In this document: positions 1-64,000 of the stretch, in pieces
Numbering within the stretch: the stretch's first letter is position 1
Layout: the number at the start of each line of letters is the position of its first letter
Origin: Halohasta litchfieldiae
GTDB taxonomy: Archaea; Halobacteriota; Halobacteria; Halobacteriales; Haloferacaceae
DNA: 64,000 bases
Assembly (NCBI RefSeq): GCF_002788215.1
Contig: NZ_CP024845.1
Span: forward strand, 3,162,001 to 3,226,000
Reading direction: 5' to 3'
Translations under genes and position numbers: made by a program
The notes under the pieces: generated by a model
What the model saw: the letters and a program-made list of their open reading frames with translations, nothing else
The model's database searches: none
What the model was told of the DNA's origin: nothing

Positions 1-1
1 T

Positions 2-397
2 CGACACGACGCCAGCCGAGCCGTCGACCGGATTCGCGAGCGGGTCGACGAACTCACGTTTTCAATCTCCGAGGACAGCGCCGGCGAGTTCCGCTGGCGG
101 CTCCAGAACGACGGCGGCGAGATTCTCGGCGACAGCGGCGAGGGCTACAGCTCCCAGCGGGAAGCCCAAAACGCCGTCAACCGTGTCAAAAACCACGCTT
201 CCGACGCTGACACACTCGAAATCGGTGTCGCGGCCTTCGAAATATACGAAGACAACGAAGGAAAATTCCGCTGGCGGCTCCGCCACCGCAACGGCAACAT
301 CCTCGCCGACTGTGGCGACGGATACGCGAACCGAAGCAAAGCCCGCGATGGGATCGAGAGCGTGAAACGCAACGCGCCCGGTGCCGCCACCGAATAG
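2..397 (+). CDS. DUF1508 (YegP/UPF0339-like) double-domain protein, 5' partial
   Basis: The reading frame is open from base 2 to a TAG at 395-397, so the N-terminus lies outside the window. Two copies of a ~55-residue module are visible. Each has a core like F-x-I-x-E-D-x-x-G-E/K-F-R-W-R-L followed by G-x-I-L-x-D and G-Y. This is the DUF1508 fold found in YegP-like proteins and in haloarchaeal orthologues. These small proteins are cytoplasmic and of unknown function. A T-rich stretch at 441-449 follows the stop and could terminate transcription. Confidence 0.8.
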   Translation, partial: RHDASRAVDRIRERVDELTFSISEDSAGEFRWRLQNDGGEILGDSGEGYSSQREAQNAVNRVKNHASDADTLEIGVAAFEIYEDNEGKFRWRLRHRNGNILADCGDGYANRSKARDGIESVKRNAPGAATE

Positions 398-502
398 CTC
401 GACAGACTGCGTCGACGCGTTCGTTTCACCTGCGTCGACGTTCTTTTTGAAGTGTTTATACGGGATGAGGCTCTCTGGTGTCCATAGAGAGGGAGTCGAC
501 TC

Positions 503-1105
503 ATGATGTTACCTACCCACGCGATCATCGGGCTGGCGATAGCGACGCCGATGGTGGCGCTCGCGCCGGATCTCGCCCCAGCCGCACTCGCTGGCGGCCT
601 CGCTGGTGGGATTTTTCCGGATCTCGATCTGTATTCGGGCCACCGGAAGACGCTCCATTTCCCGACTGGCTACCTGTTTGCGGTCCTGCCTGCGACTGCT
701 GTGGCGGTGCTGATTCCACAACCCGCCGCGATTGGGTTCGCCTTCTTCGTCGGTGGCGCGGCCGCCCACTGTCAGATGGATCGGTTCGGCGGCGGCCTCG
801 AACTCAAACCGTGGGAGGGTGGCTCCGAACGTGCGGTGTACGACCACGTCCGCGGCGAGTGGCGTCGACCCAAGCGCTGGATACCGTACGACGGCTCGCC
901 ACACGATTTGCTACTGCTGTCGACGGTTGCGGTCCCACTGCTCGTCGTACTCGACAGCCCGTTTCGACTCGTTGTCGGCCTCGCGCTGCTCATCGGCGTG
1001 CTCTACGTCGGCCTTCGTCGACGACTGGCGGCGATTGCGCCGGTCGTCTTCGGACTCGTCCCCGACCGACTCAGCCAGTACGTCCCTGAGCGATATCGGA
1101 ACTAA
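503..1105 (+). CDS. Membrane-bound metal-dependent hydrolase-like protein (YdjM/DUF457 type)
   Basis: The 200-residue protein starts with M-L-P-T-H and carries four or more hydrophobic segments. Polar residues typical of the YdjM/DUF457 family lie in the order H6, D41-D43 (F-P-D-L-D), H48 and H53 (G-H-R-K-T-L-H), then H768-region Cys-His and a later S-P-H-D near residue 132. The family is predicted to be an inner-membrane metal-dependent hydrolase; its substrate is unknown. Two adjacent ATG codons exist and the first is used. A TATA-like GTTTATAC lies at about 454-461. The metal-ligand assignment is an inference from spacing. Confidence 0.65.
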   Translation: MMLPTHAIIGLAIATPMVALAPDLAPAALAGGLAGGIFPDLDLYSGHRKTLHFPTGYLFAVLPATAVAVLIPQPAAIGFAFFVGGAAAHCQMDRFGGGLELKPWEGGSERAVYDHVRGEWRRPKRWIPYDGSPHDLLLLSTVAVPLLVVLDSPFRLVVGLALLIGVLYVGLRRRLAAIAPVVFGLVPDRLSQYVPERYRN

Positions 1106-1187
1106 GCCGGCTGTGGCTCTGATCTGACAGTCGACCGAACTGAACCGCTCTACAAGACTTATCAGGAGCAGTGACCACGCACCAATC

Positions 1188-1835
1188 ATGCAATCAGCAG
1201 ACGATCACAGCGCTGGGCCGCCGGACGTGCTCGCTCGGTTATTTAAAAGTGGCCGGACGAATGCCGTCATTTCGTGGCTGCTGGTCGGGGTTCTCACGGT
1301 CGTCTTTGTCGAGAGCGTCGTCGACGTCGACTGGCTCTGGATGTTGTTCGTTGGTGCGACGGCCGCAATCGTACTGATTCCGCCGGTCGCCTACCGCGAC
1401 TGGCGAATGATGCTGCCGTGGGAGCTGCTCACCATCGCGCTGTTGCCGATTTTGGTTCGGGCACTCGTCGGCGGCGAGGTCGGCACCTTTGGCTACTATC
1501 TGTCGGTCGCCGGGCTCGCACTTCTCGTGACTGTCGAACTCCACATGTTTACCGAAATTCAGCTCACACACTGGTTTGCGGTGCTGTTGGTCGTGCTGAC
1601 GACGCTGGCCTCGGTGGCGGCGTGGTCGGTTGTCCGCTGGAACATGGACCAGCAGTTCGGCACCCAGTTTTTGATCGAGCCGGGAATGTCACAGGAGGCC
1701 GCCAACGCGGCGCTGATGAACGAGTTTATCGTAGTGACGCTGGCTGGCCTTGTTGGTGGCGTGCTGTTCGATGCCTACTTTAGAGGGCGTGGTCGGAGTC
1801 TTCGGCGTCGACTCCGGCAGGTGGTTCGCCGATGA
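1188..1835 (+). CDS. Polytopic membrane protein of unknown function
   Basis: The 215-residue protein has about six hydrophobic segments (around 26-43, 49-66, 76-92, 99-117, 126-146 and 177-193) and an Arg-rich cytoplasmic C-terminus. I do not recognise a family. Its stop overlaps the ATG of the next membrane protein by four bases (ATGA), so the two are almost certainly co-transcribed and translationally coupled. A start at 1188 follows the upstream gene by 82 bases. Confidence 0.6.
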   Translation: MQSADDHSAGPPDVLARLFKSGRTNAVISWLLVGVLTVVFVESVVDVDWLWMLFVGATAAIVLIPPVAYRDWRMMLPWELLTIALLPILVRALVGGEVGTFGYYLSVAGLALLVTVELHMFTEIQLTHWFAVLLVVLTTLASVAAWSVVRWNMDQQFGTQFLIEPGMSQEAANAALMNEFIVVTLAGLVGGVLFDAYFRGRGRSLRRRLRQVVRR

Positions 1836-2476
1836 CGATTCTCCCCCGACCCTCGGTGACAAATCAGCGTCGACTCACCCGTGGAATGCAGTTGGTGCTG
1901 GTCGGGATCGTTCTCTACGGCATCATCGCGGGACAGACGAAAGCGATCACCAACGGCAGCATGGGGCTTTCCGTCTCGTTCGTGCCGGCACTGATGGAGC
2001 GAAAGTACGACTTCCCGCTGGACCCGTGGCTCGGCCTCTGGATCACGCTCGCCGTCTTCCTCCACACGATGGGGTCGGCCGGGCTCTACCAGCAGATCGA
2101 TGGCTGGGATCACATCACCCACGCCATGTCAGCGTCGCTTGTCGCCGCGATTGGCTACACCTTCGCGCGGGCAGTCGACCTCCATAGCGACGAAATCCGA
2201 ATTCCCAACCGGTTTGCCTTCGTCTTTATCCTCATTGTCGTGATGGCCTTCGGCGTCACGTGGGAACTGTTCGAGTTCGGCCTCGACATCATCGCCGACG
2301 AGACAGGCATCTCGATGCCGCTGGCCCAACACGGGCTTGATGACACGGTTCGGGATATGATGTTCAATACGCTCGGTGGGATCACTGTCGCTATCTTCGG
2401 CCAAGCCCATCTGCTGGGCGTCGCTGAAACTGTCAAAGAACGGTTGGCAGCCGGACCGAACACTCCTCCCGAGTAG
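1832..2476 (+). CDS. Membrane protein resembling the DUF2238/YjdF family
   Basis: The 214-residue integral membrane protein has about five hydrophobic segments. Conserved-looking polar motifs sit inside the membrane region: W-D-H-I-T-H near residue 91, W-E-L-F-E-F near 149 and D-T-V-R-D-M-M near 171, followed by N-T-L-G-G. This arrangement resembles YjdF/DUF2238 proteins, whose function is not established. It overlaps the upstream membrane protein by four bases, so the pair forms an operon and may form a complex. The family match is from memory. Confidence 0.55.
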   Translation: MTILPRPSVTNQRRLTRGMQLVLVGIVLYGIIAGQTKAITNGSMGLSVSFVPALMERKYDFPLDPWLGLWITLAVFLHTMGSAGLYQQIDGWDHITHAMSASLVAAIGYTFARAVDLHSDEIRIPNRFAFVFILIVVMAFGVTWELFEFGLDIIADETGISMPLAQHGLDDTVRDMMFNTLGGITVAIFGQAHLLGVAETVKERLAAGPNTPPE

Positions 2477-2717
2477 GTCCGCAAAATCGGCGAACCGGCG
2501 AGTCGACGCCGTGCAGCCGTCGGTTGGACAGTTGGTTCCGGAAGTCGATGTGGTGACCGATATAATGAGTGTCGACAGCAGCGCATAATGGCAATAAAAA
2601 GACAGTACACGGGGGCTGAATCCAGTTTGCCTGCCCACATATTCTATTTTCATTCAAAATCATTCAAAAACAATCCAATCCAATGCTTGTTTGTAACTGA
2701 TCAACGACGATTGGAGT
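2477..2717. promoter_or_regulatory. Upstream region of fbp
   Basis: This 241-base gene-free gap turns AT-rich in its last 100 bases. It contains a direct repeat of ATTCAAAA (about 2651-2658 and 2660-2669). No strong canonical TATA box can be placed with certainty. It most likely holds the fbp promoter. Confidence 0.35.
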
Positions 2718-3602
2718 ATGGGTCCGACCACCAAACTCAGACAAGACACGAGAACCGAAGTCACTCGCCTCATCGAGACACTCATCGAGGTGATTCCGGA
2801 GATCAAGACCGCACTCGCATCCGAACGAGGAGCCAGTGGCAAGGTGAATCCGAGCGGCGATACCCAGCGCATTGCGGACGAGAAGATCGACGAGATCATC
2901 TTCGATTGCGTGGGCTCGGTCGACGGGTTCGGACAGTACCTCAGCGAGGAACGCGAGGGAATCACCGATCTTGGCTCGGGGCTGTCGGTCGCAACTGACC
3001 CCCTCGACGGCTCGTCGAACATCAAGACGAACACGACGGTGGGCACGATTATCGGCGTCTACGACGCTCCACTGCCGGCGCGTGGCCGTGAGTTGGTCGC
3101 CAGCCTCTGTCTGGTGTTCGGCCCGGTAACGACGCTGGCAGTCGCCGCCAACGACGAACTCATCGAGTACACCATCCAGGACGGAGCTATCGTCGACGGC
3201 GAACCAATTGCGCTCCCCGAAGCCGGTGGCATCTGGAGCTTTTCGGGCCGCCCGACCGAGTGGACCCCGGCCCTTCGAGACTACGACGACACGTTGGGCC
3301 GACAGTACGCCCATCGGTACACTGGGGCGATGATCGCCGACGTCTGGCTACTGCTTGCCCACGGTGGTCTCGTCGGCTACCCAGCCCGGTCGACCAAACC
3401 CGACGGCGTACTCCGGCTCCAGTACGAGTCGAACCCGATTGCCTACGCCGTCGAATGTGCCGGCGGTGCAGCGTCGACCGGGAGCCAGCCCATCTTGGAT
3501 GTCGAACCCGAGGGACGCCACCAACGAGTGCCCACCTTCTTCGGGACGAACTCGCTCATCAATGAGCTCGAAACACGACTCGAAGCCGGCGCCGAAGCCT
3601 AA
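2718..3602 (+). CDS. fbp: Fructose-1,6-bisphosphatase, class I type
   Basis: The 294-residue enzyme hydrolyses fructose-1,6-bisphosphate to fructose-6-phosphate in gluconeogenesis. Motifs characteristic of class I FBPase are present: N-P-S-G-D-T-Q at 44-50, the acidic S-E-E-R-E at 76-80 and the metal-binding D-P-L-D-G-S-S-N at 94-101. The length is slightly below bacterial and eukaryotic enzymes (about 330). It lies next to the fructose catabolic genes, where it would oppose 1-phosphofructokinase flux. Transcription converges with pfkB, and a poly-T tract at 3664-3670 lies between them. Confidence in the assignment is high. Confidence 0.93.
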   Translation: MGPTTKLRQDTRTEVTRLIETLIEVIPEIKTALASERGASGKVNPSGDTQRIADEKIDEIIFDCVGSVDGFGQYLSEEREGITDLGSGLSVATDPLDGSSNIKTNTTVGTIIGVYDAPLPARGRELVASLCLVFGPVTTLAVAANDELIEYTIQDGAIVDGEPIALPEAGGIWSFSGRPTEWTPALRDYDDTLGRQYAHRYTGAMIADVWLLLAHGGLVGYPARSTKPDGVLRLQYESNPIAYAVECAGGAASTGSQPILDVEPEGRHQRVPTFFGTNSLINELETRLEAGAEA

Positions 3603-3660
3603 CACCGCCCCCGCGACGTTCGGCCTTCCCACAGTCCGAACACCGTTCGATCCGTAGTCG

Positions 3661-3672
3661 GACTTTTTTAAA
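3661..3672 (+). terminator. Poly-T terminator after fbp
   Basis: A run of six or seven T residues followed by AAAT lies 60 bases after the fbp stop, in the gap between convergent fbp and pfkB. T-runs of this kind terminate archaeal transcription. Confidence 0.5.
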
Positions 3673-3703
3673 TAGTCTCTCAGAACAGCCGCCGGCGTCG
3701 CCG

Positions 3704-4630
3704 TTAGTCGCTCGATGGGACCGTCTGTTCGGTAATCTCGACGCGCTGTGCGGCCTCGTCGAGGTCGTCGAAGGGAGGCATGCGCGTTCCGGGAACTGTC
3801 ACGATCCGAGAGGCGACCGCGATCCCACGGCGGAGGCAGCTCCAGGCGTCGTTGCCACGCGAGAGTTCGAGCAGAAAGCCCGACAGCATCGCATCGCCAG
3901 CGCCGACAGTGTCGGCTACGTCGACATCGAGTGCGGCCGCATGGAGGCAGTCGGCTTCGCTGACGACGAGTGCGCCATCGCTCCCCAGCGAGGTGACGAC
4001 GCGCTCGAAGCCGCTTTCTCGGAGCTGCTCGGCAGCCGTGAGACAGTCCTCAAGGGAGTCGACGCTCGCTCCGGTCGCGGCTGCCAGTTCGGTTCGGTTT
4101 GGCTTGCAGAGAGCGTACTCCGCCTCAAGTTGGGCGAGAATCTCGCCGCCGACGTCGACGCTCGTCGCCCAGTCCCCGGCGTCGGCGATCCGGTCGATGG
4201 CGTGATAATCGAGCCCCGGCGGCAGACTGCCGCCGACCAGTACCATCGACGGCTCGTATGTTTGGATGACGTCGATAACAGCGTCGACAGCCGTCCGGTC
4301 GACAGTGGGACCGGTGTGATTGATCTTGTACTCCGAATCGGGATCAAGGATCGTCGTGTTGAGTCGGGTCTGGCCCTCGATCTCGACGAACTCGGTGGCG
4401 AGGCCGTCGGCGTCGAGTTCCCGGCGGATGTAGTCGCGCAAAAAGTCACCCAAGAGCCCGGTTGCGACGGTCTCTGCATCGAGTCCGACTAGATACTGAG
4501 CGACGTTGATTCCCTTGCCACCGGCGTCAAACCGTGCGGTGTCGGTACGGGCCACCGTCTCGGGGTCGGGCATCGCCTCGACCTGAATGGTGTGGTCGAC
4601 GGCAGGATTGAGTGTGACGGTGACGATCAT
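3704..4630 (-). CDS. pfkB: 1-phosphofructokinase (PfkB family)
   Basis: The 308-residue ribokinase-family kinase converts fructose-1-phosphate plus ATP to fructose-1,6-bisphosphate. PfkB signatures are visible: the substrate-binding D-A-G-G-K-G-I-N at 35-42, C-K-P-N-R-T-E at 175-181, and D-T-V-G-A-G-D-A at 240-247, where D246 is the expected catalytic base. The protein begins I-V-T-V-T-L-N-P-A-V-D, typical of 1-PFK. Its ATG overlaps the glpR stop by four bases, giving a glpR-pfkB operon. The adjacent fructose PTS supplies fructose-1-phosphate, which supports 1-PFK over other PfkB specificities. Confidence 0.93.
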   Translation of the reverse strand: MIVTVTLNPAVDHTIQVEAMPDPETVARTDTARFDAGGKGINVAQYLVGLDAETVATGLLGDFLRDYIRRELDADGLATEFVEIEGQTRLNTTILDPDSEYKINHTGPTVDRTAVDAVIDVIQTYEPSMVLVGGSLPPGLDYHAIDRIADAGDWATSVDVGGEILAQLEAEYALCKPNRTELAAATGASVDSLEDCLTAAEQLRESGFERVVTSLGSDGALVVSEADCLHAAALDVDVADTVGAGDAMLSGFLLELSRGNDAWSCLRRGIAVASRIVTVPGTRMPPFDDLDEAAQRVEITEQTVPSSD

Positions 4631-5394
4631 GCAACGGTCACCGAGGCGATCTCGACGTTGCCGCCCTCGAATTTGTCCTGGAGTTCCGACGGGAGTTCGC
4701 TATCGGTGATCAGCAGGTCGATCTCGCTGAACTCGGCGAAGCTAATGAAGCTCTGTTCGTTGAACTTCGAGTGATCGCTGACGAGGACGACACGGTTCGA
4801 TTTCTCGATCATGAGCGATTTGATGTTGGCTTCGGCCTCGTTCGGTGTCATCAGCCCCTCGCTCGGGTGGATCGCGTTCGTGCCCAAAAACAGCAGATCG
4901 AACGTCATCCGCTCCATGAATCGCTCGGCGCTCGGCCCGACAAGCGAGTAGGTCGGACTCCGCAGGGAGCCGCCGGTGAGTTTGACCTCCACCCCCGTAT
5001 CGTCGAGTTCCATCGCCTGCAGCGGCGAGTTCGTTACCGCCATGAGGCTCCCGTTGGCCGACAGCCCTTTGGCGATCTGCATGGTGGTCGACCCCGCATC
5101 GAAACAGACGACCTGATTGTCGTGGATCTCCTCGACGGCGCGCTCGGCAATCGCCATCTTGGCTTCGAGGTTCTGGACCTCCCGCTGGCGGTAGTTCTGT
5201 TCTTGGCCGACCGAGGTCGCGGGCACGGCACCGCCGTGAGAGCGCTCGATCAGCTGTTTCTCGGCGAGCGCGTTGAGATCCCGCCGGATCGTCGCCTTCG
5301 AACACTCCATCAACTCCGCGAGCTCATCGACCGAACAGCCACTGTTCTCGGTGACGTGTTCGACGATCTCTCGCTGACGGGCTTCTGGTAACAT
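4627..5394 (-). CDS. glpR: DeoR/GlpR-family transcriptional repressor
   Basis: The 255-residue regulator has an N-terminal DeoR-type winged helix-turn-helix (about 1-57) with A-T-I-R-R-D-L-N-A-L and the family signature R-S-H-G-G-A-V at 51-57. A C-terminal sugar-phosphate sensing domain follows, with C-F-D-A-G-S-T-T at 97-104. GlpR of Haloferax represses fructose and glucose kinase genes, and this copy sits in the corresponding cluster. It is transcribed divergently from the PTS operon, so it probably acts on the shared upstream region at 5395-5760. It is translationally coupled to pfkB. Confidence 0.92.
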   Translation of the reverse strand: MLPEARQREIVEHVTENSGCSVDELAELMECSKATIRRDLNALAEKQLIERSHGGAVPATSVGQEQNYRQREVQNLEAKMAIAERAVEEIHDNQVVCFDAGSTTMQIAKGLSANGSLMAVTNSPLQAMELDDTGVEVKLTGGSLRSPTYSLVGPSAERFMERMTFDLLFLGTNAIHPSEGLMTPNEAEANIKSLMIEKSNRVVLVSDHSKFNEQSFISFAEFSEIDLLITDSELPSELQDKFEGGNVEIASVTVA

Positions 5395-5760
5395 TGTCTG
5401 ATAGTTGTCTCTGCTTCCAGCGGTGTCATTATAGTTGTGGTGAAAAATATCGAATGAATATGCATGAAATATAGTTCAAACCACGACAATGGCCACATTA
5501 TGAATACGAACAGGCACTCAACTCTGCATAATAGCGATACAGTCGGATTACATCTTCCGTCGACATGAACGATCCGCGCTGAAACGTAGGTTAGTCGACT
5601 GAGTCACCGATATTTCGAGCAAACTCATCCTGATCACACATATTCATTGTGGCATTTTATTTATATAGTATTCGTAAAGGTTTAAATTTTGAGTCTAAGA
5701 ACAAAAATAATCAAATTCGAAGATACTTTTCCATACTCTCATGATAGTAGACGATAGACG
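5395..5760. promoter_or_regulatory. Divergent promoter region of glpR-pfkB and the native ptf operon
   Basis: This AT-rich gap contains no credible gene. TATA-like elements lie at about 5656-5667 (TTTATTTATATA) and 5681-5689 (TTTAAATTT) for rightward transcription, and CTATAATG on the minus strand near 5431-5438 for glpR. An inverted pair of a similar motif occurs at 5492-5506 (minus-strand TATTCATAATGTGGC) and 5641-5653 (TATTCATTGTGGC), a candidate operator pair. The original ptfC start codon lay immediately at the right edge, where the IS has inserted. Confidence 0.55.
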
Positions 5761-5766
5761 ATGGTA
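5760..5766. repeat. Left copy of IS target-site duplication
   Basis: GATGGTA directly precedes the left inverted repeat and recurs at 6836-6842. It contains the ATG that was the original ptfC start codon. Confidence 0.93.
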
Positions 5767-5781
5767 GAGGGTGTCATAGAA
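5767..5781. repeat. Left terminal inverted repeat of the IS
   Basis: GAGGGTGTCATAGAA; exact reverse complement of 6821-6835. Confidence 0.95.
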
Positions 5782-5815
5782 AGCGTCACACACGAAGACG
5801 CAGGATGTTGGAACT

Positions 5816-6814
5816 GTGTCTACGAGCGCCAGCATCCTGCAAGAGGAGACTTCTATCGACGAGTTCTTCAATGTAATGGCGACCGAGACGCTCGCGTTGT
5901 TCGAGCATCTTGAGTTCGACTTTCTCGAAGAATTCGATGTGTTCGCCCCCGCTCGCCGGGGGCGAACACGAGATCATCACCCACCAGCACTCTTCCGAGC
6001 GTTCCTGCACTGCTACTACAAGAACGTCTACGGCATCCGTCCAGTCACGCGAGAACTCCAGAACACGGTCGTCTGGCTCAGCTGTGGCTTCGATCGACCG
6101 CCGTCGAGAGACGCGGTCGATCGCTTCCTCACCGACCTCGAACACGTCGTCGACGAGGTCTTCGACCGCCTCGTCGAGCAGGCCGCCTGCCGCGGCCTGC
6201 TCGACTTGACCTACTCCATCGATTCCACCGACGTGAGGACGATGCCCGCCGACCAAGACGCGTCGAAAGGCTACGATCCAACCGCCGAAGAGTACTACCA
6301 CGGCTACGGCTGTACGATCGTCTCGACCGGGCAAAAGATCCCGATTGCCGCGGAGTTCACCGAGAGCAAGCAAGCGCCAGAGGAGACGGCGATGCGCGTC
6401 ACGTGTGACGCGCTCGCCGTCGAGAAACCGATCTGGATGCTTGGAGACAGCGCCTACGACACGCTCGGCTGGCACGACCACCTGCTGGCCGCAGGGGTCG
6501 TGCCAGTCGCTCCGTACAACGCACGAAACACCGACGATCCGAAAGACATCGAGTACAGGGTCGAAGCCCGCATCGACGAACACAGCGAGGACGTTCAGCT
6601 GAAGCAATCGACGCTAGACGAGACGTACAACCGCCGGAGTGGAGTCGAACGAACCAACGACGCCGTCAAGGACTGCGGCCTCGGGCACGTTCGCGCCCGA
6701 GGCCGCGTCCACGCACGAGCACAAGTGTTCCTCGCGCTGTGCCTTCGTCTCGTTATTGCGATCACCAACGACGAACGCGGAGACAATCCAGGAAGCACCG
6801 TCATCACGCTATGA
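5816..6814 (+). CDS. DDE transposase of the IS
   Basis: The 332-residue transposase has a DDE catalytic layout. The first Asp is in S-I-D-S-T-D-V (D136 or D139), the second in M-L-G-D-S-A-Y-D (D211) and the Glu in Y-N-R-R-S-G-V-E-R-T (E278), which matches the Y-R-E signature of IS4/IS5-like elements. The frame is intact and fills the space between the inverted repeats. It would cut and paste the surrounding 1069-bp element. The native PTS promoter upstream may now also transcribe it. Confidence 0.92.
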   Translation: MSTSASILQEETSIDEFFNVMATETLALFEHLEFDFLEEFDVFAPARRGRTRDHHPPALFRAFLHCYYKNVYGIRPVTRELQNTVVWLSCGFDRPPSRDAVDRFLTDLEHVVDEVFDRLVEQAACRGLLDLTYSIDSTDVRTMPADQDASKGYDPTAEEYYHGYGCTIVSTGQKIPIAAEFTESKQAPEETAMRVTCDALAVEKPIWMLGDSAYDTLGWHDHLLAAGVVPVAPYNARNTDDPKDIEYRVEARIDEHSEDVQLKQSTLDETYNRRSGVERTNDAVKDCGLGHVRARGRVHARAQVFLALCLRLVIAITNDERGDNPGSTVITL

Positions 6815-6820
6815 GAACTA

Positions 6821-6835
6821 TTCTATGACACCCTC
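6821..6835. repeat. Right terminal inverted repeat of the IS
   Basis: TTCTATGACACCCTC, the exact inverse of the left end. It contains an ATG at 6825 that is in frame with ptfC. Confidence 0.95.
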
Positions 6836-6842
6836 GATGGTA
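6836..6842. repeat. Right copy of IS target-site duplication, containing the ptfC ATG
   Basis: GATGGTA; its ATG at 6837-6839 is the present ptfC start codon. Confidence 0.93.
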
Positions 6843-7964
6843 ACCAAAGATCAAACAGAACAACGACTACAGACACACCTCACGTCGGTGAAAGAAGACC
6901 TCATGACAGGGGTCTCGTATATGATTCCGTTCGTGACAATCGGCGGGATCTTCCTCGCACTGGGGTTCATGATCGGGGACACGCAAGAAGTATTCGATCA
7001 AACAGGGACCCTCGGCTGGTACTTCGCCCAGATCGGCAGCCTCGGGCTGACGATTATGATCCCGATTCTGGGTGGGTACATCGCCTACGCAATCGCGGAT
7101 AAACCCGGACTCGCACCGGGGTTCATCCTCGCGTACACGATCCAACAGCCCGGAATCATCGACGCAGCCGGCGCAACGGTCGGCATTGCTGCCGACGGCG
7201 CGGTCGCTGGCTTCCTCGGTGCGATTGTCGCTGGCCTGCTGGCTGGCTACGTCGCCCGCTGGATGAAAGGCTGGAGTGTGCCTTCGTTCGTCAAACCGAT
7301 GATGCCGATCCTCGTCATCCCGGTGTTGACGACCGCGCTGCTCATCCCGGTCGTCGTCTTCGCACTCGGTGTCCCAATCGCACTGGTCGACAGCGCACTC
7401 ACGTCGACGCTCGAAGGCATGCGCGGGGCAAACGCCGTTGTCCTCGGGCTCATCCTCGGCGGAATGATGGCCTTCGACATGGGCGGTCCCGTCAACAAAG
7501 TCGCCTACGTGTTCGGAACGGTGCTTGTTGCTGACGGAATCTACGGGCCAATGGCCGCGGTGATGATCGCCGGCATGACACCGCCACTCGGACTCGCACT
7601 CTCGTACTTCATCGCGCCACAGAAGTACCCCGAAGAGATGCGAGAAAGCGCCGTCGCCGCCGTCCCGATGGGGTTCTCGTTCATCACTGAGGGCGCGATT
7701 CCGTTCGCCGCCGCCGATCCACTGCGCGTCATCCCGAGCATTATCGTCGGTAGTGCAACCGCCGGAGCCGCCGCGATGGGTCTCGGCGTCACGATGCCAG
7801 CACCTCACGGCGGCGTCTTCGTGATGATCCTGTCGAGCAGCATCCTCGGCTTCCTCGGCTGTATCGTCCTCGGCTCGCTCGTGACCGCAGCGATGGTCAC
7901 GCTGCTGAAATCCGACCACGCCGAAGAAACCGAATCGACGACGACAACGGGGTCGACCGCGTAA
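6837..7964 (+). CDS. ptfC: PTS fructose-specific enzyme IIC
   Basis: The 375-residue permease has about nine hydrophobic segments and moves fructose across the membrane as it is phosphorylated to fructose-1-phosphate. EIIC-fructose motifs include G-G-P-V-N-K-V-A-Y and the substrate-site segment I-T-E-G-A-I-P-F-A. The native start is the ATG at 6837, inside the IS target duplication. An in-frame ATG at 6825 within the IS inverted repeat would add M-T-P-S. The frame stays open further upstream, but that part overlaps the transposase in another frame and is not real. The IS has separated the gene from its own leader, so expression must come from IS readthrough or a new promoter. Confidence 0.92.
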   Translation: MVTKDQTEQRLQTHLTSVKEDLMTGVSYMIPFVTIGGIFLALGFMIGDTQEVFDQTGTLGWYFAQIGSLGLTIMIPILGGYIAYAIADKPGLAPGFILAYTIQQPGIIDAAGATVGIAADGAVAGFLGAIVAGLLAGYVARWMKGWSVPSFVKPMMPILVIPVLTTALLIPVVVFALGVPIALVDSALTSTLEGMRGANAVVLGLILGGMMAFDMGGPVNKVAYVFGTVLVADGIYGPMAAVMIAGMTPPLGLALSYFIAPQKYPEEMRESAVAAVPMGFSFITEGAIPFAAADPLRVIPSIIVGSATAGAAAMGLGVTMPAPHGGVFVMILSSSILGFLGCIVLGSLVTAAMVTLLKSDHAEETESTTTTGSTA

Positions 7965-8022
7965 ACCGGTCGTCACCATCCTGTTTCGACCCACCACACT
8001 CCCTTTCGATACACTCATACCC

Positions 8023-8487
8023 ATGACAAATCCAACCCAACGACCACTGATACCCGACCTGATCGACCTGACGAACGAACCCGAAACCAAACAGGAAGCT
8101 ATCGAAGCGCTGCTTGATCTCGCCGTCGACGCAGGCCGCGTCAACGACCGCGAGCAGGCGTTGGCGGATCTTCAGGCCCGCGAAGAAGAAGCAACGACCG
8201 GCGTCGGCATGGGAATCGGTATTCCCCACGCCAAAAGCGAGGCCGTCATCTCGCCGACAATCGCCTTCATGCGCGCGCCTGATGGGATCGACTTCGATGC
8301 AATGGACGACGAGCCCGCAACGCTCCTGTTTATGCTGCTGGTTCCGGAGTCCAGCGGCGACGAACACCTCCAGATGCTCAGCTCGCTGTCGCGGTCGCTG
8401 ATGCACGAGGAGACCCGAACCGCCCTCCTAGAAGCCGATTCGGTCGACCGCGTCGAGTCGATCATTCTGGAGGCAGTCGAACAATGA
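8023..8487 (+). CDS. ptfA: PTS fructose-specific enzyme IIA
   Basis: The 154-residue protein has the EIIA-fructose/mannitol fold. It receives phosphate from HPr on the histidine of G-I-G-I-P-H-A-K-S (H69) and passes it to EIIB. The segment L-F-M-L-L-V-P before H-L-Q-M-L-S-S-L-S is typical. It is a stand-alone domain, unlike many bacterial fused FruA proteins. Its stop overlaps ptsH by four bases, so the two are coupled. The 58-base gap to ptfC is within the operon. Confidence 0.93.
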   Translation: MTNPTQRPLIPDLIDLTNEPETKQEAIEALLDLAVDAGRVNDREQALADLQAREEEATTGVGMGIGIPHAKSEAVISPTIAFMRAPDGIDFDAMDDEPATLLFMLLVPESSGDEHLQMLSSLSRSLMHEETRTALLEADSVDRVESIILEAVEQ

Positions 8488-8747
8488 TCGAACGCACCGT
8501 GACGGTCGTCCCCGAAGACGGGTTGCACGCCCGGCCTGCCTCACAGGTCGTCGAAGCCGCAAACAGCTACGACAGCAGCGTTACCGTCGGCCCTGCCGGC
8601 GGCGACTCAGTCGACGCATCGAGCATGCTCGGCGTCACCAGTTTGGGTGTCGGCTCCGGCGACGCAGTCGACCTGACTGCCGACGGGCCGGACGAACAGG
8701 CAGCCCTCGACGAACTCGAAACGATTCTGACCACGCCCGAATCATAA
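8484..8747 (+). CDS. ptsH: Phosphocarrier protein HPr
   Basis: The 87-residue protein carries phosphate between enzyme I and EIIA. The phosphorylated histidine is H15 in G-L-H-A-R-P-A-S. A serine (S47) in D-A-S-S-M-L-G-V aligns with the regulatory Ser46 of Gram-positive HPr, but no HPr kinase is seen in the window, so this may have no regulatory meaning. The gene overlaps ptfA by four bases and ptsI by one (TAATG). Confidence 0.95.
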   Translation: MIERTVTVVPEDGLHARPASQVVEAANSYDSSVTVGPAGGDSVDASSMLGVTSLGVGSGDAVDLTADGPDEQAALDELETILTTPES

Positions 8748-10447
8748 TGCTCGGTAACCCACACAAGACCCGTACGATTGCCGGTATCAGCGCGACGCCG
8801 CTGTCGGGACTCGGAACAGTTCGGTGGTATCGGTCCGGCGAGCAGCCGGATCCAGCCGAGATATCGGCTGCCGACCCCGAGACCGAACAGCAGCGGTTCG
8901 ACGACGCCCAAGCGGCCGCCCGCGAAGAACTCGAAACCGAACGGGAGTCGACCCGCGAGCGCGTCGGCAGCGAGGAGGCCGCCGTCTTCGATGCCCACCT
9001 CCAGTTTCTGACCGACCCACAGCTCACCGATCCAATCGAGGCCGCGATTGCCGACGGCGCAGCCGCCGAGTTGGCCGTCGACGAGGCGTTCGGCGACGCA
9101 ATCTCGCAGTTCGAGGGGATGGACGGGATGATGGCCGAACGGGCCGACGATCTACGAGACATCCGGGACCGACTGCTTCGACTGCTCTCGGGTGGCGAGC
9201 GAACCGATCTCACCGATCTTCCGGAGGGGACGGTCCTCCGTGCCGAGCGACTCACTCCAAGCGACACCGCCCAACTCGATCCCGACACCATCGCTGGTTT
9301 CGTGACGATGACCGGCGGGCGGACCTCCCACGTCTCGATTTTCGCCCGCTCGCTGGGGATTCCGGCCATCGTCGGCGCTGGCGAGGAGCTCAGGGAAGTC
9401 CGCGAGGCGACCACCGTCGCCATCGACGCCGACCGGGAGGTCGTCGTCGCCAATCCTGACGCCGCGGTCCGCGAACAGGTCACTGTCGGACGCGACGTGA
9501 CGGTCCAGGAGGAACGCGTCGAAACCCGAGACGGAACGGAGATCGAGGTGGCTGCCAACATCGGGACGGCCGCCGAACTCGACGGCGCGGTCGACCAAGG
9601 GGCCGACGGCGTCGGCCTCTTTCGGACCGAGTTCCTCTTTTTGGATCGGGAGACCCCACCCAGCGAGGACGAACAGTTCGAGAGCTACGTCGACGCTCTC
9701 GACGCCTTTCCGGAGGGCCGGGTCGTCGTCCGGACGCTCGATATCGGCGGCGACAAGCCGATTCCGTATCTCGATCTCCCTGAAGAGGAAAACCCCTTCC
9801 TCGGGAGCCGTGGGATTCGTCGCTCGCTTGGCGCAGATAGCGAGCTCTTCGAGACGCAGTTGCGCGCGCTGCTGCGTGCGGCCGCCGCAGGCGAGGGGAC
9901 GCTATCGGTGATGTTCCCGCTCGTTTCGACGCTCGACGAACTGACTGCGGCGCTTGAGGCGGTCGACCGCGTCGCGAGCGATCTCGACAATGAGGGCATC
10001 GACTACGCCAAACCGGAACTCGGCGTGATGATCGAAACGCCCGCAGCCGTGATGATGGCCGAGGAGTTCGCCGAACGGGTCGACTTCCTCTCGATTGGGA
10101 CAAACGATCTGGCTCAGTATGTGATGGCCGCCGACCGCGAAAACGAGGCCGTCGCGGAACTCCACGACCCACAGCAGCCCGCGGTGTTGCGGGCGATCAA
10201 CCGGGCTGTCGAGGCCGCCCATGCTCACGACGCGTGGATCGGGATGTGCGGCGAGATGGCCGGCGATCCTGAACTGACCGAACTGCTGGTGGGGCTTGGC
10301 CTCGACGAACTCTCGATGAGTGCGGTCACGATTCCAGCAGTCAAAGCAAACATTACTGAAATCGAGCGGTCGACAGCTGTCGACCGTCGTGACCGTGCGC
10401 TCACAAAAAACACTAAATCAATGGTTAACGAAACGGGAAACCAATGA
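8747..10447 (+). CDS. ptsI: PTS enzyme I (PEP-protein phosphotransferase)
   Basis: The 566-residue enzyme takes phosphate from phosphoenolpyruvate and transfers it to HPr. The phosphohistidine motif G-G-R-T-S-H-V-S-I-F-A-R places the active histidine at H195. The C-terminal PEP-binding barrel shows F-R-T-E-F-L-F and later G-T-N-D-L-A-Q-Y and G-M-C-G-E-M-A. The length matches bacterial enzyme I. It is sandwiched between ptsH (TAATG overlap) and ptfB (ATGA overlap), so all general and fructose-specific components are made from one transcript. Confidence 0.95.
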   Translation: MLGNPHKTRTIAGISATPLSGLGTVRWYRSGEQPDPAEISAADPETEQQRFDDAQAAAREELETERESTRERVGSEEAAVFDAHLQFLTDPQLTDPIEAAIADGAAAELAVDEAFGDAISQFEGMDGMMAERADDLRDIRDRLLRLLSGGERTDLTDLPEGTVLRAERLTPSDTAQLDPDTIAGFVTMTGGRTSHVSIFARSLGIPAIVGAGEELREVREATTVAIDADREVVVANPDAAVREQVTVGRDVTVQEERVETRDGTEIEVAANIGTAAELDGAVDQGADGVGLFRTEFLFLDRETPPSEDEQFESYVDALDAFPEGRVVVRTLDIGGDKPIPYLDLPEEENPFLGSRGIRRSLGADSELFETQLRALLRAAAAGEGTLSVMFPLVSTLDELTAALEAVDRVASDLDNEGIDYAKPELGVMIETPAAVMMAEEFAERVDFLSIGTNDLAQYVMAADRENEAVAELHDPQQPAVLRAINRAVEAAHAHDAWIGMCGEMAGDPELTELLVGLGLDELSMSAVTIPAVKANITEIERSTAVDRRDRALTKNTKSMVNETGNQ

Positions 10448-10935
10448 AACTCGTCGCCGTAACTGCCTGTCCGACCGGGATCGCACACAGCCAGATGGCT
10501 GCCGAAAACCTCCAGACGACTGCCGAAGAGCGTGGCCACGAGATCCACGTCGAAGTCCAGGGCGCGATGGGCACCGAAAACGAGATTCCGGATGACGTCC
10601 TCGCGGCGGCCGATGCGGTGATCATCGCCGCCGACACCTCGGTCCAGCAGAATCGGTTCGGCGACCACGTCGTCGTCAAGGCCAGCGTCAAAGACGGTGT
10701 CAACGACGCCGACGGCCTCATCGACGAGGCCATCGAGCGTGCTGGCGGTGAGACGGATGCTGAGGGCACTGAGACGAATATCGAAGACACTGAGGCAGAT
10801 ACCGAGGAGACGGCCGACACCGACGATTCGGGTACTGTCGACGACACGGCAGCCGAGTCGACGCCATCGGTCGATCCCGAGTCGACCGCGTCCGAGGGCG
10901 GCATTATGGCCCGGCTCAAGCGACTGTTTTCCTGA
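10444..10935 (+). CDS. ptfB: PTS fructose-specific enzyme IIB with acidic C-terminal tail
   Basis: The 163-residue protein has an EIIB-fructose domain in residues 1-100. The phosphocysteine is C9 in T-A-C-P-T-G-I-A-H-S. It passes phosphate to fructose during transport through PtfC. Residues 105-150 form a low-complexity Asp/Glu/Thr-rich linker ending in a basic A-R-L-K-R-L-F tail that could touch the membrane. The tail is longer than a plain EIIB domain and may be a halophilic adaptation. It overlaps ptsI by four bases and closes the PTS operon. Confidence 0.93.
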   Translation: MKLVAVTACPTGIAHSQMAAENLQTTAEERGHEIHVEVQGAMGTENEIPDDVLAAADAVIIAADTSVQQNRFGDHVVVKASVKDGVNDADGLIDEAIERAGGETDAEGTETNIEDTEADTEETADTDDSGTVDDTAAESTPSVDPESTASEGGIMARLKRLFS

Positions 10936-11147
10936 TCGGGTACTCCTCGTGTTGAATCAGCAACACGGCCTGTTTATCGTTTGCTGCTCCAAGCAAGAGT
11001 AGTACTGCGTTTCGTCATCTACCTTCCCGCAGTCTGGCGGTTCTTCCAAATAGATTGTTCAGGAAAGACATCTATAGAACCAATATCAATCAAAAACAAA
11101 CCTATTCAGTATTATTTAGTGACTGTATATGATTGATCTAGCTACCG
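10936..11147 (+). promoter_or_regulatory. Promoter region of fba
   Basis: This 212-base AT-rich gap separates ptfB from the aldolase. A TATA-like TATTATTTAG lies at about 11109-11118, some 30-39 bases before the ATG, consistent with a very short or absent leader. Tracts of TCAATCAAAAAC-type sequence precede it. The gap suggests fba has its own promoter. Confidence 0.5.
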
Positions 11148-11936
11148 ATGAGTGACCTGACTGACTCCCCACTGACGCGAGACGGCAAATCGATTGTGTT
11201 GGCACACGACCACGGGCTCGAACACGGGCCGACGGCGTTTTCGGCGGTTCCCGACCGGCTCGACCCCGAGACTGTCTTCGAAATGGCGACCCACGACGCC
11301 GTCACGGCGTTTGCCGTCCAGAAAGGGCTGGCAAAACAGTACTACCCCTCCTACGAGGACGACGTGAACCTGCTGGCCAAATGTAACGGCTCAAGTAGCC
11401 TCCGCTCCGGCGAGCCGTATTCGCCACAGACGTGGTCGGTCGACCACGCCGCCGAACTGGGTGCTGACGCCATTGGCTACACCGTCTACCCCGGCACCAA
11501 CACCGAACACAAGATGTTCGAGGACTTCTATCAGGTCCAAGAGGCCGCCGAAGACCGAGACCTCCCGGTGGCGATGTGGTCCTACCCGCGCGGCCAGCCG
11601 ATCAAGGAACACCGGAACCCCGACACCATCGCCTACGCGACCCGGATCGGCCTCGAACTCGGCGCTGACTTCGTGAAAGTCAAATATCCCCGCAGCGGCG
11701 AGGCGATGTCCCACGCGGTCGACGCGGCGGGCAACTGTAATGTCCTCCTGAGCGGCGGCTCGAAAAGCGACGATCTGACCTTCCTCTCGATGGTCGAAAC
11801 CGCCGTCGACGCCGGCGTGAGCGGCCTCGCAGTCGGCCGCAACGTCTGGCAGCACGAAGATCCTGCGTATCTGCTCGACGCGCTCGAAAAGGTCGTCTTC
11901 GAAGAACAGTCTGCCGAAGACGCGCTCGGTCGGTAG
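11148..11936 (+). CDS. fba: Fructose-bisphosphate aldolase, class I (DhnA/archaeal type)
   Basis: The 262-residue enzyme belongs to the DhnA-type class I aldolases. It cleaves fructose-1,6-bisphosphate to dihydroxyacetone phosphate and glyceraldehyde-3-phosphate through a Schiff base. The expected lysine is in F-V-K-V-K-Y-P-R (K177 or K179). Other signatures are A-H-D-H-G-L-E-H-G at 19-27 and S-G-G-S-K near 224. In Haloferax the aldolase used with the fructose PTS is reported as class II, so a class I enzyme here is a notable local replacement. It follows the PTS operon and likely completes fructose catabolism. Confidence 0.92.
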   Translation: MSDLTDSPLTRDGKSIVLAHDHGLEHGPTAFSAVPDRLDPETVFEMATHDAVTAFAVQKGLAKQYYPSYEDDVNLLAKCNGSSSLRSGEPYSPQTWSVDHAAELGADAIGYTVYPGTNTEHKMFEDFYQVQEAAEDRDLPVAMWSYPRGQPIKEHRNPDTIAYATRIGLELGADFVKVKYPRSGEAMSHAVDAAGNCNVLLSGGSKSDDLTFLSMVETAVDAGVSGLAVGRNVWQHEDPAYLLDALEKVVFEEQSAEDALGR

Positions 11937-12058
11937 TCGACCGACCGGCCACGCGCCGACTCACCACACTCCGTCCACCCCACTCCTTCGAGAGTTCTAC
12001 CGCGAACACAAACAGGCAGAGTACCAACTGCGCCGAGAAAAACGGTTCGGGGCTGCTA

Positions 12059-12592
12059 TCAGGCGATATCCGGGCCGCGAGTCAGTTCGCGGTGTTTGCG
12101 TTCGAGATAGGAGTACACCGCGCCGTGTGGCGCACCGTCGAGGATCATTGCCGTCGCTCGCCGAACGGCTTCGACCTCCTCGGGGTCGCCGATCATCCCG
12201 ATTGTCGACCCATAAATAACGACATCGGCACCCGAAAGCTCCTCCATGAGTTGGCGGGTCCGCCCGTTTTCGCCGATGAGTCGACCCTTCTGTCGACGGA
12301 GGTCGTTATCGTTACGGGTTTTGTCGCTGATGTCGATCAGATCGAACATCCGCATCTCGCCGTCGAGCAGCGACAGCGCGGCCTCGGGTTTGAAGCCGCG
12401 ACCGATAGCTCGAACGATGTCAGGTGCCACGAGTGCCGTCACCGGATCACCGACCGACTCGATAGCGACCGAGCCGGATTCGGAGTCGATGTCGAGCCGC
12501 ACCTCCGAGCGGGACTCGATTGCCCGCATCGTCTCGCCACCCTCGCCGATCAGGACCCCGATCCGATCCTGTGGAACCTTCACGTGTTGCAT
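12059..12592 (-). CDS. KH-domain RNA-binding protein (Dim2/Krr1-like)
   Basis: The 177-residue protein has two KH domains. The first shows the G-x-x-G loop in V-L-I-G-E-G-G-E-T near residue 15, and the second in R-L-I-G-E-N-G-R-T near residue 104. This architecture matches archaeal homologues of Dim2p, a small-subunit ribosome assembly factor that contacts the 3' end of 16S rRNA. It lies in the conserved order eIF1A-Rio1-KH on one strand, supporting a role in 30S maturation. It starts 62 bases after the Rio1 stop. Confidence 0.9.
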   Translation of the reverse strand: MQHVKVPQDRIGVLIGEGGETMRAIESRSEVRLDIDSESGSVAIESVGDPVTALVAPDIVRAIGRGFKPEAALSLLDGEMRMFDLIDISDKTRNDNDLRRQKGRLIGENGRTRQLMEELSGADVVIYGSTIGMIGDPEEVEAVRRATAMILDGAPHGAVYSYLERKHRELTRGPDIA

Positions 12593-12654
12593 ACCACTGC
12601 TACCCCGCGAATCCGTTTAAATATGTTCCTCTCCCTGTCGACGCAGTGAACGGG

Positions 12655-13518
12655 CTACCGACTCGGATCGGCTTCGACAGCAGTCACGAACTCGTAGAGT
12701 TCGTCATCGGTCACCTCAAGACCCTGTCGACGGAAAAACGAGGCCACGTTTTTGCAGTCCCGATCCAGAAAGTCGTCGGAGTTCGGGTGATGGACCGTGA
12801 CCGCTTGACCCAGATCGATAATGACGAGTTCGCCCTCGTGGATGATCATGTTGTACTCCGAGAGATCGCCGTGGATCAGGCCTGCACTGTACAGTCGACG
12901 CATATACTCCCGGACGACCTCGTAGGCGGTCTCGGGGTTTTCGACCTCGACCTCGGAGAGTCGACGGGCCCGATCCTCGACGAGGCCGACGAGTTCCATC
13001 ACCAGTACATTGCGCTCGACGGCGATTGGGGTGGGGACCCGGACACCTGCACGCTGAGCGCGTTCGAGGTTGGCATACTCCTTGCGCACCCACGCGAGGA
13101 CGACCTGTCCCTTGTCGTTGCTGATCCCTTCGAACCGGGGGTCGCCTTCGAGATAATCCCGCATCTGCTTGAACGCCGAGGCGTTGATTCGGTAGACTTT
13201 GACCGCGACCTCTTCGCCCTCGCCGCCGAGTGCTTCGTAGACGTTGGCCTCCTTGCCGGTCGAGATCGGGCCGCCGAAGGCGTCGATGTAGCCGTCGCCG
13301 ACGAGCTTATAGAGGGCACCGAACGTCGCATCGTCAAACACCGACTGTTCGACTTTGAACTGGTCGGCGTCCTTGATGCGTTCTTGGAACTCCTCGAACT
13401 CCCGGTCGCGCTTACGGGCGATACGGTCGGCGTCAGTGTCAGTGACGTCGATCTGTTCCCACTCGTCGCCGGGCGGCGCGGTCACGTCGGTGTCGACTAG
13501 GCCGAACTCGTCGGTCAT
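12655..13518 (-). CDS. rio1: Rio1-type serine protein kinase
   Basis: The 287-residue atypical kinase acts in late small-subunit ribosome maturation. RIO signatures are clear: the nucleotide loop S-T-G-K-E-A-N-V-Y near residue 88, the catalytic loop H-G-D-L-S-E-Y-N near 222 and the metal-binding I-D-L-G-Q-A near 240. The N-terminal ~60 residues are charged and lack a winged helix, which separates Rio1 from Rio2. It sits between eIF1A and the Dim2-like KH gene on the same strand. Confidence 0.94.
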   Translation of the reverse strand: MTDEFGLVDTDVTAPPGDEWEQIDVTDTDADRIARKRDREFEEFQERIKDADQFKVEQSVFDDATFGALYKLVGDGYIDAFGGPISTGKEANVYEALGGEGEEVAVKVYRINASAFKQMRDYLEGDPRFEGISNDKGQVVLAWVRKEYANLERAQRAGVRVPTPIAVERNVLVMELVGLVEDRARRLSEVEVENPETAYEVVREYMRRLYSAGLIHGDLSEYNMIIHEGELVIIDLGQAVTVHHPNSDDFLDRDCKNVASFFRRQGLEVTDDELYEFVTAVEADPSR

Positions 13519-13604
13519 TATCCCAGTTACGTAACCGACGCGGAAAAGTCTCGTCAGTCAGTCGGCTCGGGTATCGGGACCGCCGTCAGAAACTGTCGAC
13601 AGTG

Positions 13605-13889
13605 TTACTGCAGATGGCCTTCTTCGCGGAGCTGTTCGGCTTCGGCGTTCTCGTAGCGCCACGTGATGTCGGCCTTCTCGTCCTGCCAGTCCCACGGCTC
13701 GACGAGGACGATATCGTTCTCACGGATCCAGACACGTTTCTGCATACGGCCGGGAATCCGAGCCGTTCGCTCCGTCCCGTCGGCACACCGAACGGTGACC
13801 CGGTTTGCGCCGAGCATGTTCGTTACTTCGGCGAAGACCTCATCCTCGTTGGGCATTCGGAGGTCATTTCGCCCCTCGTTTTCTCCCAT
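13605..13889 (-). CDS. eif1A: Translation initiation factor eIF-1A
   Basis: The 94-residue OB-fold protein matches archaeal eIF1A. Diagnostic segments are [12 protein letters not shown] near 28-39, [12 protein letters not shown] near 44-55 and the C-terminal W-R-Y-E. It binds the small ribosomal subunit A site during initiation. The start M-G-E-N-E-G gives the usual length. It is the first gene of the eIF1A-Rio1-KH cluster. Confidence 0.96.
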
Positions 13890-14079
13890 AAATGCCGGTT
13901 AGGAATCATTCAATGTAAAAACGCGGGTTTTCAGCCATCGGGTGTCGCAGGTCTCTGATGGGTCTGCTGTGTTTCACCTCGTCACTACCAAACAACCGTC
14001 TCGTCGACACAAAAGCGACCGGCAACCAAGCGACCGACACTGATCGGGGAACGGTTAGCGTACCTGAACTGCAGCCCTG
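13890..14079. other. Gap between eIF1A and the repeat-domain surface protein
   Basis: This 190-base stretch holds the eIF1A promoter reading leftward (AT-rich near 13900-13920). I see no gene in it. Confidence 0.4.
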
Positions 14080-17000
14080 TTAGTCCGGGAGCCTCAGGCC
14101 GATCTGTTCACCAGAGGCATTTATTGGTGAATCGATATCACCGTTTTCGATAACTGCCGTGACTCCGTAGTCGCGGCCCTGATCAAGCCCCGAGAGTGTC
14201 CCGGTATACATCGTTGGGTTGGTAGTACTGGAGGTGTCGGCTCTCACTTGAGCCAACTCATCACGATTTTCGACGGCGATAAGCCGGAGGCTGTCGTCGC
14301 CGTCGGCTCCCAACACTTCGATAGTCGAATAGTAGAGCTCAGGATACCCCCCAACAGGGATCTCGCGTTCAGTATCGACGATATCGCCACCTTTGGGTTC
14401 GTCGTACACCACGATATCCGCAGTCGAGCTATTGGTACTGCGGCTTACTTCAACCCGGAACTGACCGGCTGGCGGATCGAACCGCTTGCTCGTGTAGACA
14501 TTGTTTGGAAGACGACTCGAATCCGTCGGACTCGACTGTTCATCATCGCGGAAAACCACTTCGAAGTCAGCACCCGACTCCCGTGTATCGTACACATAGC
14601 TGCGAGTTTTGTTAGCCTTCAGCGGGGTGTTGTCGTGGACCCAGAAGTTATCGTGGGCGTAGCCGTCGGGATCGCTGTAGAATCCGCCGTCAGCAACCAG
14701 CCCATCACTGTTGTTGGTTGCATTGCCATTGAAAATCCGTGATGGGAGATATCGAACGTAGAGGTCGACCAGTTGAAGCCCACCCATCTCAACGAGTTCA
14801 GCTTCGACGTCCGCTGATGTGTTCCCAGTACGAGTCGTGTCGACGGTTTCGACGACGGGGGGAGATGTCCGAAAGGTAATCGGATCGCCGGTGGCAGTGA
14901 CGGCTGGATCGGTGTCATCGTTTTTGGTCAACGCCGTGACCGAGTACGCTTCTTGATACTGGAGCCCGGTGATTTCATCCGTGTAGCTCCCCGACTCGGT
15001 TACAGTAGTTCCGGCTGTTTGCCCGTATCCATCACGGTTTTCGACACCGATGAGCCGAAGGCTGTCTTCGCCGTTCGATCCCAACACTTCGATGGTCGAA
15101 TAGTAGATCTCATCATAACTCTCGACCGAGATACCACGTTCCTCATCGATGATCTCGCCGCCTTCGGGTTCATTGTACACCACGAGATCCAGAGTCGAGC
15201 TATCGTTGCTGCGGTTCACTTCGACCCGGAACTCACCCTCCGGCGGATCGAACCGTTTGCTCGTGTGGACATTATTTGAAATACTACTTGAACCCGTTGG
15301 GCGCTGTTCGTCAGTGCGGAGAATAACTTCGAAGTCAGCACCCGAATCCCGTTTGTCGTAGACATACGTACGGTTTTCGCCCGGTTCCAGCAGTGTATTA
15401 TCATGAACCCAGTTGTTATCGTGGGCGTACCCGTCTGGATCGGTGTAGAATCCGCCGTCAGCGACCAGCCCATCATTGTTGTTGGTTGGATACCCATTGA
15501 AAATCCGCGATGGAACGTACTCGAAAAACAGGTCCGTTTGTTGAAAGTCACCCATCTTGATATTACTCTTGACTTCCGCTGATCGGGCACCAGTACGGGT
15601 CACGCTGTCGACGGTCTCGACAGTTGGGCCAGTAATGTTGAATGTGATTTGGTTGCCGGTCGAACTGATCTGCTGACCGCCAATAGACTGTTCTGCATAG
15701 ATCTCCAGTGCATACTCCCGGTTGGGTTGGATTCCAGTAATATATTGCTCATATGTCGTGTTAGTGTCCGTAGCACTATCTGCAGTCTTTACTTGACTCA
15801 ACTCATCACGGTTTTCGACGGCGGTGAGTCGAAGACTGTCGTCACCGAATGTTCCCGACACTTCAAAGCTTGAATAGTAGAGATCAGTATAACTCCCGAC
15901 CGAGATGTCGCGTTCGTCATCAACGATATCGCCTCCCTCGGGTTCATCGTACACCACGACATCCGCAGTCGAGCCATCGGTGCTGCGGCTCACTTCAACC
16001 CGGAACGTGGCGTCCGGTGGATCGAACCGCTCGCTCAGATGAACGTACTCCGGAGCATCAGCCGTGGGAATAGTCTGCTTGTCATCGCGGAAGACGAATT
16101 GGAAGTCAGCACCCGACTCCCGCTTGTCGTAGATATAGCTGCGATTTTCGCCCGGCTCCAGCGGGGTGTTGTCGTGAACCCAGTCGTTATCGTGGGCATA
16201 GCCGTCAGGATCGGTGTGGAACTCACCGTCAGCGACTAGCCCATCACTGTTGTTGAGTGAATCCCCATTAAAAATACGCGACGGGAGATATCGAAAGAAG
16301 AGGTCAACCTCCGGAAGACCACCGAGATCGACCAACTTTCCGTCGGCGTTGAGCGATGTCGCATCAGTGATATTCACACTTTTCGTGGCCACCTCCAGCG
16401 GCGGATCTGATTCGAGAACGATGACCTCCGTTGCCGCCGTATAGCCGTCGACCTCCGCGGTCACGTTCGTTGTTTCAGTGGGATCGGGGTCCAATCCAGT
16501 GATCGTCGTCTCTGGCTCATCGAAATCGAGCTTCGACTCGTCTTCGACAGTTATGTTCGCCTCATCGGTAACATTCAGGTCAACACCGGCTTCGAAGTCT
16601 TTGTCGACAGTATAGGTAGCGGGGGTTCCCTCTAGGACATAGGCAGGATCAGTCCGATTGGCAATTTCGAACAACAGTCGCTCGACGCGTGCGTTGATTC
16701 GGTGGGTCTCGCTGTAAACGACGCTGTTAGTCGGGTCGTGAACCACCAGTAACTCGACGGTGCCGTCGACCAAATCGAACTCCTGTGAGAGGCTAGTTCC
16801 CGGTTGGAACGGCTCGTCGAACGTCACCGCCTCGGCATCCACTGGCCGGATCGTCGCCTCGTCGGCAGCCACCAGCCGGATCGTCGTGGTGTTCGGATTC
16901 AACGTATTACCACCACGGTGTTCAAGCAACATATTGATCGGCGTGAATTCGGAGTCGAGATCCGCTATCGGCCCCTGCTCGATATCGGCCTGCCAGTCAC

Positions 17001-17094
17001 TCAGTACGACGGCCCCCGTGCTGGTGACCGTGAGCGCGATAACGGCGGTCAGCAGGATAACGCCGACACTCTCGCTTTGTCCACGGTCCATCAT
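14080..17094 (-). CDS. Large pilin-like surface protein with three tandem ~256-residue repeats
   Basis: With the start at the M-M-D-R-G-Q-S-E-S-V-G pair, the protein has 1004 residues. An earlier in-frame start is possible but the upstream part lacks protein character. Residues 4-30 resemble the archaeal type IV pilin N-terminus: R-G-Q-S-x-S-V-G then a hydrophobic I-L-L-T-A-V-I-A-L-T helix. Residues 31-234 form a beta-rich stalk. Three strongly similar repeats follow (about 235-488, 489-745 and 746-1004), each with Y-L/V-P-S-R-I-F-N-G, D-G-L-V-A-D-G, D-P-D-G-Y-A-H-D-N-x-W-V-H-D-N and R-F-D-P-P. Each is bounded by segments like fibronectin-III edges (T-V-E-T-V-D at the start, I-T-G-L-Q near the end). 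I do not recognise the inserted domain. It is probably extracellular and glycosylated, since N-x-S/T sites are frequent. The ATG overlaps the upstream short pilin-like gene. Confidence 0.72.
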   Translation of the reverse strand: MMDRGQSESVGVILLTAVIALTVTSTGAVVLSDWQADIEQGPIADLDSEFTPINMLLEHRGGNTLNPNTTTIRLVAADEATIRPVDAEAVTFDEPFQPGTSLSQEFDLVDGTVELLVVHDPTNSVVYSETHRINARVERLLFEIANRTDPAYVLEGTPATYTVDKDFEAGVDLNVTDEANITVEDESKLDFDEPETTITGLDPDPTETTNVTAEVDGYTAATEVIVLESDPPLEVATKSVNITDATSLNADGKLVDLGGLPEVDLFFRYLPSRIFNGDSLNNSDGLVADGEFHTDPDGYAHDNDWVHDNTPLEPGENRSYIYDKRESGADFQFVFRDDKQTIPTADAPEYVHLSERFDPPDATFRVEVSRSTDGSTADVVVYDEPEGGDIVDDERDISVGSYTDLYYSSFEVSGTFGDDSLRLTAVENRDELSQVKTADSATDTNTTYEQYITGIQPNREYALEIYAEQSIGGQQISSTGNQITFNITGPTVETVDSVTRTGARSAEVKSNIKMGDFQQTDLFFEYVPSRIFNGYPTNNNDGLVADGGFYTDPDGYAHDNNWVHDNTLLEPGENRTYVYDKRDSGADFEVILRTDEQRPTGSSSISNNVHTSKRFDPPEGEFRVEVNRSNDSSTLDLVVYNEPEGGEIIDEERGISVESYDEIYYSTIEVLGSNGEDSLRLIGVENRDGYGQTAGTTVTESGSYTDEITGLQYQEAYSVTALTKNDDTDPAVTATGDPITFRTSPPVVETVDTTRTGNTSADVEAELVEMGGLQLVDLYVRYLPSRIFNGNATNNSDGLVADGGFYSDPDGYAHDNFWVHDNTPLKANKTRSYVYDTRESGADFEVVFRDDEQSSPTDSSRLPNNVYTSKRFDPPAGQFRVEVSRSTNSSTADIVVYDEPKGGDIVDTEREIPVGGYPELYYSTIEVLGADGDDSLRLIAVENRDELAQVRADTSSTTNPTMYTGTLSGLDQGRDYGVTAVIENGDIDSPINASGEQIGLRLPD
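14083..14859 (-). repeat. Repeat 3 of the surface protein (residues about 746-1004)
   Basis: It contains Y-L-P-S-R-I-F-N-G at 782-790 and ends the protein. It is closest to repeats 1 and 2 over the D-P-D-G-Y-A-H-D-N block. Confidence 0.8.
14860..15630 (-). repeat. Repeat 2 of the surface protein (residues about 489-745)
   Basis: It contains Y-V-P-S-R-I-F-N-G at 526-534, offset 257 residues from repeat 1. It opens with V-E-T-V-D-S-V-T-R-T-G. Confidence 0.8.
15631..16392 (-). repeat. Repeat 1 of the surface protein (residues about 235-488)
   Basis: It contains Y-L-P-S-R-I-F-N-G at 269-277. DNA similarity to the other copies is high enough to see by eye, pointing to duplication with little divergence. 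Confidence 0.8.
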
Positions 17095-17426
17095 GACCAG
17101 CCCCTCGTCACGTTGATGGGTTCGGACGGTTCCGTACGTCCGACATCTTCGGCTGGCGGATAACTGCACAACAGTCGGTCGGTGTCGTCGGTGCCTAACG
17201 TGTTCGTGGCCGTCCGCGGCTCCCCGTCGACGACCGTATCGAAGACAGCGGTGTGGCATTCCACCAGCTCGGCGGCGACCGCTTGGCTGTGTCCGAACTC
17301 GGCCTGTCCGTTTTCCGCCGGGACGCCCTGTGTCTGATACCGAGTACACGCGAGCACAATGCATCCAAACAACAGCATGGCTCCGACCTGCAGCGACTGC
17401 CCTCGTCGGTCGGCGCCGAATATCAT
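17091..17426 (-). CDS. Short pilin-like/DUF-type secreted protein, possibly truncated
   Basis: Starting at M-I-F-G-A-D-R-R-G-Q-S gives about 111 residues. R-G-Q-S-L-Q-V-G-A-M-L-L-F-G followed by a hydrophobic helix resembles the N-terminal module of a haloarchaeal secreted family in which the text V-P-A-E-N-G-Q-A-E-F-G-H-S-Q follows the helix. In relatives I recall, several hundred residues come after this module. Here the protein stops at T-R-G-W-S and the TGA overlaps the ATG of the 1004-residue gene. It may be a genuine minor pilin coupled to the large gene, or the stump of a longer gene. Family recollection is from memory. Confidence 0.55.
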   Translation of the reverse strand: MIFGADRRGQSLQVGAMLLFGCIVLACTRYQTQGVPAENGQAEFGHSQAVAAELVECHTAVFDTVVDGEPRTATNTLGTDDTDRLLCSYPPAEDVGRTEPSEPINVTRGWS

Positions 17427-17554
17427 TAGGACATGAGTGATTCCTACATGATTAAAAATATGTTGAAAATCATTACATGATTTAGCATCTACAGAAGCGG
17501 CTCTCGGATACACAGGATACGGTGATTAAGAGTGGCTGTCGACGCCCACCGTTC
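17427..17554. promoter_or_regulatory. Gap upstream of the pilin-like pair
   Basis: This AT-rich stretch (notably 17441-17485) upstream of the minus-strand pilin-like pair carries TATA-like minus-strand sequence such as TTTTTAAT near 17448-17458. It is the likely promoter. Confidence 0.4.
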
Positions 17555-17625
17555 AGGCGTCGAGTTGTTCTGATCGACTTCCGGCGTCGAATTGTTCTAT
17601 TCGATTTCAGGCGTCGAGTTTCCGT
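17555..17625. repeat. 27-bp tandem repeat (2.6 copies) running out of the tyrS 3' end
   Basis: Units lie at 17555-17581 and 17582-17608, with a partial third from 17609 that is the tyrS stop region. Each starts A/C-GGCGTCGA-A/G-TT and ends ATTC-type sequence. The third unit contains the tyrS stop codon, so the repeat has duplicated the gene's terminal codons into the intergenic space. Confidence 0.75.
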
Positions 17626-18593
17626 CGACCGGGCTCGATCAGGTCGTCGAGGGCGTCGGCAAGCGCGCCTTTGGCGTCCATCGGGTGGAGTTCGCCGGAC
17701 TCCATCTCGGCTTCAAGAGCCTCGTAGCTATCGTATTCGAGGTCGCCGCCGTACTCGTCGGGTCGCTCGACGACGACCGTCGACACCCGTGGGAAGACGT
17801 GGTATTTGAACAGCTGCAGGACGGGATTTTCGCGGTCCTCACCGTCGTCGGTTGGCTCCGGATCGGCTGTCGGCGGGCAGTAGGCGTCGTTGACTTTCTC
17901 GCTGATTTCCTCGGTGGTGTCGTCCATCGAAATCGTCACCCCGTCGCTGGACGACATCTTGCCGACACCGGTCGACAAGTCAGCGATAATCGGCGTGTGG
18001 AGCGCGGGTCGGACCTCATAATCGAGGTCTGGGAGCGTCTCGCGGGCGAGCATGTGGACCTTCCGCTGGTCAAGGCCGCCGACAGCGAGGTCGACATCGA
18101 GATATTCGATGTCGAGTGCCTGCATCAGTGGGTAGACCATCTGGGAGACCTTGGCGTGGTCGCCGCGCTGGATCTCGGCCATCGAGCGCTTGGCCCGCGA
18201 CAGCGTCGTCGACAGTTCGGCCGCGTGCAGGTCGAGGGTGTACTCCTCGTCGAGTTGGAACTCCGAGCCAAGGACGAACTCGGTTTTGTCTTCGTCCAGC
18301 CCGTAGGCGATGAACTGGGCTTGCATCCGGTCGGCGGTCTCGCGGATCTCCTCGAAGGAGCCTTTGTCATTCAAATAGGCGTGGACATCAGCCAACAGGA
18401 CCGTCACCTCGAAGCCCGCCTCCTGAAGATCGATCAGTTTCGTCGCCGTCAGCATGTGGCCGATGTGGAGGACGCCGGAGGGTTCGTAGCCGACATAGGC
18501 TCGCTTGCCCTCGGGGTCGTTGGCTAGCGTGCGAACCTCGTCTTCGGTGACCACCTCATCGGCATTCCGGGTGATCAGCTCGTAGGCGTCCAT
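17607..18593 (-). CDS. tyrS: Tyrosyl-tRNA synthetase
   Basis: The 328-residue class I synthetase attaches tyrosine to tRNA-Tyr. H-I-G-H lies at 43-46 and K-M-S-S-S at 212-216. G-Y-E-P-S-G at 35-40 and the Y-P-L-M-Q segment near 154-158 are typical of the archaeal/eukaryotic TyrRS. The protein lacks the bacterial S4-like C-terminal domain, as expected for archaea. The 3' end of the gene is part of a small tandem repeat. Confidence 0.96.
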   Translation of the reverse strand: MDAYELITRNADEVVTEDEVRTLANDPEGKRAYVGYEPSGVLHIGHMLTATKLIDLQEAGFEVTVLLADVHAYLNDKGSFEEIRETADRMQAQFIAYGLDEDKTEFVLGSEFQLDEEYTLDLHAAELSTTLSRAKRSMAEIQRGDHAKVSQMVYPLMQALDIEYLDVDLAVGGLDQRKVHMLARETLPDLDYEVRPALHTPIIADLSTGVGKMSSSDGVTISMDDTTEEISEKVNDAYCPPTADPEPTDDGEDRENPVLQLFKYHVFPRVSTVVVERPDEYGGDLEYDSYEALEAEMESGELHPMDAKGALADALDDLIEPGRRKLDA

Positions 18594-18777
18594 ACGTCAC
18601 CCTCGGCACAGCCATGTAAAATGACTTCTGAATGGCGTCGCTGCTGTGCTGGGATGTATGAGACGATCTGTCATATAACCTGCCAGTTTTGGTATGTATC
18701 TGGCTTAGATATAGTTGTAATTCTACTGTAGTCTGGTAATAAACGATACTGTCAACCGGGTGCTACAATCTATCTGG

Positions 18778-19524
18778 ATGGTAGACAATACGAATAGCGG
18801 CAGTCAACAGTCCAATGCAGCAACCAACAGACGGCGGTTTCTCGGCGGCGCTGCTGGCGCACTCGGAGTCGTCGGCGTTGGCGGCGCGTTCACGATGCCA
18901 GTCGCTGCGGGCGACGATCCAGCAACCACGGGCGATGACGAACCCCCAACAGCCGTCGACAGCGATTTCGATGACGACGTCGACATCCTCAACTACGCCC
19001 TCACACTCGAATACCTCGAAGCCGAGTTCTACGAGCAGGCTCTCGACAACATCGACCAGGATGACTTGCTCGATAACAAGGTCGTCAAACACGTCGGCGG
19101 CGATGCTGTCGACTCCTATGGCGACGAGATTCTCGACTACGTGTACGAAGAAATAGAGACGATTCAGGAACACGAAGAGATCCACGCCGAAACCCTCGAG
19201 TCGGTCATCACTGATCTCGGTGGCGACCCGGTCGACGAGCCGGAGTTCGACTTCGGCGAGGCGGTCGAAGAGCCGATGGCGTTCATCGAGACCGCCGCAG
19301 CGCTCGAAGATACGGGTGTCGCAGCCTACGCAGGCGCGGCCACCGAAATCGAGAACGCGGACCTCATCGCTCCCGCACTGAGTATCCACAGTGTCGAAGG
19401 TCGACACGCATCGTTCGTCCGCGTGCTGGGCGGGCAGAGTGGCTTCCCCAACGCCTTCGATTACCCACTCTCCCGGGCAGATGTCGAGGAACTCGCTGGG
19501 CAGTTCATCGTCGAAGACGACTAA
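18778..19524 (+). CDS. Tat-exported ferritin-like domain protein
   Basis: From the ATG at 18778 the protein has 248 residues and a twin-arginine signal, N-R-R-R-F-L-G-G at 17-24, followed by a hydrophobic Ala/Gly segment and a likely cleavage near A-A-G. A GTG at 18760 would only add six residues. The mature part starts with an acidic linker and then has a four-helix ferritin-like pattern: L-N-Y-A-L-T-L-E-Y-L-E-A-E-F-Y, E-H-E-E-I-H and V-E-G-R-H-A-S. These E-x-x-H motifs fit the Ferritin_2 family. The role, perhaps iron or oxidative-stress handling outside the cell, is not established. Confidence 0.85.
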   Translation: MVDNTNSGSQQSNAATNRRRFLGGAAGALGVVGVGGAFTMPVAAGDDPATTGDDEPPTAVDSDFDDDVDILNYALTLEYLEAEFYEQALDNIDQDDLLDNKVVKHVGGDAVDSYGDEILDYVYEEIETIQEHEEIHAETLESVITDLGGDPVDEPEFDFGEAVEEPMAFIETAAALEDTGVAAYAGAATEIENADLIAPALSIHSVEGRHASFVRVLGGQSGFPNAFDYPLSRADVEELAGQFIVEDD

Positions 19525-19566
19525 GGGCGCTCAGTTCGACAGTGCTGAAACGGGACTGCATCTAGC

Positions 19567-19612
19567 ACCCCTACTGGGGTCTTTGACAGGCAACCCGAAC
19601 GGACTGGTTCGG
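19567..19612. terminator. Bidirectional terminator-like hairpins between convergent genes
   Basis: Two stem-loops lie between the ferritin-like gene and the converging DUF460 gene: ACCCC-TACT-GGGGT at 19567-19580 followed by CTTTG, and CCGAAC-GGACTG-GTTCGG at 19595-19612, ending at the neighbour's stop. Confidence 0.5.
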
Positions 19613-21586
19613 CTAGCTCCCGCTGCTTTTCGTATCCGCCCGGTGTTCGCTGATGAGTTCGTCGACCATACTCGCGTTCTGTTCGCGTCTGCGTTCCTCG
19701 GCCCGGCGCTCCCACTCCTTGATGACGGCCTCGATTTCCTCGTCGTCGACGACCGCCAGTTCATCGATCTCCTGAATCGAGACATCGTCGGCTGGCCCAA
19801 CCGGAATCCCAGATTCAAAAAGCACCTCGTCGGCCGCATCCGACAGCCCGCCATCTCGCAGCACGACCCGCGGATCGGTCGCTGCGAGCCGTTCGGCGGT
19901 GCTTCGACCGGCTCCCGAGGCGTCGCGGAAGTAGACGATATCGCCGCTGGAGAGGCCGATTTCCTCGTCGACCGCCTCAATATCGCGTTTCGTGAACTGA
20001 TCGACGATTTTGACCGAGACGAGGTTCCGGTCGCCCGCCACGTCGTCGACGTTCGAGTGATCGAGCTTCCACAGTTCCTTGAGGCGATCCAACTTCGATG
20101 CCATCTCCTCGGCGCGCGCTTCGGCCTCGTCACGCTCGCGTTCGAGCCGGTCGGTCTCCCGCTGGAGCCGCGAGACCTCCCGGCGCTCGCGGGCCTCCTG
20201 CCGTTCTTGGCGTTTGGCGGTCGACAGTTCCTCTTTGTACTGTTCAATCGTTTCTTCTCGCTTGTCGAGTTCCGTCTCCAGTTCGTCGTTGTGCGACTGG
20301 AGCCGCTCGACTTGGGCCTCTAACTCCTTGATCCGCTGTTCCTCGTCGGAGAGTTCGCGTGGCTCATGGGTCGACTCCTCCTCGTCGGGTTCGGGCTCGT
20401 CCGACAACTCTCGCAGGGCGGCCTCAACCGAGGCCCCACCAACTACATGGGCGATCACTTCTTCGCGGTCGAACTGCCGAGGCGTCTTCTGGGCGATCCG
20501 GTCGAACTGGTCTTCGTGATCGTCGTAGGCGTACAGCGCGGCGGCCATCGCATCCCGCTCGTGGTCGTTTTCGTACTCGTGGTCTCGCGTCCGGTGGACC
20601 TTTTCGTCTATCGGAATGTCGCTCGGTGGTTCCCACCCCGTCGCATCGAAGCTCCGCCGGAACTTTTCGACCGTCTGGGGCATCGGCGTCACGTCGGCGG
20701 CGACGATAAGCGGTCGACCGCGGTCGATGAGCCACTCGGTGAGTTCGGCTGTGTCGGCGGTGCGGCTCGAAAACCGATCCAACACCCGCCCATCGAGGGA
20801 GACGACCGCTGCCGCGGTGGTCGTCCCGGGGTCGATGCCGACGATCACCCGATCCCGGCGCTTCACGAGCGGTTCGTAGCTGATCCCATCCCGTCGTTCG
20901 CGTTCGATCTCGATCCGCGTGTCACCGGAGCGATGGGTCGACACCGGCAACTCGGAGGGCGTCGCTTCGACGGTAAAGATCGCATTCGAGTAGCCGCCGT
21001 ACTTCTCGGTGACGTCGGCCTCGAACTCCAGATTCGCCTTGGTGAGCTTGGATTCGACTTTCCGGGCCATCTTCTTGACACTGCCGTGAATCCGGCGCGT
21101 GTAGCGGTCTTGGCTCCAGCCACCCTTGCCGGTCGACCGGCCACGGGCGACCTTGACAGTCGTCGTATTCGTAAACGCCGAGACTTCACAGCCGACGTTG
21201 GCGGCCGCGAGGCGGGCGGCGGCCTCGGCTTCCTTCATCGGTTTTTTGCCGTAGGGGACGCCGTGACGGGCAGCGACCCGCGAGAGCGGTTCGGGCCGCT
21301 CGTCGCCGGTTACTTGAACGAGCGTGGTTGCGGAGGGAAGCCTGCGGAGAAAGCCGACGAGTGCGTCTTTGTCTTCGGCCAGTTCGTAGGCGTTGTCGGT
21401 CGCCAGCAGCGCTGGCTCTTCGTTGTTGATGAGTCGACAGAGCTTGCGGAACGAAACCACGTCCCGTTGTATCTCGCCGTCATCCAGCACCGCGAGCGCA
21501 TAAGATGGCGCATCGCCGCGGATGTCGCCGCTCTGGATGTCGACGCCGAACACCGGCCCGTCGAGTGCGTTCGTCCGGACGGTCAC
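19613..21586 (-). CDS. DUF460 protein: RNase H-like nuclease domain with coiled coil
   Basis: The 657-residue protein has two RNase H-like portions, one starting F-G-V-D-I-Q-S-G-D near residue 13 and a second starting V-I-V-G-I-D-P-G-T-T-T near 248, the latter with H-E-R-D-A-M-A-A-A near 343. A charged coiled coil spans about 415-510. A C-terminal region with V-V-D-D-E-E and a basic end follows. This is the archaeal DUF460 architecture, thought to be a nucleic-acid-processing nuclease of unknown pathway. It stands alone between convergent and divergent neighbours. Confidence 0.85.
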   Translation of the reverse strand: MTVRTNALDGPVFGVDIQSGDIRGDAPSYALAVLDDGEIQRDVVSFRKLCRLINNEEPALLATDNAYELAEDKDALVGFLRRLPSATTLVQVTGDERPEPLSRVAARHGVPYGKKPMKEAEAAARLAAANVGCEVSAFTNTTTVKVARGRSTGKGGWSQDRYTRRIHGSVKKMARKVESKLTKANLEFEADVTEKYGGYSNAIFTVEATPSELPVSTHRSGDTRIEIERERRDGISYEPLVKRRDRVIVGIDPGTTTAAAVVSLDGRVLDRFSSRTADTAELTEWLIDRGRPLIVAADVTPMPQTVEKFRRSFDATGWEPPSDIPIDEKVHRTRDHEYENDHERDAMAAALYAYDDHEDQFDRIAQKTPRQFDREEVIAHVVGGASVEAALRELSDEPEPDEEESTHEPRELSDEEQRIKELEAQVERLQSHNDELETELDKREETIEQYKEELSTAKRQERQEARERREVSRLQRETDRLERERDEAEARAEEMASKLDRLKELWKLDHSNVDDVAGDRNLVSVKIVDQFTKRDIEAVDEEIGLSSGDIVYFRDASGAGRSTAERLAATDPRVVLRDGGLSDAADEVLFESGIPVGPADDVSIQEIDELAVVDDEEIEAVIKEWERRAEERRREQNASMVDELISEHRADTKSSGS

Positions 21587-21655
21587 ACTACTGATAGAAC
21601 GGCACGCAGTAAATACTCCACGCCGTGGCGGGTTCCCCTTGGTCGATACGCGGCT

Positions 21656-22072
21656 CTACTCGGCGGTCGCCGACGCGGTATCGTGACCACCGATTGGACT
21701 GGCCGTCGTCAGCACCCGAACCACGTCTGCCAGTGAGGCACCCATCGCCGGACCCTCTTTGTGGACGAATGCGTGGTACGAGACCGAGTCGGGAAGCTGA
21801 GAGCGGGGACGATCAGATGCCAGCACGACTGGGAGTGCAGGCCGTTCGGCGCGGATCGCACGGTGGAGGCCGCGAGTGCCGTGGTGTGAGAGGTCGGTGT
21901 CCAACACGACACAGTCGACCGCGTTGTCAGTGATCTGTGAGCGGGCTCTCGACAGCGTCGCCACACAGTCGACTGTCATATCGGGGTATCGGTCGACGGC
22001 GGCGGTCGTGTAGTCGCCGAAAAGCGAGTCAGCAGTGACCACGAGCAGTCTGACCGCGGGTGTGACCGTCAT
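21656..22072 (-). CDS. Response-regulator receiver-like protein
   Basis: From the ATG at 22072 the protein has 138 residues; an in-frame ATG at 22099 would give 147. The fold reads like a CheY-type receiver: R-L-L-V-V-T-A-D near the start, V-V-L-D-T-D-L at the phosphoacceptor position, V-V-L-A-S-D after it and F-V-H-K-E-G with the conserved lysine. The first acidic pair is reduced to one Asp, so phosphorylation is uncertain. No kinase lies next to it. It may be a divergent single-domain regulator. Confidence 0.6.
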   Translation of the reverse strand: MTVTPAVRLLVVTADSLFGDYTTAAVDRYPDMTVDCVATLSRARSQITDNAVDCVVLDTDLSHHGTRGLHRAIRAERPALPVVLASDRPRSQLPDSVSYHAFVHKEGPAMGASLADVVRVLTTASPIGGHDTASATAE

Positions 22073-22162
22073 ATATAGTTCGTCGTGACCGCGGCTCAAA
22101 ACCGCTGCTAAGAGGGCTATTGTGTGCTCTATAGTCGTCGCAATTACTCCGGTGAGGTCATG

Positions 22163-23092
22163 CTACTCGTCGGGAAACGGCAGATCGAGCGTCTGGCCAT
22201 CGCGGGCGACGAACACTTCGCCGTCGAACGTCGACTCGGCATCCTGCTTGATCGGCGAGGAGTCGGCCCCATACCGTGAGGAAATATGCGTCAACGCGAG
22301 TCGCTGAACCCCGGCGCGGGCGGCGATCTCCCCGGCTTCGCCGCCGGTCGAGTGAGCGGTTTTGCGGGCGCGGTCGGTGTTGTCGGCCGCGAACGTTCCA
22401 TCGTGGATCAACAGGTCAGCGTCCTCGGCGATCTCGACGGTTGCGTCGACCGGTCGCGTGTCACCCGTATAGACGACTTTTCGGCCGGGACGTGGCTCGC
22501 CGACGACTTCCGCGGGGTCGACCACGCGGCCGTCGTCGAGTTCGACCGACTCGCCAGCGTGGAGTCGACCGTAGGCCGGTCCCGGCGGAATTCCCAGTTC
22601 TTCTTCGGCTTTCTGGCGGTCGAACCGGCCGGGGCGGTCGTCCTCGATCAGCGCGTAGCCGACCGCGTTGGTCTGGTGGTGCGTCTGGAAGGCTCGGACT
22701 TCGTACTCGTCGGCCTCGTGGGCGAGGTCCCCGGCACTGACCTCAACGATCTCGACCGGAAACGCCGGTGTGTAGTCGCCGACCGTGAGCAGGGTCTCGA
22801 TATCGTGGCCCGAACCTTGTGGCGTATAGATCGTCAGTGGCTCGTCCCGTCCGTTGAAGCTCCAACTCTGGACGAGTCCGGGAATCCCGAGAATGTGGTC
22901 ACCGTGGAGATGCGTAACGAAGAGATGAGAGACGTCGAACCCGGTACCGAACCGCATCATCTGGCGCTGTGTGCCCTCGCCACAGTCGAACAGGAGTCCG
23001 TCGCCCTCGCGGTTGATAAAGATGGCACTCGGAGCCCGGTCGGTCGTCGGAACGGCCCCGCTGGTGCCGAGAAAGGTCACACGTAACGACAT
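22163..23092 (-). CDS. rnz: Ribonuclease Z
   Basis: With the start M-S-L-R-V-T-F-L-G-T-S-G the protein has 309 residues, the usual RNase Z length. It cleaves tRNA precursors at their 3' ends. The metallo-beta-lactamase motif T-H-L-H-G-D-H near residue 60 binds two zinc ions. F-D-C-G-E-G-T-Q-R-Q near 37-46, Y-T-G-D-T-R and the C-terminal L-T-H-I-S-S-R-Y are all RNase Z signatures. Upstream in-frame codons are Arg-rich and unlikely to be translated. Confidence 0.95.
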   Translation of the reverse strand: MSLRVTFLGTSGAVPTTDRAPSAIFINREGDGLLFDCGEGTQRQMMRFGTGFDVSHLFVTHLHGDHILGIPGLVQSWSFNGRDEPLTIYTPQGSGHDIETLLTVGDYTPAFPVEIVEVSAGDLAHEADEYEVRAFQTHHQTNAVGYALIEDDRPGRFDRQKAEEELGIPPGPAYGRLHAGESVELDDGRVVDPAEVVGEPRPGRKVVYTGDTRPVDATVEIAEDADLLIHDGTFAADNTDRARKTAHSTGGEAGEIAARAGVQRLALTHISSRYGADSSPIKQDAESTFDGEVFVARDGQTLDLPFPDE

Positions 23093-23411
23093 AGCAACCA
23101 GTCGACCGCGGGCGACTAAACGCCCTTCGGAACGCACGCTGCCCGTCGACTGCTCCTGTCGGCTTCAAATCCCGCATCTCTACCCATATTATTCGTGAAA
23201 TTACCAGTTGTCGACTGGATTATCAGCCGGAACCCACCGAATCAACACGAATACTGACAGATAGGCTGGCGTGTATACAATATACAGGCAGTAAGCTACC
23301 CCGAATGTCAGTCGAGAGCGGCAACGAACTGGAACAGTCGTCTCGGTTTATTCATCGCGGGCTGAACTCCCTTGCTACCGCGTTCCCAGTGTGGGAGACG
23401 CGAGATAATCC
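23093..23411. other. Intergenic region between rnz and the acidic secreted protein
   Basis: This 319-base divergent gap has no credible gene. AT-rich islands at 23181-23200 and around 23270-23290 (TGTATACAATATACAGG, partly palindromic) may hold the two promoters. Confidence 0.4.
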
Positions 23412-25517
23412 ATGTATGAGCTCAGATCAGTTGGCGTGATCGTACTCGCAACGTTGGTACTGCTGTCGACGGGACTGGCAGGCGTCGCCGTCGCGGCCGA
23501 CGCCCCCTCGCCCGCAGTGTTGCAGGCCGACAGTGGCGAAATCACCGTCGACGAGGAGACCGACGACAGCGAGAGCGACGAACCCGAAGCCGACGACCCC
23601 GGCGACTCCTTCGAGATCACTGACCTCGACGCGCCGGAGACAGTCGCAGTCGGCGAGACAGTGACAGTAACCGCGACGGTAACTAATCCCAACGCATTCG
23701 AGACGAACCAGTCGGTCGAGTTCCGGCTCGACGGCGATGTGGTCGACCGACAGACCCTCGAAATCGAGGGCCAAGCCGACCGAACCATCTCGATTGGGGT
23801 CGACTCCGAGGAAATCGGTGTCGGAAACTTCATTCACGGCTTGCTGACGACCGACCGCGGCGAGCTGGCGACCCTCGAAATCATCCCATTTGCCGAGGTC
23901 GACTTCGATGATCAAGAGACCGACGGCGAGTCACTTGTCGTCGACAGCGCGACGCTCTCGGAGGGCGGCTTCGTCGCGATCTACGACGATGATGGCGACC
24001 TCGTCGGCGTCTCGGAGCATCTCGATGAGGGAGACCACGAAGATATCGAGGTCGAACTGTTCGACGAGGACCGCGACATCGAATTCGACGGCGATGAGCT
24101 CGACGACGGCGACTCCGACCTGACTGCCGTTGTGCATCTCGATTCCGATGACGACGAGGCGTTCGTCTTCGCTGAAGACGACAGCCTCGACCAGCCGTAT
24201 GTCGACGTCGACGGTGAACCGATCAGCGACAGCGCAACCGTGACGGTGCCAGTCGAAGAGGATGAGGCAGACGACGAAGACGAAGCAGATGACGAAGCCG
24301 ACGATGAGGACGAAGCTGATGGAGAGGACGGAGCAGACGGTGAGGACGGAACAGACGGCGAAGACGAAGCAGACGGCGAAGACGAATCGGGCGACGAGGA
24401 TGAGGCGAACAACGATGTAGACAGTGACGACGCAGCCGCAACGATCACAGCCGTCGTCGATTTTAGGGATCAGGAGACCGACAGCGAGTCAGTTGTCGTC
24501 GACTCCGCCGTTGTTCCGGTCGATGGCTACGTGGCCATCTACGAGGGCGAGGACATCATCGGTGTCTCCGACTATCTCGACGCGGGCGAGGAGGCCAGAG
24601 ATATACAGATCGACCTGTTCGACGTTCGCAGCGCTTCATTCGACCGCGAGCGCCTGACAGAAGACACCACGCTAACGGCAGTCCTCCACGAGGAAACCAG
24701 CGGCAACGAGAAGTTCGATCACGTCAGAAACGACATTCGCGACGGGCCAGTTGTCGACGACGAGGGCACCCCCGTTTCTGACACAGCCGAAATCACGGTT
24801 CCAGCACTCGAAACGGAGTCCGAACAGAGCGATGCTGAAGAGAGCGATTCCGAAGAGAGCGATTCCGAAGAGGACGATATCGAAAACAACGGTGAGACGG
24901 AATCCGCGTCCGATGATGATGACGATAGCGACGACACGGAACTGATCGAAGACGCGGAGTCAGACACCGACGACAATGTTGATTCTGACGAGGAAGACAG
25001 TGACGCGTCCAGCGACGACTCACCGGACGACAACGATGCCGAATCAGACAGTATGGAAGACGACTCCGAGGGGGAACCGGTCGACGAAAGCAACGAGACG
25101 GATGCTGAAGAAGACGAATCCGACAACGAGAGCGACGAGACGGATGAAGAAGATGACGGTGACGGCGTAGACGACGAAGACGAGGTAGACGACGAAGACG
25201 AGGTAGACGACGAAGACGAGGTAGATGACGAAGACGAAGCTGACGACGAGGATGAAGCAGATGACGAAGATGAATCCGACGACGAAGACGAGGCAGATGA
25301 CGAGGACGAAGCAGACGACGAAGACGAGGCAGATGACGAGGACGAAGCAGACGACGAAGACGAGGCAGATGACGAGGACGAAGCAGACGACGAAGACGGA
25401 GCTGACGACGAAGACGAGGCAGATGACGAAGATGAAGCAGATGACGAGGACGAAGCAGACGACGAAGACGAGGCAGACGACGAAGATGAAGCAGATGACG
25501 AAGATGAATCCGAGTAA
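23412..25517 (+). CDS. Secreted, extremely acidic protein with two DUF7282-like domains and a D-D-E-D-E-A repeat tail
   Basis: The 701-residue protein starts with a Sec signal (hydrophobic V-G-V-I-V-L-A-T-L-V-L-L, cleavage likely after A-V-A-A). A CARDB-like beta domain follows (V-T-V-T-A-T-V-T-N near 78-86). Two related domains each open with D-x-Q-E-T-D and contain V-V-D-S-A, G-F/Y-V-A-I-Y and G-V-S-x-x-L-D; I associate these with DUF7282. They are separated and followed by Asp/Glu low-complexity linkers. The last ~115 residues are 19 hexads of D-D-E-D-E-A/V/S/G. No transmembrane or sortase-like anchor is visible at the C-terminus. A calcium- or surface-binding role is only a guess. Confidence 0.8.
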   Translation: MYELRSVGVIVLATLVLLSTGLAGVAVAADAPSPAVLQADSGEITVDEETDDSESDEPEADDPGDSFEITDLDAPETVAVGETVTVTATVTNPNAFETNQSVEFRLDGDVVDRQTLEIEGQADRTISIGVDSEEIGVGNFIHGLLTTDRGELATLEIIPFAEVDFDDQETDGESLVVDSATLSEGGFVAIYDDDGDLVGVSEHLDEGDHEDIEVELFDEDRDIEFDGDELDDGDSDLTAVVHLDSDDDEAFVFAEDDSLDQPYVDVDGEPISDSATVTVPVEEDEADDEDEADDEADDEDEADGEDGADGEDGTDGEDEADGEDESGDEDEANNDVDSDDAAATITAVVDFRDQETDSESVVVDSAVVPVDGYVAIYEGEDIIGVSDYLDAGEEARDIQIDLFDVRSASFDRERLTEDTTLTAVLHEETSGNEKFDHVRNDIRDGPVVDDEGTPVSDTAEITVPALETESEQSDAEESDSEESDSEEDDIENNGETESASDDDDDSDDTELIEDAESDTDDNVDSDEEDSDASSDDSPDDNDAESDSMEDDSEGEPVDESNETDAEEDESDNESDETDEEDDGDGVDDEDEVDDEDEVDDEDEVDDEDEADDEDEADDEDESDDEDEADDEDEADDEDEADDEDEADDEDEADDEDEADDEDGADDEDEADDEDEADDEDEADDEDEADDEDEADDEDESE
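25170..25511 (+). repeat. 18-bp minisatellite, 19 units, encoding the acidic tail
   Basis: Nineteen consecutive 18-bp units of the form GAY-GAC-GAR-GAY-GAR-GYN code for the tail. Two unit types alternate, making an exact 36-bp higher-order repeat three times in a row at 25278-25385, which suggests recent expansion by slippage or unequal exchange. Confidence 0.92.
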
Positions 25518-25614
25518 CAAGAACAGATATTGAAGACGGTACAGTTCTGGATTCTGTGCTATAGTCTTTTATTTGACACACCGCGAGACGTGAGGACTGA
25601 CAGTCGACTCCCAC

Positions 25615-26412
25615 TCAGACGTACCGAAGTGGCAACATCAGGAGCACGCCGAAGACGATGCCACCGACCAGCTCCGGCTTGCCGCCGCTGGGAACGTTCT
25701 CACCGAGATCGAGTGCCTCGGGGATGAACTCCGAAATAACGAGATAAATCATCGCCCCCGCGGCAAACCCGAAGCCGAACGGGAGGAACTCCCGAGCAGT
25801 ACGAACGAACGCGAAGGCCATCACGGCACCGATTGGCTGTGGGAGGCTCGAAAACACCGCCCACCAGACCAGCTTCCAGTTCGACACCCCCATCGATTTG
25901 AGCGGGATCGAGATCGCCGTTCCCTCGGGGATGTTGTGAATGGAAATGGCGACCGTCATGAAGATCGCCAGCAATGGCACGGTAACGCCCAGGATTTGTG
26001 CCCCTCCCTCTAGTCCGAGATCCGCAAACGAGACGCCGACCGCAATCCCCTCGGGGAAGCTATGAACGGTCAGTATCCCGAGTATGAGCACGAGTTTCTT
26101 GAAATCGGCTTCCTCGTACTCCTGTGGGTCGATTTCGGCGTCGACTAACACCTCGTGGGCGATGATGACGAGGACGACACCGGCGGCCATCCCAGCGGCT
26201 ATCTCCCACCCGCTTCCCTCGGCCAGCCCTTCTTCGATGAGACCGAAGACCGACGCCGAAACCATGATGCCGGAGGCCAGACCCCAAAGCACGATATTCC
26301 GGCGGTCGCTGATCGTCTCGAAAAAGAAAAACGGGAGCGCGCCGAGTCCGGTCGCCAGCGCGGTAAGCAATCCAGCACTAAAAACAAAGCCGAGATTTGC
26401 CAGAAGCCCCAT
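25615..26412 (-). CDS. ZIP-family metal transporter
   Basis: The 265-residue membrane protein has about eight hydrophobic segments. Metal-binding motifs of the ZIP family are in transmembrane helices 4 and 5: H-S-F-P-E-G-I-A-V-G near residue 117 and H-N-I-P-E-G-T-A-I near 158. An internal acidic stretch (D-A-E-I-D-P-Q-E-Y-E-E-A-D) is the usual variable loop. It most likely imports zinc or another divalent metal. Confidence 0.93.
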   Translation of the reverse strand: MGLLANLGFVFSAGLLTALATGLGALPFFFFETISDRRNIVLWGLASGIMVSASVFGLIEEGLAEGSGWEIAAGMAAGVVLVIIAHEVLVDAEIDPQEYEEADFKKLVLILGILTVHSFPEGIAVGVSFADLGLEGGAQILGVTVPLLAIFMTVAISIHNIPEGTAISIPLKSMGVSNWKLVWWAVFSSLPQPIGAVMAFAFVRTAREFLPFGFGFAAGAMIYLVISEFIPEALDLGENVPSGGKPELVGGIVFGVLLMLPLRYV

Positions 26413-26490
26413 CTATGGTCGCTTTCGACCCAGACAACATAAATCGTCTGTGGCAGTTCAGTTTAGTGACCCCCAGCAGACAGATGACCT

Positions 26491-26751
26491 ATGCTAGAAC
26501 TCTACCAGTCGGAAGGCTGTCCACACTGTGCAAAGGTCCGCGACAAACTCTCGGCACTCGGCGTCTCCTCTGTGATCCACAATCCGCGGCTCCCCGGCGG
26601 TGCCGGTGGCGACGTGACCAACGAGATCACGCACGACGAACTCATTGCCGGCGGCGCAGATCAGATCCCGTATCTGGTCGACACCGACCGCGGCGTAACG
26701 ATGTACGAGACCGACGATATCGTCGACTATCTCGATGAACAGTACAGCTAA
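26491..26751 (+). CDS. Glutaredoxin-like protein
   Basis: The 86-residue thioredoxin-fold protein has a C-P-H-C redox motif at 10-13, the cis-proline segment Q-I-P-Y-L-V near 58-63 and the C-terminal E-T-D-D-I-V-D-Y-L typical of glutaredoxin or GST N-terminal-like domains. It probably acts in cytosolic thiol exchange. It is divergent from the ZIP transporter across a 78-base gap. Confidence 0.9.
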   Translation: MLELYQSEGCPHCAKVRDKLSALGVSSVIHNPRLPGGAGGDVTNEITHDELIAGGADQIPYLVDTDRGVTMYETDDIVDYLDEQYS

Positions 26752-26778
26752 TCGAGTATTACCCCGCGTGTTCGGTCA

Positions 26779-27480
26779 TTAGAACTCCTCGACGTGCGGA
26801 CGAACGTCGAGTTCAAGCGTCCAGGACGACCGATCCTGTTCGATGAGATGCCAGTAGGAGTCGGCAACCGAATCGGGGTCGAGAAACGTCTCTTCGTCGC
26901 GGTCCGGATACTGCTGTTCGACTCGCGGGGTCTCAATCTGGCCATCGATCACGACGTGGGCGACGTGGATTCCCTCCGGCCCGAGTTCGCGCGCCATCGA
27001 CTCGGCCATCCCGCGATTGCTGAACTTCGCCGCGCTGAACCCCAGTGCGCCGTCACGACCCCGCACTGCCGATGTCGCCCCCGTGAAGATGATCGTCCCA
27101 CCGTTCTCGGCGAGCATATCGTCGACGGCCGCCTGCGAACAGCAGAGGGCTCCGAACGACGAGACGCGCCATGCGTCCTCGAACTCCTCTGGTGAAATCT
27201 CCCGGAGTCCCTTCCACGAGCCGCCGCTGGCATGATTGACGAGGATGTCGACCGGACCGAACGCCTCACGCACTGCCTCGAACCCCTCGTCGACCTGCTC
27301 AGGGTCCGTAATATCGGTCGGCACCGCCAGCACGTTCTCACCGAGGTCCGTCGACAGCTCGTCGAGATACCGCTCGGAGCGGGCAAACAGCCCGACTTGA
27401 CAGCCCTCGTCGACGAATTTACGTGCAATCGATTCACCGAGTCCCGGCCCAACGCCAGCGATGACTGCGGTTCGTGCCAT
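26779..27480 (-). CDS. Short-chain dehydrogenase family protein lacking the catalytic Tyr
   Basis: From M-A-R-T-A-V the protein has 233 residues and a Rossmann fold with G-V-G-P-G-L-G at 9-15 and N-H-A-S-G-G near 83-88. The expected Y-x-x-x-K motif reads G-F-S-A-A-K-F-S-N, so Phe replaces the catalytic Tyr while the Lys is kept. This is either a non-canonical reductase or a nucleotide-binding protein. The upstream in-frame extension is not protein-like. It is divergent from rfcS. Confidence 0.85.
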   Translation of the reverse strand: MARTAVIAGVGPGLGESIARKFVDEGCQVGLFARSERYLDELSTDLGENVLAVPTDITDPEQVDEGFEAVREAFGPVDILVNHASGGSWKGLREISPEEFEDAWRVSSFGALCCSQAAVDDMLAENGGTIIFTGATSAVRGRDGALGFSAAKFSNRGMAESMARELGPEGIHVAHVVIDGQIETPRVEQQYPDRDEETFLDPDSVADSYWHLIEQDRSSWTLELDVRPHVEEF

Positions 27481-27581
27481 AGCGAGCCATATGAGAGCAG
27501 GCCACAAAATCGTGGGTGTCGACTGGGCTCCCCATTCACGGAATCGACCGATTCTTACCCGCCGAGCGACGACCACCGTCA

Positions 27582-28613
27582 ATGGACGCGCCGCTGTGGA
27601 CCGATGCCTACGCGCCCGCCCTTTCGGAACTCCCCCAACCGGAAGTCGTCGAGCGCCTCGAACGCACCGTCGGCGAGCCGATGAACCTCGTGGTCCAAGG
27701 GCCGCCCGGAGTCGGCAAAACCGCTGCCGCCCGCGCCCTCGCCAGCGAGGTCCACGACGACACCGACGCCGATCTAATCGAACTTAACGTGGCGGACTTC
27801 TTCGACCGCACGAAAAAGGAGATCAAATCCGATCCCCGATTCGAGCAGTTTCTGACTGGCCGGAGCCGGATGTCGAAACGCGACATGATTAGCCGCGTGC
27901 TCAAGGAATCGGCCAGCTACGCCCCGGTGTCGGGGAACTTCAAAACGATTCTCCTCGACAACGCCGAGGCGATCCGCGAGGACTTCCAGCAGTCACTCCG
28001 CCGGGTGATGGAACAACACCACCGGACCACCCAATTCGTCTTCACCACGCGACAGCCCGCCAAACTCATCGCCCCGATCCACTCGCGGTGTTTCCCGGTT
28101 CCGATGCGCTCGCCGACGACCGACGAAATCATCGCCGTCCTCGACGGAATCTGTACCGCCGAGGAGGTCGACTGCGACGAGGCGGGCCTCGAATTCGTCG
28201 CCAGCGCGGCAGGGGGAAATCTCCGGCAAGCGATTCTCACCGCCCAGACGACTGCTACGCAAAAAGACGAACTCACGATGCAGACGGCCTACGAGACGCT
28301 GGGCGATATCGGCGACGACGACCAGATCCTCAGCGCGCTCACCGATGCCAAGCGTGGCGAACTTAAATCCGCCCGCAGCACGGTCGACGACCTGCTGTCT
28401 GACGAGGGGTACGATGGCAACGAACTCCTCGGCGAACTCCTGCGTGTCGCCCGCTCCCGCTCGGAGTTCGAGACGAGCGACATCACCCGACTCCACGCGC
28501 TGGCTGGCGAGGCCGACCTCGAACTCACCGAAGGACTGGACGACCGACTCCACCTGACCCACCTGCTTGCGTCGTGGGCCGAGGGTCGCACCCAACTCCG
28601 GTCGACGGCCTAA
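27582..28613 (+). CDS. Replication factor C small subunit-type clamp-loader ATPase
   Basis: The 343-residue AAA+ protein has a Walker A G-P-P-G-V-G-K-T at 40-47, an RFC-type S-R-C arginine finger at 168-170 and the C-terminal RFC collar. The Walker B position reads L-L-D-N-A-E (126-129), whereas canonical small subunits have D-E-A-D. Haloarchaea carry more than one RfcS paralogue, and this one may be the variant subunit of the sliding-clamp loader. The start M-D-A-P-L-W fits other family members (W-x-x-x-Y-x-P). Confidence 0.88.
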   Translation: MDAPLWTDAYAPALSELPQPEVVERLERTVGEPMNLVVQGPPGVGKTAAARALASEVHDDTDADLIELNVADFFDRTKKEIKSDPRFEQFLTGRSRMSKRDMISRVLKESASYAPVSGNFKTILLDNAEAIREDFQQSLRRVMEQHHRTTQFVFTTRQPAKLIAPIHSRCFPVPMRSPTTDEIIAVLDGICTAEEVDCDEAGLEFVASAAGGNLRQAILTAQTTATQKDELTMQTAYETLGDIGDDDQILSALTDAKRGELKSARSTVDDLLSDEGYDGNELLGELLRVARSRSEFETSDITRLHALAGEADLELTEGLDDRLHLTHLLASWAEGRTQLRSTA

Positions 28614-28625
28614 CTCCACTCTATC

Positions 28626-29228
28626 ATGACACCACCATACGCCGTCGCGCCGGGCTGCTGGCGGTACGCGATAGCCTGCTTTGCTGTCGCACTCCCCACA
28701 GCAATCCTCGCTCCACCCCTCGCAGCCGTCGCGCTGGCACTCGGCGTCGGCGTGCTGTGGTTTCACCGCGATCCGAAGCGTACACCACCCGAGTCGGGTA
28801 TCCTCGCACCCGCCGACGGTCACATTTCAGTCATCCGCGAGGAGGGCGACCGGCTCCGTGTTGGCACGTTTATGAACGTCACCGATGTCCACGTCAACCG
28901 CGCGCCGATGGCCGGCACGGTCACCGAGGTCGACCACCGGCCGGGAGCCTACAAACCCGCCTTCTCGAAGGATTCCGACCGCAACGAACGGGTGGTCGTC
29001 GACTGCGGCGAGTACGAAGTCGCGCTGATCGCCGGCTGGTTTGCCCGCCGGATTCATCCCTACATCGAACCGGGTGACGAACTCACGCGCGGCCAGCGAA
29101 TCGGCCACGTCTCTTTCGGAAGTCGGGCAGACGTGCTGTTACCCGCCGCCTACTCCCGTGAGGATCTCTTGGTGACTGATGGCGAGGCGGTCAGGGCTGG
29201 CGAGACGCGGCTCGTCGAAACGAAGTAG
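28626..29228 (+). CDS. asd: Archaeal-type phosphatidylserine decarboxylase
   Basis: The 200-residue protein has two N-terminal membrane segments followed by a PSD domain: I-L-A-P-A-D-G-H near 59-66, F-M-N-V-T-D-V-H-V-N-R near 82-92 and a pyruvoyl-generating G-S (165-166) in S-F-G-S-R-A-D-V. It would decarboxylate archaetidylserine to archaetidylethanolamine. Self-cleavage before S166 would create the pyruvoyl cofactor. It follows rfcS by 12 bases and converges with carS, another membrane-lipid gene. Confidence 0.93.
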   Translation: MTPPYAVAPGCWRYAIACFAVALPTAILAPPLAAVALALGVGVLWFHRDPKRTPPESGILAPADGHISVIREEGDRLRVGTFMNVTDVHVNRAPMAGTVTEVDHRPGAYKPAFSKDSDRNERVVVDCGEYEVALIAGWFARRIHPYIEPGDELTRGQRIGHVSFGSRADVLLPAAYSREDLLVTDGEAVRAGETRLVETK

Positions 29229-29321
29229 CGGCTTCGACGATCCCAGTCAGATACCGGTCCAACGTGTAATTATATTTAATTAGTGGTGAGTAACACGTCG
29301 CGTCCAAAACGTAGTCGACGC

Positions 29322-29864
29322 CTACCACGGCTCCTCTTTGGCACCGATTTTGAACGCAATGATATTGGTGCTCACGTGGAGGAGTGGCGTTATGACGAGG
29401 ATAACGACGATTATGCCGAGGGTAAACGTCGACAGGAACCAGTCGGCGTCGACCAGAAACGCAACCAGCAGTGCGCCGACGACGAAATCGAGCTGATCGA
29501 GTCCCGGAAACGCGGCTCCACGCTCGCGGCCACTCCGGCGCTTGATAAACGAGGCTCCGATATCGCCGAGCATGGCTCCGAGAGCGAGGCCGACCGCAGC
29601 CTGAATCGGGAACGTCGGCAGCGAGACGCCGAGTGTGGCCGAAACGGGACCGTTGATCGCGTTGAGTCCCAGCGCGAGCAGAACGCCGATGAGCGTGCCG
29701 ACGGCGGTGCCGCGCCACGTTTTGCCGTCGCCCAACACGCGCCGTCCGCCCCACGTACGACCACCGTCGATGGGTCGACCCCCACCGGCGAGCACCGCCG
29801 CATTGTTCGGGACATAGGCGGGCAACATGGCCCAAAACGCCGTCGCAACGAGTGAACCGATCAT
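29322..29864 (-). CDS. carS: CDP-archaeol synthase
   Basis: From the ATG at 29864 the protein has 180 residues and five or so membrane segments. It activates 2,3-bis-O-geranylgeranylglycerol-phosphate with CTP, a step of archaeal polar-lipid synthesis. CarS signatures are P-A-Y-V-P-N-N-A near 15-22, [15 protein letters not shown] near 38-52 and D-Q-L-D-F-V near 122. Upstream in-frame sequence is discarded because M-I-G-S fits the family start. Confidence 0.94.
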
Positions 29865-30026
29865 ACCGGAGCGAGGAGAGCCGATACTTAATTCCCGGCG
29901 ATTCCAGTCGGGAGGGTGGGTCAACCAAACGCTTGCTGTTGGCTCCGAGCGGTCCGCAACAGATGACAGCAAACAGTCACCGGTCGAAACGGTGAAACCA
30001 CTCACATACCTACAGTCAGGTATTCA

Positions 30027-30839
30027 ATGCTAACCAAACGGATCATCCCCTGTATCGACGTCGACCTCGACGACGATGGCAACGCGGCGGTGTACACCGG
30101 TGTCAACTTCGAGGACCTCAAATACACCGGCGACCCCGTCGAGATGGCCAAAGCCTACAACAAGGCCGGTGCCGACGAGTTCGTGTTCCTCGATATTACC
30201 GCCTCCGCCGAGGGCCGAGAGACGATGCTCGAAACGGTCTCGCAGGTCGCCGACGAATGCTTTATTCCCCTGACTGTCGGCGGGGGAATCCGGACGAAAG
30301 AAGATATTAAAGAGACCCTACGGGCGGGCGCAGACAAGGTTTCGATCAACACGGGCGCGCTCAAACGGCCCGAACTCATCACCGAGGGCGCGACCGCCTT
30401 CGGCAGTCAGTGTATCGTCATCTCGGTCGACGCCCGCCGCCGATTCGACGACGAAGGCGACTATTACGCCACCGTCGACGGCGAGGAATGCTGGTTCGAG
30501 TGCACGGTCAAGGGTGGTCGTGAGGGGACTGGCCGGGATGTGGTCTCGTGGGCCATCGAAGCCGAAGAGCGCGGGGCTGGCGAACTGTTCGTCAACTCCA
30601 TCGACAGCGACGGAACGAAGGACGGCTATGATATTCCACTCACGAAAGCCGTCTGTGATAACGTCTCAACGCCGGTGATCGCCTCATCGGGGTGTGGCTC
30701 GCCCGACCACATGGCCGAGGTGTTTACCGAAGCCGGAGCCGACGCCGGGCTTGCGGCCTCGATTTTCCACTTCGACGAGTACTCGATTCAGGAGGTTAAA
30801 GAGCGCCTTCGGTCACAGAACATCCCAGTTCGGCTCTGA
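30027..30839 (+). CDS. hisF: Imidazole glycerol phosphate synthase, cyclase subunit
   Basis: The 270-residue TIM barrel makes imidazole glycerol phosphate and AICAR in histidine biosynthesis, using ammonia from HisH. The catalytic aspartates are D11 in C-I-D-V-D and the one in I-S-V-D-A-R-R near 134-140. V-G-G-G-I-R near 83-88 and S-G-C-G-S near the C-terminus bind the phosphates. hisH is not in the window. Confidence 0.96.
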
Positions 30840-30901
30840 TAAAGAGTCATTACGCAGTCGACTCCCTGTTAGGCGCTGCTGATTTTAGTAAGAAAAGAGT
30901 A

Positions 30902-30910
30902 CTTTTTTGT
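30902..30910 (+). terminator. Poly-T tract after hisF
   Basis: A six-T run (30903-30908) follows AAGAAAAGAG about 65 bases after hisF and may terminate its transcript. It lies just upstream of the next small gene. Confidence 0.4.
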
Positions 30911-30930
30911 CGGCCATTTATCAGCATCGA

Positions 30931-31206
30931 ATGACAACAGATTTTATCCAGTGGCCCAATGGTTTCGCCGTGCCCCCCACTAACTACCCCCTCCAGAACT
31001 CCGTTATCGAACCGCTGTTGTGGTCGCTGGGAGACGCTCCGCCGGATCTGACCGACGAGGTCATCTTCGAGGGGCGAACCACAACGACAGCCGACGGAGA
31101 CGAAGAGTACACCGTTTCACCGGCCGGGTTGTCGCCGACAGAGCAGATGACACACTGGATTACGGTCGACGCGGCACACGTCGTCTCGCTCGCAAACAGG
31201 CGGTAA
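30931..31206 (+). CDS. Small conserved-looking hypothetical protein
   Basis: From the ATG at 30931 the protein has 91 residues and no membrane segment. I do not recognise a family. It has aromatic residues early (F-I-Q-W-P-N-G-F-A-V-P-P-T-N-Y-P) and an S-P-T-E-Q-M-T-H-W-I near residue 69. Codon usage matches neighbouring genes. The upstream in-frame ATG at 30907 overlaps the T-run and is less likely. Confidence 0.55.
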   Translation: MTTDFIQWPNGFAVPPTNYPLQNSVIEPLLWSLGDAPPDLTDEVIFEGRTTTTADGDEEYTVSPAGLSPTEQMTHWITVDAAHVVSLANRR

Positions 31207-31280
31207 CGCGGGCCGGACAGCAGCTCCCACCCGCTGCTATTTTGAGAGGAGTCGACAGCAAAAACGAGAGTCAGCGCCGC

Positions 31281-31565
31281 TTAGGCTGCGGCTTCGAACG
31301 CGTCGGCGAACTCGTCGGTCGCGGCTCGAACGGACTCGGCGGCGGTCGCCAGTGCGTCGAGTGGGTCGAGTCCGCCCTCGGTCGTAATCGAGAGGACGGG
31401 ATCGGTCTGGCCGCCGGACTGTTCCGGATTCACATCGTAGGTCGCTGCTGCGACGTTGTCGGTCTCCAGCAGCTCGCCTTTGAGGACGTTCATAAACGTA
31501 TGATCCTCGCCAGCGATTTCGATGCGGAGTTCCTCGTCAGTCTTTTCGATAACCCGCAGTTCCAT
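31281..31565 (-). CDS. rpoL: DNA-directed RNA polymerase subunit L (Rpb11)
   Basis: The 94-residue protein matches archaeal Rpo11: M-E-L-R-V-I-E-K, then [10 protein letters not shown] near 24-33 and Y-D-V-N-P-E near 43-48. It pairs with subunit D to start RNA polymerase assembly. The upstream frame extension is Arg-rich and not used. Confidence 0.95.
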
Positions 31566-31699
31566 ACGCCTTCGTTTGCCTGTGTGTCGTTTCAGTGTTT
31601 CGTTGTCCGCCGCTGGCGTTCGACCCGTATATAGACGGGTCGAATGCGGAATTCGAACGCGACCGAGCAAAAAGCCTATAGTTGCGACAGGGTTATCGG

Positions 31700-31990
31700 A
31701 TGGTAGACATGGTCACTGTACTTCCGCTGTTCGGCCCAGTCGGCCCCGAGATGCTGATCATCCTGCTCGTGTTAGTGCTCTTGTTCGGCGCGAACAAGAT
31801 TCCGAAACTCGCCCGGTCGACCGGTCAGGCGATGGGTGAGTTCAAGAAAGGCCGCGAGGATATCGAAGACGAGCTCCAAGAGATGAGCGATCCGACCGCA
31901 GACGCTACCTCGACCACGACCGACAGCGAGCCGGTTGTCGAGGAGACTGAGGAGTCCGACACCGAGACGGAAACCGAGAAAGCAAACTAA
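31700..31990 (+). CDS. tatA: Twin-arginine translocase subunit TatA
   Basis: The protein (96 residues from ATG 31700; ATG 31709 is an alternative) has one N-terminal membrane helix followed by the amphipathic segment [18 protein letters not shown] and an acidic, Thr-rich tail. TatA forms the pore for folded Tat substrates. Haloarchaea export many proteins this way, and two Tat substrates are in this window (18778 and 55738). Confidence 0.95.
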
Positions 31991-32043
31991 CCACGTCCGG
32001 GCCGGGCATTCTTTTAATAGCCATCTACTAGTAGCGACTGGTA

Positions 32044-32116
32044 GGGCGCGTGGCCTAGTGGACAGGGCGAGCGGTTCCTAACTGCTCGATCGTGGGTTCG
32101 AATCCCATCGCGCCCG
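32044..32116 (+). tRNA. tRNA-Arg (anticodon CCT)
   Basis: A full cloverleaf can be drawn: acceptor stem GGGCGCG with CGCGCCC, D stem GCCT/GGGC, anticodon stem AGCGG/CTGCT with loop TTCCTAA (anticodon CCT, arginine), five-base variable loop and T arm GTGGG-TTCGAAT-CCCAT. No intron is present. CCA is not encoded. The tract after it is rich in hairpins and T-arm-like copies. Confidence 0.96.
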
Positions 32117-32310
32117 TTATTTGCGAGTAGCGAGGGACGAAGTCCCTCGGACCATGCGAACGGATGCTTCGCATCCGTGAGCAGACGAAGCGAGCAGTAA
32201 CGGCGCAGGGATTCGAATCAGGGAGTAGCTTCGCTACGACCGTGGTTCGAATCCCGTCGTAGTGCTTCGATCACTTCGTTCCCTCTGTACTACTCCTGAG
32301 TCTCGTTCGT
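32117..32310. repeat. Hairpin-rich tract after tRNA-Arg with T-arm-like fragments
   Basis: Three perfect short hairpins, all with GAA or TTC triloops, lie at 32131-32149 (CGAGGGAC), 32161-32177 (CGGATGC) and 32225-32237 (GTAGC). Two segments resemble the tRNA T arm: GGGATTCGAATC around 32208-32219 and GTGGTTCGAATCCCGTCG at 32242-32259. No open frame is credible. It looks like debris from integration at the tRNA gene or a tRNA-like remnant. Confidence 0.55.
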
Positions 32311-32410
32311 TTGACTCACGAGACTCCCACCGTACCCGTTCTGGAATTTCTATTCCGTCGACGATCCGCAGTAACACGACTTATGATCCCGACAGACCTA
32401 CCTACAGTGA

Positions 32411-33145
32411 ATGGTCGACGGGCTGAACACCGAGACGGCAACCACAGAGGAACTCAGAGAACAGCGAGCAGAGATTCTCGACGCAGTGACAGCCCATGCT
32501 GGCGAGATCGCGCGCGAACTGGCCTTATTAGAAGGTGGTGACTACGGCCGCCGAACGTTCCGCACTGATCGCGGCGAGTGGACGATCAAATACGAGGCCG
32601 GTCGACTCGAATTCCTGCTGTTCGAATCGAAATCCGGAGCCGAGACCTACGTCGTCTCGACAAAGCAGCCGCCGGAGCCGAAAGCGCTCTTAGATGCCAT
32701 GAAATCCTACGACGCTTTCGTTGAGGCCTACAACGAGTTCGTCGACTCCCGCGAAGGAATTCTCGACGCGGTCGACACGGGGTTCCCGGAGGTCACCTCG
32801 ACAGCGACCATCGTCGACGAACGAGATCAGATCGTCGCGGCGATTCGGGAGGTGGCGACCGATATCGCCCAACAGTGTTACCGCTACGAGGGAACAGATT
32901 ACGGGATGTTTGCGACAACTGTCGACGGAACGCGCTGGGAACTCAAATGGGAGGAGGGACAGGTGTCGTATCTCCGGGTCGGCGGTGAGGGTGGCGTCTA
33001 TCTGCTCTCCCAATACAGCCCGCCCTCGGCCCCCGATGTCCGAGCACTCGCGGGCGATGTCGGGCGGTTCGTCGCGGCGTTCAACGACTCCGTCGACGAA
33101 CTGGAAGTCGACCTTCAGGAAGTGTCGTTTTCGCCTGACAGCTGA
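32411..33145 (+). CDS. Haloarchaeal hypothetical protein with internal duplication
   Basis: The 244-residue soluble acidic protein consists of two related ~105-residue halves. Half one has G-G-D-Y-G-R-R-T-F and W-T-I-K-Y-E-A-G-R-L near 41-66; half two has G-T-D-Y-G-M-F-A-T and W-E-L-K-W-E-E-G-Q-V near 161-186. Both halves begin with a helix of E-I/V-x-x-x-I-A and end with F-V-E/A-A-Y/F-N. I do not recognise a named family. Confidence 0.7.
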   Translation: MVDGLNTETATTEELREQRAEILDAVTAHAGEIARELALLEGGDYGRRTFRTDRGEWTIKYEAGRLEFLLFESKSGAETYVVSTKQPPEPKALLDAMKSYDAFVEAYNEFVDSREGILDAVDTGFPEVTSTATIVDERDQIVAAIREVATDIAQQCYRYEGTDYGMFATTVDGTRWELKWEEGQVSYLRVGGEGGVYLLSQYSPPSAPDVRALAGDVGRFVAAFNDSVDELEVDLQEVSFSPDS

Positions 33146-33159
33146 GCTACAGCTGGATT

Positions 33160-33525
33160 CTACCCAATGATGAGCCACGCCAGCCCAGCGGCGGCAACGC
33201 TGAGGACGAAGTTACCGACAGCGTTGAGAACCGCAGCGCCGCCCATTCCCCGCTCCCAGAGCCGCACCGTCTGGACACTGAACGAGGAATAGGTCGTGAA
33301 TGCGCCACAGAGCCCAACGCCGAAAAATAGCGTCACGGCCTCGCTGAAGTTGCCGAAAACGACCACGCCGAGTACGAAGCTCCCGATGACGTTGACGACG
33401 AGTGTCGACAAGGGAAACTGCATGTCGCCCTGTTGCCGGACGACGAGATCCGAGACCAGATACCGAAGCACCGCGCCGATGGCTCCACCGGTACCGAGGA
33501 GATAGGCTGGCTCCATCGGGACCAT
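33160..33525 (-). CDS. crcB: Fluoride channel CrcB/Fluc, second gene of pair
   Basis: The 121-residue protein has four membrane helices. Fluc signatures are G-G-x-x-G-A-x-x-R-Y near 13-22, T-L-V-V-N-V-I-G-S-F near 41-50 and G-x-x-G-A-F-T-T-Y-S-S-F near 71-83. It exports fluoride. Its ATG shares a base with the stop of the upstream CrcB (TAATG), so the two are translated together and may form a heterodimer. Confidence 0.93.
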   Translation of the reverse strand: MVPMEPAYLLGTGGAIGAVLRYLVSDLVVRQQGDMQFPLSTLVVNVIGSFVLGVVVFGNFSEAVTLFFGVGLCGAFTTYSSFSVQTVRLWERGMGGAAVLNAVGNFVLSVAAAGLAWLIIG

Positions 33526-33905
33526 TAGCGATCACCTCCGCCGACGAACCAGCGACCGACGAGCACCGCAAGGAAGCCACAGAGATAGCTCACGCCGACA
33601 TAGCCGACAGCTGTCAGTGGCTCAGCGAGGAGCGTATCGATGACGAATGTGCTGTAGGTTGTAAACGACGAGAGAAAGCCAGTCCCGAACACGAGTCGGG
33701 AGTTGTCTCCAATCGCCTGTTGGTCCAGCGAGTCGTAGATCAGAACACCGAGGGCGAAGCTGCCGAGGATGTTTACTGCGAGAGTTCCCGGAAGGGTACC
33801 CGGAACGAGAAGGTCGACGAACTGCCGGAGGTTGGCCCCGGCGAAGCCGCCGACAGCGATTAGCAAAGTCGGTTCGAGCTGTGTGAGGAGCTGTCTACGT
33901 ATCAT
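33525..33905 (-). CDS. crcB: Fluoride channel CrcB/Fluc, first gene of pair
   Basis: The 126-residue protein has the same four-helix plan: G-G-F-A-G-A-N-L-R near 18-26, L-A-V-N-I-L-G-S-F near 42-50 and G-F-L-S-S-F-T-T-Y-S-T-F near 76-87. The T-T-Y-S-T-F segment lines the fluoride path. It differs clearly from its partner, which fits the obligate two-gene Fluc arrangement. Confidence 0.93.
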   Translation of the reverse strand: MIRRQLLTQLEPTLLIAVGGFAGANLRQFVDLLVPGTLPGTLAVNILGSFALGVLIYDSLDQQAIGDNSRLVFGTGFLSSFTTYSTFVIDTLLAEPLTAVGYVGVSYLCGFLAVLVGRWFVGGGDR

Positions 33906-34161
33906 GGCTGGCAGAGTCAGGAGCCATCAGCCCGGTCGGCGGTTTGGTCGGGCGAGCCCCATCGCCCGGGGAGAAGCTGTCTCCCAATCGTCGCATATCG
34001 CCACGACAGTCTGTCTGGTTGAGATTGGGCCGTAGGCCTAAGCATTCCTATTTTCGCTGGAATCACACCCGGTCGACAATGACAAATACCCACTACTGGC
34101 ACACCGAGCCAGTCGTTCGACGGCGTTGCTCCGAGACGCTTATTCACCCCCGACTCCGAGT

Positions 34162-35229
34162 ATGTGTATGCAACAGGTCGACGCGGAGCTATCGAGGCTC
34201 GACCGCGCAATCGTCAACGCGTTTCAGGGCGGGTTTCCGACGGTTGAGCGCCCCTTCGAGCCCGCGGCGGCAGCACTCCGTGATCAGGGAGTCGACGTGA
34301 CGGCCGACGAACTGCTCGCGCGCGTCCAACACCTCGACGAGGAGGGAATCTTGACTCGGTTCGGCGCGCTGGTCAACGCCCAAGAAATCGGTGGCAATGC
34401 CTCGCTGGTCGCCATGCACGCCCCACCCGAGCGCTTCGATGAGATCGCCGACCAAGTAAACGAGTTCCGCGAAGTCGCCCACAACTACGAACGCGAACAT
34501 CCACATCTCAACATGTGGTTCGTCGTCAGTGTAGCTGACGAGGATCGAATCGAAGAGGTCCTCGCAGAGATCGAGGCCGAAACCGGCCAGCAGACCTACA
34601 ACCTCCCCAAACAGCAGGAGTTCCGCGTCGAGGCCAAGTTCATGCTCGATGGCCCAATCGACGAGGGCGACGTCGACCTTGCCGACCTTGGTCCAGCAGT
34701 CGACCCAACCGACAAGACCACCTTGACGCCCGCAGAACGGGATCTCGTCATCGAAATTCAGGGCGGACTCCCGATTACTGCGACACCGTATGCCGACGTT
34801 GCCGATGCACTCGATGCGGATGTCGACTGGGTAATCGAGACGATCAAACGGTTCAACGAGGAGGGGAAAGTCCGCCGTGTCGGCGTTATTCCGAACCACT
34901 ACGCGCTGGGCTACACCGAAAACGGAATGACCGTCTGGAACGTCCCCGACGACCTCGTTTCGGAGGTCGGCCCAGAAATCGCCAGTCTGGGTTTCGTTAC
35001 CCACTGCTACCAGCGACCCCGCCACGAGGGCGTCTGGCCCTACAACTTCTTTGCGATGACCCACGGTCGGACCGAAGCCGAGAGTCAACAGCGCATCCAG
35101 CAGGTCAAAGCACGGATGGATGACTTCTGGGACGTTGAGGACGAGGACTGGGACTCGCTGTTTTCGACCCAGATTCTCAAAAAGACCGGGATTCGACTGG
35201 CCGAACGAGCGGAGGCGAACACGGAGTGA
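34162..35229 (+). CDS. ahbAB: Siroheme decarboxylase, fused AhbA-AhbB (NirDL type)
   Basis: The protein (355 residues from ATG 34162; ATG 34168 is nearly equivalent) has two AsnC/Lrp-like halves. Half one spans about 5-165 with E-G-I-L-T-R-F-G-A-L near 70; half two spans about 190-350 with E-G-K-V-R-R-V-G-V-I-P-N-H-Y near 236 and H-C-Y-Q-R-P-R near 281. It decarboxylates siroheme to didecarboxysiroheme in the archaeal heme or heme d1 route. Its stop overlaps the GTG of the precorrin-2 dehydrogenase gene, and hemA follows, making a tetrapyrrole operon. Confidence 0.92.
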   Translation: MCMQQVDAELSRLDRAIVNAFQGGFPTVERPFEPAAAALRDQGVDVTADELLARVQHLDEEGILTRFGALVNAQEIGGNASLVAMHAPPERFDEIADQVNEFREVAHNYEREHPHLNMWFVVSVADEDRIEEVLAEIEAETGQQTYNLPKQQEFRVEAKFMLDGPIDEGDVDLADLGPAVDPTDKTTLTPAERDLVIEIQGGLPITATPYADVADALDADVDWVIETIKRFNEEGKVRRVGVIPNHYALGYTENGMTVWNVPDDLVSEVGPEIASLGFVTHCYQRPRHEGVWPYNFFAMTHGRTEAESQQRIQQVKARMDDFWDVEDEDWDSLFSTQILKKTGIRLAERAEANTE

Positions 35230-35900
35230 TACCGCTCTACCACGATTTCAGCGAGGAAACGGTTCTCGTCTTCGGCGGCGGCAGCGTCGGAGCCCGCAAG
35301 GCTCGCCGGTTTGCCCGCGAGGCGCAGGTGGTCGTCATCAGCCCGGCGTTCGACGAGCGATTTGAGACCGACGAAGAGCTGGCAGCTGTCGACCGAATCC
35401 GTGCGGCTCCGGAGCCAGCCGAGGTCCCGGAGTGGGTCGACCGATTCGAGCCTGTCTTGGTCGTTGCTGCAACCGACGACCCTGATTTAAATAGGGCAGT
35501 CGACGAGGCAGCCAGCGAACGTGGACTACTTATAAACCGTACCGACCAGTCCGGCGGACGGGATGTCGACAGCGTCGTCGTTCCGGCCACCGTGCGCGAT
35601 GGGCCGGTATCGGTTGCGATTTCGACCGGCGGGAAGAGTCCCGCACTCTCGCGATATTTGCGCCAGCAGATCGAAGCCGAAATCGAGGATGCGGGTGCGA
35701 TGGCCGAGCTTACGGGGGAGCTTCGAGCGGAGCTGAAAGAATCCGACCTCTCGGTGGCAGATCGCCGGGCGGCTGTCCGGTCGGTTGTCCGTTCGTCGTC
35801 CGTTTGGAAGGCTTTACATACGGGTACTGCCAAAGCGACAAAAGAGGCAGAGCGCGTAATGGCAGCCGAACACGACGACACGGACGGTGGAAGCCGATGA
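35226..35900 (+). CDS. Precorrin-2 dehydrogenase / sirohydrochlorin ferrochelatase (CysG N-terminal type)
   Basis: The 224-residue protein starts with GTG (M-I-P-L-Y-H-D-F), overlapping the upstream stop. It has an NAD-binding motif, V-F-G-G-G-S-V-G-A-R-K-A near 15-26, and the catalytic-domain segment S-T-G-G-K-S-P-A-L-S-R near 132-142. It oxidises precorrin-2 to sirohydrochlorin and probably inserts iron to give siroheme. Its product feeds AhbAB beside it and the siroheme-dependent nitrite reductase at 42.8 kb. Confidence 0.92.
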   Translation: MIPLYHDFSEETVLVFGGGSVGARKARRFAREAQVVVISPAFDERFETDEELAAVDRIRAAPEPAEVPEWVDRFEPVLVVAATDDPDLNRAVDEAASERGLLINRTDQSGGRDVDSVVVPATVRDGPVSVAISTGGKSPALSRYLRQQIEAEIEDAGAMAELTGELRAELKESDLSVADRRAAVRSVVRSSSVWKALHTGTAKATKEAERVMAAEHDDTDGGSR

Positions 35901-37279
35901 TTCGGACCGGTGTCATCACAGGCGTTAGCGTTTCGCATATGAACGCGAGCGTTGATGAGATCGAAGCCGCTAGCTGTGCCGATGTCGTCGGTCGGGTGGC
36001 TGCGCTTCGAGCAAAGCCGGGCGTTTCAGAGGCGTTCGCACTCCAGACATGCAACCGGTCGGAAGCCTACGTCGTCACTGATCACGCCCGGCAGGGTCGT
36101 GAGGCGCTGGCTGAGGTCGTTGCTGATGTTCGAGAGGGCGCCGTCGACCACATGGACCACGAGGAGAGCCTGCGGCATCTCATGCGTGTCGCCGCCGGGC
36201 TGGACTCGCTGGTCCTCGGCGAAGACCAGATTATTGGCCAACTCAAAACCGCCTTCGAGGCCTCGCGGTCGGCCGATGGGATCGGTCCGCTCCTCGACGA
36301 TGCGATCACGAAGGCGATCCACGTCGGCGAACGCGCACGCACGGAAACCGAAATCAACGAGGGCGTCGTCTCGCTTGGCTCGGCGGCGGTGGAACTCGCC
36401 AGCCGAGAGACGGCGCTCGCCGGGTCGACCGCACTCGTCGTCGGCGCCGGTGAGATGGGATCGCTGGCGGCCACGGCGCTCGAATCGGCGGGCGTCGACC
36501 GGATCGTGATCGCCAACCGGACGATCCCACACGCGACACACATTGCCGAGACGGTCGAGACCGAGGCCAGCGCCATTGGGCTCGACGCGGCGGCCGCGGC
36601 CGCCGAGCAGGCCACGGTCGTCATCACAGCAACCGGGAGCCCGGATCACGTCCTCGACAGCGAGGGGCTCGCGGCGGCCGGAGAGACGATCTGTATCGAT
36701 CTCGCTCAACCACGGGATATCGAGCCCGCGGCGGCCGCTGTCGACGGGATCGCGGTCTACGATATCGACGATCTCGAATCGGTCACCGAGTCAACCCATC
36801 GTCGGCGGAAGGTCGCCGCCGAGGAGGTCAAGGCCATGATCGACGAGGAGTTCGACCGACTGTTGGCGCTGTTTAAACGCAAGCGTGCCGACGAGGCGAT
36901 CAGCGCGATGTACGAAAGCGCCGAGCGCGTCAAAAATCGGGAGGTCACCACTGCGGTCGACAAACTGGAGGCCCACGGCGAGTTGAACGACAAACAGCGC
37001 GACGTGATCGACTCGCTGGCGGATTCACTCGTCGGCCAGTTGCTGTCGGCTCCGACCAAGAGCCTGCGGGATGCGGCCGCCGAGGACGACTGGACGACGA
37101 TCCAGACCGCGATGCAGCTATTTAATCCGGAGTTCGACGGCGAGTTCCCACCGAGCGACGGTGAAATGGACGAAGCGTCGACCGAGGACCGCCCATCGGA
37201 GAGGCCCGACGAGATCCCGGAGGGCGTCTCGCCGGAGGATATTCCACCCCACGTTCTCGAACAGTTATCCGACGATTAA
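35897..37279 (+). CDS. hemA: Glutamyl-tRNA reductase
   Basis: The 460-residue enzyme reduces glutamyl-tRNA to glutamate-1-semialdehyde, the first step of tetrapyrrole synthesis. The nucleophilic cysteine is C52 in L-Q-T-C-N-R-S-E. L-G-E-D-Q-I near 109-114 and the NADPH motif V-V-G-A-G-E-M-G follow. A long acidic C-terminal tail rich in E, P and D is haloarchaeal. The ATG overlaps the preceding stop (ATGA). Confidence 0.96.
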   Translation: MIRTGVITGVSVSHMNASVDEIEAASCADVVGRVAALRAKPGVSEAFALQTCNRSEAYVVTDHARQGREALAEVVADVREGAVDHMDHEESLRHLMRVAAGLDSLVLGEDQIIGQLKTAFEASRSADGIGPLLDDAITKAIHVGERARTETEINEGVVSLGSAAVELASRETALAGSTALVVGAGEMGSLAATALESAGVDRIVIANRTIPHATHIAETVETEASAIGLDAAAAAAEQATVVITATGSPDHVLDSEGLAAAGETICIDLAQPRDIEPAAAAVDGIAVYDIDDLESVTESTHRRRKVAAEEVKAMIDEEFDRLLALFKRKRADEAISAMYESAERVKNREVTTAVDKLEAHGELNDKQRDVIDSLADSLVGQLLSAPTKSLRDAAAEDDWTTIQTAMQLFNPEFDGEFPPSDGEMDEASTEDRPSERPDEIPEGVSPEDIPPHVLEQLSDD

Positions 37280-37346
37280 CGGGTCAGTGACACCGTGTCA
37301 GTCGACCGCCACCAACTGTTATTGAGCCGGACGTCGACTTCCAACC

Positions 37347-37616
37347 ATGACACTCGATAACGACGAGATAGCCGACCGGCTGCCCGACGACTGGGGCCGC
37401 GAGGGCGACGAAATCGTCCGGACCTACGAGTTCGACGACTACCTCACTGGCGTCGACTTCGCAACCGAGTGCGCCGAAATAGCCAACGAGGAGTTCCATC
37501 ACCCCGAACTGATCATCGGCTTCCGGACTGTGGAGGTGCGGCTGACGAGCCACGAGGCTGGTGGAATCACCGATGACGACATCCGGCTTGCAAAGCAGTT
37601 CGACGACGAGTACTGA
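37347..37616 (+). CDS. Pterin-4a-carbinolamine dehydratase
   Basis: The 89-residue protein has the PCD motif E-F-H-H-P-E-L near 48-54, followed by V-E-V-R-L-T-S-H and G-G-I-T-D-D-D near 70-76. It would dehydrate 4a-hydroxytetrahydropterins or act as a dimerisation cofactor. It is five bases ahead of the LWR-salt gene. Confidence 0.93.
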   Translation: MTLDNDEIADRLPDDWGREGDEIVRTYEFDDYLTGVDFATECAEIANEEFHHPELIIGFRTVEVRLTSHEAGGITDDDIRLAKQFDDEY

Positions 37617-37621
37617 GACCG

Positions 37622-37984
37622 ATGGACGCCGCCTACGTGTTTCGCGTCCGCTTTCGCCTCGATCCCGACGACGTGCGAGTCGACCCCAACGAGTTCGAGA
37701 CCGTCCTCCGGATTCCGGCCGCAGAGCCCGGAAAAGAGGGCTGGCTGTTCTTCCAGCAGCACCTCTGGCGGGGCAAGGTTGGCGACGAGAAACACCTCCG
37801 GGAGATTGCCGAAGATCATCTTGGCGTGTCGGTCAGTGCAGCGAGCTTCAGCGAACTCGAAACCGACGAGCCGTATCTCGACGCGCTGAAAGACGAGATT
37901 GCGGTTGGGGTGGCGAGATTCAACGCCGACTCGGTCGACGAAGTCCTCCACAAATATCTCGGCAGTTCGATCCACGTCCGATAA
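37622..37984 (+). CDS. LWR-salt domain protein
   Basis: The 120-residue acidic soluble protein contains the diagnostic H-L-W-R-G-K segment near 42-47, preceded by E-G-W-L-F-F-Q-Q. This matches the haloarchaeal LWR-salt family, whose function is unknown. It is probably co-transcribed with the PCD gene. The family name is from memory. Confidence 0.75.
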   Translation: MDAAYVFRVRFRLDPDDVRVDPNEFETVLRIPAAEPGKEGWLFFQQHLWRGKVGDEKHLREIAEDHLGVSVSAASFSELETDEPYLDALKDEIAVGVARFNADSVDEVLHKYLGSSIHVR

Positions 37985-38059
37985 CCAGACAGATCGATCT
38001 ACCGGCCAGTTTGTTACACCGTAACACACATATACCATAGCCACGTAGATATTTGTCCA

Positions 38060-38737
38060 ATGGTCACCGAGGAGTACGATTTCTGGCTGTTCGATCTCGA
38101 CGGGACGCTGATCGACACCGAGTGGGGGTACACCCGCGAGGTGTTCGACCGCGTCGGTGATCGGTTAGGTCGACCGTTTAGCGACCGCGAGGCCGAAATC
38201 ATCTGGCACGGGCTGGGTGGCGCACGCGACCCCATGCTCCGACAGTGGGGGATCGACCCCGCGGAGTTTTGGCCCGTGTTCCACGACGAAGAAGAGCCGC
38301 TGGTTCGGGCGGAATCAACGTATCTCCACCCCGACGCGGTCGACTTCATGGCTGAGATCGAACGCCAATCGGTGCCGGTCGGCCTCGTGACCCACTGCCA
38401 AGAGTTTTTGACCGAACCCGTGTTACAGCATCTCGATATCGGTGACTGGTTCGACACCGTCGTCTGTTGTACCGAGGAGTTGGGGTGGAAACCCGACCCT
38501 GCGCCGGTGAGCCATGCGATGAGCCAGTTGGGTGTCGACGCCAGCCAGCGCGGCGTGTTGGCGGGTGATGGCGAAAGCGACATCGGCGCGGCGTGGAACG
38601 CCGGACTCGATGGGATTCACGTCGAACGCCACGGCGTCGACCAGCGGGGACGCTGTGTGTTGGGCGATTATCGCGTCGACTCCTTCGAGCCGCTGTTGTC
38701 GGATGTGGCAACCGATGGCGGAACGAAACGGGTGTAA
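38060..38737 (+). CDS. HAD-superfamily phosphatase
   Basis: The 225-residue protein has HAD motif I F-D-L-D-G-T-L-I-D with the nucleophile at D12, motif II V-T-H near 119 and motif IV G-D-G-E-S-D near 172. A helical cap lies between motifs I and II, as in phosphoglycolate phosphatase-like enzymes. The substrate cannot be told from sequence. Confidence 0.9.
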   Translation: MVTEEYDFWLFDLDGTLIDTEWGYTREVFDRVGDRLGRPFSDREAEIIWHGLGGARDPMLRQWGIDPAEFWPVFHDEEEPLVRAESTYLHPDAVDFMAEIERQSVPVGLVTHCQEFLTEPVLQHLDIGDWFDTVVCCTEELGWKPDPAPVSHAMSQLGVDASQRGVLAGDGESDIGAAWNAGLDGIHVERHGVDQRGRCVLGDYRVDSFEPLLSDVATDGGTKRV

Positions 38738-38751
38738 AAACGCTTCTGCAG

Positions 38752-39492
38752 TTAGTCGGCGAGATTCGGTGAGGCAGTCGACTCGCCGTCGTCACCGCCA
38801 GCGTCCATCGCCAGCGCGTCGTCGGCCAGTGGGTTGAGCGCATCCCGACCGAGCAGCGCGAAGACGGCGAAGCCGACCTTCGTGATGATGTCGAGATAGA
38901 CGACCACCATCATCTCCGTGTTCGGCAGCAGGTAGCCGTATCCGACGGGTGCCAGCAGCCAGACGATGGGGTACATCGTCCAGAGAACGACCGTCACGTT
39001 GCGGAGTTTGGTGAACACCATCGCCACGCGGTCGGTTTCGAACGTTGCTCGTGCCGGAAGTTCGACCACAAGCAGGTAGGCAAGGGCGAGATAGGCAAGG
39101 GTGCCAGCCCCGAACAGCGCCAACGAGAGCGTCCCGGTGGTGAAGATCGCAGCGATCCCGAGGAGGATCAGCGCCACATCGAGGCCGATCAGGAGGCCGT
39201 AGATCTGCTTGCCCGGCTTACAGAGCAGCGTCATATAGAGAATCAAAAGCGGCGTCGTCAACAGCCAGTCGACGTACCGCGGGGTGTAGAAGCTCGCCCC
39301 ATCGACCGAGAGCGTGCCGATTCCCTGTGAGGTCAGCGTATACGAGACGGCGGCAATAGCGGTAATCGCCGCGAGAATCGCATAGTAGCGTCGGTTCTCC
39401 GGCTCAGTAAGCGCGAAGTAGACCGAGGGGAGCGTGCCGGCCGCCAGCGCAATGGCACCGATAGCCGCCCAGAGTTCGACGGGCAGTATCAT
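38752..39492 (-). CDS. sop2: Sensory rhodopsin II
   Basis: The 246-residue retinal protein has seven membrane helices. The retinal lysine is K205. Residue numbers coincide with Natronomonas SRII: counterion D75, signalling residues Y174 and T204, and transducer contact Y199 are all present. The position of the proton donor in pumps is Y86, so it should not pump; SRII of Natronomonas has Phe there. A short acidic C-terminal tail follows. Its ATG overlaps the stop of the transducer gene, the usual htr-sop order. It would mediate blue-light avoidance. Confidence 0.9.
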   Translation of the reverse strand: MILPVELWAAIGAIALAAGTLPSVYFALTEPENRRYYAILAAITAIAAVSYTLTSQGIGTLSVDGASFYTPRYVDWLLTTPLLILYMTLLCKPGKQIYGLLIGLDVALILLGIAAIFTTGTLSLALFGAGTLAYLALAYLLVVELPARATFETDRVAMVFTKLRNVTVVLWTMYPIVWLLAPVGYGYLLPNTEMMVVVYLDIITKVGFAVFALLGRDALNPLADDALAMDAGGDDGESTASPNLAD

Positions 39493-41171
39493 CGGTCATC
39501 ACCGAACTGGAAGCCACCGTCGTCAGTGTGTTTGCCGCCGTCGGTGGCTGCTTTCGAGCTCCCCCCTGTCGGCGAGTTGTCGACTGTGATCTGGTTGGTC
39601 GACCCACCGGATCGCCCCGGCCCATCCGTCGAGATATCGAACTGATCGAGGACAGCCAACAGTTTCTCGGCTTGCGAACCGAGCTCGCCGGCCTCGTGTT
39701 CGACTGTTTCGAGGCTCTTGAGCTGCTGTTCGGTGGTATCGGTCACGTTGTCGGCCGCATTGGACGTCTGCTCGCTGATCGACGCGACTTCGTCGATCAT
39801 GTCGACGACCGCGCCGGCGGCGCGGGCCTGGTCTTCGGTCGTCTTGTTGATCTCGCTCATACTGCTGTCGATCTCGTCGACGTACTCGATGACGTTGTTG
39901 AGTTGATCGATTGCACCCTCGACAGTTTCGACGCCTTGGCTGATTCGAATGGTGGTTTCGTCCATTCCGGCGACCGCATCGCCGGTTCGCTCTTGGACGC
40001 TCTGGATTTTGCCGTCGATCTCGCTGGCGGCCTCTTTGGTCTCCTCGGCAAGCGATTTGACCTCTTCGGCAACGACCGCGAACCCTGCGCCCTCTTCGCC
40101 CGCGCGGGCGGCCTCGATGGAGGCATTCAGGGCCAAGAGGTTCGTCTGCTCGGCGATCTCGCTGATCATATCCGCGATTTCGCCGATTTCGGTCATCTCC
40201 TCGTCGAGCGCCTCGATGTCCTCCATCGTTTCGTCGGTTGTTTCCTCGACGGCGGCCATCTGTTCGAGCGCGTCGGCGGCGGCGGACTCGCCTTCGGTTC
40301 CGGCCTCGGTCGCGTTCTCGGTGGTTTGGGCGACCGTTTCGACGGTTGCGGCGACCTCTTCGGCACCCGAGGAGAGCCCGTCCATCTCGTTGGCTACCTC
40401 TCGGAGGTTTTCGGTCTGTTTGTGGGCTCCTTCGGAGATGTCTTCGACAGCATCCGAGACGCCACCACTGGTTCGCTGGAGTTCTTCGGCACGAGTATCG
40501 ACGCCACTTGCGGCGTCGCCCACGGTGTCGGCGAACGTTGTGACCTCGCCAATCGTCCCTTCCAGTTCGTCGAGCATCTCGTTGAACGCGAGACCGACCT
40601 GCTGCATGGCCTCACTTTCGCCGTTGGGGTCGACGCGCTGGGTCAGATCGCCGTTGGCGACCTGCCGCATCGTTCGCTCGTAGCTCTCGGCCTGCTGTTC
40701 GATTCTGGAGGCTCGGCGCTCCATTTCGTCGCGGGCCGCTTGGGCCTCTTGGGTGGCGTCTTCGGCCTCGTGGCGGGCCTCGTCGGCGGCCGAAATCTCC
40801 TGTCGCAGGGAGCGACGCATCGATTCGAACGAGCGGTAGAGCTGGCCGATTTCGTCGCTGCGCTCGGTTTCGAGTTCGACATCAAGATCACCGTCGGCCA
40901 TCCGGTCGGCCTTGCCGGCCAGATGGCGCAACGAAATAATCGTCTGGCTACCGATGGTGACGCCGATCAGCGCGAGACTGATTACCGTCAGCAGGATGAG
41001 GCCGAGGATGCTCGACCCCAACTCCCCGCTGCCGGCTCCGAGCGCCTCGACTGCCTCGATATGCACGAACAGCCCGGCGCCGACGACGATTCCGACGACC
41101 CCGAGCAGCGACAACGTCAGCTTTGCCGCGTAGCTTCCGCGGATGAAGTTCAGTGACTGCTCCGTACTCAT
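39489..41171 (-). CDS. htr2: Sensory rhodopsin II transducer HtrII
   Basis: From M-S-T-E-Q-S the protein has 560 residues. Two membrane helices (about 17-38 and 54-76) are joined by only ~15 outside residues, as in Natronomonas HtrII and unlike the large periplasmic domain of Halobacterium HtrII. HAMP linkers follow, the first with G-D-L-D-V-E-L-E. The methyl-accepting signalling hairpin has E-I-A-E-Q-T-N-L-L-A-L-N-A at its tip. It passes light signals from the rhodopsin to CheA/CheW. The region matching Asn74 of Natronomonas HtrII reads V-I-S-L, so that contact is Ser. Confidence 0.92.
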   Translation of the reverse strand: MSTEQSLNFIRGSYAAKLTLSLLGVVGIVVGAGLFVHIEAVEALGAGSGELGSSILGLILLTVISLALIGVTIGSQTIISLRHLAGKADRMADGDLDVELETERSDEIGQLYRSFESMRRSLRQEISAADEARHEAEDATQEAQAARDEMERRASRIEQQAESYERTMRQVANGDLTQRVDPNGESEAMQQVGLAFNEMLDELEGTIGEVTTFADTVGDAASGVDTRAEELQRTSGGVSDAVEDISEGAHKQTENLREVANEMDGLSSGAEEVAATVETVAQTTENATEAGTEGESAAADALEQMAAVEETTDETMEDIEALDEEMTEIGEIADMISEIAEQTNLLALNASIEAARAGEEGAGFAVVAEEVKSLAEETKEAASEIDGKIQSVQERTGDAVAGMDETTIRISQGVETVEGAIDQLNNVIEYVDEIDSSMSEINKTTEDQARAAGAVVDMIDEVASISEQTSNAADNVTDTTEQQLKSLETVEHEAGELGSQAEKLLAVLDQFDISTDGPGRSGGSTNQITVDNSPTGGSSKAATDGGKHTDDGGFQFGDDR

Positions 41172-41252
41172 AGTGATACCAACTAGTAAGATATCGTGTA
41201 TCATAAAACCACAACACGCAGTTATCAGTGCTGAGAGTCGTCTACAGGTAGT

Positions 41253-42017
41253 TCAGAGATCAGTCGGGTGAGCGTGGTAGCTCGTCGACAGTCCCCAGTC
41301 GTCGACCAGTGTCTGTAGGCTCCGAACGCCGAATGTTTCGGTCGCGTAGTGGCCTGCCAGAATGGCGTTGATATTGGCCTCGCGAGCCTGATGGTAGAGC
41401 TTCTGTTTGCCCTCGCCAGTTATCAGGAGGTCGACGTCCGCCGCGATGGCCTCGTCGAGCCAGTCGCTGCCGCTACCGGTGACGATGGCGACGGTCGCTA
41501 CCTCGTCGGGGCCGAAGTCGAATGTCTGGACGCTGTCGGTGCCCTCCAGTTCGGTTTCGAGTTGGGTCGTGATCTCGTCGACCGAACGGGCCTCACCCAG
41601 TCGACCCTGCTGGCCAATCGTCACAGGACCCATCGATCCAAAAGGAGCGGTGTCGGCCAATCCCAGCAGATCTGCGATTCCCGCCGCGTTGCCGACCGAC
41701 TGGTGGCCATCAAGCGGGAGATGCGAGACGTAGAGCGCGATGTCGTTTTTGATAAGCGGTGCAATCCGCCGGTACTGCCGGTCGGTGACGCGTTCGATCC
41801 CGCCCCACGAGAGTCCGTGGTGGGTCACGAGCACGTCAGCGTCTGCGTCGACCGCGGCCTCAATCGTTGCCTCGGCGGCGTCGACCGCGAACGCGGCGTG
41901 ATCTACGTCTTGCTCGGGGGGGCCAATCTGCAGGCCATTGGCGCTGGCGTCGACATCCGCATACGCGTCGGTCTGCAGTTCCTCATCTAATCGCGCGGTA
42001 AACGTCGAGAGTTCCAT
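41253..42017 (-). CDS. Nif3-like dinuclear metal-centre protein
   Basis: The 254-residue protein has the metal-ligand pattern of the Nif3/DUF34 family: V-T-H-H-G-L-S-W near 63-70, S-H-L-P-L-D near 98-103 and G-H-Y-A-T-E near 222-227. Members form hexameric toroids with two metals per subunit. The assignment as GTP cyclohydrolase type 2 often given to the family is not well supported. Confidence 0.92.
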   Translation of the reverse strand: MELSTFTARLDEELQTDAYADVDASANGLQIGPPEQDVDHAAFAVDAAEATIEAAVDADADVLVTHHGLSWGGIERVTDRQYRRIAPLIKNDIALYVSHLPLDGHQSVGNAAGIADLLGLADTAPFGSMGPVTIGQQGRLGEARSVDEITTQLETELEGTDSVQTFDFGPDEVATVAIVTGSGSDWLDEAIAADVDLLITGEGKQKLYHQAREANINAILAGHYATETFGVRSLQTLVDDWGLSTSYHAHPTDL

Positions 42018-42087
42018 ACCGACCGCTACGCGGCGAGCGGCTTGTAAGCCACGGACTCGCTACCGCAGCGAGACCAAAAGAGAGCAG

Positions 42088-42459
42088 TTACTCGATGGAG
42101 ACGGCGTTGACCTGCCCGTCCTGGCCGGGTCGGGAGGTGACGCGGGCCTTGCCCTCGCTGGTTTCGATGACTGCGCCCTTCGTGATGATGTTCCGTCGGA
42201 CGTAGTTGACGTTCGAGGGGTTCTCGACGACGTCCTCGATTGTGACTTCGGTCGTCTCGCCGCCGTCCGACAGCTGTGCGACGTTCGTCGACAGCGCGCG
42301 GAGTTTGTCATCGTTGCCACGGGCGTCGATGATCTGGAGGCGTGGTTCGGCGACAGTGGTCTCGGCTGGCTCGCGGCCGAGCTGGTGCCGTTTCTTTTTG
42401 CTGAAATGTTTGAGCCGTCCGCCGGTCCGCTTCCGCGTAGAGTGTCCCTGATCTTTCAT
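42088..42459 (-). CDS. rps8e: Ribosomal protein S8e
   Basis: The 123-residue protein starts with the basic S-T-R-K-R-T-G-G-R-L-K near 7-17 followed by K-K-K-R-H-Q-L-G-R-E, and has the family segments N-P-S-N-V-N-Y-V-R-R-N-I-I-T-K-G and S-R-P-G-Q-D-G near the C-terminus. It is a component of the archaeal 30S subunit. Confidence 0.96.
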   Translation of the reverse strand: MKDQGHSTRKRTGGRLKHFSKKKRHQLGREPAETTVAEPRLQIIDARGNDDKLRALSTNVAQLSDGGETTEVTIEDVVENPSNVNYVRRNIITKGAVIETSEGKARVTSRPGQDGQVNAVSIE

Positions 42460-42835
42460 ACTCCGAACTGAACACCAGCAGCTACTTGAATCGCTCGAAA
42501 CGACGCGGCTCGACCACCGCCGCCAGAGGGGCGAGAAGGCCAGTGGGCTCGCCGTTCTTCACAAAGTGTTGTCACTATTTGAGTACGCGATTCTGAAATT
42601 TGTACTTTCGCTGGATATTCGTTGGTTTGAGTAGGGTAAAAACACAGATCTAATCACCTTATACACATATTATTAGCTATTAAACTGTCCAGCTGTCGAC
42701 TTAGGCAGGTATATTTCTGACAATGTAAACGATTAGGGTTATATGTGTCCGGACAAGACCGTTTTACCGTGACTACACGGATGGATGTGCCACATACCGA
42801 ACTAAAATCGCACGTCTGTCCACACTGACCAAACC
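42460..42835. promoter_or_regulatory. Divergent upstream region of rps8e and nirA
   Basis: This 376-base gap has no gene. The rps8e half is GC-rich, the nirA half AT-rich. TATA-like sequences for rightward transcription lie at about 42656-42675 (TTATACACATATTATTAG) and 42737-42746 (GGTTATATGT). A nitrogen-responsive nirA promoter is likely here, but no known operator is recognised. Confidence 0.45.
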
Positions 42836-44599
42836 ATGAGCCAGAAAAAGAAAGAGGAGTACAAAGACGGGCTGTACGGAGACGAGGTACGCGAAAAACT
42901 GATAGAGTTCGCCGAGAAGGGGTACGATTCAATCCCCGAAGACGAAAAGGACGCGTGGCTCTCGCGGTTCAAGTTCTGGGGCGTCTTCGCCCACCGGTCT
43001 GGCCAGGAGGGCTACTTCATGATGCGGCTGACCAACTGTAATGGCATCTTGGAGCCGGGGCAACTCCGGGCCATCGGTGAGGTCGCCCGCGACTACGCCC
43101 AGGGACCGATTGGCAACCCCGAGTACGGCAACGGGTGGATCGACTTCACCACGCGACAGTCGGTCCAACTCCACTGGATCAAACTCGAAGACGTCCCGAA
43201 AATCTGGGAGAAACTCGAAGGCACGGGCGTCACCACCCGATCTGCGGGCGGCGACACGATGCGAAACATCTCGGGGTGTGCGGTCGCCGGCAAGGCCAAA
43301 GACGAAATCGTCGACACGCTGCCGATCCTCGAACGGTTCCAAGATCAAATCCGCGGCGACAACGCGCTGTGCAACATGCCCCGGAAGTTCAACATCTCGA
43401 TCACCGGAACGCCCGAGGGCGGCGCACAGGACTCGATCAACGACATCGGTCTCGAACCAGCGAAAAAGGAGATCGACGGCGAGGAGACGCTTGGTTTCAA
43501 CGTTCGCGTCGGCGGCGGCCTCGGTGGTCACGAACCACGCGTCGCACGCTCGATCAACGTATTCGTCGAGCCGGACAACGCCGTCGACGTCGTCCGTGGC
43601 TTCGTCGAACTCTACCACGAACACGGCGACCGCGAAGTCAGATCGAAAAACCGCTCGCGCTTTTTCGTCGACGACAAAGGCACAGAGTGGATCCGAGAGA
43701 CGCTTCAGGAGGACTTCGTCGACTTTGAACTGAAAACGGGCGGCAAAGACATGCGGGAAAACTACACGTTCAACGCCGGCCGCGACAGCGAGGACGGCAA
43801 GTTCGACTACCTCGGCGTCCATGAACAGAAAGATGGCAACTTCTATGTCGGCATCAACGTTGCCGTCGGGCGGATGGAAGCTGCGGAGGTAATACGGCTG
43901 GCCGATCTGGCCGACGAGTACGGCTCCGGCGAAATCCGGCTTAGTCGACGCCAGAACCCGATCATCGTGGATGTCGACGCCGACCGCGTCGACGAACTGC
44001 TCCGCAAACCGCTGCTCCACAAACACAAACCCGAACCCAACCCGTTCGTTCGTGGGGCAATGGCCTGTACCGGCACCGAGTTCTGTTCGCTCGCGCTCGC
44101 CGAGACCAAGACGCGGATGGCCGCGATGCTGCGCTGGCTGCGGGACAACGTCGACCTGCCGGACGATGTCGACCAACTCAAGATCCACTTCTCGGGCTGT
44201 ACGGCCGACTGTGGACAGGCCAACACCGCCGATATCGGCCTGATCGGCATGCGTGGCCGCAAGGACGGCGAGATGGTCGAAGCCCTCGATCTCGGCGTCG
44301 GCGGCGGAATCGGTGAGGAACCCGCCTTCGTGGAATGGATTCGTCAGCGAATCCCTGCTGACGAGGTTCCCGGTGCGATCAAGAACCTCGTCGAGGCCTT
44401 TGCCGCCCACCGCTTCGAGGGCCAGACCTTCCGCGAGTGGGTCGACGCCACGGGTGACGAGCCGCTGATCGAACTCAGCGAACCGGAGGAAACGAGCTAC
44501 GAAGATCCGGCACTCACCGACGCCAAACAGTCGTGGTACCCCTTCGCCGAGGAGGACACGGAGCTCACCCCCGATGGGATCGCCCACGCCGATGACTGA
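42836..44599 (+). CDS. nirA: Assimilatory ferredoxin-nitrite reductase
   Basis: The 587-residue siroheme/4Fe-4S enzyme reduces nitrite to ammonia with ferredoxin. It has the two ferredoxin-like half domains of the nitrite/sulfite reductase family. The cluster cysteines are C411 and C417 (A-C-T-G-T-E-F-C) and C455 and C459 (S-G-C-T-A-D-C). T-R-Q-S-V-Q-L-H-W and the N-C-N-G-I-L near 67-72 belong to the substrate and siroheme sites. A sulfite reductase role is less likely because assimilatory nitrate reductase and MobA genes are also in this window. Confidence 0.92.
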   Translation: MSQKKKEEYKDGLYGDEVREKLIEFAEKGYDSIPEDEKDAWLSRFKFWGVFAHRSGQEGYFMMRLTNCNGILEPGQLRAIGEVARDYAQGPIGNPEYGNGWIDFTTRQSVQLHWIKLEDVPKIWEKLEGTGVTTRSAGGDTMRNISGCAVAGKAKDEIVDTLPILERFQDQIRGDNALCNMPRKFNISITGTPEGGAQDSINDIGLEPAKKEIDGEETLGFNVRVGGGLGGHEPRVARSINVFVEPDNAVDVVRGFVELYHEHGDREVRSKNRSRFFVDDKGTEWIRETLQEDFVDFELKTGGKDMRENYTFNAGRDSEDGKFDYLGVHEQKDGNFYVGINVAVGRMEAAEVIRLADLADEYGSGEIRLSRRQNPIIVDVDADRVDELLRKPLLHKHKPEPNPFVRGAMACTGTEFCSLALAETKTRMAAMLRWLRDNVDLPDDVDQLKIHFSGCTADCGQANTADIGLIGMRGRKDGEMVEALDLGVGGGIGEEPAFVEWIRQRIPADEVPGAIKNLVEAFAAHRFEGQTFREWVDATGDEPLIELSEPEETSYEDPALTDAKQSWYPFAEEDTELTPDGIAHADD

Positions 44600-44662
44600 G
44601 ACCGGCACCCAGCACACATCGGCTGACGTGGCTCCGGAGCTATCTTGATTCAAGGAGAGAAT

Positions 44663-44680
44663 CCCGCCGTTCACGGCGGG
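44663..44680 (+). repeat. Left-end hairpin of the IS605-like element
   Basis: Perfect 8-bp stem CCCGCCGT/ACGGCGGG with a two-base loop. Confidence 0.8.
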
Positions 44681-45003
44681 CGTGAATCCGACACGGTGCT
44701 GAGCAACCGCCGACGATTGCTCACCGAAACCCAAATGCTTAGTACACGCCGTCTCGTACACGTTAGCAAGGGTTGCGTCGGCTCTCGGCACTTGCGCGGG
44801 AGTACGAGACGCGCTGAAACTAGCGTCCCGAGTATTTCCGGGCGTCGGTTCCCACGGGTCGGTTCTGCAACCGACTGCGGGGTTCGCGTCGTTCGTCAGC
44901 ACGGGAACCCGGCCTACGGGTCGGGGAAGTGTGACCGAACCGACCGTGCCGTGAGGCATGACCGCTTGAGAGAGAGACGCCCCGAGAAACCGGGCGTCGA
45001 TGA

Positions 45004-45057
45004 CTCGCTCGCGGGTGGGAGCGCCCGTGACAGCGCCACAGGACGCTCCCGAGCGAG
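45004..45057 (+). ncRNA. Long composite hairpin inside the IS605-like element
   Basis: CTCGCTC (45004-45010) pairs with GAGCGAG (45051-45057), and inside it GGGAGCG (45017-45023) pairs with CGCTCCC (45044-45050). A compact coaxial stem like this suggests a folded RNA. Confidence 0.5.
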
Positions 45058-45141
45058 GGACGAAACCCGTCCCACCGACCTCGGGAGAGAAGGTCCTGAA
45101 ACCTGCTCGGTAACGGGCCGGGTTTCCTCGTGCGGGGGAAG

Positions 45142-45170
45142 CCTCGCCGTTTACGGCGAGGAGGATGTCA
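45142..45170 (+). repeat. Right-end hairpin and GAGGATGTCA tail of the IS605-like element
   Basis: Perfect 9-bp stem CCTCGCCGT/ACGGCGAGG followed by GAGGATGTCA, a tail I associate with the right ends of haloarchaeal tnpB elements. Confidence 0.65.
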
Positions 45171-45244
45171 CTCGCCGAGCCCGTTGAGGCTGACTCCGAG
45201 ACGGTCGAGGCCCGCTGCTGACTCGCTCACACTGGCTCGCGGTC

Positions 45245-45276
45245 TTTTATATGAATAGATACGCTCTGTGAGCGTA
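45245..45276 (+). promoter_or_regulatory. TATA box and palindrome at the thiolase start
   Basis: TTTTATAT at about 45245-45252 lies 24-31 bases before the ATG, the spacing of a leaderless archaeal transcript. A perfect palindrome TACGCTC-TGT-GAGCGTA (45260-45276) fills the space to the start codon and would overlap the transcription start, so it is a candidate repressor operator. Confidence 0.6.
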
Positions 45277-46409
45277 TGCCAACGCCAGTCATCGCGGCGG
45301 CCTACCGAACCCCCCAAGGAACCGCCGACGGCGCGTTTGCCGACGTTCGGAGTGAGGATCTGTCGACAGCCGTCATTGATCACATTCTCGCCGAAACGGG
45401 GATAGACAGCGAATCGGTCGACGACCTGCTGTGGGGCTGTGCCCAGCAGCGAACCGAACAGGACAACAACATCGCCCGCGTGATTGCACTCCTCTCAGAA
45501 CTCGGCGAGGGGGTTCCGGCAGCGACGATCAACCGCTGGTGTGCCTCCTCGATGCAGGCGATCATCTCTGCGGGCGACGCAATCGCCGCAGGCAACCGCG
45601 ACTGCATTATCGCCGGCGGTGTCGAAAACATGTCGCGGGTGCCGATGGACACCGAAGCCTACCAGCATCTCCACCCAGATCTCGCTGAGCAGTACAACGT
45701 TTTTCAGCTTCAGATGGGGATGACAGCCGAAACCGTCGCCAGTGAGTACGACATCTCCCGCGAAACACAGGACAAGTACGCACTCCGTAGCCAACGGCGG
45801 GCCGCCGAGGCGACCGATTCGGGGCGGTTCGACGACGAGATTGTGCCGGTCGACACGGGAGCCGAAACCGTCACCGAAGACGAGGGGATTCGCCGCGATA
45901 CCAGCCGTGAGGCACTGTCCGACCTCGATCCGGCGTTCACCGGCGAGGGCTCAGTCACGGCTGGTAACGCCTCCCAGATCGCCGACGGCGCAGCCGGAGT
46001 GCTCGTGACGAGCCAGGCGTTCGCCGAGAACCATGGGCTCGATATTCTTGCGAAAATCGGGACCAACAGCGTCGCGGGTGTCGACCCCACAGTCATGGGT
46101 ATCGGCCCGGTTCCGGCCACCCGACAGTTGCTGGAGCGGGCCGGGCGCTCAATAGACGACTACGACCTCGTGGAACTCAACGAGGCGTTTGCGAGCCAAA
46201 CCTGCTACTGCCAGCGCGAACTCGGCATTCCAGACGACCGGTTCAACGTCAACGGCGGCGCAATTGCGTTGGGCCACCCACTGGGGGCCTCCGGCGCACG
46301 GCTCCCAGTGACACTCATACACGAGATGAACAGACGGGATGTCGACCGCGGACTGGCGACACTCTGTGTCGGCTTCGGCCAAGGTGCGGCAATCGAGTTC
46401 TCTCGGTAG
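45276..46409 (+). CDS. Acetyl-CoA C-acyltransferase (thiolase)
   Basis: The 377-residue thiolase has the nucleophilic cysteine C89 in N-R-W-C-A-S-S-M, the second-site N-E-A-F-A near 298 and [10 protein letters not shown] near 335. The final motif reads C-V-G-F-G-Q-G rather than the usual C-x-G-x-G-x-G, still keeping the base cysteine. It cleaves 3-ketoacyl-CoA or condenses acetyl-CoA. The nearby acyl-CoA synthetase supports a fatty-acid role. Confidence 0.93.
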
Positions 46410-46651
46410 TCGACGGCTAACAGATCACGGTCTGCGTTACTCTTCGTTTCGAGCCGCCAGCCGACAAACGGTGTCTCGGTGTCGACATCGAGTGCTGCAA
46501 GCAACCGCACAATCAAAAGATAGCCACTGGCGAGGGCAGTTATACCGACGACCGTCTCCGGGCCATACCGGGAAGCGAGGGCGGCGTGGCAATCGTCGTC
46601 GACCGCGGTGCGGACAACCGCTGAGAGCATATCTTGTGTGGTTACTGCCAC
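46398..46651 (-). pseudogene. Remnant of a carboxymuconolactone decarboxylase-like gene
   Basis: About 85 residues starting M-A-V-T-T-Q-D-M resemble the C-terminal part of an AhpD/CMD-like protein: [15 protein letters not shown], a hydrophobic helix, and T-P-F-V-G-W-R-L-E. The N-terminal half with the redox motif is missing. The frame then runs on into the antisense of the thiolase gene to 46205 with an Arg/Ser/Pro-rich shadow composition, so the natural stop is gone. It starts six bases after the cyclase stop. It could be a short real gene, but a truncated relic fits better. Confidence 0.5.
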
Positions 46652-46657
46652 CGTTGG

Positions 46658-47332
46658 TCAGTCCGTATCGGTCACCACCGCCACCGCCCGAACCGGTGCG
46701 GCATCACCGTCACGGATCGGCACCGGGTAGGCGTGGAGTTCGAACCGCGAGGGGAGTCGACCGAGTCCCCGGAGATTTTCGACCAGTAGCCGGTCACTAC
46801 TGAAAAGAGCGTGGTGGACCGGATACCCCACCGGTTCGTCCGGCGTCGCGTTGTCGGTCGGTGTCGGGTCGACATTGAGGGCGTCGATCCCCAGATGGAG
46901 ACCACGCTTTGCGAGCCATTCGGCGGCTTCGGCGGTGAGATACGGATGGTCGAAATACTGATCGGTTCCCCAGTGGTCGTCCCAGCCAGTCTGGATGACA
47001 AGCAGGTCGACTGCTTCCTCAATTCCTCCATCACCCAGTGCCGCTGTGATCGTCGCACCGTCGATTGCAGCCCGCGGATCGAGTGGTCGACAGTCAACCA
47101 GCCGAGTCTCAAATTGGAACGTTTCGACTGGAAGTTGGTCGATTGTCGTACCGTCTTCGAGCATGTGGGCCGGTGCGTCAACGTGTGTCCCAGCATGCGA
47201 ATCCATTACAATCGACGTGGTTCGGTAGCCATCCGATTCGACGGTCGCGGTGGGTTCGACCCGAACCGGTGGGGTGTCCGGATACACGCACATATCGGAC
47301 TCGATGGGATGAGACAGATCATAGCTGGGCAT
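46658..47332 (-). CDS. Cyclase-family metal hydrolase (kynurenine formamidase-like)
   Basis: The 224-residue protein has the family signature H-A-G-T-H-V-D-A-P-A-H near 46-56, whose His and Asp residues bind the metal. It opens with D-L-S-H-P-I and has H-H-A-L-F near 172. Members hydrolyse amides such as N-formylkynurenine or cyclic substrates. The true substrate is unknown. It lies just downstream of the acyl-CoA synthetase on the same strand. Confidence 0.88.
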   Translation of the reverse strand: MPSYDLSHPIESDMCVYPDTPPVRVEPTATVESDGYRTTSIVMDSHAGTHVDAPAHMLEDGTTIDQLPVETFQFETRLVDCRPLDPRAAIDGATITAALGDGGIEEAVDLLVIQTGWDDHWGTDQYFDHPYLTAEAAEWLAKRGLHLGIDALNVDPTPTDNATPDEPVGYPVHHALFSSDRLLVENLRGLGRLPSRFELHAYPVPIRDGDAAPVRAVAVVTDTD

Positions 47333-47368
47333 ACGTCGACTCTGCGCGCCGCCCGGAAGTCGGTTCGG

Positions 47369-49423
47369 CTACTCCCGATCCAGATACAGTTGGTCGATCC
47401 GGTCGGCGTATCGGTCGGTGATCGTCCGGCGTTTCTTTTTAAGTGTCGGCGTGAGCAATCCGTTGTCGACGGTGAAGGGGTCGACAACGAGATCGAACGA
47501 GTCGACCCGTTCGTGCGGCTGAAACCCTCGTGTCGCCGCCTCGATTTCGGTCTCAATATGGGCGTGTACCGTCTTGTCCGCAACGAGTTGGGCTGATTCA
47601 GTCGGGAGATCGACACCCTCGCGGTTGGCCCACCAGCGGATGGCCTCGACGTTCGGAACGATGAGTGCGCCAACGACTGGTCGACCATCACCGATAAGTA
47701 GACACTGCTCGATCAGCGGACTTTCGGAGATCGTGTCCTCGATAGGCCCGGGGACGACGTTTTTGCCAGTCGACAGCACGAGTAGTTGTTTCCGTCGACC
47801 ACGAAACACCAGATACTCGCTCGGCAGTTGCTCGACCAGATCGCCAGTGCGGAACCAACGGTCGGTGGCTGTCTCGGTCGACTCAACTGTCTCGTCGACC
47901 GACGCCGATTCGGAACTGTCCGGCGAGACGAACGCCTTGGCGGTCCCGTCGGGCCGGTTCCAGTAGCCATCGGTCACATTTGGACCCCGAACCAGCAGTT
48001 CACCGACTGTCGCCCCTTCGTCGACCGACCCTGAACGGGACCCACCGGCGGTTCCGTCGATGTCGACTGTCGTATCGATCCGTGTTTCGACATCCAATAG
48101 TGGCGGGCCAATGGTACCCACTTCCGGAGCCTCCGGTGGATTCACACTGACGACTGGGGCGGTTTCAGTCAGTCCGTACCCCTCGAAAATTGGGATCCCC
48201 ATCCCGTGAAACGTTGCACAGAGATCCGCCGAGAGGCTGTCGCCGCCACTGATGAACAGCTCCAATTCGTCGCCAAGGGCCTCTCGAATCCCCGAATAGA
48301 CGAGCCGATCCGCAACCGCGTGGGCCACGCGTAGGCGTCGACCCGGATCGTCGGCAAGATGGAATCGCTTCGCAACGTCGACGGCCCAGTTAAATAGTCG
48401 CTCGCTAACCACCGAACCGCTGGCCTCGGCTTCGAACTTCTCGAACAGTCGTTCGTAGAGTCGTGGGACGGCAGTACTACAGGTCGGCGCAACGGCTCGA
48501 AAATCGTCTCCGAGCGTCTCGGGGGACTCGGCGTAGGCAACTGTGGCTCCGGCGGCGATCATCAGATACCCCCCGACGAGTCGCTCGAAGACGTGGGCCA
48601 ACGGCAGCACCGAGAGGTGTCGACTGGTGTGATCGAGATGAGGCACCGCGCCGGAGCGGTCCGAACGAGGGCCGAAGCGGCGGAAGACGCCGTCGACGTT
48701 GGCACAGAAGTTCCCATGAGTAAGCCGGACGCCCTTCGGCTGGCCGGTCGTCCCCGAGGTGTAGATGATGCTTGCCAGATTCGCTGATGTGCGAGCCGAA
48801 AGCCACGACTCCCACGAGTCGCTCTCGAAAACAGTCGCTCCGCGCTCGTAGACAGTACCTAACGTCAAAATATCGCCACGGTCCCGAACCGCCCCCGCCA
48901 TCCCGCTACCGTCGGGTAGGGAGTCCATAACGACAATGAACTCGGCGTCGACCGCGGGTTCGAGTGCGAGCACCCGGCCCAGTAGCTCGCTGTTTTCGAC
49001 GACGATTCCGGTCGGCTCCGGATCGGTGAGGAGATATTCGAGTCGGTCGTCGGTGGCCGAGGGGTAGGCGGTCGTGACGACGCCGCCTGCGGCCAGCGTG
49101 GCGAGGTCGACCTGCGTCCATTCCATGCGCGTGTGGGAGACAATCGACAGCCGGTCGTCTGGTTCGAGACCCAGATCGTGGAACCCGGCGGCGAGATGCT
49201 TGACGACCGTTTCGAGTTCACTGTAGGTGAGATCGGCGTAGGCGTCATTCGGTGCTTCAGGAATCGCACCGACGTCGACCAGCGACCGGTCGTAGACTCC
49301 GCCTTTATAAGCGTGGGCGGCTGCCGAGGGATGACGAGCTGCGGTCGAGACGAACAGCTCCGGGATCGTCGCAGATCCCAGCGACGGGTGGTCGAAGGCA
49401 GCTTCGGCCTGTCGACGGTTCAT
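47369..49423 (-). CDS. Long-chain acyl-CoA synthetase (AMP-forming)
   Basis: The 684-residue adenylating enzyme has the P-loop Y-T-S-G-T-T-G-Q-P-K-G near 221-231, the A5-type E-G-Y-G-L-T-E-T near 408-415 and the hinge R-T-G-D-L-V and G-R-x-K-Q-L near 530-550. Length and motifs fit FadD/ACSL-like proteins rather than acetyl-CoA synthetases. It activates fatty acids to acyl-CoA. An acidic Ser-rich insert lies near 500-520. Confidence 0.92.
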   Translation of the reverse strand: MNRRQAEAAFDHPSLGSATIPELFVSTAARHPSAAAHAYKGGVYDRSLVDVGAIPEAPNDAYADLTYSELETVVKHLAAGFHDLGLEPDDRLSIVSHTRMEWTQVDLATLAAGGVVTTAYPSATDDRLEYLLTDPEPTGIVVENSELLGRVLALEPAVDAEFIVVMDSLPDGSGMAGAVRDRGDILTLGTVYERGATVFESDSWESWLSARTSANLASIIYTSGTTGQPKGVRLTHGNFCANVDGVFRRFGPRSDRSGAVPHLDHTSRHLSVLPLAHVFERLVGGYLMIAAGATVAYAESPETLGDDFRAVAPTCSTAVPRLYERLFEKFEAEASGSVVSERLFNWAVDVAKRFHLADDPGRRLRVAHAVADRLVYSGIREALGDELELFISGGDSLSADLCATFHGMGIPIFEGYGLTETAPVVSVNPPEAPEVGTIGPPLLDVETRIDTTVDIDGTAGGSRSGSVDEGATVGELLVRGPNVTDGYWNRPDGTAKAFVSPDSSESASVDETVESTETATDRWFRTGDLVEQLPSEYLVFRGRRKQLLVLSTGKNVVPGPIEDTISESPLIEQCLLIGDGRPVVGALIVPNVEAIRWWANREGVDLPTESAQLVADKTVHAHIETEIEAATRGFQPHERVDSFDLVVDPFTVDNGLLTPTLKKKRRTITDRYADRIDQLYLDRE

Positions 49424-49461
49424 ACGTGAAAAACTGCGGCGGGCTGTATAAGAACTCTCGA

Positions 49462-50358
49462 TCAGTCCTGACGGTCGAGGAAGCTCAGCACGCCCCGAAC
49501 GTTGAGTTTGGTCTCCTCACGACCCTTTTCAGTGCCCCAGATCTCGGTGAGTTCGGTGTGGTCGACGAAATGCCGGATGACGGCATCATCGTCGCTGAGG
49601 CTCTCTCGGCGCTGGCGAATCGCCTCGACCCACTCGACCAGTGACCGCTTGTAGCCGTCCAACAGTTGCTCATTATAGGCTCTGGGACCGAAGTGGCCGA
49701 AACACAGGAGTTCGGGATCGAGCGACTGAATCATCGACACGTCGTCGAGACACTGGTGGACGTCGAACTGTGACGGTGGTGAGGTGACGCGAATCTCGTC
49801 GTGGTCGGGGACGTACAGTCCAGCCGCATCTGCAGTAAAAACGACACCCGTGTCGGTCTCAAACACGTGCTGATGGGGGGCGTGGCCAGGGGCCTCGTGG
49901 GCCGTTAGGGTGAGGCTACCGAGGTCGACCGTCTCGCCGTCTGTTAAACCCCGAATCCGATCTTCGGGGACTGGCTTCGGTTCGGTGTAGTAGGTCCACA
50001 TCTCGCCGACTGCTGATTTGGTTCCACTTATAAGTCGGTCGGGGTCGACGAGGTGTCGAACAGCTCGCTCGTGGATCAGCACCTCGGCTTCAGGGTATCG
50101 TTCAGCGAGAAAACCCGCGCCGCCAGCGTGGTCGAGGTGGGCGTGGGTCGGGAGGATGTATGCGAGGCTATCGATGTCGAGTTGGTCGAGCGCGGCGAAA
50201 ATGTACTCTCGGTTGGTTCCGATACCGGTGTCGACGAGGGCGGGCTGGTCGGTGTCGAAAATGTAGACCGAGCCGTAGCCCTCGACGTCGTACATGCCGG
50301 TGTCGAGGTAGTAGAGATCGGGGTGGTCGTCGACTGGTTTGAGATCGCCGGGAGCCAT
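49462..50358 (-). CDS. MBL-fold metallohydrolase
   Basis: The 298-residue protein has the metallo-beta-lactamase motif T-H-A-H-L-D-H-A-G-G near 71-80, a later G-H-A-P-H-Q-H near 157 and G-H-F-G-P near 221. The C-terminal ~70 residues are helical. It resembles the glyoxalase II-like group. The substrate is not recognisable. Confidence 0.88.
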   Translation of the reverse strand: MAPGDLKPVDDHPDLYYLDTGMYDVEGYGSVYIFDTDQPALVDTGIGTNREYIFAALDQLDIDSLAYILPTHAHLDHAGGAGFLAERYPEAEVLIHERAVRHLVDPDRLISGTKSAVGEMWTYYTEPKPVPEDRIRGLTDGETVDLGSLTLTAHEAPGHAPHQHVFETDTGVVFTADAAGLYVPDHDEIRVTSPPSQFDVHQCLDDVSMIQSLDPELLCFGHFGPRAYNEQLLDGYKRSLVEWVEAIRQRRESLSDDDAVIRHFVDHTELTEIWGTEKGREETKLNVRGVLSFLDRQD

Positions 50359-50400
50359 ACAGGGGAGACCGCACGGCAGGCGGTTAATCGTTCGGTCGAA

Positions 50401-50973
50401 CTACGCGATACCGAGTTCCTCGCGCGTGGTCGCTTCGCCGTAGAGGAACTCCGAGTGGTCGACCGCGTACTCGCGATGGTCTTCCTCGATGAAGCCGAGC
50501 GCATCCTCGACGAGTACGGGTTTGAAGTCACGGAGTCCCGCACTCCCGGCGGTGTGGAACACACAGACGTTTGCGAGCGTCCCACACAGCAGGAGAGTGT
50601 CGATGTTGTGGGCGCGGAGCCAACCTTCGAGTTCGGTTTGATAAAAGGCGTCGTAGGTGTGTTTGACGACGATATGGTCGGCCTCGTCGGCCGGGAGTTC
50701 GTCGACGAGTTCGGCCTCCCAACTACCTTCGAGGACGTGTTCGCCCCAGCGGTCAAACTCGTCGTAGTAGTGAGCCCCGTCGAACTGGTCGGGCGGGTGG
50801 ACGTCCCGCGTGTAGATCACGTCCATCTTAGCGTCGTGGGCCCAGTCGACCAGATCGACGACGGGCTCAATGGCCGCCTCGCTGCCGGGGGCGTACAGCG
50901 AGCCATCGGGGTGACAAAAACCCTTCTGCATGTCGACAACGACAACTGCGGTGGTAGCTGGATCGTGTTCCAT
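50401..50973 (-). CDS. Nicotinamidase / isochorismatase-family hydrolase
   Basis: From M-E-H-D-P-A the protein has 190 residues and the catalytic triad of nicotinamidases: D14 in V-V-V-D-M-Q, K104 in V-V-K-H-T-Y-D-A-F and C137 in A-N-V-C-V. The metal-binding D-V-H-P-P-D near 57-62 is also present. It probably converts nicotinamide to nicotinate for NAD salvage, though other isochorismatase-fold substrates are possible. Upstream in-frame residues are not used. Confidence 0.88.
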   Translation of the reverse strand: MEHDPATTAVVVVDMQKGFCHPDGSLYAPGSEAAIEPVVDLVDWAHDAKMDVIYTRDVHPPDQFDGAHYYDEFDRWGEHVLEGSWEAELVDELPADEADHIVVKHTYDAFYQTELEGWLRAHNIDTLLLCGTLANVCVFHTAGSAGLRDFKPVLVEDALGFIEEDHREYAVDHSEFLYGEATTREELGIA

Positions 50974-51086
50974 GCCGGTTCTAAGGTCACCATGGAAAAA
51001 TGTGCTTGGGATCGGAGGGTGTTGTGATACTGTGGCCACAGGATGAACACCGAATAACATATACAATATACGTCTGTGTTCGGTAC

Positions 51087-51566
51087 ATGGACGCTCAGAC
51101 ATACCGAAATCGCATTGAGACAGCGGTCCTCGATGCGGACTACGAGCCGATCAGCGACGAGTCGACCGGCGAGTTCGAACCAGTGTGGCACAAACAAACC
51201 GAAGATCCGACAATCGGCGTCACGGAGGTTTTCGTGACTGTCATCGATAGCGAGGGGACCGATGAGGAGATTCTCACGGAGACCTCAGAGGCGTTCCGGA
51301 GACAGTTGTCCGAGATGACGCCGTCGGAACCCAGCACGATGGAGAACCTCTTCGGCTATGTCGTCTTTGCCGTCTCGGAACCCAGCGAGGAGCTTATTCA
51401 GTTTGCGACAGAGGAGTATACCGTGGCCGACCGGCGGACGAGCGTCTTTCCGCTGCTCTACGATCTGGAGAACGAAACGCTCCACAGACATCCCGTCCCC
51501 CGGCTCAAAGGCCGCGGGTTCTACGAGAAGCAGAAACTCGACGCCGAATCGCTGTTTTCGCTCTGA
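51087..51566 (+). CDS. Haloarchaeal hypothetical protein
   Basis: From the ATG at 51087 the protein has 159 residues. It is soluble, acidic and without a recognised domain; a central G-Y-V-V-F-A-V-S and F-P-L-L-Y-D-L near 121 suggest an alpha/beta fold. An AT-rich CATATACAATATAC lies about 20-30 bases upstream, so the transcript may be leaderless. An earlier in-frame ATG at 51000 lies before this promoter and is rejected. Confidence 0.65.
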   Translation: MDAQTYRNRIETAVLDADYEPISDESTGEFEPVWHKQTEDPTIGVTEVFVTVIDSEGTDEEILTETSEAFRRQLSEMTPSEPSTMENLFGYVVFAVSEPSEELIQFATEEYTVADRRTSVFPLLYDLENETLHRHPVPRLKGRGFYEKQKLDAESLFSL

Positions 51567-51614
51567 GTTCTCCCTGCCACAGCTCTTAGGCTTTTGTCCC
51601 AATACGTGTCGACA

Positions 51615-52529
51615 ATGACTACCTCGCTTAATGGGTCAGTGTGCTCGTCGGTCGACGCCGAGTCGGTTTGGCTCGAAACAAATGGAGTCCAGCTACATAC
51701 AGTGCAGGCGGGTCCCGAAGACGGCCCGCTTGTCATCTTGCTGCACGGCTTTCCCGAGTGTTGGTACGGCTGGCACAGACAGCTCGGCCCGCTGGCGAAC
51801 GCCGGCTACCGGGTGGTCGTCCCCGACCAGCGCGGCTACAATCTGAGCGACAAGCCCGCGGGCGTCGACAGCTACCATCTCGACGAACTGGCCGCCGACA
51901 TCGTCGGTCTCATCGACGCCTGCGACCGTGAGACGGCCAGCGTCGCGGGCCACGACTGGGGAGCCGCGGTCGCCTGGTGGCTCGGCATGGCGTACCCCGA
52001 CCGACTCGACCGCCTCTGTATAGTCAACGTTCCTCATCCGACCGTTTTCGAGCAGAAACTCCGTGAAAGCTGGTCGCAGCGACTGAAAAGCTGGTATATC
52101 CTCCTGTTTCAGCTTCCCCTTGTTCCGGAGGTGGTCTCGGAACTTGGTAATTGGTGGCTCCCGAGACGCTCGCTGGAGTCGACCAGCCGCGCCGGGACGT
52201 TCACGTCGACCGATCTGGATCGCTACCGAACGGCGTGGGCCGAACCGGGGGCATACACCGCAATGGTCAACTGGTATCGGGCGATTGCTCGCTACCGTCC
52301 CCAGCCCAGCAGCGAGGCGGTGTCGACGCCAACCCTGATTCTCTGGGGGACCGACGACGAGTTCTTGGAGACCTCGATGGCCCACGACAGCCTCGACTAC
52401 TGCGAGGACGGCCAGCTGCAGTTGGTCGACGAGGCGACCCACTGGATTCTCCACGAGGAGCCAGCGCTGGTCGTCGAGGCGCTGCTCGACCACCTGCCGG
52501 ATCCCGTTCGGCAGCCCGACCGTCCCTGA
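51615..52529 (+). CDS. Alpha/beta hydrolase, epoxide-hydrolase-like
   Basis: From M-T-T-S-L-N the protein has 304 residues. H-G-F-P-E-C-W-Y-G-W at 44-53 forms the oxyanion region, the nucleophile is D114 in G-H-D-W-G-A, and T-H-W-I-L-H near 279 supplies the histidine. An Asp nucleophile fits epoxide hydrolases or haloalkane dehalogenases rather than esterases. A D in G-T-D-D-E near 257 completes the triad. Confidence 0.9.
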   Translation: MTTSLNGSVCSSVDAESVWLETNGVQLHTVQAGPEDGPLVILLHGFPECWYGWHRQLGPLANAGYRVVVPDQRGYNLSDKPAGVDSYHLDELAADIVGLIDACDRETASVAGHDWGAAVAWWLGMAYPDRLDRLCIVNVPHPTVFEQKLRESWSQRLKSWYILLFQLPLVPEVVSELGNWWLPRRSLESTSRAGTFTSTDLDRYRTAWAEPGAYTAMVNWYRAIARYRPQPSSEAVSTPTLILWGTDDEFLETSMAHDSLDYCEDGQLQLVDEATHWILHEEPALVVEALLDHLPDPVRQPDRP

Positions 52530-52568
52530 CCGTACTACCTTTTGTGTCTCGGAACCCTACATCGACGT

Positions 52569-52904
52569 ATGCTACTCGTCCGGGGCCACGGCGGCGGAAC
52601 GGCGCTCACGGGGACTGTCTTCGAGCGTGGCGAACAGTCGCCATCTTATAAGGGTGCACCGGAGGAGGACGCCCCCTACGTCTGGGTCTGTGACTCGTTT
52701 TACGAGGTCGAAAGCGGCGGTTCTCCGTTGGAGATCGATGGCGAAGAGATCCGTGTCGCCTTCGAGTCACCGATGCCTCGCGGCTTCGAAACCAAACAGC
52801 AGGCACTGACGGCTGCCGAAGACCACGTCAAAACACAGTTCGCCCGGATCGGCGTCGACCGGTCGGCCGTCGAGATCGAAGTCGTCCCAACCGATCCGGC
52901 CTGA
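52569..52904 (+). CDS. Haloarchaeal DUF7113-like small protein
   Basis: The 111-residue protein starts M-L-L-V-R-G-H-G-G-G-T and has P-Y-V-W-V-C-D-S-F-Y-E-V near 36-47 and the C-terminal F-E-T-K-Q-Q-A-L. I associate it with the haloarchaeal DUF7113 family; its function is unknown. It converges with the PAS gene across nine bases. Confidence 0.7.
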   Translation: MLLVRGHGGGTALTGTVFERGEQSPSYKGAPEEDAPYVWVCDSFYEVESGGSPLEIDGEEIRVAFESPMPRGFETKQQALTAAEDHVKTQFARIGVDRSAVEIEVVPTDPA

Positions 52905-52912
52905 GCGGTCGA

Positions 52913-53473
52913 CTACGAGACTGTCTGTTCGGTATCGGTAGCGGTTGGCCACGCTTGAATCGTCTCGACTGCCCCAACGATCTCGCCACGTTCATTTTTC
53001 AAGAGGTTGATCGTCCGGCGGATGGTCCGTCCGGTCCCGTCGACGATGACAGTGTCTCGGCGGTCGGTGATCTCCTCGCCCGTCAGAAGTACCTGCCCGA
53101 GCAGTCGCTGACCGCCGTGGACTGCCGCGGGTGTGGTCCCGATGGCGTCGGCTTCGGTCGTCCCGAAGCGCTCACAGGCAGCGCTGTTGATGGAGACGAT
53201 CTCGCCCGAGCAGTCGACTACCAGCGTCGGCACCGCAACCCCGTCGAGAACGGTCTTCATCAGGTAGTCGACATCCAACGTCCCGAAGGGGGTCTCGGTT
53301 TGGGAGGGTTCTCGCTCCTCGGGATCGGGATCCGATGCCCAGCCAGTCGGCCCGTTGGTCTCGATGGATATGTCCCGCCACTCAACCGAATCGGAGACGC
53401 GTTCCTCGTCGATGCGTTCAGTCGTCTCCGGCTCGGGCTCTGTGACCAGCAGTCGGTTGAGAAAACGCTTCAT
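52913..53473 (-). CDS. Stand-alone PAS-domain protein
   Basis: From M-K-R-F-L-N the protein has 186 residues. An acidic linker (about 12-65) is followed by a PAS domain at about 70-178, opening L-M-K-T-V-L-D-G-V-A-V-P-T-L-V-V-D and containing I-N-S-A-A-C-E-R-F-G. No kinase or transducer domain is attached. It is divergent from the DICT-domain gene, so the two may belong to one signalling unit. Confidence 0.82.
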   Translation of the reverse strand: MKRFLNRLLVTEPEPETTERIDEERVSDSVEWRDISIETNGPTGWASDPDPEEREPSQTETPFGTLDVDYLMKTVLDGVAVPTLVVDCSGEIVSINSAACERFGTTEADAIGTTPAAVHGGQRLLGQVLLTGEEITDRRDTVIVDGTGRTIRRTINLLKNERGEIVGAVETIQAWPTATDTEQTVS

Positions 53474-53602
53474 ACGTGCTAGATCCCGCTGAGAGGCAAT
53501 AAATATTAGGTGTAAGAATTCATTAAGGTCCACCAAACTATTTAAGGATATTATGAGGTCCGAGAAATTTTTATTTAGCTGGGTGAAGTAGAGTTACCAT
53601 AC
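53474..53602. promoter_or_regulatory. Divergent promoter of the PAS and DICT genes
   Basis: This AT-rich 129-base gap has TATA-like TTTTTATTTAG at about 53568-53578, roughly 25-35 bases before the DICT ATG, and ATAAATATTA near 53500-53509 for the PAS gene. The motif AGGTCC appears twice (about 53525 and 53553), a possible operator pair. Confidence 0.45.
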
Positions 53603-54337
53603 ATGTCCCTGTCAGAGATTATCAAGTATGTCAAAGGAAACGAGAAGACGCTCGTCGTGTTCAATCCGCCAGCCACGAGCACGCTCGTTTCCGATCTCGG
53701 GGACTATTTTACCACACAGAACGTCAGGGTGACCAGCCAGCGAACCGATTCGGGCGAGCCGGAGGGTGTCGTCGTTCTCAAACTGGGCGAGGAGGTGTTG
53801 TCGGCGGTGCCGGTCGAACAGCTCCAAGAGCTACTGGCAGGGGGTGCGCTCCGCGAGACAGGAGTCGGCATCGACGACACCGACTACCACGAGATCCTTC
53901 AGCATCTCAAGGAGACGACATTTACCTCCTACGACAAATCCCGGATGATCGCGATCTCTCACGAGATCGAAGACCGAGCACTCCGAGTCGACGGCGGGCG
54001 ACTGTATGCGGGCTTTCAACTGCCGACGAAGCTCAACAATCAGGGCAAGCGCTACGGTCGACTCGCCGAGCGGGCAATCGATATCCACACCTTTGCGGTG
54101 CCCGACGGGCCAGCAGTCGACATCGCTGGCCTGACGCATCATGCCATCGCTGCCGCCGAAATCGAACAGTCATGGTTCGTCATTTTCGACGGCAACGGCG
54201 ATGATCGCTACAAAACAGCGCTACTGGCAACCGAACAGTCACCCAACCAGTTTTACGGCTTTTGGACGGATGATCCGGGCATCGTCGACCGAATCGGCGA
54301 CTATCTCGATTCGACCTACGTCAAACTCTCGCCCTGA
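53603..54337 (+). CDS. DICT sensory-domain protein
   Basis: The 244-residue protein matches the haloarchaeal DICT-domain group: M-S-L-S-E-I-I at the start, K-T-L-V-V-F-N near 15-21, and later R-A-L-R-V-D-G-G-R-L-Y-A-G-F-Q near 125-139 and W-F-V-I-F-D-G near 191. DICT domains are proposed sensory modules linked to diguanylate cyclases and two-component systems. There is no output domain here, so it likely signals through a partner. It is divergent from a PAS protein. Confidence 0.8.
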   Translation: MSLSEIIKYVKGNEKTLVVFNPPATSTLVSDLGDYFTTQNVRVTSQRTDSGEPEGVVVLKLGEEVLSAVPVEQLQELLAGGALRETGVGIDDTDYHEILQHLKETTFTSYDKSRMIAISHEIEDRALRVDGGRLYAGFQLPTKLNNQGKRYGRLAERAIDIHTFAVPDGPAVDIAGLTHHAIAAAEIEQSWFVIFDGNGDDRYKTALLATEQSPNQFYGFWTDDPGIVDRIGDYLDSTYVKLSP

Positions 54338-54345
54338 TTGCGGGC

Positions 54346-55620
54346 TTACAGATCCTCACCGGCCCACCGAACCGAATCGTAGGTTCGCAGTGACTCGCTG
54401 TCGAACTGGGCCTCAAACTTCCGGCGGAGCGATGTCTTTTCGGCAGTACTGATCCGGGCGAGTTCGTCGGCCTTGGCGACCGCCCGCGGCGGCCCACGCT
54501 CAGCGGCTACTTCCGACAAAATTTGTGTGGTAAGCTGTCGACGCACCTCGTCATCTCGGGTCACCGCGTACGGCGCTTCGAGTTTGTAGCAGATGTCGTG
54601 CCGCGGGTCGTAGATGATACAGAAGGTGACTTCGTACAGTTCGGGATCGAGTCGACGGTCGACGCCCAGCGCGTCACCCGCGGCGGCCATCGTTCCGTCG
54701 GGACCGCCACGGGAGACGAACCACGAGGAGAAGGTGAGGTCGTCGGTCCGGCGGCTCTCGGTTGGCCCGGAGCCATCCGCGTCTCGGTGGTGGCGTTCGA
54801 GCAGCCGCGTAAAGAAGGCGGTGTCGTCCGGCCACGGGGCCTCAAACCCGGTCTGCTTGTTGGCAATCGTGCTTGTAATCACGCGGGCCGAGGGGTTTTT
54901 GACGAATCCCGCAATCGGCACACCACGGTCGACGAACGTCTCGACCAGTCGGATATAGTGCTCCAAGACACGTTTGGGCCGGGCTTCGTAGGTCAACTCT
55001 TCGAGTTCGGGGGTCCGATCACGCCACGTCAGGATTTCCTTGGGATACAGTGGCCCATCCAAAATCAGGAGGTCCTCTACTTTGTCGGCGTGTTCAAGCG
55101 CGTGGTGGCCCTCGGCGAAATACAGCGACAGCGCGTGGACGACCGCCTCGGCGTACTTGTTGACCTGTGGGGCCCTGATCAGTCGGTACTCGCTGTGGCC
55201 CTCGTCGTAGTCGACCCACTGGCCGTCGGTGACCTGCGTCGTGTCGTTGGTGTGGGCAGTCGCGACGATGGTCCGAGTGCGGTGGGCATCGACATCCGAA
55301 GGTTCGACACCCATCGCGGCGTGGGCGAGATCCAACACGAGCCCATTTTTAAATGCCGTCGGGTTGATCGTCCCCGAGTCGATGCCATGAACGGTTGGAA
55401 ACGGGCGGTCAGAGAGCGCAACAGTGTCGATGTCGACGTGTTGGAGCCGTTGGTCGCCGATGGGTTCGATCACCTGCTGGCCACGACCGTCGGTGAGTGG
55501 ATCGAGCCACTGCTCCCAGACCGTGGTGGCGAACGCTCCATGCTCGCTGTCGTCGGCCGTCTCGGCGACCGACCCCGCGAGTCGGGCGATGGCCTCGACG
55601 TGGATCGGATCGAGCGTCAC
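54346..55620 (-). CDS. NurA-domain nuclease
   Basis: With the GTG at 55620 (V-T-L-D-P-I-H-V-E-A) the protein has 424 residues; an upstream ATG at 55704 would add 28 less protein-like residues. The NurA domain has G-I-D-S-G-T near 79-84, L-I-L-D-G-P-L-Y near 184-191 and V-K-N-P-S near 239. NurA works with HerA in DNA end resection. No herA is in the window. Confidence 0.85.
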   Translation of the reverse strand: MTLDPIHVEAIARLAGSVAETADDSEHGAFATTVWEQWLDPLTDGRGQQVIEPIGDQRLQHVDIDTVALSDRPFPTVHGIDSGTINPTAFKNGLVLDLAHAAMGVEPSDVDAHRTRTIVATAHTNDTTQVTDGQWVDYDEGHSEYRLIRAPQVNKYAEAVVHALSLYFAEGHHALEHADKVEDLLILDGPLYPKEILTWRDRTPELEELTYEARPKRVLEHYIRLVETFVDRGVPIAGFVKNPSARVITSTIANKQTGFEAPWPDDTAFFTRLLERHHRDADGSGPTESRRTDDLTFSSWFVSRGGPDGTMAAAGDALGVDRRLDPELYEVTFCIIYDPRHDICYKLEAPYAVTRDDEVRRQLTTQILSEVAAERGPPRAVAKADELARISTAEKTSLRRKFEAQFDSESLRTYDSVRWAGEDL

Positions 55621-55737
55621 ACGTAGGGGCGCGTGGGCCACTGTCAAAAACTGATTGGTCGGACTGATAGAAATCAGCCAATAGTCGACTGTCGTCCCAC
55701 ACAACAGATATGAGTTGACAGTCAGCCATCAGATACT

Positions 55738-56208
55738 ATGCGCTCTAGACGGCGGTTTCTCGGCGGACTCGCAGCTGGTTCGGTGGGCCTTGCGGGCTGT
55801 CTCGGGAGCGACGATCTCATCGCCCGCTGTTCGAGTCGGGGGAGAGGAAGCGGTTCCCAACACCTCAGACAGCTGGTTCCGATACGAGGTGACACGCAGG
55901 TCGCCCTCGGGATCGCCGTCTCACCGGAGGCAACCGAGAGCGACAACTACCGATTCGTCGAGATTCGGGACCGCGACGACCGGTTGGTCGGCTCGATCCC
56001 GCTCGACGACAACCGGGAGATGAGTAGCCTCAATACCGACCAGTTCTCGATCTACGGGGCGGACGACGGCGAGGTCTACGCGCTTCCGCTCGGTCGACCG
56101 CCGGTTCACGGCGCGTACACGGCCTCACTTATCAATGAGTCCGGGGAGTCGGTGGCGACTGCGACGATGCGATTCAATTGCTACGCCGAAGACGGCTCGC
56201 TTCCGTAG
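55738..56208 (+). CDS. Tat-exported lipoprotein of unknown function
   Basis: The 156-residue protein starts M-R-S-R-R-R-F-L-G-G followed by a short hydrophobic stretch and a lipobox ending at C21 (L-A-G-C). This is a haloarchaeal Tat lipoprotein signal. The mature part is beta-rich and unrecognised. Confidence 0.78.
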   Translation: MRSRRRFLGGLAAGSVGLAGCLGSDDLIARCSSRGRGSGSQHLRQLVPIRGDTQVALGIAVSPEATESDNYRFVEIRDRDDRLVGSIPLDDNREMSSLNTDQFSIYGADDGEVYALPLGRPPVHGAYTASLINESGESVATATMRFNCYAEDGSLP

Positions 56209-56315
56209 CTGTAAGCACTGACCGAGAGGGAGGATGTCGCTACTCTTGGGTTTGTTGTCGGACGGTACCGTCTCCAACAGACAGTCTCAAACCATTGGAC
56301 TCCAAACGGTCGTCC

Positions 56316-56978
56316 ATGTCGATACGGGGGGTCGCATTCGACCTCGATTACACCCTTGCGGTGACGACGAAAGACCGGGCAACGATCCTCGCAGAGGCGA
56401 TTGCGGCGGTCGACGGCCCACAGATCAGCCGTGAGGAGTATCTCACGGCCCACCGTAACCATCTGACCACCGAGAGCCGCGCACCGATCTTCGCTGAACT
56501 ACTCGTCGAACGTGGGAGCACGGTCGAGCCCGAGGCGATGGCAGCCGCCTACCGTGAGGCGATCAGCGACGCCATCGAACCGATCCCGGAGATCGAACCG
56601 TTCATCGCCAACCTCCGGTCGAGCTACCGCGTCGGCCTGCTCACGAACGGGCCAGTACTCGCCCAGCGGTCGAAGATCGAACAGCTCGGCTGGGAGGAGC
56701 TATTCGATACGACGCTTGTCACCGGCGAACTCACGGCTGGCAAACCCGACGCCGTGGCCTTCGACGCACTGCTTGAGGGCCTCGGCACGACCCCCGGCGA
56801 AACCGTCTACATCGGCGACACACCCCTCGATGATATCGAGGGCGCAACGGATTCCGGACTCTACGCGATTCAGGTGTTGTTCGACGGCGGGCCGGACCGT
56901 GATCCACGGGCCGATGCCCACATCGAACGGGACCGACTCACGACCGACCTGCCGGAACTGCTGACCACTCTTTGCTAA
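56316..56978 (+). CDS. HAD-superfamily hydrolase
   Basis: From M-S-I-R-G-V-A-F-D-L-D-Y-T-L the protein has 220 residues, with nucleophile D9. Motif II is L-T-N-G near 109, the lysine is in A-G-K-P-D near 142 and motif IV is G-D-T-P-L-D-D near 167. Tyr replaces the usual Gly in D-x-D-G-T, as in some phosphatase subfamilies. Substrate unknown. It overlaps the converging neighbour by four bases. Confidence 0.88.
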   Translation: MSIRGVAFDLDYTLAVTTKDRATILAEAIAAVDGPQISREEYLTAHRNHLTTESRAPIFAELLVERGSTVEPEAMAAAYREAISDAIEPIPEIEPFIANLRSSYRVGLLTNGPVLAQRSKIEQLGWEELFDTTLVTGELTAGKPDAVAFDALLEGLGTTPGETVYIGDTPLDDIEGATDSGLYAIQVLFDGGPDRDPRADAHIERDRLTTDLPELLTTLC

Positions 56979-57439
56979 CTTTCGGTCGACTTCTCGACTG
57001 CGTCGCCAACAACTGATTCAAAAACCGAGATCACACGTTTGGCCTCCGCACCATCTTCGACGAAGACGAGCGTTCGCGGCGGGTCGACGGCCTTCGGTCG
57101 AACCGCGAGCCCGGCATCGCTGGCCGCCTCGGCGGCAGTCTCGGGCGCAGCGGAGAACTCGATACGGGCACGCTCGGGGTGGACGAACACGGTCGCCAGC
57201 ATCGTTCGGTCGGCGTCGACGCTCTCGTCGACGGTCGTCTGCCCCTGTTCGCCGATCTCAACGGCCTCGGAGTTCGAGACACGGGCGACTCGATAGGCAA
57301 CAGCACCGTCTTCAGTTGGTTCGACATCCGGATTGGCGTCGACGACCACGACCTGTGCGAGTCGCCCGTGGTCGCCCGTGAGTTCGGAGGCGATCAGTTG
57401 GGCGATGCGCGTTCCATCTCGGAGTCGGTCCTCAACCAT
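56975..57439 (-). CDS. Haloarchaeal hypothetical protein
   Basis: The 154-residue acidic soluble protein starts M-V-E-D-R-L-R-D-G-T-R-I-A-Q-L-I-A-S-E-L. No domain is recognised. It has A-T-V-F-V-H-P-E near 81 and D-P-P-R-T-L-V-F-V near 118, suggesting beta strands. It follows the DUF2240 gene by 24 bases and is probably in the nasA-mobA operon. Confidence 0.65.
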   Translation of the reverse strand: MVEDRLRDGTRIAQLIASELTGDHGRLAQVVVVDANPDVEPTEDGAVAYRVARVSNSEAVEIGEQGQTTVDESVDADRTMLATVFVHPERARIEFSAAPETAAEAASDAGLAVRPKAVDPPRTLVFVEDGAEAKRVISVFESVVGDAVEKSTES

Positions 57440-57463
57440 GCCGAAACTGACACTGCCGCCAAC

Positions 57464-57913
57464 TTAAGTCCCTTCGAGTTCCGCCCGCACCGTCTCGGCG
57501 ACGCCCGAGCAGTCGACCCCATTTCGCCGCGCCACCACGACCGCCGCCGACTCTAGGGTAATCCCGAGGCGTCGCTGGGTTTCGTTCGTTTCGGCCACCG
57601 CCGCCTGTTTGCTGAGTCCGTTAGTGACCATCAGATCCAGCAGTTGCTCGAACGTCGACTGTTCCCGCAAAATATCCGTATCCGGCGTAAATCCCTCCGG
57701 AATTTCGACGGCGTCGACGTCGAACGCCGGTGTGAGGTCGCCGTCCTCGTTCGAAAGGAGTCCGCGACCGACAGCGACGTCGACCAACCGTTTGGCCTGA
57801 TCCGGCGAGAACCACTCCCGATCTAAGGAGAGCGCGACGACGAACTCGCCTTCCCCCAGCGACCGGGCTCCCTGCTGGCGGAACGGAACGGCGACCGCAA
57901 TCTGGAGGCTCAT
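57464..57913 (-). CDS. DUF2240 family protein
   Basis: The 149-residue protein shows the archaeal DUF2240 pattern: I-A-V-A-V-P-F-R near 5-12, L-S-L-D-R-E-W-F-S-P-D-Q-A near 28-40, a winged-helix-like middle and a helical C-terminus. The role is unknown, possibly DNA binding. It is between mobA and a hypothetical gene on the same strand. Confidence 0.8.
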   Translation of the reverse strand: MSLQIAVAVPFRQQGARSLGEGEFVVALSLDREWFSPDQAKRLVDVAVGRGLLSNEDGDLTPAFDVDAVEIPEGFTPDTDILREQSTFEQLLDLMVTNGLSKQAAVAETNETQRRLGITLESAAVVVARRNGVDCSGVAETVRAELEGT

Positions 57914-57986
57914 ACTGAGTTGGGGTGTTACCAGCGAACTAAAGCTTCCGACGTGTGGTCGGCCACCGCCTCACGCCGCGGGCGAA

Positions 57987-58625
57987 TTACGCGTCCCGAA
58001 CGGCGGCGAGGTCGTCGTGAGTGTTGATGTTGCGGAACGCCTCGGGGTCGACGTGGGCGCGGACGACTCGTTCGGGGACGGTGTGGGGATCGAGTACCGA
58101 GACGAACTCCTCGATTCGGTCGGAGCCGGCGGCTTCGGCCTCTCGACAGGCCGCGGCCGCAGCCCGAACGTGGACCACCGCCGGAAACGGCTGGATGCGG
58201 CCCTCGAAACGGGCGACTGCGCCGGTTCGGTTTCGGGCCCGCGCAAAGAGGAAATCGAGGAACGCCGCGGGAACCGACGGCATATCACAGGGGAGTACCG
58301 CCGCGTAGGTCGACGAGGTTTCGGCGAGGGCGGTTCGCAGGCCGACAAGCGGCCCCCGGTCGGGGATCTGGTCAACCACAAACCGGACCCTGAACGCCGA
58401 CAACTCCTCGGCGAACACCTCGCGTTGATCCCGCCGACAGTTGACGATCAGTTCGTCGACCGCGGGGTCGACAGCGCCAACCACATGATGAAGCAGCGAT
58501 TGTCCGTTCAGCGGGGCCAACGCCTTATCGACGGTCGGAAATCGGGTCGACCGACCGCCTGCGAGGATGATTCCCGCACGACCGGTGTCGGCGGCTGGTT
58601 GTTGTGTGGGTGAGTCTTCACTCAT
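57987..58625 (-). CDS. mobA: Molybdenum cofactor guanylyltransferase
   Basis: From M-S-E-D-S-P-T the protein has 212 residues. It joins GMP to molybdopterin to make the bis-MGD cofactor used by nitrate reductase. The nucleotide site is L-A-G-G-R-S-T-R-F near 21-29 with the lysine of V-D-K-A; D-R-G-P-L-V-G-L near 89-96 and L-P-C-D-M-P near 111-116 are also diagnostic. It lies 93 bases after nasA on the same strand, linking cofactor and enzyme. Confidence 0.93.
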   Translation of the reverse strand: MSEDSPTQQPAADTGRAGIILAGGRSTRFPTVDKALAPLNGQSLLHHVVGAVDPAVDELIVNCRRDQREVFAEELSAFRVRFVVDQIPDRGPLVGLRTALAETSSTYAAVLPCDMPSVPAAFLDFLFARARNRTGAVARFEGRIQPFPAVVHVRAAAAACREAEAAGSDRIEEFVSVLDPHTVPERVVRAHVDPEAFRNINTHDDLAAVRDA

Positions 58626-58718
58626 TTGTAGGCCACGGCGGAGCCATCTTGCTTGGTCGGTCCCGTATAGCGGTATCCGGCACCCCCAGTCGTTCAAGTA
58701 AGGATGACATAACTCTCA

Positions 58719-60830
58719 TTAGTCGGCCCCTGCGGTCGGCGGTGTCTCCGCATCCCGTGTTCCACTCGTCGAACTGACCTCCTCGTCGACCGCGACCAGC
58801 CGCGCGGCACACTGTTTGAAGTTCGGCTCCGCGGATTTTGGATCGACCGCCGGATGCGTAAGCCGGTTGGCCGCCGGATGGTGGATCGGGATCCAGACCA
58901 TCCCCTCGGGCACCGCCTCGTCGGGGTCGACGGTGGCAACAGTCGAGCCACGGGGTGTCTCGATCCTGATGGGGTCGACGGTGGCAGACGGGAGCGTCTC
59001 CGGATTGATTCGCGCAACGATTGGGTCGACGTCGTCGCCAACCGCCTCTCGGGAGCGAATCCCCGTGTTGTAACCGTCCTTCTCGCGGCCAGTGGTTAGG
59101 GTGAGTGGGTACGACTCACTCGGCGGCTCCGGGAGGCCGGGATCGGGGGCTGTCGAGAAGCGCGCGCGACCCGATTCGGTCTTGAAGGACCACGCCTCGT
59201 CGCGGCTCTCGGCGTCAGGATCGAAGTAGCGGTAGCCACCGGATTCGTCGAGTGCCGGCGCTGGCCACCGAACCGCGTGTTCGGCCTCCAGACGCTCGTA
59301 GGAGATCCCCGAGCAGTCGGCCTTGGTTCCCTCGGTAAGGGCGGCGAATTCGTCGAACACGTCGCTCGGGTCGGGATTCTGATCGGTGATCACGTCCGGA
59401 GCCACGCGGTTGCCGACCGTACAGATGATGTTGAGATCCGTCCTGACGCCGGGTGGTATCTCCGTGGCCCGCCGAACGCGGGAAACGGTGCGCTCCATGT
59501 TCATCGTCGTCCCCTCGGACTCGCCCCACGTCGCCGCGGGCAACACGACATCGGCGTACTCCATCGTCTCGCTTTTAAATGAGTCCTGAACGATAACGAA
59601 CGCCTCCTCCAGTTGCTCACGGACGGGATTCGTATCCGGCATGCCAACGATTGGGTTCGTTGCCACGGTCCACAACACGTCGGGACAGTCGTCGATCATT
59701 GCGACTGGACCGGGACCTGTGTCATCGGGCAGCCGCGAAACGAGGACGTTCCACACATCGGCGGTCGTCTGTCGTTCGTCGGGATCGGTGTACTCCCGGT
59801 GACCGGGCCACGAGCCTTTGGAAGAACAGACCCGCGTGCCCATCGAGTTGGCCTGCCCCGTCAGCGAGAACGGCCCACAGCCCGGCCCCATGTTGCCGGA
59901 GGCCAGACAGAGGTCGATTAGCGCGCCCGCGCTCGCGGTGCCGCGAACGCTCTGATTGATCCCCATTCCCCAGTAGATGAGGGTATCCTTTTCGAAGGCT
60001 GCGGCCAGCTTGTCGACCTGCTCCATCGAGACGCCTGCCCGCTCGGCTGACTCCTCGGCCGGTGGTAGGGAGTCCCTAACGCCGTCGAACCCCTCGGTGT
60101 GGGCCTCAACAAACTCGTCGTCGACGCGGTCGGTCTCGATCATTCGCGCGAGGATCGCGTTGGCCAGTGCGAGGTCGCCGCCCGGCGCGGTGTCGATATG
60201 ACCATCGGCGTTCTCGGCGGTTTCACTCATTACGGGATCGACGACCAGCAGTTCGGAGTCCTCATCGTCGGCAGACTCCCTGATCCACCGGTACATCACG
60301 GGGTGGGCGACTGCGGGGTTGGCTCCCCAGACGAGGTGGGTTTCGGCCTCGGGGATGTCGTCGTAGGTCGGCGGCGGGGCGTCACTGCCAAAGGCATCGT
60401 AGTAGGCGGTGACTGCACTCGCCATACAGAGGGTCGTATTGGCGTCGTAGTTGCGGGTGCCGAGACCGCCGCGGGCGAGTTTGCCCAGCGCGTAGGCGGC
60501 TTCGATTGTCTGTTGGCCGCTACCCATGATCCCCACATTGTCAGAGTCGACGGCACGGGCTTCCTCAATGGCATCTGTCGCCCGGTCGAGCGCATCCTCC
60601 CATGTCGACCGGACGAGTTCGCCGTCTTTTCTGACTAACGGACGAGTCAGCCACTCACCCTCCGGATCGGCGGTTTCGCTAATTCCCCGGCCACAGGCGA
60701 GCCCGCGACTGACTGGATGGGCCGCATCGCCCCGAACGGTGTCGAGCCCATAGCCCTGGTCGACGCCATGGGTGACGTGCCCGCAGCCGACCGCACACCG
60801 CATACAGGTGGTCGGTACCGGATCGCTCAC
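58719..60830 (-). CDS. nasA: Assimilatory nitrate reductase (molybdopterin oxidoreductase)
   Basis: The 703-residue enzyme reduces nitrate to nitrite in the cytoplasm. The N-terminal 4Fe-4S ligands are C9, C12, C16 and C46. There is no Tat signal, which fits an assimilatory rather than respiratory enzyme. S-G-N-M-G-P-G-C-G-P near 313-322 and G-Q-A-N-S-M-G near 325-331 belong to the MGD-binding core; the C-terminal domain has the T-G-R-E-K-D-G-Y-N-T segment near 575. It precedes mobA. Nitrite goes to NirA, encoded 15 kb away. Confidence 0.92.
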   Translation of the reverse strand: MSDPVPTTCMRCAVGCGHVTHGVDQGYGLDTVRGDAAHPVSRGLACGRGISETADPEGEWLTRPLVRKDGELVRSTWEDALDRATDAIEEARAVDSDNVGIMGSGQQTIEAAYALGKLARGGLGTRNYDANTTLCMASAVTAYYDAFGSDAPPPTYDDIPEAETHLVWGANPAVAHPVMYRWIRESADDEDSELLVVDPVMSETAENADGHIDTAPGGDLALANAILARMIETDRVDDEFVEAHTEGFDGVRDSLPPAEESAERAGVSMEQVDKLAAAFEKDTLIYWGMGINQSVRGTASAGALIDLCLASGNMGPGCGPFSLTGQANSMGTRVCSSKGSWPGHREYTDPDERQTTADVWNVLVSRLPDDTGPGPVAMIDDCPDVLWTVATNPIVGMPDTNPVREQLEEAFVIVQDSFKSETMEYADVVLPAATWGESEGTTMNMERTVSRVRRATEIPPGVRTDLNIICTVGNRVAPDVITDQNPDPSDVFDEFAALTEGTKADCSGISYERLEAEHAVRWPAPALDESGGYRYFDPDAESRDEAWSFKTESGRARFSTAPDPGLPEPPSESYPLTLTTGREKDGYNTGIRSREAVGDDVDPIVARINPETLPSATVDPIRIETPRGSTVATVDPDEAVPEGMVWIPIHHPAANRLTHPAVDPKSAEPNFKQCAARLVAVDEEVSSTSGTRDAETPPTAGAD

Positions 60831-61251
60831 CGACCTACCTCCCGTGAAAGATCATGATGTAGTTTTGACCGCATGTGTGACATCGGCACTGAAAACATAG
60901 TGGATTTCACTTTTGCTCGTGTTCATCTGTGTGTTTGCATCGGTAAAACGCTAATCGTTTAGCTAACAATATTTTTGGTGCCCTTAGTGGGCAGCTGTCG
61001 TATATACTATGGAATATAATGGCCTTATATACATCATCCACCGTGTTTTGGACAGAAAAACTGACTAAACGTACTTCTTTTTCACTCGTTACGGAACTCC
61101 GTATCCAATACTGTCAGTGACACTCCGCGCACGAGAACGGTCGACGGCTGTCGAAAAGGGACCGAATTCGGCTATTGTGGAGTGGTAACTGGTCACAGCA
61201 GGGATGTATGCTTCGACGGTCTTAAGCGACCGTAGTTCCAATCTGTGTGGG
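60831..61251. promoter_or_regulatory. Divergent AT-rich upstream region of nasA and the AAA ATPase
   Basis: This 421-base gap has no gene. It has TATA-like islands at about 60997-61004 (GTATATAC) and 61024-61033 (CTTATATACA), and a small hairpin TGCCC-TTAG-TGGGCA around 60979-60993. Promoters for both divergent genes are expected here; the nitrate-responsive one cannot be pinpointed. Confidence 0.45.
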
Positions 61252-62712
61252 ATGAGTGACCCGGCCTTGGACGTGGTCGAATTCGTCCTGACGACCCATC
61301 TGTACAACGACGACCGGTCGTTGGACGAAAACGATCTGCCACCTCGGTTCAGGCAAGTGTTTTGGACCGAGAACAGTTCGTCCGACGAGAGCGAAGCGGG
61401 GGATAAATCAACCGAGCCACAGCCGCCCGGCCGCATCGAGCGGCCGCTACGAGCAACCGAGTCGGTGACTCGCACCGCGACGGGCGTCGACCGACCGTGG
61501 GAGGCAGTCTCGGATCTGCTGTTTACCCAACGCGAGGAGTTTTCCAACGAAATCTCGCAGACACAGCCCGAGATGGCAGTCGACTGGTATTTGGAGCGAG
61601 CCGACGACGAGCGGCTCCGGACGAACCCAACTATTGTGTCGACCGTCGAAGACGAGCCCTCGGTCGACGTGACCCACGAGGAAGCCCGGGAGAACAACCG
61701 CCCGATTCAGGCCGACCGGGTCTGGATCGATGCGCTGCTCTCCCAATACTTCGACTCCGAGGACGACGCCGAGATGCTGGATCTCGTGCAGGTGCGGGCT
61801 CCCGAAGAGATCGAGATGCAGTTGGACGACCTCGTGTTGACCGCCGATCAAGAAGGCGAGATTCAGAAGATCGTCAAGGCAATCGAACACCGGGATTATT
61901 TGGCCTCGATTGGCCTCCGTGAGATTGGGAAACTGCTGTTCGTCGGCCCGCCGGGAACCGGTAAAACCACGATTTCACGGGCATTGGCCCACGAACTCGG
62001 CTTGCCGTTCGTCGAGGTCAAACTCTCGATGATCACCAGCCAGTATCTCGGCGAGACGGCCAAAAACGTCGAAAAAACGTTCGAGGTCGCCAAACGGCTC
62101 TCGCCGTGTATTCTCTTTATCGACGAGTTCGACTCGGTCGCCAAAACCCGGCGGTCGGACGAACACGCTGCGCTCAAGCGCGCGGTCAACACCCTGCTAA
62201 AATCCATCGACGACATCTCACTGATCCGCGACGAGGTGCTGTTGATCGGCGCAACCAACCACCCCGACCAGCTGGATGCGGCCGCATGGCGGCGGTTCGA
62301 CGAGATCGTCAACTTCCCCAAACCCGACCGTGGAATGCGGGCCGATATCCTCGAAGTCGTCACCAAGCAGATGGATATTGCCGACTTCGATCCCTACGAA
62401 GTCGCCGGCAAAACCGAGGGGCTGACCGGCAGCGACCTCCGGATGGTGCTTCGGGAGGCCGTTCTCGAAGCGCTCACCGAAGAGCGGATGAAGATCACAC
62501 AGGAAGATCTGATGAATGCAGTCGCCGACTTCGAGGAGCGGGACAACCTCAAAAACATGGACATGATCGACGGCGATGGCGCGGACCTTACCGGCAGCGG
62601 CAGTGGTCACGACCACGATCATGATCATGACGATCACGACCACAGCCACGACGAGTCGAACACGGGGCACTCCGGCGGCGAGCAGACCGTCGACGCCAAG
62701 ACACAGGATTAG
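61252..62712 (+). CDS. AAA+ ATPase with His/Asp-rich C-terminal tail
   Basis: From M-S-D-P-A-L-D the protein has 486 residues. An acidic N-terminal region (1-200) is followed by an AAA module with Walker A G-P-P-G-T-G-K-T at 232-239, Walker B F-I-D-E-F-D-S at 289-295 and the sensor region G-A-T-N-H-P at 333-338. Similarity is to the CDC48/proteasome-activating class. Residues 453-467 are almost only His and Asp, a likely metal-binding tail. There are no other recognised domains, so its substrate is unknown. Confidence 0.85.
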   Translation: MSDPALDVVEFVLTTHLYNDDRSLDENDLPPRFRQVFWTENSSSDESEAGDKSTEPQPPGRIERPLRATESVTRTATGVDRPWEAVSDLLFTQREEFSNEISQTQPEMAVDWYLERADDERLRTNPTIVSTVEDEPSVDVTHEEARENNRPIQADRVWIDALLSQYFDSEDDAEMLDLVQVRAPEEIEMQLDDLVLTADQEGEIQKIVKAIEHRDYLASIGLREIGKLLFVGPPGTGKTTISRALAHELGLPFVEVKLSMITSQYLGETAKNVEKTFEVAKRLSPCILFIDEFDSVAKTRRSDEHAALKRAVNTLLKSIDDISLIRDEVLLIGATNHPDQLDAAAWRRFDEIVNFPKPDRGMRADILEVVTKQMDIADFDPYEVAGKTEGLTGSDLRMVLREAVLEALTEERMKITQEDLMNAVADFEERDNLKNMDMIDGDGADLTGSGSGHDHDHDHDDHDHSHDESNTGHSGGEQTVDAKTQD

Positions 62713-62723
62713 CTCACCCCGAG

Positions 62724-63602
62724 ATGACGATCCGGGTCACACTGTTGGGGACGGGCGACACCACGGGCACACCGACAGTCGGCTGTGACTGCGACACTTG
62801 TCGGGCCGCCACAGAACGTGGCATCGAGCGCAGCCGGTTTTCAGTACACGTCGAAAACGAACGCACCGGCGAGTCGTTACTGATCGACCTGAGTCCGGAT
62901 TTCCGCCACCAGTTTCTCCGTGAGGACGTCGACCTCCCGGATGTAGCGATCATCACCCACATCCATTTCGATCATATCGACGGGTTAGGCAATGCCTACC
63001 GGGTTTTCGACTCGCTTCCGGTGTACGCCGCAAACGAAACTGACCCCGCAACCGGCGAGTCGGTCGCCGACACAGTGAGGGACAAGTACGACTATCTCGA
63101 TGCCGTGACCGTCGAGGATGTCACACCCTTCGAGTCGGTCGAGGTCTGTGGCCTCGATCTCACACTCGTTCCGGTCGACCATCCGCCACTCGTCTGTTAT
63201 GGACTGGTGATCGAAGATCCCGAAACGGATGCAAAACTCTCGCTGTCCGGTGATACGAGCTACGACATCCCAGAGCGGTCCCGCGACCGGCTCCGGAATC
63301 CCGATCTGTTTCTGGCCGATGGGATCGTCCCTGCCTCGCTCTGTGAGCATCATCCGCTGGGAGGCAAAGACCACGATGACGACGGCGTCCCGCGGACGTT
63401 CGGCACCAAACACATGACACGTGAGGGTGCGCTCTCGCTGGCCGCCGAACTCGATGCGGAGACAACGCGGCTGGTCCATACGGCCCACTACTATCCGGTC
63501 GACGAGGCATTCGAGGAGCCGCTCGCAGTCGACGGCGAGCAGTACCGGCTCGATGGCACCGGTGTCACGCGTCTCGACGCCGACACCACCGGTAGCCAGT
63601 AA
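62724..63602 (+). CDS. PhnP-like MBL-fold hydrolase
   Basis: The 292-residue protein starts with G-T-G-D-T-T-G-T-P and the zinc-type C-D-C-D-T-C at 21-26, followed by the MBL motif T-H-I-H-F-D-H-I-D-G near 78-87. These match the PhnP group of cyclic phosphodiesterases. A histidine-rich C-E-H-H-P-L-G-G-K-D-H-D-D-D loop near 207 is an odd insert. It lies 12 bases after the AAA ATPase and may be in its operon. Confidence 0.85.
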   Translation: MTIRVTLLGTGDTTGTPTVGCDCDTCRAATERGIERSRFSVHVENERTGESLLIDLSPDFRHQFLREDVDLPDVAIITHIHFDHIDGLGNAYRVFDSLPVYAANETDPATGESVADTVRDKYDYLDAVTVEDVTPFESVEVCGLDLTLVPVDHPPLVCYGLVIEDPETDAKLSLSGDTSYDIPERSRDRLRNPDLFLADGIVPASLCEHHPLGGKDHDDDGVPRTFGTKHMTREGALSLAAELDAETTRLVHTAHYYPVDEAFEEPLAVDGEQYRLDGTGVTRLDADTTGSQ

Positions 63603-63607
63603 CTACC

Positions 63608-64000
63608 TCAGGCGTCGAGTTCGAGAATCTCGATCAGGTTGTCCTCCGGGTCTCGAAGAAACAGGATTCGCGTCCCGGTCTCGGTTGTCTGTGGCGAACT
63701 CAGCGTCTTGACGGTCGACGGGAGCTGCTCATAAAAGACATCCAGATTCTCGACTTCGAGACCGAGATGTGTCGCCCCGGTGTCGTTGAGTTGCGGAACT
63801 GATCTCCCTTCGGCAGGTGGCTCGTATTCGACCAACTCGATTCGAACCGAGCCGCCGTCGAGATGGGCGAACCGCGCGCTTGCCTCTTCGATGTCGACGC
63901 CGGTTGCGAACGCCTCGCCCGAGACCTCGAATTCGGCGATAACGGAGCAGTCGAGGATGTCACGGTAGAAGTCGACTGCGCGGTCGAGATCGCTGACGGT
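63608..64000 (-). CDS. VOC-family (glyoxalase/bleomycin-resistance) protein, N-terminus outside window
   Basis: The frame is open from the window edge to a stop at 63608, giving at least 130 residues. It begins T-V-S-D-L-D-R-A-V-D-F-Y-R-D-I-L, the usual first VOC helix, and later has H-L-G-L-E-V-E-N-L and the C-terminal F-L-R-D-P-E-D-N-L-I-E-I-L-E. These match a two-module VOC fold that binds a metal. Substrate unknown. Confidence 0.9.
   Translation of the reverse strand, partial: TVSDLDRAVDFYRDILDCSVIAEFEVSGEAFATGVDIEEASARFAHLDGGSVRIELVEYEPPAEGRSVPQLNDTGATHLGLEVENLDVFYEQLPSTVKTLSSPQTTETGTRILFLRDPEDNLIEILELDA

Follow-up and report, generated by a model that had tools for sequence, protein, structure and literature searches.

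Modular type IV pilins, in which adhesive domains are grafted onto a pilin, are described as a widespread strategy in bacteria. The concept was established with PilB of Streptococcus sanguinis, and bulky cargo does not keep bacterial modular pilins out of pili (PMC8179133), while S. sanguinis PilC combines pilin, Ig-like and concanavalin A (ConA)-like lectin modules and binds glycans (PMC9934059). In archaea, the PilA pilins of Haloferax volcanii are processed by PibD and used in adhesion (PMC4371748), and a limited search covering parts of three papers on archaeal pili (PMC4371748, PMC4858521, PMC4419858) found no cargo-bearing pilins of the kind presented here.

The protein in question, P0001, is a 1004-residue modular pilin with three repeats from Halohasta litchfieldiae, a haloarchaeon whose genome is a single contig of 3.33 Mb. 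Its gene occupies positions 14080-17094 of the window, i.e. the whole 64,000-nucleotide stretch of DNA that was analysed, and it lies on the minus strand, as do all of its features given below. Sequence and hydropathy place a class III-type leader (R-G-Q-S, with cleavage predicted between G and Q in MMDRGQSES) and a hydrophobic helix at residues 1-32 (16999-17094); the hydrophobic segment, residues 7-32, is the only one in the protein by hydropathy and is N-terminal. The archaeal pilin family Pilin_N (PF07790) matches residues 7-74 with 31.2 bits against a curated cut-off of 25.2, and the pilin module as a whole spans residues 1-129 (16708-17094). A linker follows (residues 130-232, 16399-16707), which is Ig-like by eye only and has no Pfam match above cut-off. 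After residue 232, domains that are not pilus-specific are grafted on, in the form of three repeats, each a fibronectin type III (fn3)-like domain with an insert: repeat 1 (residues 233-489, 15628-16398), repeat 2 (residues 490-744, 14863-15627) and repeat 3 (residues 745-1004, 14083-14862).

No pilus assembly genes adjoin the locus, which lies between a gene for a class I W/Y-type tRNA synthetase and, on the opposite side, genes for eIF1A, a RIO kinase and a KH-domain protein, and a scan of the locus for promoters and terminators stayed at chance level. A match to the prepilin peptidase family Peptidase_A24 and four matches to the secretion ATPase family T2SSE are found elsewhere in the genome. 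One of these ATPase loci (L085, G000:C1:806703-807518) has two TAG stops inside and is therefore perhaps a broken gene. The window also encodes a member of the Ferritin_2 family whose leader is of the Tat type (18760-19521) and a protein of 701 residues (23412-25517) in which two stretches of DUF7282 are accompanied by a long acidic tail, the latter encoded by approximately 19 copies of an 18-bp repeat.

The first-pass annotation had described two overlapping pilin-like genes. The overlap is as stated: a short gene on the same strand, P0002 (17091-17426, 111 aa), shares an ATGA with P0001 at 17094-17091, and its product likewise starts with R-G-Q-S and one hydrophobic stretch (residues 9-30). 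Both proteins have this kind of start, but they are not equals, P0002 being without the middle of the gene found at the same position in H. salina GSL13 (G001), which has 382 codons including the stop. Approximately the first 90 codons and the last few of this counterpart are retained, and the internal deletion in P0002 leaves both ends of the gene in place, along with its overlap with P0001. In the other relative compared, H. litorea R30 (G003), no such partner gene was found upstream of the pilin-like gene. Full-length partners of 534 and 857 aa, with Big_1 and PKD domains, occur in other haloarchaea, and a partner gene with an RxQSxQVGA-type start lies upstream of several large haloarchaeal pilins. 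As the H. salina gene is long and full-length partners exist in other haloarchaea, the long form is probably ancestral and P0002 a shortened remnant, working or not.

Three tandem repeats of about 256 residues had been reported in P0001, and three are present; at 255-260 residues each and 53-60% identity over the whole repeat (65-71% in DNA), their likeness is not due to chance. These values do not bear out the description of the repeats as near-identical, nor is a recent duplication supported, the fn3 edges being 27-41% and the inserts 67-71% identical between repeats. The reading frame is open throughout all three. The edges of the repeat profile (positions ~2-66 and ~198-253) match fn3-type repeats that run without interruption in many haloarchaeal proteins, whereas the middle ~155 residues have no match to them; judged by this comparison, each repeat is an fn3-like domain interrupted by an insert of ~155 residues, at 15814-16284, 15040-15513 and 14269-14745 in repeats 1, 2 and 3 respectively. 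The fibronectin-III-like character that had been assigned to the edges finds support in haloarchaeal fn3 arrays, while fibronectin chains were matched weakly and the fn3 Pfam profile scored 16.2 bits on P0001, below its cut-off of 25. Repeat number differs between species, with three in P0001, four in H. salina and two in H. litorea. The H. litorea gene (L017) appears to change frame towards its end (~10850-10920), where fn3 sequence continues in another frame; this could be a draft-assembly error.

Each insert contains the block D-P-D-G-Y-A-H-D-N-x-W-V-H-D-N, correctly noticed before, which is letter-exact in the three repeats except at x. In its more general form, P-x-G-x-x-H-x5-H-x-N (16168-16209, 15397-15438 and 14629-14670 in repeats 1, 2 and 3), the P, G, H, H and N are invariant in 15 of 15 inserts spanning three families, and the motif histidine pairs account for six of the 12 histidines of P0001. 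AlphaFold2 modelled repeat 3, with 14 sequences, at pLDDT 87 and pTM 0.83, and the insert alone less well (pLDDT 78). Nearly all Foldseek matches of the insert in the PDB belong to the ConA-like superfamily, including legume lectins, galectins, beta-glucanases and SPRY domains, and are weak (TM at most 0.47). A lectin-type (ConA-like) fold is probable from these structure predictions. Apart from Pilin_N, nothing scored above cut-off in searches of Pfam, NCBIfam, PHROGs and PDB sequences, so by sequence the repeat does not fall in a well-studied domain, and the insert had no match to Laminin_G_3 either by Pfam or by profile comparison with a Laminin_G_3 pair. The insert is a previously unnamed, probably carbohydrate-binding domain.

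Three Halohasta genomes and two genomes of other haloarchaeal families were found to carry the insert; in searches of a class sample and of two families its profile matched no further genome, and weak matches elsewhere are to the fn3 edges. In one of the other families, a 2141-residue protein (L048) has five insert copies alternating with plain fn3, and a metagenome-assembled genome of a third family encodes a further insert-bearing protein (L018). The anchor is a pilin start in Halohasta and a membrane segment in L048 (C-terminal) and L018 (N-terminal), and carriage on three kinds of anchor suggests that the insert is an extracellular module that moves between proteins. From its patchy distribution we infer horizontal transfer. 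In L018 (6316-8628), approximately 140 residues of further sequence interrupt the insert itself, making a domain within a domain. A viral or plasmid origin was considered and rejected: no relatives of P0001 were found in phages or plasmids, and the inserts tested were absent from viral contigs. The L048 protein gave weak plasmid matches, which may lie in either its insert or its fn3 part.

Proteins neighbouring the locus are 89-96% identical between H. litchfieldiae and H. salina, compared with 66% for the pilin module and an average of 35% for the inserts, and a tree groups the copies by species. In every Halohasta protein, conservation is higher in the insert than in the fn3 scaffold. In H. 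salina, DNA identity is 92% between inserts R3 and R4 and 88% between inserts R1 and R2, against 60% and 52% for the corresponding fn3 edges, and the same holds at 4-fold sites, where 8 of 68 differ in the R3/R4 insert versus 12 of 21 in the edges (p 6e-5), and 17 of 67 versus 13 of 23 in R1/R2 (p 0.007). Because the inserts are alike and the edges are not, including at 4-fold sites, homogenisation in H. salina is limited to the insert. In P0001, too, the inserts resemble one another more than the edges do, in protein as in DNA, but the contrast at 4-fold sites lacks significance and constraint could account for the likeness. L048 presents the reverse, with fn3 edges that are 64-83% identical bearing inserts of two types (53-59% identical), as if cassettes had been exchanged. 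Alike modules within a protein combined with great difference between sister species are as expected of a fast-changing adhesive protein.

Within the order, the pilin-module profile has matches in 315 of 392 genomes, a wide count in which ordinary pilins are included; among the best 150 matches, 59 are in open frames of at least 400 aa. Pilin_N is among the Pfam matches of 17 of the 19 large proteins scanned (one just below cut-off). Many of the 19 carry PKD, Big_7, CARDB, malectin or PA14 cargo, and two (L132, L134) carry Laminin_G_3, although the set was chosen for length and its cargo share is no estimate of frequency. Pilin_N is joined with PKD and malectin in one genome (G023), and with a bactofilin-like domain in another (G017). 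Large haloarchaeal pilins with varied cargo (L128-L147, L019, L020, L132, L134) look common, and the data suggest that haloarchaea often use the modular-pilin strategy, with lectin-type cargo.

The interpretation preferred here, with slightly more belief than doubt, is that P0001 works in the manner of Streptococcus PilC, as a modular type IV pilin whose new, lectin-like cargo makes it an adhesin. Its plan would be a pilin module, a linker and three fn3-like domains, each with a ConA-like domain in the middle. The prepilin peptidase would recognise the pilin start and cleave the leader, after which the hydrophobic helix would sit in the pilus, where the protein would probably be a subunit of low copy number or of the tip, and the three lectin-like modules would be held outside the cell. 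The conserved H-x5-H-x-N site, putatively the binding site, would then bind a ligand, most likely a glycan of neighbouring cells, of viruses, or of the cell's own S-layer or extracellular polymer, and the three insert copies would give avidity. Within the gene, inserts would be swapped and made alike without the scaffold taking part, and between species they diverge fast. The repeat-bearing filament or adhesin proposed in the first-pass annotation gains from the Pilin_N match, the leader, the peptidase and ATPases and the relatives with carbohydrate-binding cargo, but its pair of intact pilin genes is not supported.

Several points weigh against this interpretation, namely the weak fold matches, the lack of profile support, the lack of adjoining pilus genes and a partner gene cut down in this genome and missing from H. 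litorea. The position away from assembly genes, together with the large size of P0001 and the presence of the same insert on non-pilin membrane-anchored proteins (L048, L018), would suit a surface protein with a pilin-type anchor that stays outside filaments, its helix in the membrane, as a cell-envelope adhesin or S-layer-associated protein; this is rather unlikely, given that the P0001 start belongs to an archaeal pilin family and that bulky cargo does enter pili in bacterial modular pilins (PMC8179133). Nor need the repeats have a ligand, since fn3 and Ig arrays are common spacers, and both the shortened P0002 and the apparent H. litorea frameshift could be signs of decay. However, repeats that were only structural modules, in a long stalk kept alike by recombination alone or in a decaying protein, would hardly have an insert better kept than its scaffold in each Halohasta protein, an H-x5-H-x-N block invariant across three families and all three P0001 repeats open, which makes this improbable. 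Beta-glucanases among the fold matches raise the further idea of a ConA-like or GH16-type enzyme cutting polysaccharide, but E-x-D-x(1,2)-E is absent from the P0001 inserts and not conserved in their relatives, and such an activity is very doubtful.

Building on the modular pilin adhesin, a broader and distinctly tentative proposal is that a haloarchaeal pilin chassis, often with an RxQSxQVGA partner, displays interchangeable carbohydrate-binding cargo, the Halohasta cargo being an undescribed lectin-type cassette swapped between fn3 frames and diverging through recognition of cells or viruses. If true, this would amount to a variable recognition system on archaeal pili. The nested insert lends itself to testing how a recognition module can evolve apart from its scaffold, and its evolution is relevant to the choice of partners, surfaces or viruses by haloarchaea.

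Compared with known systems, P0001 shares the fn3-like edges of its repeats with haloarchaeal tandem fn3 surface proteins, in which fn3 is uninterrupted, unlike in P0001. It has the same type of N-terminal family as the PilA pilins of H. volcanii, but at 1004 aa it differs from PilA-type pilins, those found here being ~140-200 aa and without cargo. The haloarchaeal Pilin_N proteins with Laminin_G_3 (L132, L134) have the same type of pilin start and cargo of the ConA-like superfamily, whereas the P0001 insert lies inside fn3 and does not match Laminin_G_3. Unlike S. sanguinis PilC, whose glycan binding is established, P0001 has a putative ligand and a cargo whose probable similarity is one of predicted fold rather than of sequence; furthermore, its pilin family is archaeal and its lectin-like domain is nested within fn3, three times over. 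Nevertheless, P0001 resembles PilC and PilB in its basic design, a pilin start with grafted domains, which are adhesive in the two streptococcal proteins.

Follow-up and report, generated by a model that had tools for sequence, protein, structure and literature searches.

The SRII–HtrII gene pair of Halohasta litchfieldiae and receptor–transducer contacts across haloarchaea

In the complex of sensory rhodopsin II (SRII) with its transducer HtrII from Natronomonas pharaonis, Thr189 of the receptor contacts Glu43 and Ser62 of the transducer while Tyr199 contacts Asn74, and a T189V/Y199F double mutant binds about 100-fold more weakly (PMC3274258, available text). The same portion of that paper names Thr204 as important for colour and reports that its mutation disrupts phototaxis. 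Phe86 of Natronomonas SRII occupies the site that in bacteriorhodopsin holds the proton donor, Asp96; the neutral residue makes the M state long-lived, and decay is three-fold faster in F86D (PMC7704677, available text). In the open-licence PMC text accessible to us, including parts of PMC3274258, PMC12917780, PMC7704677, PMC5292967 and PMC6719526, we found no cross-genus comparison of the Asn74 or Thr189 site, nor a spectrum, phototaxis assay or complex structure of the pair described below. Here we compare with these systems the pair encoded in a 64,000-nucleotide stretch of the Halohasta litchfieldiae genome (contig NZ_CP024845.1), referred to as the window.

Identity and key residues of the gene pair

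The two genes lie on the minus strand in the order HtrII, SRII, with an ATGA overlap and intact frames (Table 1). A longer alternative HtrII reading frame starts at 41204; we favour the start at 41171 (MST) because it is supported by the close relatives in Halohasta salina (L034) and Halohasta litorea (L046). In Pfam, the receptor matches Bac_rhodopsin (PF01036) with an E-value of 1.2e-43, and the transducer exceeds the cut-off for both HAMP (PF00672) and the MCP signalling domain (PF00015); NCBIfam assigned the rhodopsin to no family and gave the transducer no match near its cut-off. The best solved relative of the receptor is Natronomonas SRII (phmmer, E 2e-42), and that of the membrane part of the transducer is Natronomonas HtrII, with which N-terminal residues 10–145 align (phmmer, E 5.5e-25). 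An AlphaFold2 model of the SRII chain alone (pLDDT 91.9) fits best to Natronomonas SRII in the complex (Z 31.9; 222 residues superposed at an rmsd of 1.8); bacteriorhodopsins score lower by about 1.5. The receptor thus combines the microbial rhodopsin fold with the retinal lysine Lys205, the counterion Asp75, Tyr174, Tyr199 and an adjoining transducer gene, and all photochemical residues that are universal in the first comparison sample (see below) are present. The transducer has two transmembrane (TM) helices, supported by a hydropathy scan, the HAMP and MCP signalling domains, and a canonical signalling tip, NLLALNASIEAARAGEEGAGFAVVAEEV, that is nearly identical among relatives. The window pair is an ordinary haloarchaeal SRII–HtrII pair of Halohasta, of an already known family, and its identification as such in a first-pass annotation of the DNA is borne out by Pfam, phmmer, the gene overlap and the model fit.

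Table 1. Features of the SRII–HtrII locus, in window coordinates. Np, Natronomonas pharaonis; literature roles are from the available text of the papers named.
Feature	Position	Strand	Evidence
Sensory rhodopsin II (sopII), 246 aa	38752..39492	(-)	Pfam PF01036, Natronomonas SRII matches, AlphaFold2 model
HtrII transducer, 560 aa	39489..41171	(-)	Two TM helices, short loop, HAMP domains, MCP signalling domain; PF00672 and PF00015
SRII Thr204 codon (H-bond to Tyr174 in model system)	38881..38883	(-)	Alignment; role PMC3274258
SRII Tyr199 codon (contacts HtrII Asn74 in Natronomonas)	38896..38898	(-)	Alignment; invariant in 76/76 and 78/78 pairs
SRII Leu189 codon (Thr189 in Natronomonas, contacts HtrII Glu43/Ser62)	38926..38928	(-)	Alignment; contact PMC3274258
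SRII Tyr86 codon (Phe86 in Natronomonas, Asp96 in bacteriorhodopsin)	39235..39237	(-)	Alignment and read-out; bacteriorhodopsin equivalence PMC7704677
HtrII TM2 region 53–75: Ser53 (Np Ser62), Ser65 (Np Asn74), invariant Gly74 (Np Gly83)	40947..41015	(-)	Ungapped in 76/76 pairs
HtrII Ser65 codon (Natronomonas Asn74 equivalent)	40977..40979	(-)	Alignment and read-out
HtrII extracellular loop, TM1–TM2, ~16 residues	41016..41063	(-)	Hydropathy scan

A scripted read-out gave D75, Y86, Y174, L189, Y199, T204 and K205 in the receptor and Ser65 in the transducer. Together with the alignment it confirms what the first-pass annotation had stated, namely Natronomonas numbering at D75, Y174, Y199, T204 and K205, Tyr at position 86, and Ser65 at the Asn74 site, a real transducer contact at which the window pair does differ from that of Natronomonas. 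Near residue 86 and near the Asn74 column, neither phmmer alignment with the Natronomonas proteins contains a gap. A gap shift that would place Asn at the contact is ruled out, as HtrII 53–75 contains gaps in none of the 76 pairs of the first sample. The alignment to Natronomonas is ambiguous around the Glu43 equivalent in TM1.

Of the Natronomonas-type contact set, the window pair lacks both Thr189 and Asn74. Leu189, at the second contact of the model complex and absent from the earlier annotation, is a larger departure from the published contacts than Ser65. Coupling may differ in detail from the Natronomonas pair, and its strength is uncertain because Leu189 removes a contact whose loss, combined with that of Tyr199, causes the drop of about 100-fold in Natronomonas binding (PMC3274258, available text).

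The same genome holds 11 places over the MCP-domain cut-off, eight archaellin-family matches and two CheW-domain matches. Given these taxis genes and the canonical HtrII tip, the best reading is that the pair is a normal SRII–HtrII photosensor operon of Halohasta serving as a standard phototaxis sensor, which we consider highly probable.

The genes around the pair (window 35804–44599) are housekeeping genes, encoding glutamyl-tRNA reductase, pterin dehydratase, a HAD hydrolase, a NIF3-like protein, ribosomal S8e and nitrite/sulfite reductase. Elsewhere in the genome, there is a halorhodopsin-like gene close to the window, about 4.4 kb ahead of its start (L002, C1:3156979-3157650), and a bacteriorhodopsin-like gene at C1:1889356-1890015 (L001); both types were judged from sequence.

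Residue states and contacts across haloarchaeal pairs

To place these residues in context, we counted their states in two samples, which overlap and are not independent. The first comprises 79 loci from named genomes, found by pattern search, of which 76 adjacent pairs were counted; L056 (contig end, transducer out of view) and L109 and L110 (whose rhodopsins lack both Tyr199 and a neighbouring transducer) were excluded. Asn74 and Phe86 are under-sampled in it because its search patterns miss Natronomonas itself. The second comprises 80 hand-picked regions, one to six per genus with Halorubrum-like and other large genera thinned, and yielded 78 pairs from 37 genera after exclusion of L181 and L186, which have no upstream transducer.

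Tyr is the commonest state at residue 86, both in the first sample (Y 60, F 12, V 2, L 2) and in the second (Y 47, F 28, L 2, D 1). The counts rule out Tyr86 as a rarity. Nor is Ser at the Asn74 site unusual: it occurs in 20 of 76 pairs (G 29, N 25, T 2) and in 29 of 78 (N 39, G 7, T 3), including Halobacterium salinarum (L059), although the commonest single state in the second sample is Asn. As Asn is found there in only part of the pairs, it is not defining for HtrII as a whole. The same applies to Thr189 in SRII, given the spread of states at residue 189 in the first (T 35, D 22, Q 9, L 6, E 2, I 1, V 1) and second sample (T 22, D 20, Q 13, L 8, S 4, E 3, N 3, V 2, and F, I and H once each). 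Residue 204 is Ser, Thr or Ala (S 40, T 22, A 14 and T 32, A 24, S 22, respectively). Tyr174 and Tyr199 are present in every pair of both samples.

The evolution of these sites was followed on a second tree of 79 pairs, from whose construction the tested columns were left out; change counts are by parsimony on a quick tree and thus rough. The tree requires 23 changes at residue 189, where the median of 213 SRII columns is 18, and seven at the HtrII Asn74 site, which equals the TM2 median of seven. SRII Tyr199 and Tyr174 and HtrII Gly74 (Np Gly83) do not change at all. The receptor side is therefore fixed, whereas lineages are free to differ in the transducer residue and in the second contact. 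In joint tallies of residue 189 and of HtrII site 74 against partner residues, the states track clades, and site 74 has changed independently only a few times (five on the first tree, seven on the second). All four model residues (T189, Y199, T204 and N74) are retained in only 14 of the 78 pairs of the second sample, and these 14 lie in one 15-row group with Natronomonas.

The two textbook SRII–HtrII contacts are lineage-specific. A broader proposition, to which we give about equal weight for and against, is that the two hydrogen bonds of the model complex are not general: only Tyr199, Tyr174 and HtrII Gly83 would be fixed across haloarchaea, residue 189 would drift like an average column, the Asn74 site would switch from lineage to lineage among Asn, Ser, Gly and Thr, and natural pairs with Leu189 and Ser65 would have to use a different contact set. 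The most useful result, a fixed receptor side facing a transducer residue and a second contact that vary by lineage, concerns the SRII–HtrII model system more than the window pair. The model rests largely on one species, and its four coupling residues are kept by only those 14 of the 78 adjacent pairs sampled from 37 genera; the window pair, without Thr189 and Asn74, is a convenient natural case for claims on how the signal crosses the interface.

These counts also bear on whether the window pair is functionally divergent, with Tyr86, Leu189 and Ser65 changing colour and photocycle and weakening coupling. Ser65 and Leu189 are both unlike the solved complex, and seven of 21 positions around the retinal or proton path (44, 83, 105, 108, 109, 131 and 134) differ from Natronomonas. 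Against this, both samples contain many pairs with Tyr86 and many with Ser at the Asn74 site, residue 189 changes more often than the median column, and Leu189 recurs in two of three close relatives (H. salina and the B1-Br10 MAG, L035; H. litorea has Gln189). In favour of a normal pair, H. salinarum, a classical SRII–HtrII organism, itself combines Tyr86 with Ser at the Asn74 site, and we regard divergence as improbable. Still less probable is that the genes do not form a working pair and that a decayed or re-purposed HtrII lies beside the rhodopsin: two published contacts are lost, but two intact, overlapping frames, HAMP and MCP domains above their cut-offs, the joint occurrence of both genes in 76 of 79 loci and 78 of 80 regions, and the absence of any change at Tyr199 and HtrII Gly74 on the tree speak against it.

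Several further variants were observed among the pairs. Ala204 is found in 24 of the 78 SRII with an adjacent HtrII (e.g. L155–L158, L162–L164 and L168–L170). In a Haloarculaceae-like group within the 76 pairs, residues 204 and 83 go together (His83 accompanies Ala204 in 11 of 12 rows and Ser204 in three of three, and Asn83 accompanies Thr204 in seven of seven), a pairing that may reflect one ancestral split. An SRII-like gene with Asp86 (L148, 3386-4087, minus strand), a natural counterpart of F86D, adjoins an HtrII whose loop is short and whose contact residue is Asn. In three SRII-like rhodopsins with an adjacent transducer (L154, L182 and L185), which form one group on the second tree, the counterion Asp75 is replaced by Gln, and the signalling tip of the transducers is altered, reading QKTNILAVNARIESSR or RKTNILAVNARIESSR instead of EQTNLLALNASIEAAR.

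Loop length and ancestry

The extracellular loop of HtrII, taken as the residues between the hydropathy-predicted TM1 and TM2, is about 14–16 residues long in Halorubraceae, about 20–21 in Natronomonas, Natrialbaceae and Halovenus, and about 240–255 in most others; two rows with a weak TM1 signal read 80 and 107. On the first tree the window pair groups with Halonotius, Halorubrum, Natronocalculus and Halalkalirubrum, and on both trees it nests among Halohasta, Halonotius and other Halorubraceae pairs. A single clade of the 43 short-loop rows is rejected by the AU test (p-AU 0.0068), and the loop state needs at least three changes on the second tree. Because one short-loop clade is rejected, shared shortness is no evidence of a Natronomonas-type origin. 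Of the earlier description of the loop as short and of Natronomonas type, the shortness is thus real, whereas the lineage does not hold. That a Natronomonas-type pair was acquired from that lineage, as short loops, Thr204 and nearly equal lengths in both might suggest, is the least probable of the readings considered, given the place of the window pair among Halorubraceae, the rejected clade, an SRII identity of 79/211 aligned positions to Natronomonas against 94/209 to H. salinarum, and a loop of about 16 residues against 21.

Proposed function and comparison with known systems

As a standard phototaxis sensor, the pair would work as follows. Light would isomerise the retinal on Lys205, the Schiff base proton would pass to Asp75, and the Tyr174–Thr204 pair together with helices F and G would relay the change to TM2 of HtrII, which in turn would drive the HAMP and MCP domains and so control CheA and the archaellum. 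The output would most likely be a repellent response to blue-green light. Contact with Tyr199 would be made by Ser65 instead of Asn74, directly or through water, and packing or other residues of the interface would stand in for the second contact of the model, absent with Leu189.

Tyr86 lies at the empty proton-donor site and, like Phe86, would make for a long-lived signalling M state. Since residue 86 corresponds to the Asp96 site of bacteriorhodopsin (PMC7704677, available text), the effect expected of it is on M decay and pH dependence, not on colour; colour tuning by this residue, proposed in the first-pass annotation, is accordingly not supported, and Tyr86 should instead influence the return of the proton and the decay of M. 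Thr204, which is named in connection with colour in Natronomonas, is retained. If the colour does differ, residues 83, 105, 108, 109 and 131, which are not as in Natronomonas, would be better candidates than 86.

Among known systems, the pairs of H. litorea (SRII identity 82%) and H. salina (80–81%) resemble the window pair in gene order and in the shortness of the loop, and both carry Tyr86, Thr204 and, at the Asn74 site, Ser; at residue 189, H. litorea has Gln, whereas H. salina and the window pair have Leu. H. salinarum shares Tyr86 and Tyr199 and likewise has Ser at the Asn74 site, but differs in Gln189 and Ser204 and in a transducer whose extracellular part spans about 245 residues. N. 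pharaonis (PDB 1H2S and others; L151 is near-identical) shares the fold, D75, Y174, Y199, T204, K205 and a short HtrII loop, whereas it has Phe86, Thr189 and Asn74 in place of Tyr86, Leu189 and Ser65, and the two belong to separate short-loop groups.
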